This document shows, piece after piece, positions 1 through 33,753 of a stretch of DNA of 33,753 nucleotides. The notes under the pieces are model-generated. The model searched no databases. It saw only the letters and a program-made list of their open reading frames with translations, and was not told the DNA's origin. Position numbers and translations under genes: made by a program. Position 1 is the first letter of the stretch, and each line of letters starts with the position of its first letter. Source of the DNA: a virus; IMG/VR virus record IMGVR_UViG_3300031578_000198, positions 1 through 33,753 of that record; one strand, 5' to 3'.

Positions 1-1552
1 TGTTCGCCGCAGTCGTGTCGATTGCCGTGCTCCCGGTGAGGGCGCGTTTGGTTGCGAGGGTCCCGGCGTCGGCATCCTGGTAGTTTGCGATTGCCACGAA
101 TGTTCCGCTTCCGCCGGCTGTACGCACCAGCAGATCCACGTCGGCGTACCAGATGTCGCTGGTTGCCGAGTCAACAGCCGCCGTTGTTACCAGTGCCGTC
201 GAGCCGATATAGAGTTTGATCGTCAGGGTGTCGGTTGATGCTTCGCCTGTGACTATCCCTGCCAGTTTGATATGGGCAACCGTTCCGGCCTTGAGAGTGT
301 TGGCCGGAACCGAGTAGGTCTTGTCGAAGAACTGCTCGATAGTCGTGGCATTTGTGATTGCGGTTGAGGCCGCCACCTGAGAGTAGGCAAGCCCGCCGAT
401 CACCTTGGCGGTCCCGGAGGTCACGCCGTCCGTCGTGGTGGCGCGCCCGACCAGGTTGATTCCGCCTGATCCGGTAGTGATAGTAGTGCCGCCGCCGGAG
501 CCGGTAGTCGTAATGTTGCAGGCAGTGGCCGAGGTGCCGCTAGAGTTAAGATCAATCGCCGTAACATCCGCGTCGATAGAGCCGTCCAGATCAAGAACCC
601 CGTCTACTTCGACGACGCCCACGACCAACAGGTCGTTATCCCCGTCGGCGGTTCCGCCGTCCACACCGGCGTTGCCTATCACAACCAGGTCACCGTCGAT
701 TGCCAATGGACCACCCGCATCGAGATCTATATCGATCCCAGCTGCGCCAGAGTCGATGTCAATTCCACCCGTGACACTCGTAATCAACGTGATAGCCGCG
801 ACCGTAGTGCCTGTAGAATTGAGATTGAAAGCGGAGACATCAAGATCGACTGTTCCGTCGACGTTGAGTTCCGCGCCGAACTTGGCGTTCCCGCCAACCT
901 CGAACGTTCCCTCAACATAACCGTCTTCGCCGTCGAGAGCCGGGGATGGAGATCCGTTACCGACCTTCAGGTTGCCCACCAGGATATTTACGCCGTCAGC
1001 CGCAGCCGTTGTAATGCCAAGAAACGAACTATCGGTCTTGGTCATCGTCACGGTTTCATTCGTTTGATCCGTGAATATCAGGCTGGGAGAATCGGTCGCC
1101 CCATCGTCCAGGTCAAGCGACTTGGTGGCGATGATATTCCCGCCGTTGGCGATAGTGACAACAGCGACCCCGCCGTCCTGGAGGGCGAGCAGGTTCCCGG
1201 TCCCGGCATTGTTAATCAGCACGCCCCCGCCGTTGCCGGTGTTGACGATGTTCGCGGCGTACAGAGTCGCATCAGCCGCGTCCAGGTCGAGCGCGTTGTC
1301 CAGGTTGGTCGTGCCGTTGGTGAGTCCCAGTTTAGTTTCCAGGGCGAGTATCATGTTCTGGACCCGATTGGCCCATAGCACCTCGCCCGTATCCGTGTTG
1401 GCGATTGTCCCGAGCGCCCCATACGATCCGGCTGAACTGTCAAGGGCGGCGGGGTAGTTGCTTGTTGCACTCGTGGGATTATTACCCGCCGCGTAGGCGA
1501 CCCCGCCGAAGAGCAACACACATGCGAAAAGTAGTACCATTCTCTGTTTCAT
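1..1552 (-). CDS. Exported fibre-like structural protein, N-terminal part (runs off left edge)
   Basis: The frame opens at ATG 1552, with AAAGGA about 8 bases upstream, and has no stop before the window edge, giving 517 visible codons. Residues 1-22 form a clear Sec signal peptide: Lys/Arg start, a hydrophobic core (VLLFACVLLFGGVA) and AYA before the mature end. The rest is low in Cys, Trp and His and rich in Gly, Asp, Asn, Thr and Val, with repeated VNILVGNLKVGNG / FEVGGNAKFGAELNVDG / LDLDGSIDADVTA patterns like beta-rich phage fibre shafts. It follows the capsid gene in the late operon. Its codon phase continues exactly into the frame at the right window edge, so in a circular genome the protein would be about 721 residues. 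Fibre or appendage role is inferred from composition and position; no named domain is recognised. Confidence 0.75.
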   Translation of the reverse strand, partial: MKQRMVLLFACVLLFGGVAYAAGNNPTSATSNYPAALDSSAGSYGALGTIANTDTGEVLWANRVQNMILALETKLGLTNGTTNLDNALDLDAADATLYAANIVNTGNGGGVLINNAGTGNLLALQDGGVAVVTIANGGNIIATKSLDLDDGATDSPSLIFTDQTNETVTMTKTDSSFLGITTAAADGVNILVGNLKVGNGSPSPALDGEDGYVEGTFEVGGNAKFGAELNVDGTVDLDVSAFNLNSTGTTVAAITLITSVTGGIDIDSGAAGIDIDLDAGGPLAIDGDLVVIGNAGVDGGTADGDNDLLVVGVVEVDGVLDLDGSIDADVTAIDLNSSGTSATACNITTTGSGGGTTITTGSGGINLVGRATTTDGVTSGTAKVIGGLAYSQVAASTAITNATTIEQFFDKTYSVPANTLKAGTVAHIKLAGIVTGEASTDTLTIKLYIGSTALVTTAAVDSATSDIWYADVDLLVRTAGGSGTFVAIANYQDADAGTLATKRALTGSTAIDTTAAN

Positions 1553-1570
1553 CGTTTCGCCGTCCTTTTC

Positions 1571-3265
1571 TTAGTCTATGTCGTATCCGAGCACTGCCGG
1601 ATAGTAGCCGTTCGTCGCGTCGTGCGCTTGTACCTGCTCCAGATCGAGACAGACGGAGATGACGATATCGTTCATCTGCGTAAGGATGTTGCGGTCTGTT
1701 TCGATCAAGACGCGGGAGGCCCCGTTGAGCGGCGCAAAGCCGACCAGATACGAAGCCCGGTGAATCAGGGTGATATGGTCTTTGAGAGTCGAGCTTGTAG
1801 TAATGCACTCGCCCGACTGTGCATCCTCAGTCTTGACAAGCGGGAGACTCACGACGATTGGAATGCCGCCGATCCGCGCAAGTTCGCCGGTCAAAATCGT
1901 TGCGGCGCTGCCGTATTTTTCCAATGTCACGAGGTTCGGGAAGTTGGTGGCATTGAAGAACTTGAAGTACCCGCCGACCGTGGTGACCAGGAAGCAGTCG
2001 GAAGGCATCACGCCGTACTTGCCGGCGGCACTTCTCAGGGTTATGATATCCGCCTCGGCGAACGTCGCCATGTCTGCAGTCGTACCCTGGCGAGCCGTGG
2101 AACCGGCAGTAACACCGTCAATGCAGAACTTGTGAATCCCGTTCACAGCGAGATAGGCGCTGGCCGCGCCCGCCGTGGTAGTCGGGGTCCCGTCGTTTTT
2201 GTTGATGTTCGCGTTGGCGCCGGTTGCCCGGTCGCCTCGCATGGCGAGATATTCGAGGTTGGCGTTCATACCATTGATCGCTTTTTCGTTGAAGTACCCG
2301 GCCATGGGGATGATCGAATCCCGGACGCTCTCATAGGAGAACCGCCCGGCCGCGCCGGTCTTTTTCGCCTCGAACGTGACGTTTCCCGTGCCCGGCGTAC
2401 TTTTGCCCATCTCGGTCGGCGTATCGCTCGTATTCTCGGCGACGTAGTAGTAGGTGAAGTCCGCGCCCTCGGCCGGGAAATCTATCTTCGCGCGGGGCAT
2501 GTCGATCACGTTGAGGTTGGCAATGATTTTGTTTTCCAACCGGATAGTCCGGAAGAGTTGTGCAGACATCACGGTCTCCATAAACTCTTCGCCGGACCCG
2601 GCGACCGATGTGCTGACCGCGCGGCTCATCATGTGCCTGTAAGCGCGATCCGCCGCAGCCTGCATAGTCCGGTCATGGAAACGCGGAGGGATCGCCATGG
2701 CGGCCGGGGCCATACGCTGCTCGGCCGCGGCGCGTAATGTCTCGGGTTTGATCCCATAATGCCCCCCCAACAGATCAAACTCCGGCTGAAGGTGCCCGGA
2801 ATAAGTGGGGAACCGTTCGGTGTTGCGATCCGCCTTGCGGCAAGAGGCAAGGATCATCAACGGGATAGCGTGCATTTCGATCACGTCGCGCGCGGCCGCG
2901 TCCTCGGTATTCTCACCGTCGGGGAATACCATTGCCCGCTGTTTCGTGCCGCTCGCCTCAATCGCTTTAATACGGCCGGTGAGATCCGCTTCGCGCTTCT
3001 GGATCTCATCCTTGTACTCGTTGAGCTTAGATTCGACGCCCTTGGCCGTGGCGTGGATCTCCTCGAAGCGCCTGCCATGAGTGGCAATAGCTTCCTTGAG
3101 GTCTTCGAGTTGCTTTACCCCGACCGTCACCTGTTCGGGATTCGGTTGCGCCGCTTCGGGCGCGACGTTCATCACATCCCGATACTGCGCCCACTGCGAT
3201 TCGGCGATGTTCTTGTCCCGCATGATCTTGCGGAATTCCTGCTCGGTGATTGTGTGGTTACTCAT
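1571..3265 (-). CDS. HK97-type major capsid protein with N-terminal scaffold domain
   Basis: Encodes 564 residues. The first ~120 residues are charged and helical, with predicted coiled coil (LEDLKEAIATHGRRFEEI and following), as in the delta/scaffold domain of HK97-type capsid proteins, which the prohead protease normally removes. The remainder has the family look: an N-arm, an E-loop-like stretch, a spine-helix region near residue 330 and a conserved C-terminal A-domain segment (LIHRASYLVGFAPLNGASR). The start is ATG with GAGGAG upstream. The protease gene lies 4 bases upstream and the fibre-like gene 18 bases downstream. This is the classic portal-protease-capsid order, which supports the call independently. 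The protein should form the icosahedral shell. Confidence 0.9.
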   Translation of the reverse strand: MSNHTITEQEFRKIMRDKNIAESQWAQYRDVMNVAPEAAQPNPEQVTVGVKQLEDLKEAIATHGRRFEEIHATAKGVESKLNEYKDEIQKREADLTGRIKAIEASGTKQRAMVFPDGENTEDAAARDVIEMHAIPLMILASCRKADRNTERFPTYSGHLQPEFDLLGGHYGIKPETLRAAAEQRMAPAAMAIPPRFHDRTMQAAADRAYRHMMSRAVSTSVAGSGEEFMETVMSAQLFRTIRLENKIIANLNVIDMPRAKIDFPAEGADFTYYYVAENTSDTPTEMGKSTPGTGNVTFEAKKTGAAGRFSYESVRDSIIPMAGYFNEKAINGMNANLEYLAMRGDRATGANANINKNDGTPTTTAGAASAYLAVNGIHKFCIDGVTAGSTARQGTTADMATFAEADIITLRSAAGKYGVMPSDCFLVTTVGGYFKFFNATNFPNLVTLEKYGSAATILTGELARIGGIPIVVSLPLVKTEDAQSGECITTSSTLKDHITLIHRASYLVGFAPLNGASRVLIETDRNILTQMNDIVISVCLDLEQVQAHDATNGYYPAVLGYDID

Positions 3266-3269
3266 GGTG

Positions 3270-3833
3270 TTACTCCTCTGTGTTGTGTAGCGACTTAATC
3301 ATTTCGTCCACTATGCGGGACCCGCGTTCTCGTTCCATCGACGACATGCGTCGTTCGATTGCTTCGATTCGATTCAGGAGGGTGTAGTCCGTCTCAGCGT
3401 CAACGTACATGCGCCCCCCGGCCAATGCTTTGGCATCCATCGGGATTGTGACAAGAGACAATTCGATCAATTCGGCCCTGATCTCATTCCCCTTGAGTCT
3501 GCTGATCTCTCGAAAGGAGACCGATACGCCGCGCAAATGTCCTTCGAGGTAATTCTGTTTGCGGATGCGAAATGCTTCGGGCAAATGGTCGTCGGGAAGG
3601 AACTGGATATCCCCATGCAATACCGTGTCGAATTGCGGGAAGGCGTGGCCGAAAATATCAGCGCCCTCATATCCGTGTTGCCAGAGCACAACGTTATTGG
3701 CGCCGTATCTGGTAAGATCCCATTCCCGGACGGCCACGCCGTCCAGCAACACGTCCTGCGTGCTCATCAGGACGTCACGCAACGTCTGTTTTTCGGGATC
3801 GATGCTATCCGTTCGCGTGTAGATTCGGTACAT
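3270..3833 (-). CDS. HK97-family prohead protease
   Basis: Encodes 187 residues. It shows the family hallmarks: a LWQHGYE block with the catalytic-type His at residue 53, a GVSVSF block with candidate nucleophile serines 104/106, and the ELIELSLVTIPMDAKAL block at residues 121-135. Proteases of this herpesvirus-like serine class mature the procapsid by removing the scaffold domain of the capsid protein. The C-terminal third is helical and charged and may contact the scaffold. It lies between the portal and capsid genes, 4 bases before the capsid start. AGAGGAA upstream of ATG 3833 supports the start. The length is normal for the family. Confidence 0.9.
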   Translation of the reverse strand: MYRIYTRTDSIDPEKQTLRDVLMSTQDVLLDGVAVREWDLTRYGANNVVLWQHGYEGADIFGHAFPQFDTVLHGDIQFLPDDHLPEAFRIRKQNYLEGHLRGVSVSFREISRLKGNEIRAELIELSLVTIPMDAKALAGGRMYVDAETDYTLLNRIEAIERRMSSMERERGSRIVDEMIKSLHNTEE

Positions 3834-3903
3834 GGTGCATTCCTCTAATCTGTCCGTTGATCCGTTCGGGCAGCGCGCCCGGCGTAATCATCCGGTTTTG
3901 ACT

Positions 3904-3927
3904 GCCGGGGATTTCATAAGCCCCGGC
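3904..3927 (-). other. Strong hairpin in the portal-protease gap
   Basis: GCCGGGG (3904-3910) and CCCCGGC (3921-3927) form a perfect 7-bp stem with a 10-base loop, in the 111-base gap between the portal stop and the protease start. There is no T-run after it on the minus strand, so it is not a standard intrinsic terminator. It may mark an mRNA processing or attenuation point within the late operon. Function is inferred only from the structure. Confidence 0.45.
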
Positions 3928-3944
3928 GGTTTTCCTTGTGTCCT

Positions 3945-6113
3945 TTAAGCGGCGAGTTCGCCGACGCCGAGCACGCATAAGCAGTTCACCCTTTCGTCGG
4001 CGGACAGGGATGCGTCCCCCGGATATTGCCCGCCGTTGGAAAATGATTCGTCTATGCCGACCGTCTCGCCGTTCATCGCGGCATGGGACGGCCTGGGGTT
4101 TCCACTGGTGTTGATCCATTCCTTTGTTTTGACCGCGCCCGATTCGCGGAAGCCCGCAAGCGTTGCGTCGCCCGCTATGCCCGTGAGTTCAGTTGTCGCG
4201 ATCTTGAGGGCGCGCGTAAGTTTCGCGCCGTCGCCTTCAAGGATGCCCTGGAACCCGTCGATATCAGCAAGGCCGCGCGCTATCTCGTGCGCGTCTAATC
4301 CCTGTCCAAGGCCGGAGGTTATGACGTCGCGAATATCGTCTTTTAGAGAGGCGAGAGTTTCGTCCACCAGTCCGGCCATGGCATCGACGATCTTAGTAAT
4401 GGACTCTTCCAAGTCGCGCCGATAAACATGCTTGTGACCGTTGCCGCCCGCCAGTACCATCGCGCGCGCGCCGACCGTCTTCAGGGTGGCGTTGTAGTTA
4501 TCCTCCCAGGCGGCGCGCCAGGTGGGTTGAACCGCACTGACCCATCCCGCGCGAACAGTGGGCCAATCCACGAGCCGGTCTACCACGTATTGACCGGACG
4601 CAACCTCGGCCTGTACTTTCCGGGCAAGCGTGTTGAGTTGGGTGGTATGGATCTCGGTGAGGGTTCGTTTGGGATTGACGGCCCGCTCATTCCAGGCGCG
4701 CACCCAGGCCCGGCGCTCCGGGTCCATCCCGCGCACATACTGAATCAGATCCTCCATCCTCTCGGGAACCTCCGGGACCTCTCGGGCGGGGGTCTCCTCA
4801 GGCGGGGTCTCCTCCTTGTTCTCCCCATCGGGTTTCACCGACAGCGCGTTAACGCTGGTCATCGTTCCATCCGGCAAAACAATCAGGCCGGTATTCGTTA
4901 CTATCACGTCCCCGCCTGCAATCGGATGCAGATTCCAGAACGTAGCCCGCGCCTCGTTGATGCTCATAACGTTCTGGGCGCGGCCTTGCGCGAGCGCGCG
5001 TTGCGCAACGGCGGGCGCGGCGTTGCGTTGCGGGGCCGTATCGGCAAACAGTTCCTCATCGTCCGCAAGCCAACCGCGCGCGTGAAAGAACTTCGTGGCC
5101 GCCTTTGCGATCGGTTGCAGGTGCAACACGTCCAATAACATCCAGAACACGACCTCTTGTTTTTCCGCCTGGTTGTATGTGACGCCCTCTGTGCGGCCCT
5201 GGAATACCGGGGGGACCCCGACCATGGCGCTCTGAATCTGTATCTGTTGCTGCGTGAGTCCGGGGTAGTCGGCGTCCTGAGAAGCATGGACGCTCTCGTT
5301 GACTTTCATTGTGCCTTGCGCGACGTACATGCGGTCGACATTTTCCGGGCCGCCCATGATGAGTTTGATTTCGTTTTCGACCTGCTTCTTCTGTACATCG
5401 TCCATCGTCTCTTCGGTGGACAGCCAAAGGCGCAGGCGGGTGCCGAGTTTGAGGGCCTGGTGGTGGAACCGTTGCAACATCTGGTCGAGCCGGAGGCTGG
5501 TTCGCATCGCCTTCGCGGGCGCGATCCCCTGGGAATCCTGGTCCTTGCCGGGGTTCAGCTCCCAGACCGTCATAATCTCTTCGACGGAATAGAGGACCGT
5601 CTCCCCTTTACTCGTCCTGAATTCCCAGCCCGAGATCCAGCGCTTGCGGTCGAGAACGGGTGTCATGTGTTGCGGGTGGGGCAGCCAGATCGTCGTCTCC
5701 TCGCTATCCGCTCCCTCACCCTCAACCAACCAGTGGGCCTTGCCGCAGAGAACCTGATACATGATTGTATAGCCGATGAGTTCATGCTGGGTCCAATGCT
5801 CATTCGGGTTGGCTATCAGCGCGGGGATAGGATGATCGTTGACAATTTCCGTCCGGGTCGTGCCGTCCGATTCGGGTATCCGTCGCCTGACCCGCCAGGG
5901 TACTGCGGAGGCCAGGGCGGCGAGGACCCGGAGGGAACTGTGCATCCAGGGGTGATCCTGGTAAGTGTTGAGCACCCAGTCGTCCGTGAGGGCCGCGTCA
6001 AACGTGACGGTGCTGAAGAGACTGCCACTGGAGCCCCGATCAGGATGTATAACATGGGCCCGGCCTCTAACGGCGTTCCATATCCCGCGCAAACGTGATT
6101 GATTTTCTACCAT
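3945..6113 (-). CDS. Portal protein fused to a MuF-type head morphogenesis domain
   Basis: Encodes 722 residues. Residues ~1-425 match phage portal proteins of the HK97/lambda-like class (WMHSSLRVLAALASAVPWRV, then IMYQVLCGKAHWLVE, MTVWELNPGKDQDSQGIAP, and GVPPVFQGRTEGVTYNQAEK in the clip/wing region). A Pro/Glu linker spans ~428-455. The C-terminal part ends with a typical Mu gpF motif at 666-722: W-x-NTSGNPRPSHAAMNGE, later YPGDASLSADERVNCLC. Portal and MuF proteins are usually separate neighbouring genes, so this is a natural fusion. The portal forms the DNA entry vertex and MuF-type proteins are minor head components. No clear ribosome binding site precedes ATG 6113, and a TATAGT box 8 bases upstream raises the possibility of a near-leaderless transcript. 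Confidence 0.88.
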   Translation of the reverse strand: MVENQSRLRGIWNAVRGRAHVIHPDRGSSGSLFSTVTFDAALTDDWVLNTYQDHPWMHSSLRVLAALASAVPWRVRRRIPESDGTTRTEIVNDHPIPALIANPNEHWTQHELIGYTIMYQVLCGKAHWLVEGEGADSEETTIWLPHPQHMTPVLDRKRWISGWEFRTSKGETVLYSVEEIMTVWELNPGKDQDSQGIAPAKAMRTSLRLDQMLQRFHHQALKLGTRLRLWLSTEETMDDVQKKQVENEIKLIMGGPENVDRMYVAQGTMKVNESVHASQDADYPGLTQQQIQIQSAMVGVPPVFQGRTEGVTYNQAEKQEVVFWMLLDVLHLQPIAKAATKFFHARGWLADDEELFADTAPQRNAAPAVAQRALAQGRAQNVMSINEARATFWNLHPIAGGDVIVTNTGLIVLPDGTMTSVNALSVKPDGENKEETPPEETPAREVPEVPERMEDLIQYVRGMDPERRAWVRAWNERAVNPKRTLTEIHTTQLNTLARKVQAEVASGQYVVDRLVDWPTVRAGWVSAVQPTWRAAWEDNYNATLKTVGARAMVLAGGNGHKHVYRRDLEESITKIVDAMAGLVDETLASLKDDIRDVITSGLGQGLDAHEIARGLADIDGFQGILEGDGAKLTRALKIATTELTGIAGDATLAGFRESGAVKTKEWINTSGNPRPSHAAMNGETVGIDESFSNGGQYPGDASLSADERVNCLCVLGVGELAA

Positions 6114-6239
6114 CGCGCGTAACTATAAGCACAGATCAAGCGTCTAATTAATACTTTTCGCGCATTTTTTGTATTACATGCACCGATTTTGTATAACAGC
6201 TATTCGGCTATTGTTTTGTGGATCGAATAGGTTTACATT
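6114..6239. promoter_or_regulatory. Divergent late promoter region between portal and terminase
   Basis: This AT-rich 126-base gap separates two genes transcribed away from each other. It holds two near-identical 12-mers, TTTTGTATTACA (6167-6178) and TTTTGTATAACA (6187-6198), exactly 20 bases apart, as expected for an activator or repressor bound on one face of the helix. TATAGT (reverse complement at 6122-6127) could be the -10 box for the portal transcript. No good -35 box accompanies it, which fits a promoter that needs an activator. The exact start sites are not determined. Confidence 0.5.
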
Positions 6240-7961
6240 ATGAGCATGGGCACGCACGGCGACATGTGGATGACTCCCCTGGAATTGGCAAAAGAGTATA
6301 ACGTCAGTCATGCCACGATATACAAGTGGCTGAAGCTCGGCGGGTGGAAGCGGGTCGGCCAGCGCTGGCTGATTCGCAAGGGGGACCTTGATCGGTTTCT
6401 ACGCGACGGGGAGCGGGCCTTCCGGGTGAAAGAAGAAGACGATGCCTCGCTGGCCTCGCTGGAGGGGCTGGACATATTGCGCTCCGGGGCGCGGTTTGAT
6501 TTCCTGGACGCCACGCAGAAGACTTTCTACGTACATCGGCGGGGTGAGCCGGCGGCGGTTCCGATCTTATGGGAACCCTGGCAGATCGACCACTGGATCA
6601 AGCCGACGTATTACAACGTGGATGAGCGGGGGCAACGCAACAAGCGGCTGATCATAATCAGCGTCCCGGCCAAGGAGGGCAAGACCACCATGGCCGCCGC
6701 GGCCGTCTGGTACGACCTGATGTTCGATTGGGACACCTCCCCCGAGATCTACTCATGCGCCGGGACGAAAGACCAGGCGGCGCTCGTTTTCAAGAACGTC
6801 AAAAATGCGATCATCTCCTCTCCGCTCGCTCAGGCCATGCGAAAGGAAAAGCAACTCAAAATTTACAAAAACGCAATCGAGGTCGACACGCCTACCCGCG
6901 CGGGGGTCTACCGGGTCCTCGCCCGTGAAGCCTTCTCCGCCCACGGCCTCAATCCGACGCTGACCGTGTATGACGAAATGTGGAATCAGCCCGACGCGGA
7001 AATGTGGGAGGCCACGAAAGAGAGTCCCGCCCGGACAGAACCGCTCACCATGGTCATCTCCTACGCTGGGTTCGGCTGGCAAAAAGTGAAGGGGAACGTC
7101 TGGTACGATCTCTGGCAGCGGGGCATTGCCTGGCAGGATGATCCCGACCTGGACCGCGACCTCCACTTTTATCACTCCAACGTAAACCGGGCCTCCTGGA
7201 AACAGGACCGCGCCGGCAACATCGACGCCTACCTCGAACGCATGAAGCGCTATTTTACGACCGATGCCCAATACCGCCGGCTGGTTCTCAACGAGTGGGT
7301 GGACTCCGAAGACAGCGCTCTCACCGAGGCCGACATCAATGCCATATTCCTGCGCGGCAAGGAGCTCGGATTCCAAGAGACCTGGGTGCCCCAGGCCGGT
7401 TGGCGTTATACCATCACCCTCGATCTCGGGTTGACCGGGGACGCGACGGTCGCCGCCGTCTTCGGCCGCAAGGTCGGCAGCGACCTGATCCGCATCTGCA
7501 ACATGCGGAAATTCGAGAAGCGCCGCACCGGCCTCCAGCGTGAGGTCGATATCGACAGCGTGGAAGACTGGCTGGTCAACGCCTGGAAAATCTTCGGCGG
7601 CAGTGTCTGGGCCGACCCCGATCAGTTCAAGGGCTCCATCCAGCGCCTTACCAAACGCGGCTTGCCCATCAAAGCCTGGAACTTCGTCGGGCCGAATATC
7701 AACCGCGCCACCAAAATTCTCGTCGGCGCAATCCGCGAACGTCAGATCGCCTCCTACCCCATCCCCGCCCTCGAAGCCGAACTCCGAAGCGCCCGTATTG
7801 TCTCCCGCTCCTACGGTATGCGCCTGGAGGTCCCCCGTATCCGATCCACCCGAGCCCACGAAGGCCAACACGGGGATCACCTCACCACCCTCTGTATCGG
7901 CGCCGATGTCCTCCTCGCCACCAACATCGCCCCACCCTCCATCTGGTCTATCTCCTTGTAA
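6240..7961 (+). CDS. Large terminase with an N-terminal helix-turn-helix domain
   Basis: Encodes 573 residues. Residues 11-55 (MTPLELAKEYNVSHATIYKW ... GDLDRFL) form a MerR/excisionase-type helix-turn-helix of the HTH_17 kind. Then comes a terminase motor: Walker A near 142-149 (VPAKEGKT), Walker B LTVYDE at 241-246, and coupling motif TMVISYAG near 270. An RNase H-like nuclease follows, with acidic residues at D395 (TITLDLG), D459 (WADPDQF) and D546 (HGDHLTT). It packages DNA into proheads and cuts it. No separate small terminase is seen, so the HTH may supply DNA recognition; that is inference. It is the only late gene on the plus strand. ATG 6240 has a weak RBS (AATAGG); ATG 6246 is an alternative. 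Confidence 0.9.
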   Translation: MSMGTHGDMWMTPLELAKEYNVSHATIYKWLKLGGWKRVGQRWLIRKGDLDRFLRDGERAFRVKEEDDASLASLEGLDILRSGARFDFLDATQKTFYVHRRGEPAAVPILWEPWQIDHWIKPTYYNVDERGQRNKRLIIISVPAKEGKTTMAAAAVWYDLMFDWDTSPEIYSCAGTKDQAALVFKNVKNAIISSPLAQAMRKEKQLKIYKNAIEVDTPTRAGVYRVLAREAFSAHGLNPTLTVYDEMWNQPDAEMWEATKESPARTEPLTMVISYAGFGWQKVKGNVWYDLWQRGIAWQDDPDLDRDLHFYHSNVNRASWKQDRAGNIDAYLERMKRYFTTDAQYRRLVLNEWVDSEDSALTEADINAIFLRGKELGFQETWVPQAGWRYTITLDLGLTGDATVAAVFGRKVGSDLIRICNMRKFEKRRTGLQREVDIDSVEDWLVNAWKIFGGSVWADPDQFKGSIQRLTKRGLPIKAWNFVGPNINRATKILVGAIRERQIASYPIPALEAELRSARIVSRSYGMRLEVPRIRSTRAHEGQHGDHLTTLCIGADVLLATNIAPPSIWSISL

Positions 7962-8319
7962 ATATAAATACATTGACTCTATATTTTGAATCGGGACCTT
8001 GCCTTCATTCTCCACAATGCCCCTAGAATCTCAGGGACCCCATCCATGCTGCGGCAGAATGAAACGAAACCCCTCAGGGGTATCAATCCATGCCCCCACC
8101 CGCCCAATCTCCACAACAACCCCGCGGATACGTGATTCATAGGCTTACAGTAATATACCTTGACTCTGTATTTTATATGCGTATGACACAAGACCTGCTT
8201 TTTCGGGAGTGTGACCTTTTGGGTCCCATCCCCCAGGGGGGGTATGGTGCCCGTATCCGGGCTGATTCTCGGTCTGATAGTAGCTCCTGAGTAGCACGTG
8301 AGATACAGTGCTCTCCCTA

Positions 8320-8346
8320 TTGTAATCATAACTCTAGTGATTACAA
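8320..8346. repeat. Perfect inverted repeat, 9-bp arms
   Basis: TTGTAATCA (8320-8328) and TGATTACAA (8338-8346) are perfect inverted arms around a 9-base centre. The arm centres are 18 bases apart, close to two helical turns, which suits a dimeric DNA-binding protein better than an RNA hairpin. There is no T-run after it. A DNA-binding site is inferred. Confidence 0.6.
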
Positions 8347-8415
8347 GATCTTACGGTATACTCTAATACTACTGACCCTATGATCACTAATCAGATGCTC
8401 GCAGATATGTACTTC

Positions 8416-8438
8416 TTATCAATAATGGTTATTGATAA
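8416..8438. repeat. Perfect inverted repeat, 10-bp arms and 3-base centre
   Basis: TTATCAATAA (8416-8425) and TTATTGATAA (8429-8438) are perfect inverted arms around TGG. Its high AT content and near-perfect dyad symmetry suggest an operator, or a nicking or packaging signal, rather than a terminator. It lies 70 bases from the preceding palindrome. Confidence 0.6.
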
Positions 8439-8648
8439 CTCTCAAGGACAAATAAGCTCTACTATGTCCTCAGTATGATCCTGTCGGTTGAGTGTTGAGG
8501 TTATAAAGGTCCTTACATCATATCCTTGAGATGTGTCTACTATGTAGTTATGTAAAGAGATAGAGTATTACATATAGTATATAATCCCCTCTATCCCATC
8601 CCCCCCTATAGTCCCCCCCTTCCCTTTCTCCCCTGGGGGACAAGGGGT

Positions 8649-9029
8649 TTAGATTGCAAGGGTAGTATAGTTAGGCAGGTCCTCGGACTGTGTTCCTGCC
8701 TTGGGTGGGTTCGGAGGTTGTGAGACATCGGGTGTAGGATCGGGCGCTTGCGCTTGAGGGTGGGTCTCAGGCGCTCCACCTGACTTAATGCCGAGCTCTA
8801 CAATCTCCCATCGCCAGCAGGTGCGATAGTCTCGACCTCTCCTTTCTGCCCAAGCTTTGGTCACAGACTCCACCCTTAGTAACGCTTTCTGAGCCGATGC
8901 TCTGTTGCGATATAGCCAGAGCCCGTTCGTAAACGTCCATTCCGAAAAATAATCGGGATCTCCGTTCCACTCCTCCCGTTTATTATGAGTTGCGATTAGA
9001 TAGAATCCGTCACGATTACATGGTTTCAT
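8649..9029 (-). CDS. Hypothetical protein, last gene of the early operon
   Basis: Encodes 126 residues from ATG 9029, chosen because GGAGG lies 8 bases upstream; the longer GTG reading lacks a spaced RBS. The N-terminal ~90 residues look globular and are rich in Trp/Arg (GFYLIATHNKREEWNGD, WAERRGRDYRTCWRWEIVEL). The last ~35 residues are a Pro/Gln/Ala/Thr-rich tail. No family is recognised. The next gene upstream overlaps its start. It ends at the non-coding region, so it is the promoter-distal gene of the minus-strand operon. Confidence 0.6.
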   Translation of the reverse strand: MKPCNRDGFYLIATHNKREEWNGDPDYFSEWTFTNGLWLYRNRASAQKALLRVESVTKAWAERRGRDYRTCWRWEIVELGIKSGGAPETHPQAQAPDPTPDVSQPPNPPKAGTQSEDLPNYTTLAI

Positions 9030-9114
9030 TGTCCTGGCCTCCGTCCGTAGTTTTTTTGCCCTCTTTGTCACTCTCCCCTGTAATACCCTCGGGGGGATCT
9101 TCGTGAACTACCAT
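9016..9114 (-). CDS. Possible 32-residue acidic/basic peptide
   Basis: A short frame from ATG 9114 encoding a hydrophilic, Gly/Glu/Asp/Lys-rich peptide (MVVHEDPPEGITGESDKEGK...). Its start overlaps the stop of the upstream membrane protein as TGATG, and its end overlaps the next gene start, which is the coupling pattern seen elsewhere in this operon. No hydrophobic core and no recognised family. It could equally be a leader that bridges ribosomes between its neighbours. Confidence 0.4.
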   Translation of the reverse strand: MVVHEDPPEGITGESDKEGKKTTDGGQDNETM

Positions 9115-9320
9115 CATGGGATATAAATTCGGTTGGGAGGGAATGGAGGCGGGAGCCCGTGAGCCTTGGCATACTCCATTTCGCGTTCCCATTCGTCATA
9201 CAAGCGCTGGTTTTCTTTCTCGGCCCATTTGCGATGCTTTCCCTGCTTCCATTCGATGTAGAAGGTCAACCCAAGGCCACTTACGAGTGCGAATCCAAGT
9301 CCGATTGTTATCATCAGCAT
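9114..9320 (-). CDS. Small single-pass membrane protein
   Basis: Encodes 68 residues. A hydrophobic segment at ~2-22 (LMITIGLGFALVSGLGLTFYI) is followed by a charged helical tail (KHRKWAEKENQRLYDEWEREMEY) and a Pro-rich end. AAAGGAG precedes ATG 9320, and its start overlaps the upstream stop as TAATG. This anchor-plus-charged-helix layout resembles an inner-membrane spanin or phage membrane accessory protein. It sits in the early operon, away from the lysis-like genes, so no lysis role is claimed. Confidence 0.7.
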   Translation of the reverse strand: MLMITIGLGFALVSGLGLTFYIEWKQGKHRKWAEKENQRLYDEWEREMEYAKAHGLPPPFPPNRIYIP

Positions 9321-9601
9321 TATCTTGCTCCTTTACCCACAGATTTTTTTGCCTCTTGATCATGGAGTATACCTAATACCCCCGGGGGATATACACCCGC
9401 CAGCCAACTCCAGAACTCCAATATGTTGTGATACGGCGGCCTGCCGGCCAGGAACTCAGCCGGATCGCCCTCATCCCATGTCGGTTTCCGATGGCGCCTC
9501 CTGATCCGCAGGTCCTTCACGGCCTGCAGTATCACGGCCGCCGCGAGCTCCTGGTGCGGGGGATGCCCCCCGAGGCCCCGAACGCCTTCCCGGCCACCCA
9601 T
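9320..9601 (-). CDS. Small conserved-looking phage protein of unknown function
   Basis: Encodes 93 residues. The stretch QELAAAVILQAVKDLRIRRR, followed by a Phe-Leu and Trp-rich end (EFWSWLAGVYPPGVLGI), recalls small phage proteins found beside replication and late-regulation genes, but I cannot name the family. GAGGAA precedes the ATG. It is coupled at both ends: TGATG with the upstream gene and TAATG with the downstream membrane protein. Confidence 0.65.
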   Translation of the reverse strand: MGGREGVRGLGGHPPHQELAAAVILQAVKDLRIRRRHRKPTWDEGDPAEFLAGRPPYHNILEFWSWLAGVYPPGVLGILHDQEAKKSVGKGAR

Positions 9602-10014
9602 CAGCGTTCCTCTTCTCGGCGCAATACGTTTATGCCTATGCAGTCCACCATAACTGGCCGGGGCCAGGGATTAAACTCGCATTCGGTCACAACGAACCTC
9701 CCGATATACCTTGGGAAGATAGCGCTCAATCGGAACCATCTTCCCTTGTCTGTCTTGAACGGGCCGAATATACTGGTGTTCACTTCCTTGGTTGCAATCC
9801 TCAGCAGCCGCTTGGTAGGTTGGTATAACGTGCAGCCCCAGTCTGCCTGTTCCGTTCCGATGCAAGTCCGGTGCGGAACAAACCGGCTGTCTTTCCATAT
9901 CTCCCAGAACGTTTCGATATCAACCCACAATCGGCCCTTGTCATTGTTCTCAAGCGTCCATCGGGCCGTAGTTTTCTCGATTCTCATCATGCACTGATTT
10001 AGTATGTTATCCAT
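9601..10014 (-). CDS. Hypothetical protein next to the methyltransferase
   Basis: Encodes 137 residues from ATG 10014. This start has GGAGG about 5 bases upstream and overlaps the end of the methyltransferase gene by 8 bases; a longer frame would run deep into that gene. It is Trp/Arg/Phe-rich with a mixed alpha/beta look (RLWVDIETFWEIWKDSRFVP; RWFRLSAIFPRYIGRFVVTE). No motif is recognised. Confidence 0.65.
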   Translation of the reverse strand: MDNILNQCMMRIEKTTARWTLENNDKGRLWVDIETFWEIWKDSRFVPHRTCIGTEQADWGCTLYQPTKRLLRIATKEVNTSIFGPFKTDKGRWFRLSAIFPRYIGRFVVTECEFNPWPRPVMVDCIGINVLRREEER

Positions 10015-11284
10015 CTCTTTCCTCCAGTCCCTCGAACAGCGAGGGTTCGGCGTGTTTGGCTGCGTGTGCGGTGAGTTTCGGTTGCGGCCGTGGCTTGCCC
10101 TTGATATGCAGGGCCCGCTCGATCCGGGCACGGGCGATCTCGACGTATTCAGGCTCCTTGTCTATCCCGATGAACCGGAAGCCCTCGCGCAGGGCGGCAA
10201 CGCCGGTCGAGCCCGAACCACAGAACGGGTCCAGAATCAGCCCGTCGGGAGGTGTCACCAAACGACAGAGATATCGCATAAGAGCAACGGGCTTCACGGT
10301 AGGATGTTTATTGCCCTCTCCACGTTCTTTCTTGCTCGCCTTAGCCGCATAGAAGAACCTCGCATTGCTGCCCTGGTCCCCAAGGCCGGGATCTCGCTTC
10401 TCTCGAATATCTTTTCCCTTACCATACACGTCACCATTCCGAAAGGCTCCGAGTGATGCCTGTCCGCCTGTGCTCTTGCTGTCCGGGAACAGCCCCACAA
10501 CCTCTTCGCTCCCGTCGTGAATCAGGTTTGCAGGCCACCGACCTTGAGTTGTTGGATGTATTTTCCCGGCATTACGCGGTCCACAAATCGGAACCGGACC
10601 TAATGCTCCATCTCGGCCCTGCTGCTGCTGCTGCTCTCTTCCTTTCCCTACGATTACTCGACACCCATCCACGTTGATCGCGCCGGTCCCGTACTCCAAC
10701 ACGTTCTCCGCGCCGGTCCCGATCAGGGGCTTCCGCGCCACGACTATCATCTCCATGGCCGGCTTAAGGCCCGTTCCCCAGCCGTCCCATTTCTTCGCGG
10801 CTTCGGTGGTGGGCGCGGAAATACTGACTGTTGTGTTTACGTCGCCATAATTAGTCCCCGGTGAATATCCCAATTTGCCTTCTGATTTCTTACCAATGTT
10901 CGTCGCGCCCTGATACGTTCCCACCACTTCCCGCTCCGCCCCCGCCGCCTTGTCGATGCTCTTGTCAACTGCCAGACTTTTCGGGAACCCCGAACCGTAT
11001 ATCCAACCTATCGTATCGCGGATCTCCCACCCGGCATCTTCGACCGCGCACACCAGCCGATGATAGGTCCGGGTCCCGCCGAACGCCAACAAGTGCGCCC
11101 CCGGCTTCGCAACACGCAACGCCTCGGTCCAGAACGGAACACCGGGAACCCCATGATCCCATTGCTTTCCCATAAACTTCAACCCATACGGCGGATCGGT
11201 CACCACGGCCTCAACCGAGTTCTCCTCCATCCCGGCCATGACCGTAAGGCAATCCCCGCAGATGATCTTGTTGCGCTCGGTCAT
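10007..11284 (-). CDS. Beta-class DNA methyltransferase (DPPY type)
   Basis: Encodes 425 residues from ATG 11284, which overlaps the upstream stop as ATGA and has AGGGGG upstream. DPPYG (residues 30-34, catalytic motif IV) comes first and DPFCGSGSTG (352-361, AdoMet-binding motif I) is near the C-terminus, with a long variable target-recognition region between. That order is the beta class (CcrM/HinfI-like), and DPPY suggests adenine-N6 methylation, although cytosine-N4 enzymes share the fold. HPTVKPVALMRYL before motif I is also typical. A CTG run encodes five Gln near residue 221. No partner restriction enzyme is seen, so it is probably an orphan that protects phage DNA or marks regulatory sites. 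Confidence 0.9.
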   Translation of the reverse strand: MTERNKIICGDCLTVMAGMEENSVEAVVTDPPYGLKFMGKQWDHGVPGVPFWTEALRVAKPGAHLLAFGGTRTYHRLVCAVEDAGWEIRDTIGWIYGSGFPKSLAVDKSIDKAAGAEREVVGTYQGATNIGKKSEGKLGYSPGTNYGDVNTTVSISAPTTEAAKKWDGWGTGLKPAMEMIVVARKPLIGTGAENVLEYGTGAINVDGCRVIVGKGREQQQQQGRDGALGPVPICGPRNAGKIHPTTQGRWPANLIHDGSEEVVGLFPDSKSTGGQASLGAFRNGDVYGKGKDIREKRDPGLGDQGSNARFFYAAKASKKERGEGNKHPTVKPVALMRYLCRLVTPPDGLILDPFCGSGSTGVAALREGFRFIGIDKEPEYVEIARARIERALHIKGKPRPQPKLTAHAAKHAEPSLFEGLEERDG

Positions 11285-11493
11285 CGCGCCCCCTCGGGTA
11301 TCGCCTCGAATAGCCGCTTGCACGGCGCACAACGCATCCCCTTAGGCGTGAGTACGTGGAACAGTCGGCACCCCTCTAATTTGTGCGTATGCTGGCACCC
11401 CGGTGAACACGCCATGCGATTGCTCGCCAGCACCTCGGGGGTCACGACGGCCAATCGCGTATCGAGTCTCGGGAATGGGTGGGATTTATTCAT
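11281..11493 (-). CDS. Small Cys-rich protein, putative zinc binding
   Basis: Encodes 70 residues. CSPGCQHTHKLEGC (C-x3-C ... C) is followed by MRCAPCKRLFE (C-x2-C), enough ligands for one zinc site. AAGGAGG lies 9 bases before ATG 11493. The start overlaps the upstream stop as ATGA, and its end overlaps the methyltransferase start the same way. The RBS lies inside a 36-base tandem repeat, so the ribosome site is duplicated. Confidence 0.65.
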   Translation of the reverse strand: MNKSHPFPRLDTRLAVVTPEVLASNRMACSPGCQHTHKLEGCRLFHVLTPKGMRCAPCKRLFEAIPEGAR

Positions 11494-11738
11494 GCTTCTC
11501 GGCCTCCTTGGGAAGGAATCAGCATCGCCCTCTCACGACCTCCTTGGGACGGAATCAGCATCGCCCTCTCAGCCTCAATGCACTCGGCGGGCCGACACCC
11601 GTTGATTGAGACGCCGAACAAGTAACAATAGGCGGGGGTCTTCTGTCCGCCCTTGCACTCACACCATTCACACGAAGGATCACACAGATCACCGTGATCC
11701 CATGCTGTTTCAATCTTTACTGCAACTTGTCTGCTCAT
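11490..11738 (-). CDS. Cys-rich small protein with a duplicated C-terminal 12-mer
   Basis: Encodes 82 residues. Seven cysteines lie between residues 19 and 53 (LCDPSCEWCECKGG ... YCYLF ... NGCRPAECIEAE), consistent with a small metal-binding fold. The C-terminus contains ERAMLIPSQGGR twice in tandem, the result of a 36-base in-frame DNA duplication. AGGATGG precedes ATG 11738. The stop overlaps the next start as ATGA. No family is recognised. Confidence 0.65.
   Translation of the reverse strand: MSRQVAVKIETAWDHGDLCDPSCEWCECKGGQKTPAYCYLFGVSINGCRPAECIEAERAMLIPSQGGRERAMLIPSQGGREA
11503..11571. repeat. 36-base tandem duplication carrying a ribosome binding site
   Basis: Two copies begin at 11503 and 11539 and share 32 of the first 33 bases (CCTCCTTGGGA[A/C]GG...). 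On the minus strand each copy contains CCAAGGAGG. The duplication is in frame for the upstream protein and doubles the Shine-Dalgarno site of the downstream gene. The near identity indicates a recent event. Confidence 0.85.
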
Positions 11739-11740
11739 CG

Positions 11741-12097
11741 CTATTCCATCCTTTTCATCAGTCTCGTGATCCGGTTTCGGAGGCGATAACAGATCTTGAG
11801 ATCGCCTTCTGCTCGAACGGTCGCAATGCTGCCCGCAAGCGATAGCATCAGCATGTGGGCCTCTTCCTCACTATTCAACTCCAACATGATATGCCAGACA
11901 TCCCTCCGGTGTTGACCCAAACGTTCCCCGTAGAGCGTGCGGCCAACGATAAATCTAGCAATCATGTCCTGCATGTCGTACTTGTGACGATCTCTTGCCC
12001 ACTCGTATGCCTCACGTAGTTTGTCAATGCTGTTGTATCCCACCAGCATGGCAGTATCGCCGAGGTTCCCCGCTTTTACCGCGTCTAGTAGTTTCAT
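11741..12097 (-). CDS. Hypothetical helical protein
   Basis: Encodes 118 residues, apparently all helical: Leu/Ala/Met/Arg rich, with amphipathic stretches (SIDKLREAYEWARDRHKYDMQDMIARFI; SEEEAHMLMLSLAGSIATV). It has no Cys motif, signal or membrane segment. Its start overlaps the RuvC-like gene stop as ATGA, so the two are translationally coupled. It might be an accessory of the resolvase, but that rests on position only. Confidence 0.65.
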   Translation of the reverse strand: MKLLDAVKAGNLGDTAMLVGYNSIDKLREAYEWARDRHKYDMQDMIARFIVGRTLYGERLGQHRRDVWHIMLELNSEEEAHMLMLSLAGSIATVRAEGDLKICYRLRNRITRLMKRME

Positions 12098-12624
12098 CGC
12101 TTCCCTCGCTTTCCCTTCGCCTTTTTCGTCTCCAGCGGCAACCCGCGCTTCACAAGGTCCACGCCGTACTCAGCCAGGAGCAGTCCGGTCGCTTCGTCAA
12201 TGTTCGTTATGCCGGGTATGAGTAGCCGGGCCCGTTGCAATGTTGCGACCTCGGCATCCGCCCTGCGAAGATTCCCCTTGCCGAGCATGGCCTTGCGCCA
12301 GCTCTGAGGCAGGATACGTCTAACCTTCGATCTCCGACCTGGGAACACTCGCTTGATTGCACGCTCGACCGCACGTGCTGCCGATAGACATGCCCTGAAT
12401 CGGGGGATGTCCGGATAGTCTTCGATTACGGCGAAAAGAGTTCTAAGATCCGTGCGGTCCCTGCCGTTAAATGATTCATATTCTAACCACTTGTCGATGA
12501 AACTGAATTCCACCAGTTCCGAGTACCACGTCTTGGATCGCGGATAATAATGCCCGATCCCCAGCGGCTTCGCGGTCGCCGGGTCGATCCCGAGGATTAT
12601 GTCCGGCACGATTTGCTTACGCAT
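12094..12624 (-). CDS. RuvC-like Holliday junction resolvase
   Basis: Encodes 176 residues from ATG 12624, with GGAGG 8 bases upstream. It has the RNase H-like resolvase pattern: strand one with IILGIDPATAKPLG (D14), a second-strand acid at E68 (LFAVIEDYPDIPRF), a basic segment (RRSKVRRILPQSWRKAMLGKGNLRRADAE) and a C-terminal acidic NIDEATGLLLAEYG (D143/E144). Phage RuvC-like enzymes cut branched DNA before packaging, which suits a phage with a Sak4-type recombinase. The Lys/Arg tail may help DNA binding. Confidence 0.8.
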   Translation of the reverse strand: MRKQIVPDIILGIDPATAKPLGIGHYYPRSKTWYSELVEFSFIDKWLEYESFNGRDRTDLRTLFAVIEDYPDIPRFRACLSAARAVERAIKRVFPGRRSKVRRILPQSWRKAMLGKGNLRRADAEVATLQRARLLIPGITNIDEATGLLLAEYGVDLVKRGLPLETKKAKGKRGKR

Positions 12625-12886
12625 TTTCGGCCTCCGTTTCGCTCTCTGGAATCCACTTCTCACAATCTTGTCGTAATTTACCCCCTAGGTTATCTTCATC
12701 ACAATAAGACCCGCCCGGCTCCGATCCATCCGATTCCTGAAGCAAATATCGCCCACAGCTCTTGCAAGCGCGATTCACAGGGTTCATATAGCACCAGTCC
12801 TCATGCTCTTTCATCCGAACTTTACTGGTTTGGACCTTATAGCCACAACGGAATTGACATGCCCACGCCCTGACTAATCTAGGCAT
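12617..12886 (-). CDS. Small protein with two putative zinc-binding motifs
   Basis: Encodes 89 residues from ATG 12886, selected because AAGGAGG lies 6 bases before it; ATG 12889 is too close. C-x3-C ... H-x3-C (CQFRC ... HEDWC) gives a C2HC site, and CKSC ... YC ... DC gives a second four-Cys set. It overlaps the upstream stop and the downstream RuvC-like start. A DNA- or protein-binding role is likely, but the family is not recognised. Confidence 0.65.
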   Translation of the reverse strand: MPRLVRAWACQFRCGYKVQTSKVRMKEHEDWCYMNPVNRACKSCGRYLLQESDGSEPGGSYCDEDNLGGKLRQDCEKWIPESETEAENA

Positions 12887-13106
12887 CATCGGCCTCCTTG
12901 ATACCATCCCTGTGCCGCTTGAGAGCAGCAAGCAGCTCCTCCTCGGTCTCATTTCCCGGCCACTTGCCGAATATTGCCGCCACCCCATCGGTTGCGGTCT
13001 GCGGGACTTGGAGCGGGTTCTCGTTCACAGCTACTATGTAACAATTCCCATATTGGCGAAAGGGATCATCCTCACCCATAGGAATGATTCGGGTTGTCTC
13101 GGTCAT
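12879..13106 (-). CDS. Hypothetical acidic protein
   Basis: Encodes 75 residues. The N-terminal half looks like a small beta domain (RQYGNCYIVAVNENPLQV), followed by an acidic/helical end (ETEEELLAALKRHRDGIKEADDA). It is coupled by ATGA to the MmcB-like gene upstream. No family is recognised. Confidence 0.6.
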   Translation of the reverse strand: MTETTRIIPMGEDDPFRQYGNCYIVAVNENPLQVPQTATDGVAAIFGKWPGNETEEELLAALKRHRDGIKEADDA

Positions 13107-13900
13107 GTTCGTTCCTCCAGGTCTTTCGGCATCTCTGCCATGAATTGATCTATCGCCTTCCTGGCATCTCTTAATCGTTCGAGTAACATCATGCCCGGCT
13201 TTTTGGACAGAGCGACCGTTACCTGGCTATGAATTGTCCATTCGCTCGCCCGCAACGTTGATATCCCAAGTTCGTCTAGTACATGCTTAAAGTGTTCGTA
13301 CTTCTGAATCTGTTGCTTCATGTTCCAAACGTTATCGTCAGCCGCGTTGATCCGCTCTTTGACGATCTTTTGCAACGACCGGGATACTTGATCTCCGATA
13401 TACCGATCTTCTTCCTTTTCTGCCAACCAACGTTTCCATGATTCGGCTTTAGATCGAGGCTGTGGGTCTCGATCCTTTACCTCCATGCGACAGATAACGA
13501 TATATCTCCAGAGAGAGTCTGGTATCTCAACGTTTCGGTACGGCGCTTTTCGCTTCGTATAGAGTCTAGTGCCGTTTGTCGATACGTAGATCAAGCCCAC
13601 ACCCTCCGGGACCTCCTCGGGGGCCACGAGTTTAGAAGGAGTCACAAAGTACATCTCATTGCACAGCGGAAGATATTCGGGGACTTTCTGGTCGTTCAGG
13701 AAGTCGGACCTCGACACCTTTATCTCATATCCCGTAACACACTGGTGCGCCCAAGATCGACGGACGGTCAGGGCGTCCAACCGGAGGTGCGTAGACATCT
13801 GCGTCGGTCCGTCCTTGCACTCTGGAACAAACACGTCGCCGGAATGCTTCTGTGCCAATAGGTCAAGGATATCCTTGGCAGTATAGAATGGCTTACTCAT
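13103..13900 (-). CDS. MmcB-like PD-(D/E)xK nuclease family protein
   Basis: Encodes 265 residues from ATG 13900, with GGAGGA close upstream; the longer frame start has no RBS. The N-terminal ~130 residues match the MmcB/DUF-type DNA-repair nuclease fold: RLDALTVRRSW (D42), then GYEIKVSRSDFLND with E59-x-K61, then YFVTPSKLVAPEEVPEGVGLIYV. D...ExK is the PD-(D/E)xK catalytic set. The C-terminal half is helical and charged, possibly for DNA or partner binding. It lies among resolvase and methyltransferase genes, which fits DNA processing. Confidence 0.78.
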   Translation of the reverse strand: MSKPFYTAKDILDLLAQKHSGDVFVPECKDGPTQMSTHLRLDALTVRRSWAHQCVTGYEIKVSRSDFLNDQKVPEYLPLCNEMYFVTPSKLVAPEEVPEGVGLIYVSTNGTRLYTKRKAPYRNVEIPDSLWRYIVICRMEVKDRDPQPRSKAESWKRWLAEKEEDRYIGDQVSRSLQKIVKERINAADDNVWNMKQQIQKYEHFKHVLDELGISTLRASEWTIHSQVTVALSKKPGMMLLERLRDARKAIDQFMAEMPKDLEERT

Positions 13901-13947
13901 CGTTCCTCCATGTCTCACCGGGTTCGTTCCACTTGAGCGTACTTCTA

Positions 13948-14127
13948 TCAGTCGGCATCGTAAGCCCCCTGTAGATCGAATGCGATTTTGGCACATAACC
14001 TTATAAGTACGTTAGGTGCAAAATCTCCTATTTCATTTAATTCTCTTACCAGAACGTTGAAGATGATAATCAGTTCGTCCTTCGTAAGATCAACTGGTAC
14101 AGTGTTGGTGATTGGATCAATTTGCAT
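13948..14127 (-). CDS. Small hypothetical protein
   Basis: Encodes 59 residues from ATG 14127 (AAGGAGG with a 6-base spacing; ATG 14130 is too near). It has a hydrophobic helix (DELIIIFNVLVRELNEIGDF) followed by an Ala/Leu-rich segment; this is more like a buried helix bundle than a membrane span. The end QGAYDAD resembles the end of the next upstream protein (KEAYDAN). Confidence 0.6.
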   Translation of the reverse strand: MQIDPITNTVPVDLTKDELIIIFNVLVRELNEIGDFAPNVLIRLCAKIAFDLQGAYDAD

Positions 14128-14308
14128 CATAGGCCTCCTTGGTATCCGCCCCATCGTCCGGCGGGGTTATGTCGAAACGGGACTCGATAATGTCAAGACG
14201 GATCTTAATTATCTTGAGGCAATCCGTTAGTCCACTGATACACAGCCTCACCGCGTACATCCATACCCACATGGCTACCACGGCTATGACTCCGATTGTC
14301 CACCACAT
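14117..14308 (-). CDS. Small single-pass membrane protein
   Basis: Encodes 63 residues from ATG 14308, with AAAGGAG 8 bases upstream; the longer frame lacks support. Residues 2-24 (WWTIGVIAVVAMWVWMYAVRL) form a membrane anchor. The tail carries an amphipathic helix (CLKIIKIRLDIIESRFDI) and an acidic end. It starts 1 base after the upstream stop. Confidence 0.65.
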   Translation of the reverse strand: MWWTIGVIAVVAMWVWMYAVRLCISGLTDCLKIIKIRLDIIESRFDITPPDDGADTKEAYDAN

Positions 14309-14309
14309 G

Positions 14310-14531
14310 CTATTTCTCCTTTCCCGGCGCGTCGGCCGGTTGTATGTCTGCTGCCTGTACGTCACATAATCCATCGATCCCATCGATCCTGATCTTGTAC
14401 CATAACGCTTTGGACCATTCGCCAATATAGTCCCACCATCTTCCCTCGATTGTGCCTGACCTACCATAACGCGCGACATGAATACGCCCGATAAAGATAT
14501 CTGGCCCAACATATATCTCTTTACGCCTCAT
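14310..14531 (-). CDS. Small hypothetical protein ending in a family A repeat tail
   Basis: Encodes 73 residues: a compact Trp/Tyr/Arg-rich fold (RRKEIYVGPDIFIGRIHVARYG; WWDYIGEWSKALWYKIRI) with the C-terminal tail PADAPGKEK. That tail is encoded by a junction repeat shared by several neighbours. AAAGGAG lies 7 bases before ATG 14531. Function unknown. Confidence 0.65.
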   Translation of the reverse strand: MRRKEIYVGPDIFIGRIHVARYGRSGTIEGRWWDYIGEWSKALWYKIRIDGIDGLCDVQAADIQPADAPGKEK

Positions 14532-14564
14532 CTTTCTACTCCTTTCCCGGCGCGGAGGCCGGTG

Positions 14565-14693
14565 TTATGGTCTCCGCCTCAGCGTCACCCGATAGTAGAG
14601 GCGGCGCGTGAATGTATTGGGATCTTCGAGTTCCTCTTCTACTGCTTCTCCGTCGCCGTGATTTGAGTTGCGGCAACGCACCTGCCCAAGCAT
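14565..14693 (-). CDS. Possible 42-residue protein, perhaps frameshifted
   Basis: An open frame from ATG 14693 to TAA 14565 with a protein-like, charged helix (EAVEEELEDPNTFTRRLYY). Its start lies inside the end of the upstream gene and has only AATAGG as RBS. A second frame through the same junction encodes the usual repeat tail TPASAPGKE. A one-base shift may therefore have removed the tail. Low certainty. Confidence 0.35.
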   Translation of the reverse strand: MLGQVRCRNSNHGDGEAVEEELEDPNTFTRRLYYRVTLRRRP

Positions 14694-14920
14694 GGACCTA
14701 TTTTGACTTCGTCGTGTTCCTTCCCGCAATGAATACAGGGGTCTCCTTCGTGGGCTATCGAGTCAATAGTTGCCTCCTCAACTGTCAATATAGGAAATGC
14801 TTGTTCTGTGAAATTGAAATACGCACGTCTTATATTACCTTTACTTCCAAGGAACATTTCATCCCTCATCGGCGGACGTACTTCGCCAGTCCTTTTCCAT
14901 ATGTACCATAATTGGTTCAT
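14639..14920 (-). CDS. Small protein with Cys-rich zinc-like motif
   Basis: Encodes 93 residues. AAAAGGAG lies 7 bases before ATG 14920. The middle has CIHCGKEH (C-x2-C) and then GPCLGRC (C-x3-C), a possible four-Cys zinc site. It is preceded by a family A repeat, which supplies its RBS. The tRNA-like element lies just upstream. No family is recognised. Confidence 0.65.
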   Translation of the reverse strand: MNQLWYIWKRTGEVRPPMRDEMFLGSKGNIRRAYFNFTEQAFPILTVEEATIDSIAHEGDPCIHCGKEHDEVKIGPCLGRCVAATQITATEKQ

Positions 14921-14963
14921 CTTCCTGCTCCTTTTCCGGCGCGGGGGCCGGTGTCTATTGTGT

Positions 14964-15063
14964 TGGGGGCCCGGACAGGACTTGAACCTGTATTGGGGAC
15001 GGAGTGCCTAGAATTTCCATTCCCCAGCGCTTTCGCCGCGTCTGTCGTTTGCGCCACCGGGCT
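14964..15063 (-). tRNA. tRNA-like element with long variable region, noncanonical
   Basis: Read on the minus strand, it starts AGCCCGG-TG-GCG and ends with a perfect T arm (ACAGG-TTCAAGT-CCTGT), then CCGGGCC, C and an encoded CCA. The acceptor pairs 6 of 7 (A-C mismatch at 1-72). Length is ~100 bases, so it is class II-like (Leu/Ser). The D arm is unusual: either a 3-bp stem or a very large loop. The best anticodon arm gives loop ATGGAAA (anticodon GGA, Ser), but with wobble pairs and one mismatch. It may be a divergent phage tRNA or a decayed one. Confidence 0.5.
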
Positions 15064-15184
15064 ACTGTGTTCTTTCCCACACAATGAGTATCCGCCCGTC
15101 CGGTCTAACGAGAATTTCTTTCAACTGCCAACCGTCCTTTGCCCATTTGTTCGGGCGCAGGTTAAGATTGACGGGACTTAGCCA
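15062..15184 (-). pseudogene. Open frame of 40 codons without a start codon
   Basis: The frame ends at TAG 15062-15064 and is open back to a stop just beyond 15184. It encodes a convincing protein end (NKWAKDGWQLKEILVRPDGR, then ILIVWERTQ) but has no ATG, GTG or TTG near its start. A GTG at 15185 lies in the +1 frame and reads only seven codons. A small gene that lost its start through a one-base shift is the simplest reading; an ATT or CTG start cannot be excluded. Confidence 0.4.
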
Positions 15185-15192
15185 CTACGGTG

Positions 15193-15396
15193 TTAATTTG
15201 TCCGCACTCTTCGCTCGTGCAATCCGGGATTGTCGGGCTGGTCGTCCGTAACATCGGTAATAGCTTCGATGCCCTTGGGTACACAGCTCATCAGGTTATC
15301 CGAATTCATCCACAAAGGCCCGTGTCCTTTGTCCCATTCGAGCGCGAATACCCGTGTTACCATTTCTCTTTCTGTTGCACCATTCTGGCCTGTCAT
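15193..15396 (-). CDS. Small hypothetical protein
   Basis: Encodes 67 residues, with AGGAG from a family A repeat 9 bases before ATG 15396. The core RVFALEWDKGHGPLWMNSDN looks like a small beta domain. The end is charged and disordered-looking (DVTDDQPDNPGLHERR). No family is recognised. Confidence 0.6.
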   Translation of the reverse strand: MTGQNGATEREMVTRVFALEWDKGHGPLWMNSDNLMSCVPKGIEAITDVTDDQPDNPGLHERRVRTN

Positions 15397-15430
15397 TGTT
15401 CTGCTCCTCTCCCGGCGCGGGGGCCGGGGT

Positions 15431-15649
15431 CTATGTAACCTTGCCCTGATCCAAACTGTTTAATGGGCGCTTCCGTTTCAAGATACATATCTGCGCTACA
15501 GTGTCATCCTCCATAACGATGACGGATGCGAACTTTAACTCCTTCGTAGCATTGAGGCCGAATCGCACCAATATATGTTCATCCTCTTGGGATTCGGGTA
15601 ATAACTCCAGGAAGAATGTCTCGCTATACTCGTCAAGCTTTGTTTTCAT
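15431..15649 (-). CDS. Small hypothetical protein
   Basis: Encodes 72 residues, with GAGGAG from a family A repeat before ATG 15649. Alternating hydrophobic strands (EHILVRFGLNATKELKFASV, then IVMEDDTVAQICIL) suggest a beta sheet. The stop TAG falls exactly at the start of the next repeat copy, so this copy does not encode a tail. Confidence 0.6.
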   Translation of the reverse strand: MKTKLDEYSETFFLELLPESQEDEHILVRFGLNATKELKFASVIVMEDDTVAQICILKRKRPLNSLDQGKVT

Positions 15650-15650
15650 T

Positions 15651-15899
15651 CTATTGCTCCTCTCCCGGCGCGGGGGCCGGTGTGTCTAGGTATTCACCCG
15701 AAATGCTCTGAAATCCTGGAACTCGATAGTCTTGATATTCAGTTCCCCATGCCTTCTTGCCGATAAATCGAATCGCTTCAACAACTTCGCATCCAACCTT
15801 AGGAGATGGTATGGAATGATATCCGCATCCAGACCCGACAAGATCCCTAATGGATGCTTCCGCAAGAATTTCAAATGCCTTGCGATATGTCATCTTCAT
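15651..15899 (-). CDS. Small hypothetical protein with PAPAPG tail
   Basis: Encodes 82 residues, with AAGGAG before ATG 15899 (ATG 15893 is also possible). The body (TYRKAFEILAEASIRDLVG ... IGKKAWGTEYQDYRVPGFQ) is followed by the repeat-encoded tail DTPAPAPGEEQ. The tail is nearly identical to that of the next upstream gene, although the bodies are unrelated. Confidence 0.65.
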   Translation of the reverse strand: MKMTYRKAFEILAEASIRDLVGSGCGYHSIPSPKVGCEVVEAIRFIGKKAWGTEYQDYRVPGFQSISGEYLDTPAPAPGEEQ

Positions 15900-15906
15900 A
15901 TTGCTT

Positions 15907-16125
15907 CTATCTCCTTCCCGGCGCGGGGGCCGGTGTGTCTACAATGTCATACGTAGCGGCAAAGATATCTGCCTTAATCGGCCAGGTGTCTCCTGTGTTC
16001 GGATCGCGCACAATATAGTTACCTGCGTCAACAAAGATCGGACCGTGCGCCGTAATAACTATACGATAATGCTCAAGCGGCCCTTCAACCTCTACCAATA
16101 TTGGTTTCTTTCGCGCGTGGATCAT
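15907..16125 (-). CDS. PGDYG-like small phage protein with PAPAPG tail
   Basis: Encodes 72 residues from ATG 16125, which overlaps the upstream stop as ATGA. ARKKPILVEVEGPLE ... GDTWPIKADIFAATYDIV resembles the short phage family with an RKKPVxIEA start and a PxxxDIFxATYE end (PGDYG-like). Function is unknown in that family. The last ten residues (DTPAPAPGRR) come from a family A repeat. Confidence 0.65.
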   Translation of the reverse strand: MIHARKKPILVEVEGPLEHYRIVITAHGPIFVDAGNYIVRDPNTGDTWPIKADIFAATYDIVDTPAPAPGRR

Positions 16126-17192
16126 GGTTTGAATCTCCACCAATATCGACTTCCGTCAGATCGCCGATACTGGATTACGACAAACTCTATTTCATCCGTA
16201 GGGACTTCCCATCCCTTCGGTTTCGGCGTTGGTACCGGCATCTTTGTCGGCATCGGCGTGCCCGTGGACGTCCGCATGATTGTCAGCGTCGGCGTAGGTG
16301 TCGGATTCCTTGTTGGAGTCGGCGACGGACTTGCAGTCACTGTCGGTGATCTCGTCGCCGACTCCGTAGGCGTAGTGCTAACTGGCAACATCCCAATATA
16401 ATCCGTCGAGTACACCACGTCGTCAATCCACACGTAGTGCGGTGCTCCGGGGATCGGCGTCCCCTCTATCCCGTTCGAGTAGTTTCCGAAAATCCAGTGA
16501 TAGTATGGTTTTTTGTCGATGTTCCCACGGATATTCAAGTCTCGCCGAGTGAACATCATCTTATCGTTGAGCCAGAATTCCAGTTGCCCGTCCTTCTCGC
16601 CGGGCGTATTCAGTCGGATATGACACTCAAAACATAACCACTGGTCCGCCCAAGAATTCAGGTCATCCGTGCATTTCCAAAATAGATCAGCGTAAGTGTC
16701 AGAAGTCGTTCCACGGATATTAAACATCATACCCGTGTCGTTAATTCCATCGAGGCAGGACCAGCCCACGTTGACAGAATAGGCTTCCGTCGCGCTCCAG
16801 TAACCCATCCGCATAATCTTGCAGGACCAGTACCGCATACCCGCAGCGTAAAAGATGTAATATCTCACATAGTACTCATCCCTGCCTGGATCGACGTTGA
16901 ACTGTGGTTGATCTTCGATGAAGTTATACTCGCCTCGCATGGCGTAGCCGGTTCCGCCGTGACCGTGAGCCGGATCGAGGATAACATCCTTGTAATTCGA
17001 TCCCTGTGCGAAAGTGCCGCTGTCGAAGTTGTCCGAGAAGAAGACCTCGGCATCGCATCGTCGAGTCAGTAGCAGAAGGCCAAGAACCATCCCAAATACC
17101 ACATAGAACAGACGCTTTGCCCATACAGTCATCGGCCAATCTGTGTCTTGAATCCAGATAAGTTTACCTATCGCTCGCAGTATCCGTTGCAT
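16122..17192 (-). CDS. Exported ConA-like (jelly-roll) domain protein with Pro/Thr stalk
   Basis: Encodes 356 residues. A positively charged N-terminus and hydrophobic segment (residues ~28-43, FYVVFGMVLGLLLL) form a signal peptide or anchor. Residues ~50-272 look like a concanavalin A-like sandwich of the polysaccharide-lyase/lectin type (FFSDNFDSGTF; EYYVRYYIFYA; GQLEFWLNDKMMF; VWIDDVVYSTDYIG). A low-complexity TPTP/SPTP linker (~275-326) and a short C-terminal domain follow. AGGAGG precedes ATG 17192. It probably binds or cleaves a surface polysaccharide outside the cytoplasm. The location in the early operon is odd for a tailspike and suggests a host-surface modifier. Confidence 0.65.
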   Translation of the reverse strand: MQRILRAIGKLIWIQDTDWPMTVWAKRLFYVVFGMVLGLLLLTRRCDAEVFFSDNFDSGTFAQGSNYKDVILDPAHGHGGTGYAMRGEYNFIEDQPQFNVDPGRDEYYVRYYIFYAAGMRYWSCKIMRMGYWSATEAYSVNVGWSCLDGINDTGMMFNIRGTTSDTYADLFWKCTDDLNSWADQWLCFECHIRLNTPGEKDGQLEFWLNDKMMFTRRDLNIRGNIDKKPYYHWIFGNYSNGIEGTPIPGAPHYVWIDDVVYSTDYIGMLPVSTTPTESATRSPTVTASPSPTPTRNPTPTPTLTIMRTSTGTPMPTKMPVPTPKPKGWEVPTDEIEFVVIQYRRSDGSRYWWRFKP

Positions 17193-17209
17193 CCGATTCC
17201 TCCTTTTTT

Positions 17210-17410
17210 TTAGTCATCGTAGTCTTCCTGCGACTCCTCGATATCCGTGATCAACTCGCCGATTTCCTCGATCAAGTTTAGAACAAGTGGGATATTCCAA
17301 ACGCGACGGCAATAGAATTGGGATTCGAGATTCCTCAACCTGCGTGTGCATTTCCACAGATCGATACCAATCTGGTTACGCAGTCTCTTTTCCTGCTTAC
17401 TCTGTTTCAT
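17210..17410 (-). CDS. Small helical hypothetical protein
   Basis: Encodes 66 residues from ATG 17410 (AGGAGG upstream). It has a basic N-terminal half (KQSKQEKRLRNQIG) and an acidic, helical C-terminal half (LVLNLIEEIGELITDIEESQ). Possible coiled-coil or DNA-mimic character. No family is recognised. Confidence 0.6.
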   Translation of the reverse strand: MKQSKQEKRLRNQIGIDLWKCTRRLRNLESQFYCRRVWNIPLVLNLIEEIGELITDIEESQEDYDD

Positions 17411-17426
17411 CGACCTTCCTCCTTTT

Positions 17427-17609
17427 CTATCCGGTGGGCAATACTGCGACTGTCTCCAGAGCCGCCATGAAACCCGCCCGAGCCGCCTCAACTAAACTTT
17501 CCGGCGTCTGCGTTACGTACCACCATGCGCCGAATTCGTCCTCGATATCTTCTGGTGTCCAGTCGCAGAGAGGTTTGTCGTGTCGTTCTTCCGGATCAAC
17601 GTTAATCAT
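17427..17609 (-). CDS. Small acidic hypothetical protein
   Basis: Encodes 60 residues from ATG 17609, with GAGGAGG upstream. It is acidic with aromatic residues (CDWTPEDIEDEFGAWWYVTQ) and a helical end. Its start overlaps the end of the coiled-coil gene by 8 bases. No family is recognised. Confidence 0.6.
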   Translation of the reverse strand: MINVDPEERHDKPLCDWTPEDIEDEFGAWWYVTQTPESLVEAARAGFMAALETVAVLPTG

Positions 17610-18261
17610 CGGATTCCTCCTCTGTCTCCGGCGTATACGGGTGGATCTGCGCCCATGCTTCACATTTTGACAAGTTAAAGAGGCCCATCCGTGTCCGAAT
17701 CGCGCCGCCACCAATAGAAATAGCATGCGAAATCCCCCACGGTGCTTGTATTAATATCTCTGTATTTACAAATGCTATACATTCAGACATATTGTTGTTC
17801 CACGGTCCCGCCGCGCACCTGGTGAGTCGAGTCTGGAGTTCGGCAACCTTGGCCCGTAGGATCTCGGCATCGGTCTTGTAGCTAGCCCGCGAAATCCCAA
17901 GATCATTGAGCGTCCTGACTGCAATGGACGCATCCTCCCGTAGATCGGCATTCTCCTCCTCGAAGCGCCTGATCTCAGCCTCTGCCTTCTTCGCCCGCTT
18001 TGCCAGGGTCACTATACACTCGTATCGGCTTCTTATAACGTCCTTGGCATAAGCGACGCATCGTTCGGGATCGCCAACGTATTCCGATCCGCCCGGCGTC
18101 AGACTTTGGAATAGCAAGTCCTGCTTGGCGACCTCCGCCTTGAGCGCGCTCAGTTCTTCATGGACCGATTCCATGTCTCGATCCTCTAGAAGATCCTCAA
18201 CAAGAATCGTTCCATCATCACGAAGAGCTCTAAGTAGTGCATCAAGTTTCGGTGTTTCCAT
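17602..18261 (-). CDS. Coiled-coil protein with CAAGPW module and acidic tail
   Basis: Encodes 219 residues. Residues ~25-150 are heptad-rich coiled coil (ESVHEELSALKAEVAKQ; LAKRAKKAEAEIRRFEEENA; EILRAKVAELQTRLT). Next comes RCAAGPW, a ~50-residue domain and an acidic end (ETEEESDD). The adjacent 102-residue protein has the same order of parts, and the two share a 19-base identical DNA stretch over CAAGPW. The start overlaps the upstream stop as TGATG. Function unknown. Confidence 0.7.
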   Translation of the reverse strand: METPKLDALLRALRDDGTILVEDLLEDRDMESVHEELSALKAEVAKQDLLFQSLTPGGSEYVGDPERCVAYAKDVIRSRYECIVTLAKRAKKAEAEIRRFEEENADLREDASIAVRTLNDLGISRASYKTDAEILRAKVAELQTRLTRCAAGPWNNNMSECIAFVNTEILIQAPWGISHAISIGGGAIRTRMGLFNLSKCEAWAQIHPYTPETEEESDD

Positions 18262-18569
18262 CAGTCTTCCTCCTCTTCCTCCGGCATGGGTCGCTTGGTC
18301 TCGGCGAAGAACTGCGTCCCAGGGCGTCGAATATCTATTCCGGGATTTGCAGCTATACTATCAATAAACTCCCGCCAATCCCATATCAGTATTTGTCGCC
18401 TATCAAATACTGTGAGTTCCGCAATCGGTTGCCACGGTCCCGCCGCGCACTCGGGGAGTTGCTTCCGGAGTTTGGCATTCTCGGTCTTGAGCGTTTCGAT
18501 TGTGCTGCACAGTTTGGCGTTTTCAGACCTTAAAGCCATCCATGCATCAAAGTAATCTAAGCTCATCAT
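18261..18569 (-). CDS. Short coiled-coil protein with CAAGPW module (paralogue)
   Basis: Encodes 102 residues. A short coiled coil (SENAKLCSTIETLKTENAKL) is followed by ECAAGPW, then WQPIAELTVFDRRQILIWDW, which recalls DUF551-type W-x-P-I...LIW proteins common in phages, and the acidic end PEEEEED. GGAGG lies 6 bases before ATG 18569. It is a paralogue in layout of the adjacent 219-residue protein. Confidence 0.7.
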   Translation of the reverse strand: MMSLDYFDAWMALRSENAKLCSTIETLKTENAKLRKQLPECAAGPWQPIAELTVFDRRQILIWDWREFIDSIAANPGIDIRRPGTQFFAETKRPMPEEEEED

Positions 18570-18579
18570 CTCTTACCTC

Positions 18580-18660
18580 CTATATCACCGTGGCCGCCAG
18601 GCTCACGAGTATCCCGACTATCGCCGCGTCACCGATCTCCCGTTTTACTTGTTCATCCAT
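18580..18660 (-). CDS. 26-residue membrane microprotein
   Basis: ATG 18660 is preceded by GGAGGAG and overlaps the upstream stop as TAATG. The peptide has a charged start (MDEQVKREIGD) and a short hydrophobic helix (AAIVGILVSLAATVI) running to the stop. A small membrane-active or regulatory peptide is likely. Strong RBS and coupling support expression. Confidence 0.6.
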   Translation of the reverse strand: MDEQVKREIGDAAIVGILVSLAATVI

Positions 18661-19070
18661 TAGTTCTCCTCCCAGTCTCCGAGTCGTCGTTGCCGAATCT
18701 TCTTGCAGATCCAACATTGCTCTTCCCCCACAAGTGACGGGTCATATTCAAGCGTCAAGTGAGGATGGAATTGCCAGGCGTGACCCAACACCTTGCAGAT
18801 TTCCCCGGACTCAGCAAGATGCCGGAGAATCGCTTCGTCGTCGTTGTCCGCACATATCGGCGAGTAGAGTATTCCAGCATCTGTAAACCATGTTGCGTCT
18901 ATCGGCGTTGGTGTCGGGGTCGGCGTGTCCCACTCGATCCTCCCGTCCACGTAGACATCCGGGTCCGCCCTGGTTATGTGCATTGAGTGCTTGATCCCCC
19001 TAGCGTAGGCACCCAGGAAAAAGCAGCCAAGCCCTACAACGAACAATACTGCTATCTGTTCACGTTTCAT
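18660..19070 (-). CDS. Membrane-anchored protein with C-terminal zinc-like motif
   Basis: Encodes 136 residues. Residues ~6-23 (IAVLFVVGLGCFFLGAYA) form a signal anchor, followed by a TPTPTPTP stretch at ~50-57. The C-terminal part has ICKVLGHAWQFHPH, then CWICKKI, giving C...H...C-x2-C ligands as in small phage zinc proteins. GGGAGG precedes ATG 19070. The topology would place the zinc-like domain outside the cytoplasm if the N-terminus is a Sec anchor. Confidence 0.65.
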   Translation of the reverse strand: MKREQIAVLFVVGLGCFFLGAYARGIKHSMHITRADPDVYVDGRIEWDTPTPTPTPIDATWFTDAGILYSPICADNDDEAILRHLAESGEICKVLGHAWQFHPHLTLEYDPSLVGEEQCWICKKIRQRRLGDWEEN

Positions 19071-19263
19071 CTCTTGCCTCCCTTGATATATGTTTCGTCA
19101 ACAGAAATTTGCCGGGGAACAGCGGGCATCGGTGGCCCCTGACCAATATCCCATCTCGATCTCTGCACCTACCAATGACGACGCCCGTAACCTTGCGGAG
19201 TTTCCCGCCAAGTCGGTGAGTGGCCTCGATGTAATCGCCGATCTGTATGTTGTCTGCGTTCAT
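19060..19263 (-). CDS. Small basic beta protein
   Basis: Encodes 67 residues from ATG 19263, 1 base after the initiator gene stop; a GTG 15 bases upstream is a less likely start. IQIGDYIEATHRLGGKLRKV, then TGVVIGRCRDRDGILVRG, looks like a small KOW/SH3-like beta barrel. Basic residues suggest nucleic-acid binding. It is translationally linked to the replication initiator. Confidence 0.6.
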   Translation of the reverse strand: MNADNIQIGDYIEATHRLGGKLRKVTGVVIGRCRDRDGILVRGHRCPLFPGKFLLTKHISREARDET

Positions 19264-19264
19264 C

Positions 19265-20137
19265 TTATTCGTTGCCACGGCCCTTCAGCGTAAAGTTCTT
19301 ACCTTCGATTGAATCGACTGAGTAGGGGTCTGCATCCTCATCCTCCGGCGGTGTCACCGTGTTCGGGCCGGTTAGCCATTTCGTGATATCTTTTCCCCAG
19401 CCGCCGACACTCTTGTTGATCGGGTATTCCGCCGCGAGGTAGTTCCGGGCGGAGGCGTAAACCTGCTCCGGGGTATGTCCGTTCCCGGATAGGAATATAG
19501 CGACGCCGTTGTAGCCGTTGTGATACGCATCGTCCATCGCCGGCTGACCGCTGACCTCCTCGAAAATCTCGATCACTCTTTCAAGAGGATCTTGCTCTGG
19601 TTTTGTCACGGTTTTTTCTTTTGGGGGAATAAAAGGGGGTAAGGTCTTGTCTTGTCTTGTCTTGTCTTGTGGGGGGGTGACAACAGCGTCACCGGTAACG
19701 TCACCGACTACGTTAATGTCACGTGATTCGTCACGTAACGTTTCATGTGATACCTTCCGTTCTCGATATCGTCGCTGACGTTCTAAGTCACTATGTTTAC
19801 GGAGGTTATAAAGCCGGTACTTTTCAGAGTACCGCTCCCAGTTGCGAATGATTATCTGTCCGTCTTTTTCTTCCAAGAACCCCGGCTTTCCTTCAGATCC
19901 GCACTCAATAAGTGCGCGAATCCACTTGGAAACCTGAGACTTTTTGACCTGAAACACATCAGAAAGTAGATCATTTCCGAAGGATTTTAGGTCGGAATCT
20001 TCCGGGGAATGCTCCTGCATGTAGAGCCACAGATTGACCAAAACACCCTTGACCTCGTTGGGAGAAACGCGCAAAAGGCGCGCCGCCCGATAGACCTTAG
20101 GGTGCCTTGCGAAACTTCCGTGAACCTCGATCCACAT
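19265..20137 (-). CDS. Phage replication initiator-like protein
   Basis: Encodes 290 residues. The N-terminal ~105 residues resemble the winged-helix domain of phage replisome organisers (MWIEVHGSFARHPKVYRAAR, VKGVLVNLWLYMQEHS, VKKSQVSKWIRALIECGSEG). A flexible, basic linker (~115-195) and a DnaD-like helical domain (~196-260) follow. The linker is encoded by DNA with iteron-like and pentamer repeats, as in lambda O-type genes that carry the origin inside the coding sequence. It lies between SSB/Sak4 genes upstream and a small basic protein downstream. It should bind the origin and recruit host helicase loader or primase functions. Confidence 0.7.
   Translation of the reverse strand: MWIEVHGSFARHPKVYRAARLLRVSPNEVKGVLVNLWLYMQEHSPEDSDLKSFGNDLLSDVFQVKKSQVSKWIRALIECGSEGKPGFLEEKDGQIIIRNWERYSEKYRLYNLRKHSDLERQRRYRERKVSHETLRDESRDINVVGDVTGDAVVTPPQDKTRQDKTLPPFIPPKEKTVTKPEQDPLERVIEIFEEVSGQPAMDDAYHNGYNGVAIFLSGNGHTPEQVYASARNYLAAEYPINKSVGGWGKDITKWLTGPNTVTPPEDEDADPYSVDSIEGKNFTLKGRGNE
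19644..19668. repeat. Five perfect GTCTT pentamers
   Basis: Five tandem copies of GTCTT lie within the initiator gene linker, encoding QDKTRQDKT on the minus strand. The same pentamer recurs in a longer, degenerate array 530 bases away. Confidence 0.9.
19688..19734. repeat. Iteron-like GTCAC sites inside the initiator gene (candidate origin)
   Basis: GTCAC occurs at 19688, 19700, 19718 and 19730, spaced 12, 18 and 12 bases. Two of the sites merge into palindromes, including TCACGTGA (19719-19726); AACGTT lies at 19737-19742. They lie in the linker-coding region between the two domains of the replication initiator, where lambda-type origins lie. Binding by the initiator is inferred. Confidence 0.5.
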
Positions 20138-20195
20138 GCCCTACTCCTTATCGTTTTTCTCTTTGCTCATTTCGTTTCCGCCGATGTGTTAGCTC

Positions 20196-20245
20196 GTCTT
20201 GTCTTGTCCTGTCCCGTCCTGTCCTGTCGCGTCGTGTCGTGTCTT
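20196..20245. repeat. Ten GTCNY pentamers between initiator and SSB genes
   Basis: Ten contiguous pentamers (GTCTT, GTCTT, GTCCT, GTCCC, GTCCT, GTCCT, GTCGC, GTCGT, GTCGT, GTCTT) fill half of the 109-base gap between the SSB-like and initiator genes. It is the same unit as the array at 19644. One strand is purine-rich, so it could form unusual structure or act as an origin element. Confidence 0.85.
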
Positions 20246-20246
20246 C

Positions 20247-20729
20247 TTAAAATGGCAGGTCATCCCCGTCATCAGGCGGCGGAACCGACCTGTCCGCTTG
20301 TGCTTGTTCCCCCGTCGGGTTCGCCGGTGTCGTCTTGAGAATGTAATCCTTGATAATCGGCTTATCATCCCTGTGATATCCGTTGGGCCTCTCGATGGAA
20401 ATCTCCGCCCGAACGGTCTTGTCCAACCATCGGTCGGAATCATATTCGATCTCGCCTTCGTACGGTTGTCCGAGACAATGGAGAAAGTGTTTTGATCGTC
20501 CGGCTATTCGTTCGGCAGGGCTGCCTGGATCAGGGAAGATGATGTTGTCCCAGACCCATGCACCGGCGTCTTTCCCGGCCATGACAGTCATGCCGATTGA
20601 AACCATGGGATCTCCGTTTTTCGTAGTTTTGTCGATGGTCTTGCAGATCATCAGGTCGTGAATCCCAGGCTCGGGGATCTTGAACTTGGCTTGCGTTTCG
20701 CCTTCTGGCATTGTGATCCGTCCTCTCAT
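20247..20729 (-). CDS. Single-stranded DNA-binding-like protein
   Basis: Encodes 160 residues. Mixed beta pattern typical of phage SSB-like/DUF669 proteins (HDLMICKTIDKTTKNGDPMV, SIGMTVMAGKDAGAWVWDNI, KTVRAEISIERPNGY), a disordered Pro/Gln linker and the acidic tip DDGDDLPF. A DDxxF-type tip is the docking signal by which SSB proteins recruit partners. GGAGG precedes ATG 20729, which overlaps the upstream Sak4-like stop as ATGA; SSB-recombinase pairing is common in phages. It should protect ssDNA during replication and annealing. Confidence 0.78.
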   Translation of the reverse strand: MRGRITMPEGETQAKFKIPEPGIHDLMICKTIDKTTKNGDPMVSIGMTVMAGKDAGAWVWDNIIFPDPGSPAERIAGRSKHFLHCLGQPYEGEIEYDSDRWLDKTVRAEISIERPNGYHRDDKPIIKDYILKTTPANPTGEQAQADRSVPPPDDGDDLPF

Positions 20730-21628
20730 TGTGTGCCTCCATTTCCGAGCGTCTTGAGCTGTTTGTTGAGATATTCAATACACCCATTGATTTGCGCCCC
20801 GGTCATTTCCGACCAGTCTTCCACGTCGGCCTTGTTGAACCATTTTTCTCGCATGGCGTCATCGAATTTCACAACCTCAAGGAGTTTGGCAATGGCCGCT
20901 ATCTGCTCAGGGGACGCCATCGCAATCGGTTTCGCCGGGCGTTCGATGATGTCGGCCCCATAATACGTCTTGAAGTTTTCATAGGTCCAGATAAACTCAT
21001 CAGGGAACTTCGGGCCGGTCAACGGTTCGGATCTTTCCTTGACCTTTATTGCTATGGTATCCGTGCCGCGTCGCTCTACGCGAAACACCAGATCGAAGAT
21101 ATAATCGTCCCCCTTCATGCTGTCGAAAGTCACGCCCATCTTCGTCATGCCAGTGCCATACATATCCTTCTGGTGAGCCGTGACAATGACGTTCATATCG
21201 AGGCCGGTCCAGAGCCGTCGGGCGCCCTTGAAGTCACTCTTTACCTTGCCCCAAAAGCGCGGACCGAAATCCTGAAGGTCACGTTCTTTGTTCGATTTGG
21301 CGTATTCGATGAAACGGCGAGTCCATTTTTCCTGAACGTCTTCATAAACCGGCGTAATGGGATCGAGTATCAACGTCCGAAATTCATGCTTTTCCGTAGT
21401 GAGTGTTAAAAGTTCCTGGCGGATCTCGTCGATGCTGGATGTTTGCAGTATTACGGATCCGGCTTTATTGATTGATTCTGAGTATTCATTGCTCCCTCTC
21501 TCCGTATCGATGATGTAGGAATGAGGGAACTGGATAGCCCTAGTGGTTTTCCCAGCGTTGGTTGGGCCATAGACAAACATCTTGAGTCGGCGTTCTTTCG
21601 GTTCTGGTTTCTTCCCTCTCAGCGTCAT
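20726..21628 (-). CDS. Sak4-like RecA-fold ATPase (AAA_24 type)
   Basis: Encodes 300 residues. Walker A GPTNAGKTT lies at 21-29, Walker B-like FRTLILD at 83-89, and MNVIVTAHQKDMYG resembles the sensor/L2 region of the AAA_24 (Sak4) phage family. It has a C-terminal helical domain (ASPEQIAAIAKLLEVVKFDD) as in recombination-associated nucleotide-binding proteins. Sak4 proteins promote single-strand annealing or exchange with the phage SSB, encoded next to it here. AGGAGG precedes ATG 21628. It is coupled at both ends by ATGA overlaps. Confidence 0.82.
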   Translation of the reverse strand: MTLRGKKPEPKERRLKMFVYGPTNAGKTTRAIQFPHSYIIDTERGSNEYSESINKAGSVILQTSSIDEIRQELLTLTTEKHEFRTLILDPITPVYEDVQEKWTRRFIEYAKSNKERDLQDFGPRFWGKVKSDFKGARRLWTGLDMNVIVTAHQKDMYGTGMTKMGVTFDSMKGDDYIFDLVFRVERRGTDTIAIKVKERSEPLTGPKFPDEFIWTYENFKTYYGADIIERPAKPIAMASPEQIAAIAKLLEVVKFDDAMREKWFNKADVEDWSEMTGAQINGCIEYLNKQLKTLGNGGTQ

Positions 21629-22011
21629 AATTCTCCTCCTTCCCCTTCCGTGTGTGCGTTGAGTTTGTCTTCCAGGTCCTTGACCCGCCCGGCGAGTTGA
21701 TCGATTTCCATTCTGTTTGCCTTGCCGTCATCGTCGATCCGCTTGAATACAACGCTGCATTCGTTAAGGGTGTCCATCAGCATATGCTGGCCCGCGTTGA
21801 TTTGCAGGATCTTGTCCCGGTGCTTTTCGAGTTCCTTCCGGTCTAGTTCATGCAAATGTCGGAAGGCCTCGTGTGCGAGGGTATTTGTCAGACTGTTGTC
21901 GATAAGTCCATGAATCTGCTCCTGGTGGAGCTTCTGAATCTCTCGCATGTCCTTGACTACATCGGCCAGGCTGGTAAGTGCCTCTAACTGCAATGCGCTC
22001 TCTTCGCTCAT
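21625..22011 (-). CDS. Coiled-coil hypothetical protein
   Basis: Encodes 128 residues, nearly all helical with heptads (ALTSLADVVKDMREIQKLHQ; EIDQLAGRVKDLEDKLNAHT). GGAGG precedes ATG 22011. Its stop overlaps the Sak4-like start as ATGA, so it may assist the recombinase; this is inferred from coupling only. Confidence 0.65.
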   Translation of the reverse strand: MSEESALQLEALTSLADVVKDMREIQKLHQEQIHGLIDNSLTNTLAHEAFRHLHELDRKELEKHRDKILQINAGQHMLMDTLNECSVVFKRIDDDGKANRMEIDQLAGRVKDLEDKLNAHTEGEGGEL

Positions 22012-22014
22012 GTC

Positions 22015-22446
22015 TTATTCCTCCGTTCTTTGGGATTTTGCTGCATTGCAAAGTATCGTTTGCAGTTCGTGCGCCGAGTCAGTTGATACGAGATCCGGGC
22101 CGAGTATCTGAAACACAACGAGGTTGTAATGGACGTAATATGGATAACCGTCCCAGACGACACCTATGCCACTATGATGCCGGATATGCTCTGTAGTCTT
22201 GGCGGTGGGCGACATCGTACCGATCAGTTCTTTCAATTCCTCGTTCGTCCACGTCGTTTTTTCCGGCGCGGGCGCGGGTTCGGCGGGATGCTCCAGCGCG
22301 TCGATCCTCCTAAGTAACTTCGTATTGTGTTCGTTCAGCAGAGTGATCGCCCGCTCGCACCGGCCTAAACCAGTAAGTGCCAGTTGTAGATCTGAATTAT
22401 AGAATGGAATATTGAGTTCCGCCCTCTCGATTTCAATTTGCGACAT
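22015..22446 (-). CDS. Hypothetical protein with PAPAP linker
   Basis: Encodes 143 residues from ATG 22446, with GAGGAAGATC upstream. The N-terminal helical part (RCERAITLLNEHNTKLLRR) is joined to the C-terminal part by PAEPAPAPEK, encoded by DNA resembling the family A junction repeat. The C-terminal half has a beta-like core (GIGVVWDGYPYYVHYNLVVF). Function unknown. Confidence 0.65.
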   Translation of the reverse strand: MSQIEIERAELNIPFYNSDLQLALTGLGRCERAITLLNEHNTKLLRRIDALEHPAEPAPAPEKTTWTNEELKELIGTMSPTAKTTEHIRHHSGIGVVWDGYPYYVHYNLVVFQILGPDLVSTDSAHELQTILCNAAKSQRTEE

Positions 22447-22684
22447 GATCTTCCTCGCTTTCTTCCGTACAATATGGGCACTCGATGAGTTGGCCCGTCT
22501 CGTTGCGCGCAAATCGGTCGTCATCCACCCCGCTTGCCCATTGCGTATGACAGGATGTGCAACAGTCAGACTCATGCAGGGAGATTGCACACTCCCCCCG
22601 TTTGTGGGGCTCGTTGTCCCCCGGATCGTCACAACCGGGTGGCAGGCCGGGGTCCTGGAACATGGGCGGGCGCCATGGGTTCAT
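22433..22684 (-). CDS. Small zinc-ribbon-like protein
   Basis: Encodes 83 residues from ATG 22684, which overlaps the upstream stop as ATGA and has GGAG upstream. CCTSCHTQW ... IECPYC gives two CxxC pairs, a zinc-ribbon pattern, after a Pro/Asp-rich N-terminus. The acidic tail is EESEEDH. It may bind nucleic acid or a protein partner; the family is not recognised. Confidence 0.65.
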   Translation of the reverse strand: MNPWRPPMFQDPGLPPGCDDPGDNEPHKRGECAISLHESDCCTSCHTQWASGVDDDRFARNETGQLIECPYCTEESEEDHVAN

Positions 22685-23007
22685 GCTAAGATCTCCAGGT
22701 TCGGATTGCTGCCTATAATTCCGCATGGTTGACGCCAATCTTCGTTGCATTCCCTGATGGCTTCGCGAAACATACCAAACCATTTGTCGCCCTGAACGAG
22801 ATTGGCCTTGTTATCAGCGCCCGTCCCCGATCCCCGAACCCACGCGCCCTCAAGCCGATTCGATGGGGATGCCAATGATTCAATCACAAACCCGTTGCTC
22901 GCTACGAACTTCCAATTGATCCCAATCTGGTGGATCACCCGCCAGAGTTTCGTGTCCCATTCGAGAACCGTCAGAACCTCGATAACCAACCTCTTGTCTT
23001 CATACAT
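22681..23007 (-). CDS. Hypothetical protein
   Basis: Encodes 108 residues. Strand-rich N-terminus (RLVIEVLTVLEWDTKLWRVI, NWKFVASNGFVIESL), then a helical segment (DKWFGMFREAIRECNEDW). AGGAGG precedes ATG 23007. Trp-rich and compact; no family is recognised. Confidence 0.65.
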   Translation of the reverse strand: MYEDKRLVIEVLTVLEWDTKLWRVIHQIGINWKFVASNGFVIESLASPSNRLEGAWVRGSGTGADNKANLVQGDKWFGMFREAIRECNEDWRQPCGIIGSNPNLEILA

Positions 23008-23022
23008 TTCCGTTCCTCCTTC

Positions 23023-23106
23023 TTATTTGTTTAGGGTGGCGATCAGTACCGCCACGACCGCCACGAGTGCGAGAATTACGATTGCGAATTGCAGTGAGCC
23101 GAACAT
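23023..23106 (-). CDS. 27-residue membrane microprotein
   Basis: ATG 23106 is preceded by GGAGGAATAAACC. Apart from its ends, the peptide is a single hydrophobic helix (FAIVILALVAVVAVLIATL) ending in NK. It has the same design as the 26-residue peptide at 18580. Strong RBS; a membrane regulator or toxin-like peptide is possible. Confidence 0.6.
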   Translation of the reverse strand: MFGSLQFAIVILALVAVVAVLIATLNK

Positions 23107-23109
23107 GGT

Positions 23110-23784
23110 TTATTCCTCCGCGGGCGTGGTGGATTCACCAGCGAGTAAACTTGGGCGGGACTTGCCGAATGGATCCGGCACTTTGAAAATCGCCATGTAA
23201 ACTTGGGCGGGACTTGTGAGGGCGATAGTGGCGGCAAGTTCCCAGATGAGCGCCTTGTCGGCTGGGATTAGATCACTGGCGGCCCTGTCGAACCAGAATC
23301 GCTTAAGATCCGGGTCGGCCTTAAGTTGTCGCGCAACTTGTTTGGCCCAGATCTCCGAGAAGCCTCTTCGGACCAATCTGCCCGTGATCCATTCGGACAA
23401 GGTGCACATCAGGGGTTCAATCGGTTCGGGTGTGGGTTCCAGCCCACGTGTACCTCCCGCAAGCTCAGACGCCTTTTTCATCAGGGCCAAGACCTGCTCT
23501 GGGGTTTCCTGGACAAAATAGATTTTCACGTAGAAGCATTGTCCATGTTCGGTCGACCCGCCCGTACGGGGTCTGCGGACCTCAATCGCCGTGAAGACAG
23601 GTCCATGGTGGTATCCGCCCAACTCTACATTCCATTCTGGTTTGCTATTCTGCTCGGATCGCACCGCAAGGATGTCCGAGTTGACTGGCAAGACTACTGT
23701 GCCGATTACATCATGCGATGGAAGGTCAACTAACTCCGTCAGGGTCATGTAACCTGCTCCCTTAATTACTGTCACTTTCTCCAT
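23110..23784 (-). CDS. Hypothetical 224-residue protein
   Basis: The start is ATG 23784 with GGAGG upstream. The N-terminal half is beta-rich (YMTLTELVDLPSHDVIGTVV; VFTAIEVRRP; CFYVKIYFVQETPEQVLALM). The second half is helical (LSEWITGRLVRRGFSEIWAK, ADKALIWELAATIAL), with a disordered end. The C-terminal coding region contains a 20-base direct repeat in two different frames, so the tail may have been reshaped by duplication. No family is recognised. Confidence 0.65.
   Translation of the reverse strand: MEKVTVIKGAGYMTLTELVDLPSHDVIGTVVLPVNSDILAVRSEQNSKPEWNVELGGYHHGPVFTAIEVRRPRTGGSTEHGQCFYVKIYFVQETPEQVLALMKKASELAGGTRGLEPTPEPIEPLMCTLSEWITGRLVRRGFSEIWAKQVARQLKADPDLKRFWFDRAASDLIPADKALIWELAATIALTSPAQVYMAIFKVPDPFGKSRPSLLAGESTTPAEE
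23145..23216. repeat. 20-base perfect direct repeat
   Basis: GTAAACTTGGGCGGGACTTG occurs at 23145-23164 and 23197-23216, 52 bases apart and in different reading frames of the same gene. Recombination between the copies would delete 52 bases and shift the C-terminal frame. Confidence 0.9.
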
Positions 23785-23808
23785 TTCTGTTTCCTCCCTA
23801 GTATTGAT

Positions 23809-23979
23809 TCACGCCTCGGGGCGTGATGATTCTTCCGGTTCCTCACCGACGGGTACGTCCGCCAGCGCTTTGCATCGGTCCTTATCTGCCAAGTAGTCCT
23901 GTTTGTCCTTATAGTGACGGCTGGTCCCAAACCGATAGGGCCACAGTTCACAGGTGACGATCTGGCAATCTCGAATCAT
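23809..23979 (-). CDS. Small hypothetical protein (56 residues)
   Basis: ATG 23979 directly follows the upstream stop TAG, with AAGGGGGG as RBS. The sequence RDCQIVTCELWPYRFGTSRH, then KDKQDYLADKDRCKALADV, looks like a compact folded phage protein with three Cys, ending in an acidic tail (GEEPEESSRPEA). It resembles small phage proteins that follow a CxxC microprotein, as here. Confidence 0.65.
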   Translation of the reverse strand: MIRDCQIVTCELWPYRFGTSRHYKDKQDYLADKDRCKALADVPVGEEPEESSRPEA

Positions 23980-24129
23980 CTAAAAACCCCCCTTAGAATC
24001 GGGGTTCTGACCCATGCAGGTTTTGCAGTTACGTCGGATAGCCTTGAGGGGGGAGTACTCCGCAACCCGCGTTTTTCTCGGGGTTCCTGAATTTCTATGG
24101 GCACCCTGGAACTGGATGGGCTGTTTCAT
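23980..24129 (-). CDS. Small CxxC phage protein (49 residues)
   Basis: ATG 24129 has a near-ideal GGAGGT RBS. The C-terminal half contains SPLKAIRRNCKTCMG, a pattern (KAIRxxCxxC) seen in many short phage proteins beside replication operons. Probably a single metal-binding knuckle. It is the first gene after the internal terminator and is abutted by the 56-residue gene. Confidence 0.68.
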   Translation of the reverse strand: MKQPIQFQGAHRNSGTPRKTRVAEYSPLKAIRRNCKTCMGQNPDSKGGF

Positions 24130-24143
24130 TGTTACCTCCGGGT

Positions 24144-24188
24144 AAAAAGCGCCGGGGCCGGGAGAAGGAGAGAGAAGACCGGCCCCGG
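24144..24188 (-). terminator. Intrinsic terminator inside the early operon
   Basis: CCGGGGCCGG (24152-24161) and CCGGCCCCGG (24179-24188) form a perfect 10-bp stem. On the minus strand it is followed within 3 bases by TTTTT (24144-24148). It lies after the second RHH gene and before the rest of the early operon, so it should limit downstream transcription unless antiterminated or partly read through. Confidence 0.75.
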
Positions 24189-24192
24189 ACTG

Positions 24193-24474
24193 TCAGGTTT
24201 GGTGGTCGAGTTGGAGCGCGCCATCGGGGTCAGACGGCGCGCCAGGTGGGGAACCCTCGACCGGGGGAGGGTCATTGCCAGTCGAAACCCCTGGGTTGTC
24301 AGCTATGTGATCGAGCGTGATCAGCGCCTCCAGGTTGCGGGCGCCAAGGCGGATACACTGGCGGATGATGTGGCTTCGGGATCTGTGTAACTGATGTTCA
24401 AGCAAGTGGAGTTCATTTCTGACGTCGGTTCGGTCTGCCCGTGGGCGGAAAGATATGAGATTCTCATCAATCAT
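24193..24474 (-). CDS. Ribbon-helix-helix regulator
   Basis: Encodes 93 residues, with AAAGGAG before ATG 24474. Residues ~7-45 fit an RHH fold: a strand (LISFRPR), helix one (DVRNELHLLEHQLHRS), then RSHIIRQCIRLGARN as helix two. The C-terminus is Pro/Gly-rich and probably disordered. RHH proteins bind DNA as dimers through the paired strand. It is the second gene from the early promoter and probably helps set early transcription. The internal terminator follows immediately. Confidence 0.7.
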   Translation of the reverse strand: MIDENLISFRPRADRTDVRNELHLLEHQLHRSRSHIIRQCIRLGARNLEALITLDHIADNPGVSTGNDPPPVEGSPPGAPSDPDGALQLDHQT

Positions 24475-24479
24475 CGCGG

Positions 24480-24665
24480 TTACTCCTTTGGGGTCCGATA
24501 GGCGTTCAGGACTCCATCAGGCGTGGCAATCCGCAGGGCCCGTCTCACCACTTCAGATGGTGTCAGACCCGTTTCCTTCACCAGTCTGATAAGCGCCTTG
24601 GTTTCATCTTTGATTCCATCGCTCAGTCTTACGCCGACGCGGCCGTGCATTTCCACTGTTCTCAT
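24480..24665 (-). CDS. Ribbon-helix-helix repressor-like protein
   Basis: Encodes 61 residues from ATG 24665 (AGGGGGACACA upstream; the longer GTG start lacks an RBS). The strand HGRVGVRLSD is followed by IKDETKALIRLVKETG and LTPSEVVRRALRIA, a textbook RHH with its TPSE turn. It is the first gene of the early operon, directly downstream of its promoter, as expected for a Cro- or Arc-like autoregulator. Confidence 0.75.
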   Translation of the reverse strand: MRTVEMHGRVGVRLSDGIKDETKALIRLVKETGLTPSEVVRRALRIATPDGVLNAYRTPKE

Positions 24666-24693
24666 TGTGTCCCCCTGTTCCATCGTGTAGCAC

Positions 24694-24723
24694 ACAATAT
24701 CCCCCCGTGGAATGGTATGTCAA
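24694..24723 (-). promoter_or_regulatory. Early operon promoter (minus strand)
   Basis: On the minus strand TTGACA (24718-24723) is followed 18 bases later by TATTGT (24694-24699), a good sigma70-type match. The -10 box overlaps the palindrome GTGT-AGC-ACAC (24685-24695), a likely operator. The transcript would begin near 24687 and start with the RHH gene. Confidence 0.7.
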
Positions 24724-24752
24724 GCGAAAAATCGAAAAAGAATTGATTCCCC

Positions 24753-24781
24753 TTGCTTTTTTGTTGAACATGGTTTAACAT
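24753..24781 (+). promoter_or_regulatory. Lysogeny/integration promoter (plus strand)
   Basis: TTGCTT (24753-24758), a 17-base spacer and TAACAT (24776-24781) form a plausible sigma70-type promoter for the plus-strand RHH gene. The interval holds TGTT ... AACA half-sites around the -10 box, a possible operator. It is divergent from the early promoter about 30 bases away, the arrangement of a phage genetic switch. Confidence 0.6.
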
Positions 24782-24817
24782 ACGCATATCAGAGAATTTA
24801 GAAGGGAGGTGATTAAC

Positions 24818-25015
24818 ATGTTAGAACAAAGTGTCTCAACTGAAGATACGATTCATATCGGGGTCAGGCTTCCGAAGCCGTGGGTCATCCGTCTTGAGGA
24901 AGTGGTACACCGAAAGAACGTTGAGTTTGGCGTCTGGGGCATAAGCCGCAGTGATCTTGTCAGACTCTACATTCGAGAAGGCTTGGATCGAGATCTCGAA
25001 ACCTCCCAAGACTAG
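24818..25015 (+). CDS. Ribbon-helix-helix regulator, divergent from the early operon
   Basis: Encodes 65 residues from ATG 24818 (GGAGG 8 bases upstream; a GTG at 24809 is less likely). The strand TIHIGVRLPKPW, helix WVIRLEEVVHRKN and helix GISRSDLVRLYIREGLDRD suit an RHH protein. It is the first gene of the plus-strand integration unit, so it is the best candidate for the lysogenic repressor. The attP-like segment lies just after its stop. Confidence 0.7.
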   Translation: MLEQSVSTEDTIHIGVRLPKPWVIRLEEVVHRKNVEFGVWGISRSDLVRLYIREGLDRDLETSQD

Positions 25016-25030
25016 GAAAATCAGGGCGTT

Positions 25031-26002
25031 ATGATGGAAAAGCGCGCGGTCGTGGCTCAACTGGATAGAGCATCGGACTTCGGATCAGCTGGGGCCGCAT
25101 GTCCTGATTTTCGTGGTGTTGGAAGGTCTCGGGAGATGATTGGATTTCGCCGGGGTGTAGGTATGGTCGAGTTTGCCAGGATGTACTCAGCGTGGGGAAG
25201 CGCAAGAAAAGCACGCCGGACCGTGGAGAAAGACCGAGAGGTTTTCAAGATCCTGGTCAAAAATCTGGGGGATCTGGAAATCAGGGAGGTAGAAACCGAC
25301 AGACTGGAACGATTCCTGGGGGAATATCGAGAAAATCATTCCCCCGCAACCTGCAACATCATCATCCGCCACCTCAAGGCGGCACTGAACTGGGGACTTC
25401 GCCGGGGCATAGTCAAGGCAAATGCCTGCATCGGAATCAAATTGTTCCGGGTCCCGAAAAGGTATCCGAAGTTTCTCTCCGATCTGCAGGTCGGAAAACT
25501 GGTCCACGCGGCGGTGGAGCATTCCAGACCCCTGTACCTCTACGTGCTCCTGGGCCTGTACGCCGGGCTTCGGGCCGGGGAAATCGCCGAGTCCCAGTGG
25601 TCGTGGTTCGACCCGGATCGCCGGATCATCACGCTGGAACCCAATGGCTCGTGGATCCCGAAGGATCGGGACTCCCGCCGCATTCCCATGCATCACTTCA
25701 TCCGGGAGGCGCTCCCGGACCCACTTCCAAAAGGCTATATTTTCGTCTCGGGCAAGCGCAACTCCGGCCACGGCCAGTGGCGGTACTACCCCCGCACCGC
25801 CTGGAAGACGATCGTCAAACGGGCCGGGCTTCCCGCTGACGTAACCCCCCATTGGATGCGACACACATTCGCCACGCGACTGGTCCAGGCGGGGGAACCC
25901 CTCATCAACGTCCGGGAATACATGGGCCACTCCTCGACGGCTGTGACTGAGCAGTACGCCCATGCTATAATCACCGGAAGCAAGATCGACTTGTTAACAT
26001 AG
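25031..26002 (+). CDS. int: Tyrosine recombinase (integrase)
   Basis: Encodes 323 residues if started at ATG 25031. Catalytic residues are in order: R181 (GLYAGLRAGEIAE), K211 (WIPKDRDSRR), H274 and R277 (PHWMRHTFATRL), H300 (YMGHSS) and nucleophile Y309 (TEQYAHA). The core-binding domain begins near residue 46 (VEFARMYSAWGSARKARRTV). The first ~20 residues are encoded by the tRNA-like attP segment (VVAQLDRASDFGS is translated tRNA), so the functional start is more likely ATG 25163 or 25136. It catalyses integration at, and probably excision from, a tRNA-Arg gene. No excisionase is recognised. Confidence 0.92.
   Translation: MMEKRAVVAQLDRASDFGSAGAACPDFRGVGRSREMIGFRRGVGMVEFARMYSAWGSARKARRTVEKDREVFKILVKNLGDLEIREVETDRLERFLGEYRENHSPATCNIIIRHLKAALNWGLRRGIVKANACIGIKLFRVPKRYPKFLSDLQVGKLVHAAVEHSRPLYLYVLLGLYAGLRAGEIAESQWSWFDPDRRIITLEPNGSWIPKDRDSRRIPMHHFIREALPDPLPKGYIFVSGKRNSGHGQWRYYPRTAWKTIVKRAGLPADVTPHWMRHTFATRLVQAGEPLINVREYMGHSSTAVTEQYAHAIITGSKIDLLT
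25046..25086 (+). other. attP: attP core: 5' half of a tRNA-Arg gene
   Basis: These 41 bases read as a tRNA 5' half: acceptor strand GCGGTCG, TG, D arm GCTC-AACTGGATA-GAGC, A, then anticodon arm TCGGA-CTTCGGA-TC with anticodon TCG (Arg). Homology to a tRNA stops just after the anticodon loop, so no complete tRNA is encoded. Phages carry such fragments as the crossover identity with their host tRNA target. It lies between the RHH gene and the integrase catalytic region and inside the integrase open frame. Confidence 0.8.
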
Positions 26003-26013
26003 GAGACAAGACG

Positions 26014-27018
26014 ATGAACACCGATATTCTAGACCAAGCCAAGCAACTCGCCCGGGACCATCATTACGAGGCGGCCCTCGCTTTGTTCCGTGAGGCAGGC
26101 GGCACGTGGGGCTTCTACGGCGCAGGTGCATGCCTCCACAAACTAAATCGCATCGGCGAGGCCCGCGAAGCCCTCCACCGCGCCCTCGACCTCGACCCCT
26201 CGAACCTCAAAGCCGCCAAACTCCTCTCGACCATCCCGAAGAGAGGCGAGACCTCGCAGGCAAACTCTCAACCCTCTGAGACCCTTGGGATTATTGCCCT
26301 CTGTTTGCCCATCGGCGCGACTTTGCTCATCTGGTTTTGGATCGGCCAGATGAATCTTCTGCAAAGTCCCGGATCGACACTGAATCTCCTTGTCGTTGGA
26401 ACGATCATCGCCACTGACATTCTCATCGCCGTAGAGGCCAGCCGCCTTGGGTTCGGTCGCGATCCCGATCTCAAAGAAACGAGCCCGGTTACCTGGCTTA
26501 TCGCCTTGATTCTCCTATGGTTCATCATCTATCCCATGTACTTTTTCAAGCGACGTCTCCATGGCGCTCGAAACATGCTTGCCGGCGCGATAGTCGTCAC
26601 CCTGGTTTTCATATTGTCCTGGGCCGCCATGGCCACTGCCATCCAGGAAAAAACGAACACCGTCACGGGCGCCATCGAAAACATCCTCGCTCCATTCCGC
26701 CCTGTCTCCACCAATCCGTCGCGAGAGGGCTCATCCCAACCCTCCAAGTCCCGCACCGTCTCTCCCTCCGCGGTCTCGATACCTTCCCCATCCCGCCCTT
26801 GCTGGAACTGCAAGGGAACCGGTTGGGATGATTGCCCGATCTGCGTAAATGGCCGAGACGATTGTTCCTACTGTAGTAATGGCTGGGCGCGGGATTACAG
26901 GAGTGGCGCGCAAATCATATGCGAGCATTGTCGGGGCCTCGGTTACTCGAGCTGCACCTTCTGTAATGGTGCCGGCGGCACCAGGTGTACCATCTGCAAC
27001 GGCACCGGAAAGCGATGA
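26014..27018 (+). CDS. TPR - four-helix membrane - DnaJ-type zinc-finger protein
   Basis: Encodes 334 residues. The N-terminal ~75 residues are TPR-like (YEAALALFREAGGTWGFYGAG; GEAREALHRALDLDPSNLKA). Four hydrophobic segments lie at ~91-111, 121-142, 158-178 and 186-209. A Ser/Pro linker precedes a C-terminal DnaJ-like Cys-rich domain with six CxxC pairs (263/266, 274/277, 284/287, 303/306, 314/317, 325/328), most as CxxCxGxG. AGGAG lies before ATG 26014, 11 bases after the integrase stop, so it is co-transcribed with int and probably expressed in lysogens. This is the position of lysogenic conversion genes. Exclusion or stress function is possible but unproven. Confidence 0.72.
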   Translation: MNTDILDQAKQLARDHHYEAALALFREAGGTWGFYGAGACLHKLNRIGEAREALHRALDLDPSNLKAAKLLSTIPKRGETSQANSQPSETLGIIALCLPIGATLLIWFWIGQMNLLQSPGSTLNLLVVGTIIATDILIAVEASRLGFGRDPDLKETSPVTWLIALILLWFIIYPMYFFKRRLHGARNMLAGAIVVTLVFILSWAAMATAIQEKTNTVTGAIENILAPFRPVSTNPSREGSSQPSKSRTVSPSAVSIPSPSRPCWNCKGTGWDDCPICVNGRDDCSYCSNGWARDYRSGAQIICEHCRGLGYSSCTFCNGAGGTRCTICNGTGKR

Positions 27019-27040
27019 TCGACGCACCTCCGCGAAATCA

Positions 27041-27214
27041 TCAACTCGCCAGGAGTGTCTTCCTCAGCGCCGCAGCAATAATCTCGCTGCGGCCCTTGCC
27101 TGTGCGGGTCATCTCCTCCTGTAATTTTTTGTCCAGATCCACGGGGATCAGGACTTGGCGGCCTTTCGTCTCAGGTCCAGGCGGGCGGCCTGGACGGCGT
27201 TTGCGTTCGGGCAT
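27041..27214 (-). CDS. Ribbon-helix-helix protein with AT-hook-like start
   Basis: Encodes 57 residues from ATG 27214, with AGGAGG upstream. The basic start RKRRPGRPPGP resembles an AT-hook. The RHH core is GRQVLIPVDLDKKLQEEMTR then GKGRSEIIAAALRKTLL. It is the last gene of the short minus-strand operon and converges on the TPR protein gene. A DNA-binding regulator or partition-type accessory is likely. Confidence 0.75.
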   Translation of the reverse strand: MPERKRRPGRPPGPETKGRQVLIPVDLDKKLQEEMTRTGKGRSEIIAAALRKTLLAS

Positions 27215-27215
27215 G

Positions 27216-27401
27216 CTATTCCTCCTTCCGCTGTTGAAGAATTGTCAAGGCTTCTTGGCGCCGTGCAATTCCCGTGACTGTATATTCAATGTCGCGCTTC
27301 ATCTGGGCGATTATTGCCTCCCAGCAAGGTTCCCCTTTGTCCGGCCAATAATTCATCGCCGTGTTCATGCGTGCCAACCGAACGGCCTCTTCGTGTGTCA
27401 T
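27216..27401 (-). CDS. Small helical hypothetical protein
   Basis: Encodes 61 residues (MTHEEAVRLARMNTAMNYWP ... EAIIAQMKRDIEYTVTGIAR). AAAGGGGAAA precedes ATG 27401; the hairpin of repeat family B lies just upstream. The stop TAG lies 1 base before the RHH start. No family is recognised. Confidence 0.6.
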   Translation of the reverse strand: MTHEEAVRLARMNTAMNYWPDKGEPCWEAIIAQMKRDIEYTVTGIARRQEALTILQQRKEE

Positions 27402-27478
27402 TCTCTTTCCCCTTTCGTTTCGGTCTAACCGACCGGACCGGCGCCCCTCCCGGAGGGGCGCCGGGCTGGGCGGTTAGA

Positions 27479-27721
27479 TTATTCTGTCTCCAACCAATTT
27501 TGCGAATCGCCCATTGTCCAATCGCAATCAGGCGGTTCAACACCGGGATCACCCTCAAAGTCGTTGGCCTCCAGCGCTATCGCCCCCAGACTCGCATCTG
27601 CCCAGGTGTCGAATTTGTTGTAATGATCCGACCCTGCGGTATCATAGACTAGATATCGGCCCTGATACCGTTCGATGGTCACTTCGTTCCCCGCGTTGTA
27701 GTACTCTGATTTTACTGTCAT
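27479..27721 (-). CDS. Small acidic hypothetical protein
   Basis: Encodes 80 residues, acidic (SLGAIALEANDFEGDPGVEP, WTMGDSQNWLETE) with a beta-like N-terminus (VTIERYQGRYLVYDTAGSDH). Acidic small proteins in such operons can be DNA mimics, but no motif proves it. AAGGAAGGGAG precedes ATG 27721. Confidence 0.6.
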   Translation of the reverse strand: MTVKSEYYNAGNEVTIERYQGRYLVYDTAGSDHYNKFDTWADASLGAIALEANDFEGDPGVEPPDCDWTMGDSQNWLETE

Positions 27722-27809
27722 TTTCTTTTCTCCCTTCCTTTCTGATTTTTCGGTCTAGCCGACCGGACCCGCGCCCCCCAGGGAGAGGCGCCGGGCTGGT
27801 AGGTTAGAT

Positions 27810-28082
27810 CTAACGGCGCGTGGATTCGACGTGCCGCGCGATGTATCCAGCGATCAGTTGACGTATGCGCGCGGAGCGGGTGCGGATCGTCGGATGTGGG
27901 TCACGAGACATGGCGGCATCGAACGCTTTGAGTAGCGGTGTGGGGATGCGCAGATTAAGATTTTCGGAGCCAAGCCGCCTACCTGTGCGCCAAAGTATAG
28001 TCGGAGAGCCATCACGGATGGCGATGGAGCCGCAGAGTTGCCCATCATCGTCGAGTAAGTATGTTATGGTCTCGGATTTCAT
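27810..28082 (-). CDS. RHH-like protein with N-terminal extension
   Basis: Encodes 90 residues. An N-terminal beta-like section (ETITYLLDDDGQLCGSIAIR) is followed by an RHH-like core: ENLNLRIPTPLLKAFDAAMS, then TRSARIRQLIAGYIARHV. AAGGAGTATTGC precedes ATG 28082. It lies downstream of the ParB-like gene and may regulate the operon's own promoter. Confidence 0.62.
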   Translation of the reverse strand: MKSETITYLLDDDGQLCGSIAIRDGSPTILWRTGRRLGSENLNLRIPTPLLKAFDAAMSRDPHPTIRTRSARIRQLIAGYIARHVESTRR

Positions 28083-28133
28083 GCAATACTCCTTCCTTTC
28101 TGGTTTTTCCCCGGCTGGCGCCGGGCTGGGCGG

Positions 28134-28517
28134 TTAGTCCATTTCTTGGCGTAATATCTCGGCGGCCTCAGGATCGACTCGATCAAGTATCGCCAATCGC
28201 TCCTCGTCATCACCCGTATGACCGATCCAATCCTCATCGACCTCCAGTGCGTCGCCGTCAATAACATAGATCGGGATCTCCAGGTCAATATCATCAATCT
28301 CGCCCCGCTCGTTGCGACGTTGGATCTCAATAATCGCACCATAACGATGTGATCCGTTAAGCAGCACCCAACCATTACCCAACGTGTACACGAGTAACGG
28401 AGGGCCGTTCCACCCATTGACTAGCATCGATTCGACAAGGTTATCTCGCTTGGCAATATCCCGCACGGGATGGATGGGCTCCGCGCTGAAAACGTCAAAT
28501 GGTATTGTTTTAATCAT
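28134..28517 (-). CDS. ParB-like N-terminal domain protein
   Basis: Encodes 127 residues. RDNLVESMLVNGWNGPPLLV, then VLLNGSHRYGA, is the ParB/sulfiredoxin fold signature, with a GSHRY box in place of ParB GxxRR. No HTH follows, so it is a stand-alone ParB-fold protein rather than a full partition protein; such proteins can be CTPases, ATPases or nucleases. It is the first gene after a perfect promoter. An acidic C-terminus follows. Confidence 0.75.
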   Translation of the reverse strand: MIKTIPFDVFSAEPIHPVRDIAKRDNLVESMLVNGWNGPPLLVYTLGNGWVLLNGSHRYGAIIEIQRRNERGEIDDIDLEIPIYVIDGDALEVDEDWIGHTGDDEERLAILDRVDPEAAEILRQEMD

Positions 28518-28552
28518 GGTCTCTTTTCTCCCTTCCCTTGTCTCTGCCTATA

Positions 28553-28580
28553 ATTATATCCATAACATTTTATTTGTCAA
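28553..28580 (-). promoter_or_regulatory. Consensus sigma70 promoter for the ParB-like operon
   Basis: On the minus strand TTGACA (28575-28580), a 16-base spacer and TATAAT (28553-28558) are both perfect consensus boxes. The ParB-like start lies 36 bases downstream. Such strength implies repression or high expression, perhaps in lysogens. Confidence 0.85.
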
Positions 28581-28831
28581 GAGGGTATTTTTCAATCTCC
28601 CGTCACTTTTTCCATAAACCTAGATATTTGAGGGAGTTGCGGACTATAAATATTTAGAGTCGGGGACCCGGACCCCCCTTTTTCATGCACGGGTGCACAT
28701 TTGTGCAGGTATCATCCCGGTGAGTCCGACAAAATGCTTGACCCCCTTATTAACGGAAACAGCCCAAAACGATAATAACGGAATCCTTATTATCCGTTAC
28801 GATACTATGGGGCGGTGCAAATCATAAACGA
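28581..28831. other. Non-coding control region with several palindromes
   Basis: No gene is seen in the ~250 bases upstream of the ParB operon promoter. Visible sites are a 20-base palindrome with one mismatch (GACT-A-TAAATATTTA-G-AGTC, 28642-28661), alternating half-sites TGCAC-GG-GTGCAC-ATTT-GTGCA (28686-28707), and nested inverted repeats around TAACGGA / TCCGTTA (28776-28799). They look like operators for the RHH proteins of this element. Confidence 0.55.
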
Positions 28832-28863
28832 CAAAAAGAGACCCGGCGGGAGGGAGCCGGGTC
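28832..28863 (-). terminator. Intrinsic terminator of the late operon
   Basis: GACCCGGC (28840-28847) and GCCGGGTC (28856-28863) form a perfect 8-bp stem with an 8-base loop. On the minus strand TCTTTTTG follows at once (28832-28838). It lies 28 bases after the last late gene, so it ends the structural/lysis transcript. Confidence 0.85.
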
Positions 28864-28891
28864 AAACATCGGAAAGGAAAGGAGGTAAGTT

Positions 28892-29086
28892 CTATCCGTG
28901 CATCGCTTCCTTTTCCGCCTGGCACTTCGCCCAGTCCTCGGCCTCGCCAACGGCTACGCGCGCCGCGTCCTCGGGGGTCGAGCCGGAGTCGATCAACATT
29001 CCGATCTTGGCGAACACCCAGGTCATCACCGGGGCGCCGAATTTGACTACGAGGGTCGTTATCATTCCTACGGTTGCGGGATCCAT
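28892..29086 (-). CDS. Small hypothetical protein at the end of the late operon
   Basis: Encodes 64 residues, with AAGGAG before ATG 29086. A moderately hydrophobic segment (VGMITTLVVKFGAPVMTWVF) may be membrane-associated; an acidic Ala-rich helix (TPEDAARVAVGEAEDWAKCQ) follows. It lies after the lipoprotein and holin-like genes, so a lysis accessory role is possible. Confidence 0.6.
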   Translation of the reverse strand: MDPATVGMITTLVVKFGAPVMTWVFAKIGMLIDSGSTPEDAARVAVGEAEDWAKCQAEKEAMHG

Positions 29087-29087
29087 A

Positions 29088-29717
29088 TCAGTTCTCCTTC
29101 CTGACGACCGGCGGGGTCGCCGGGATCGTCACTTTTCCATCCGCGTCGATCTGGTATGTTTGGACGTTTGGCACGAGCGTTCCGCCGATCAGATAGAGGG
29201 TTTCGTTTGTGAGATCGTCCACTATCATCGGGTCGGGAATAGTATCCAACGTCGTCCCCTTATATGGCATGATGGTTGTTGTTGGCATCGTCTTTCCCGG
29301 AGCCGGTCCCGCGACCGCGGCCATGCCGTGATAGATCCCCCGGACAAACCAGCCGAGCCATTCCCGATCCTCGGCGGACGTGGCGCCCTCGGCGAGTATC
29401 CCCACGGCTACCTCAGCCGCGGCCCGCAGATCCCCGTCTACCCCGGCGACCACGGCCTGAATCAGGGCCTCGTCCGTAGGGGTCAGTGTATTCGTGAGTG
29501 TGAGTTTCTCGGCCACGGCATATATCCGGTCGGCCGCCGCGACCTGGGCCTCTCGGGAGTCCAGGGAGTAGGCGTAGAACGCACCCACCGCGTACCCGGC
29601 CCCCGAGACAATGGCCTGCTGATCCCGGATCTGTTGATCCGTCATGTTCTTCGCGCGCATACTCGCGCACCCCGCGAGCAGGGCGATTGCGAGTACTGCT
29701 ACTGTGATTTTCTTCAT
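29088..29717 (-). CDS. Lipoprotein in the lysis-like cluster
   Basis: Encodes 209 residues from ATG 29717; a longer frame into the holin-like gene is rejected because the ATG begins a perfect lipoprotein signal (KKITVAVLAIALLAGC, lipobox Cys17). The mature part is helical and Ala-rich (REAQVAAADRIYAVAEKLTL; AAAEVAVGILAEGATSAEDR), then extended with Pro/Thr. It might be an outer-membrane spanin-like component, but it is much longer than typical spanins. The start overlaps the upstream stop as ATGA. Confidence 0.7.
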   Translation of the reverse strand: MKKITVAVLAIALLAGCASMRAKNMTDQQIRDQQAIVSGAGYAVGAFYAYSLDSREAQVAAADRIYAVAEKLTLTNTLTPTDEALIQAVVAGVDGDLRAAAEVAVGILAEGATSAEDREWLGWFVRGIYHGMAAVAGPAPGKTMPTTTIMPYKGTTLDTIPDPMIVDDLTNETLYLIGGTLVPNVQTYQIDADGKVTIPATPPVVRKEN

Positions 29718-30010
29718 GGTGCATCCGATCCTTTCTCCGTGGGTTTCGGCCACGGTTCGCCGTTCGGTTGAGTTCCCGCCGGGAGTTTCGGCGTGACCAT
29801 GATCTCGGCTTCGCCGTTCCCGATGGGTTTCGAGGTTATCAGTCGCAGAACAATGTTTCCGATCCCGTGGAAAAACAGTAGCCACGGGAGGATCTGCCCG
29901 GAGATACCAAGGTCCGTAGCCATACTAATGGCCAGCGCTATTGACTCAACGACCATTACCACGAGGTTGAATCTGATGGTGTTGCTTTGATACCACCGTT
30001 TCGTTTCCAT
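29714..30010 (-). CDS. Holin-like two-span membrane protein
   Basis: Encodes 98 residues, with AAAGGATAACG before ATG 30010. Two hydrophobic segments (NLVVMVVESIALAISMA; GQILPWLLFFHGIGNIVLRL) and the ending LITSKPI match a common family of phage small membrane proteins annotated as holin-like (W-x-SNTIxFN ... NIVLRxxTxKPI). The C-terminal tail is polar and Pro-rich. It lies beside a lipoprotein and a coiled-coil membrane protein, in keeping with lysis, although no endolysin was recognised. Confidence 0.68.
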   Translation of the reverse strand: METKRWYQSNTIRFNLVVMVVESIALAISMATDLGISGQILPWLLFFHGIGNIVLRLITSKPIGNGEAEIMVTPKLPAGTQPNGEPWPKPTEKGSDAP

Positions 30011-30052
30011 CTCGTTATCCTTTCAACGTGTAAGTATTTCTTACAAGTTCGC

Positions 30053-30352
30053 TCATCTTGCCCTATCCTTTCCCATCAAGACCTTGAGCGTCGTTATGTC
30101 CACACGCAGTTCCTTCATTTCCACTGTCATATCTTTTTGTGCGCTTTCGATCCTCCCCAACTGCTCGTAGAGCGACTTTTGCTCGACCTCACGGACGGCT
30201 GTAATCGTTGCGGCCTGGACTGCGATCTTTGTGTCAATCCGCGGTTCCAGGAACGTTACCCAGATCAGGGCGAGAATTGCAGCCCCGCTGAGTCCGAATA
30301 CTGTGGTCAGCCGCCGTCCGTTACCGTTTGGTTTTGTGGTTTCGTTTGCCAT
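30053..30352 (-). CDS. Coiled-coil single-span membrane protein
   Basis: Encodes 99 residues from ATG 30352, with CGGAGAAAAC upstream. A hydrophobic span (VFGLSGAAILALIWVTFL) is followed by a long coiled coil (REVEQKSLYEQLGRIESAQK, DMTVEMKELRVDITTLKVLM). The layout is like inner-membrane spanins or XhlA-type lysis accessory proteins. A small TGTAAG/CTTACA hairpin (30029-30045) lies in the gap after it. Confidence 0.65.
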   Translation of the reverse strand: MANETTKPNGNGRRLTTVFGLSGAAILALIWVTFLEPRIDTKIAVQAATITAVREVEQKSLYEQLGRIESAQKDMTVEMKELRVDITTLKVLMGKDRAR

Positions 30353-30381
30353 AAGTTTTCTCCGTTTCAGCGGATCAGCAT

Positions 30382-32181
30382 TCAGCCGCCGCTTTTGGTT
30401 TTCTCCAGTGCCGCCACCCGCTTCTGGAGGTCGTCGATTAGGATTGCCTGCGCGTCGAGTTGCTCCTGTTGCTTCCTGTTCTGCTCCCACAAGATCGGGA
30501 TCAATTTGAGCGGCCTGATCGTCTTGAGTGTGCGCTCCTCTGTGTCCCACACCCAGCGCTCCTCGATAGTCGTTTCGCCCGTTGCGTTGGTGATCTCCAC
30601 GGTCTGTGTTGCGCCGGTTGTCAGCGTAGCCGTGTATGTGGATTCGTGGACCGCGTCCGGGAGAACCGCCTCCATCTCCTGGGCGATAAATCCGGTTTGC
30701 CTGACCTCGGGGATTTCTTTTCGCTCAAAGTCTCGGACTTTCAGGCTCTTGAGTATGCCCACCGAATCCTTCGCGGTATCCACGATGTTCTGCTTGAGGT
30801 TGATATCGCAAGCCTGCTCGATCTCCAGCGTTCCGTCATCGTTCGTGATATACCCGGCCACGGTCGAGTTGTCCCCGGCGAGGAACGTTATCATGTAGTT
30901 GTCCCCCGCCTCGTTGTCGGCCCCGGCGGCGATTGCTATTCCCCAGCGGTTGGCGTGATTACCATCGTTGAAAAACCGCCCTACGTAATTGCTCGCCTCA
31001 TCTTCGCGCACATCAAGTCGCGCCGTAGGTGCCGCTACGTTGATCCCCACGTCCCCATCGTATTCGAGTATGAGTTGATTCGCGTTCTCGGCGCTTGCTG
31101 AATAAGTCGCAAACACTAAAGCGGTCGGGACATACGTTGACGCATCTCCGTTCTGCGTGGCGCTGATGTAGGCTCCGAAGTCCTTGTTGCCACCTGAATC
31201 AACGCCATAAAACTGGAGTCGACCAAGCAGAGTCCAGTTTGTCGTTGTGGTATTTGTTCCTACTGTATCACTAAGCGAGTGGAACATCTCAAAAAACGCA
31301 CCGCTGGCAATTAGGTCATCATAGCTTCTACATGCGAACGTTGCTGTTGAATTCGATCTGGCAGCTATGAACGCCGCTGACGACTGCACAATCCCATTGA
31401 CATCTAGCGCCTGAGTCGGTGCCGTCATGCCCGGCCCGATCCCCACTTGCCCGCCGTCCTCAACCCATACACCGATAACACCATCCTTGTCGTGCAATCC
31501 GATCCCCGTGGCATCCACCGCCGTCAGCGCCCCGTCACAACTGGAACCCGTAAGGGTAAGGGCGTTCGGGACATAAGCATCCGTGAGCGCTCCAGTCGTT
31601 GGCGATGCGCCGGTGTGACATAGGACTGTCTCGTAGTCTACCCCGCCCTCCGTTGCACCGATGGCACCGGTTCCATTACCGTACAGGACACCGTACTGCC
31701 CAAACACCGCCGCACCGGTCCCGCCCTCGTTCACCGCCCAGGGGTTCGCCGTGTTCACCCAGTTAGAGGTTATTGTCTCCGCCTGGTTGAGCATCCCGAT
31801 CTGTGCAGTATCCGAGAGATGCGTTGAGGCAATCGGCGTAGCCGCCACGCGATATCCGGACGCGCAATCCACCAGCCCGTTCGAGTACAGCGTGTCCGTC
31901 GCGGGTTCGTACATCGTCCAGCCCGGCCAGATGGTCTTGTGATCCGCACTCTGCGTTCCCTCCATGAATATGTGCCCCTCGTGGAGGTAGACGTTCTCAA
32001 ACCGCGGTATGGCGTATGTTGCTACCGCGCCCGTGGGCGTGGGCGTAGGCGTCACCGTTGGTGTCTTCGTGGGCGTATGCGTATGCGTCGGCGTGTTGGT
32101 GAGCGTGGGCGTAGCGGTATCTTGCGCGAACGCCGCGCTTGTAAGCAGTAGTATCGAGAGTATCAGTAGTGTGCGTTTCAT
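30382..32181 (-). CDS. Exported fibre protein with S74 (intramolecular chaperone) domain
   Basis: Encodes 599 residues from ATG 32181, which overlaps the upstream stop as ATGA and has AGAGGA upstream. Residues 1-20 form a Sec signal peptide (LLILSILLLTSAAFA), followed by a TPT-rich stalk (~21-50). The long middle is beta-fibre-like with Gly/Asn repeats. The C-terminal ~140 residues form a peptidase S74/endosialidase chaperone: CDINLKQNIVDTAKDSVGIL, then QTGFIAQEMEAVLPDAV, then a trimeric coiled coil. The usual catalytic Ser of SDxxxK is Cys458, with Lys463 kept. The domain normally trimerises the fibre and cuts itself off. Confidence 0.85.
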   Translation of the reverse strand: MKRTLLILSILLLTSAAFAQDTATPTLTNTPTHTHTPTKTPTVTPTPTPTGAVATYAIPRFENVYLHEGHIFMEGTQSADHKTIWPGWTMYEPATDTLYSNGLVDCASGYRVAATPIASTHLSDTAQIGMLNQAETITSNWVNTANPWAVNEGGTGAAVFGQYGVLYGNGTGAIGATEGGVDYETVLCHTGASPTTGALTDAYVPNALTLTGSSCDGALTAVDATGIGLHDKDGVIGVWVEDGGQVGIGPGMTAPTQALDVNGIVQSSAAFIAARSNSTATFACRSYDDLIASGAFFEMFHSLSDTVGTNTTTTNWTLLGRLQFYGVDSGGNKDFGAYISATQNGDASTYVPTALVFATYSASAENANQLILEYDGDVGINVAAPTARLDVREDEASNYVGRFFNDGNHANRWGIAIAAGADNEAGDNYMITFLAGDNSTVAGYITNDDGTLEIEQACDINLKQNIVDTAKDSVGILKSLKVRDFERKEIPEVRQTGFIAQEMEAVLPDAVHESTYTATLTTGATQTVEITNATGETTIEERWVWDTEERTLKTIRPLKLIPILWEQNRKQQEQLDAQAILIDDLQKRVAALEKTKSGG

Positions 32182-33140
32182 GGTGTGTCCTCTAAGTCGA
32201 TCCCCCATATTGTCGGTACGTAATCCGCCCCGAGTGATACGGCGGAAGCGTCGGTATAATGCTTGTCGCCATCCGGTGCAGCATCATGCCCAAGGATTAA
32301 ATGGTATATGCAGAATGATAGTGGCGTAGTAGACTCGCCGTTTTCATCGAGCCACCCCAATACGCGGATTGTCACATCTTGGATCAATGGACCATCGTAT
32401 GTTGGTGCAAGGGGTGAGACGGCGCCCATCCCTGTTCTGATCGCCGCCACATCGGTGCAATCACCCGTCGACGGAATTATGCCGTCATAAAACCCAAGTC
32501 TAAGAATATGAAGAGGGCCGGGGAAGGGATCGGGATTGAGTATGGTCAAATCCCACAAGAGAGTTTGCAAGTCCCGCTCCACCGCAAACGCTGCATCGGC
32601 ATCCGCATCGGGCACCGCGTCAATCGCCACAAGATCCATGCTGGCCGTGTAGTAGTTGCCGCCCACTAGATAATGGGTATCGAGCAACCGATCCGGACTC
32701 GTATCAATCGAGCAATCGAACAGATCGTCCTCGTTCGAATCCCCGTGGACTTTATAGGATATGTGCCTGTAGAAATCACAGCTCGCCGGTCCGCCGAGAT
32801 AACGCTGAAGATTGTCCCGCATAGTTACATGATCGCTTGTGACGGATGGATCGAATCCCCAATCGGAAATAGCGGGGATACTGAATACCTGAACACGTAT
32901 TCGGTTGATTGCATCGGTGATGTACAGGCCCGGCTCCGGAATGTCATCCCCGGTGATTGTACATCGCAGGGAGATGAGCGTGGGATCGGCCCATTCAGTC
33001 AACGGGTAACCGATGAAAGTCTCCAGAGCATTCAGGTTCGCCATGATGTCAGCCATGTCGTTAGCCATATCCGCAGCAGACGCTATCGCGTCCCATGCCG
33101 CCCCAAGGACCCCGTCATCCGTGTATATCTGCGTTGTCAT
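32178..33140 (-). CDS. Putative virion-associated protein of unknown fold
   Basis: Encodes 320 residues from ATG 33140, coupled to the upstream stop as TGATG. The N-terminal helix (DAIASAADMANDMADIMANL) is followed by a globular beta-rich body with Cys, Trp and Gly (LISLRCTITGDDIPEPGLYI; FYRHISYKVHGD; VTIRVLGWLDENGES). It has no signal peptide. It lies between two fibre-like genes, so it is probably a fibre adaptor or minor structural protein. No family is recognised. Confidence 0.65.
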   Translation of the reverse strand: MTTQIYTDDGVLGAAWDAIASAADMANDMADIMANLNALETFIGYPLTEWADPTLISLRCTITGDDIPEPGLYITDAINRIRVQVFSIPAISDWGFDPSVTSDHVTMRDNLQRYLGGPASCDFYRHISYKVHGDSNEDDLFDCSIDTSPDRLLDTHYLVGGNYYTASMDLVAIDAVPDADADAAFAVERDLQTLLWDLTILNPDPFPGPLHILRLGFYDGIIPSTGDCTDVAAIRTGMGAVSPLAPTYDGPLIQDVTIRVLGWLDENGESTTPLSFCIYHLILGHDAAPDGDKHYTDASAVSLGADYVPTIWGIDLEDTP

Positions 33141-33753
33141 CAGGTCACCTTGTTTCCGACGGTATCGTTCGAGCGGAATACCCACACGTCATCGAGATCC
33201 CGCGTCTTGCTCGGAGCAGATACGTCATCCTGAATCTGCGTGCTCGTTGCATCTCCCGCTACTACCAGGGCAATCTTTGTGATATACGTATCTCCCTCGT
33301 TGATTGCGTTTACTATCGTTTCGGCGAGGCTTCCGCCCCCGGCCCCGAGCGCGTTATTGATTACATCCACTATTGCGGCATTGAGCTGATCTTTAATCGT
33401 CTGCGAGACGGTCCCGCTCGCCTGGATCTCGGCGGTCCGTTCCCACATCTCGCGGAACATCGTTGCCGTTGTCGTGTCTCCAACATTGTTGTTGTCCCAA
33501 ATGGCCTCTAGCGCTTCTTGCGCGCTCGTGTGAATCTCATCCACGTCCCCCTGCGTGTACCCGAACTCAGCCGCGTTCGCATCCTCCGTCGCTCGCCATA
33601 TCTCATGCACTACCTCGTGAAATGAATCCTGCTCCTTGTCATAGTCGTTAGCCCATCCCCGATCAATTACGTTATTGCTATCCGTGTCTCTTGGATCTGC
33701 AGTCGATATCGGGTCATAACTTGGATTGTCCCGCCCGTCTAACTGCACAGAGA
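33140..33753 (-). CDS. C-terminal part of a fibre-like protein (runs off right edge)
   Basis: The frame is open from the window edge and ends at TGA 33140-33142, giving 203 complete codons through the stop and ~202 residues here. A GTG at 33748 exists, but the frame continues beyond it, so this is probably not the start. The region is helical and acidic (EQDSFHEVVHEIWRATEDAN; GDVDEIHTSAQEALEAIWDN), with a Gly-rich spot and a mixed end. Joined across the edges, the residues ...STAIDTTAAN + I + SVQLDGRDN... form a natural beta-strand continuation of the 1..1552 gene. Confidence 0.7.
   Translation of the reverse strand, partial: SVQLDGRDNPSYDPISTADPRDTDSNNVIDRGWANDYDKEQDSFHEVVHEIWRATEDANAAEFGYTQGDVDEIHTSAQEALEAIWDNNNVGDTTTATMFREMWERTAEIQASGTVSQTIKDQLNAAIVDVINNALGAGGGSLAETIVNAINEGDTYITKIALVVAGDATSTQIQDDVSAPSKTRDLDDVWVFRSNDTVGNKVT

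Follow-up and report, generated by a model that had tools for sequence, protein, structure and literature searches.

A winged helix-turn-helix at the N-terminus of an HK97-type large terminase: a candidate TerS-like domain acting in cis

The locus described here raises the question of whether a helix-turn-helix (HTH) joined to a large terminase (TerL) might do the work of a small terminase (TerS). Its source is a metagenomic phage, represented by a linear IMG/VR fragment (IMGVR_UViG_3300031578_000198, 33,753 nucleotides, hereafter the window), both ends of which cut open frames. The gene, its parts and the portal gene that diverges from it are as follows.

3945..6113, minus strand: portal protein with a C-terminal Mu gpF-like domain (PF04860, 6.8e-30; PF04233, 1.7e-8)
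6240..7961, plus strand: fused HTH-TerL gene, 573 aa (PF03354, phrog_9, fold match to HK97 and D6E TerL)
6267..6407, plus strand: winged HTH (wHTH) of MerR/excisionase/gpNu1 type, residues 10-56 (PF12728, AlphaFold wHTH)
6411..6479, plus strand: linker, residues 58-80 (pLDDT under 50)
6639..7070, plus strand: TerL ATPase domain, residues 134-277 (PF03354; Walker A PAKEGKT, Walker B D245-E246)
7392..7919, plus strand: RNase H-like nuclease region, about residues 385-560 (D395, D401, D459, D546)

The body of the protein is a complete HK97-type large terminase. PF03354 covers residues 134-277 with an E-value of 9e-20 (71.5 bits against a cut-off of 23.7), the large terminase family phrog_9 matches at 5e-36 in a PHROG scan, and the best fold match of the predicted structure is the HK97 large terminase (E 4e-19), with the D6E TerL matched as well; the nuclease family PF20441 gave no reported match in the Pfam search of the protein. 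Across 48 aligned TerLs, the Walker A residues K145, G147 and K148, the Walker B residues D245 and E246, and the nuclease residues D395, D401, D459 and D546 are all invariant, so the motor appears complete. The ATPase, the RNase H-like nuclease, the catalytic residues and the fold are thus held in common with other TerLs of this type (PF03354; phrog_9; PDB 6z6d), and the difference lies in about 60-70 extra N-terminal residues bearing the wHTH. This estimate follows from the unfused relatives, whose N-termini align near residue 70 of the window's TerL; the HK97-type relatives examined lack the added part and mostly have a P27 TerS upstream.

The initial annotation had placed a MerR/excisionase-type HTH at residues 11-55, and profile searches bear this out: PF12728 (HTH_17) matches residues 10-56 at 2.3e-8, or 34.6 bits against a cut-off of 27, and reaches 1.4e-9 when residues 1-77 are searched in isolation. 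The excisionase-type HTH of TIGR01764 also matches (3.9e-5), at a score under its own cut-off. The structure prediction proposed as a check agrees, with AlphaFold2 giving a winged HTH before the TerL core that spans residues 8-62 and, in the model of residues 1-77, runs helix-helix-two-strand wing-helix with a pLDDT of about 86-89 over residues 11-50.

The HTH codons lie in the same open frame as the TerL body, and GC at the three codon positions is 0.56/0.42/0.77 in the HTH against 0.59/0.44/0.80 in the body. Four ATG codons, at residues 1, 3, 9 and 11, come first in the frame, all of them ahead of the HTH core; further along, a GTG (residue 63) and a TTG (residue 80) are possible secondary starts. 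These features bear on the explanation that the fusion is a chance or assembly product in which the HTH comes from an unrelated gene and has no packaging role. Such a case exists in E. coli e14 YmfN, where an HTH is followed by HK97-type TerL sequence, as in the window's TerL, and the fused case described here is the single one of the HTH_17-TerL kind in this analysis. YmfN, however, carries HTH_36 and a TerL without the start of the ATPase domain; its annotation describes a chimera between a replication protein and a terminase, and this chimeric nature, with the truncated ATPase, led to its being set aside as a precedent. In the window, by contrast, a complete TerL is read in one open frame with the HTH, codon bias does not change between the two domains, and a linker lies between them; moreover, the same type of HTH adjoins terL in related phages. 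A chimera is therefore considered quite improbable.

The statement in the initial annotation that an HTH is not a known part of TerL does not hold, since gpP of phage P2 has an N-terminal HTH (PF06056, residues 12-69). An HTH on a TerL is as such not new, and P2 gpP, which shares this arrangement with the window's TerL, is the precedent. The families differ, P2 combining PF06056 with a Terminase_6N/6C TerL and the window combining HTH_17 with PF03354. The title of COG4626 presumably includes an N-terminal HTH as well. No description of a TerS-TerL or HTH-TerL fusion was found in the literature searched.

P2 also has a separate TerS, gpM, whose gene is on the opposite strand past those for scaffold and capsid. 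The presence of such a gene in the window was a central point. PHROG scans of the larger ORFs gave no convincing match to TerS families, six-frame searches with PF05119, PF07471, phrog_83 and phrog_6299 revealed no convincing TerS, and TerS profiles built for this analysis found no convincing match among the window's ORFs. A 71-aa ORF at 24480-24695 was the best weak TerS candidate and was rejected, since it matched no TerS family and its own matches, themselves weak, were repressor-like. Genes for a tape-measure or tail-tube protein were likewise not recognised in the window, whose sequence breaks off inside open reading frames downstream of the capsid gene. Because both record ends cut open frames, the lack of a recognised terS holds for the fragment only, and the earlier remark that no separate TerS is seen stands for the window.

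Another explanation follows the P2 pattern: the HTH helps TerL to contact DNA, as an accessory domain, and a separate TerS, not adjacent to terL, is encoded in the missing part of the genome. The HTH on gpP, the remote position of gpM and the break of the window downstream of the capsid gene all fit. The window's ATPase, however, is PF03354 and not of the Terminase_6N type, PF06056 scores only 13.6 bits on its HTH against a cut-off of 20.3, and the TerS genes of its nearest relatives lie upstream of terL. An arrangement like that of P2 is accordingly judged rather unlikely.

A known protein to compare with the domain itself is the small terminase of lambda, gpNu1, whose N-terminal wHTH is of the MerR/excisionase type and which the window's wHTH weakly resembles in profile and fold. 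As a dimer, the lambda TerS wHTH binds cosB of cos (PMC4669245). The two differ in that gpNu1 is a separate protein with a C-terminal part of its own, whereas the chain of the window's wHTH runs on into TerL. The gpNu1 family, phrog_57 (E 3.7e-79 on lambda), has its only match in the window at the wHTH region, a weak one of 3.4e-5 and 18 bits, and also matches in all 14 of 14 control genomes; excisionase and DNA-binding families rank above it in the PHROG results for the window's HTH. The gpNu1 sequence itself matches HTH_17 weakly (0.011), BLASTP between the window's HTH and gpNu1 gave no match, and a six-frame search of the window with PF07471 gave none either. Solved TerS domains (6hn7, 7lxs and 1j9i) are among the fold matches of the wHTH with Z 3.7-4.9, level with ordinary MerR regulators. 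HTHs of the MerR/excisionase type are common, and the resemblance to gpNu1 is weak and non-specific.

The domain pair was also sought in other HK97-type TerLs, as had been proposed, and was not found again: no second fused TerL occurred among more than 200 related loci. The first set of relatives gave 0 of 80 with an HTH fusion, two further sets gave none, and the one HTH among 48 TerLs scanned with Pfam was the window's own. Single-sequence scans of viral and genome contigs found no close relatives of the window's TerL and portal; a scan for the PAKEGKT motif returned one distant, unfused TerL; and samples from Planctomycetota and Omnitrophota contained TerL relatives with no fusion. A motif search of viral and genome contigs in which Walker A had to follow an HTH motif likewise found no HTH-TerL fusion, a weak test given how restrictive the pattern is. 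Two sets of apparent hits were discarded, "N-terminal" matches to mycobacteriophage TerLs (H42-45) that proved to lie at the TerL C-terminus and an Agrobacterium phage match that was antisense. HTH fusion thus seems rare among HK97-type TerLs.

The gene neighbourhoods of the relatives provide the main new support for a TerS-like reading, in the form of stand-alone HTH genes beside terL. Among the 84 related TerL loci with at least 900 nt of upstream sequence, iterated profile searches found a P27-type TerS ORF on the upstream side of terL in 79. Four of the five loci without P27 TerS cluster, together with relatives found later, in one part of the TerL tree. Six contigs (L274, L291, L323, L333, L372 and L393) have no P27-type TerS in the available sequence and carry a small HTH_17-type ORF directly downstream of terL, followed in several contigs by scaffold-like and capsid genes. 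Whole-record searches put four of these six HTHs over the Pfam cut-off, and a profile built from the six ranks the N-terminus of the window's TerL first among the window's ORFs (2e-8; the next ORF scores 2.4). A significant stand-alone HTH together with a P27 TerS was found in none of 260 TerL loci, a count that cannot be read as a probability, since some contigs were entered under two ids and the contigs do not represent independent lineages. The window's TerL, placed to group level in the maximum-likelihood tree, sits on a long branch inside a group of 24 rows (support 100/98); this group holds all six of the TerLs that adjoin an HTH gene, eight TerLs accompanied by a P27 TerS and nine that have neither kind of gene. 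These neighbourhoods support replacement of TerS by an HTH beside terL in the relatives, a pattern of co-occurrence that does not by itself show function. The stand-alone genes lie 3′ of terL and the fused domain is N-terminal, so a simple read-through fusion is not indicated.

Several further features of these loci were noted. In L274, a contig of 4.2 kb, the HK97-type TerL and the stand-alone HTH_17 gene are accompanied by a small terminase of phrog_6299 (2241-2654) and a different large terminase, phrog_3717 (3275-4177), which places two terminases side by side. This additional TerS counts against a TerS-like role of the HTH, as do the members of the tree group that have neither a P27 TerS nor an HTH_17. 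A basic N-terminal extension, DPxKRxxQLxNLxxNRxxR, marks the TerLs of L274, L291, L323, L333, L393, L372, L283, L304 and L411; its bearers are TerLs of the group without P27 TerS, it is absent from the other TerLs examined, and it is possibly another DNA-contact segment. In addition, two HTH-adjacent relatives share a similar GC-rich hairpin upstream of terL (L274 240-268, GGCCCGGGGTTACTCTCTGGCCCCGGGCC; L358 3461-3489, GGTCCGGGGTTGCTCCCTGGCCCCGGACC), a possible terminator or packaging element.

Where such a domain might bind can be considered in the two intergenic regions that flank the fused gene.

6114..6239, no strand: AT-rich spacer separating terL from the divergent portal gene; candidate operator or binding site
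7962..8648, no strand: convergent intergenic region with inverted repeats; candidate binding site or terminator region

Just upstream of terL, the spacer holds two near-identical 12-nt direct repeats 20 nt apart, TTTTGTATTACA (6167-6178) and TTTTGTATAACA (6187-6198), and these are the only two copies in the window. The region beyond the 3′ end of the gene, described in the initial annotation as palindrome-rich, does show an excess of inverted repeats, if a modest one: the perfect repeats, with arms of 9 bp at 8320-8346 and of 10 bp at 8416-8438, make two with arms of at least 9 bp where 0.04 are expected, a number reached by 0.5% of shuffles. Terminators are also expected between convergent genes such as those flanking this region, and the inverted repeats at 8320-8438 may have roles other than packaging. 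No inverted-repeat motif is shared between the window and the HTH-adjacent loci. The longest inverted repeat found in the window lies elsewhere, at 27438-27464 (perfect, CCGGCGCCCCTCCCGGAGGGGCGCCGG, 13-bp arms around a 1-nt centre). Other features of the window include putative virion or tail-fibre proteins at 2-1552 and 30382-32208 (minus strand) that start with signal-peptide-like sequences (MKQRMVLLFACVLLFGGVAYA and MKRTLLILSILLLTSAAFA), which is unusual for tail proteins, and about 1.9 kb (28518-30381) with no convincing gene on the neighbours' strand, where the plus-strand ORFs are without a family match.

The direct repeats, confined within the window to the spacer ahead of terL, would also suit an autoregulator, that is, a TerL that adjusts late gene expression by binding the promoter region between the divergent portal and terL genes, and the best matches of the domain are indeed to excisionase and regulator families. 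The stand-alone homologues nevertheless adjoin terL in phages without P27 TerS, some of them inside the terL-to-capsid cluster, which fits packaging better than autoregulation. Autoregulation is for this reason held to be distinctly unlikely.

The explanation preferred here is that the fused wHTH acts as a TerS-like recognition domain in cis. It is given close to an even chance: a TerS-like role draws support from the stand-alone HTH that adjoins terL in six relatives without P27 TerS, and what holds confidence near one half is that the contig is incomplete, that the fusion is known from a single example, that P2 provides a precedent and that HTH matches have low specificity. In the proposed sequence of events, the flexibly tethered wHTH, perhaps in pairs contributed by adjacent TerL subunits, would bind the packaging initiation site, for which there are candidates on either side of terL (direct repeats, 6167-6198; inverted repeats, 8320-8438), and would hold the TerL nuclease there. 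The TerL nuclease would then make the first cut, after which the motor could dock on the portal and package. The fused domain would thereby replace TerS, and the motor may locate its packaging site without the usual helper protein.

The initial annotation had suggested that one chain might both recognise the packaging site and drive translocation and cleavage. The complete TerL and the HTH beside terL in P27-less relatives speak for this suggestion, which the open contig and the coexistence of an HTH-bearing TerL with a TerS in P2 leave partly supported. The broader proposal, in which a single TerL with a gpNu1-like wHTH would recognise the site, cut and pump with no TerS, and the stand-alone wHTH beside terL in related phages would be an unrecognised small terminase, is put forward as tentative, with somewhat less than an even chance. 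The separate oligomers formed by TerS make its cooperation with TerL difficult to study. In a naturally single-chain terminase the stoichiometry would be set, which would allow a test of what part of TerS, apart from a DNA-binding domain, is required. The related phages would in turn offer a candidate small terminase, one to which current family libraries mostly give the label excisionase or DNA-binding protein.
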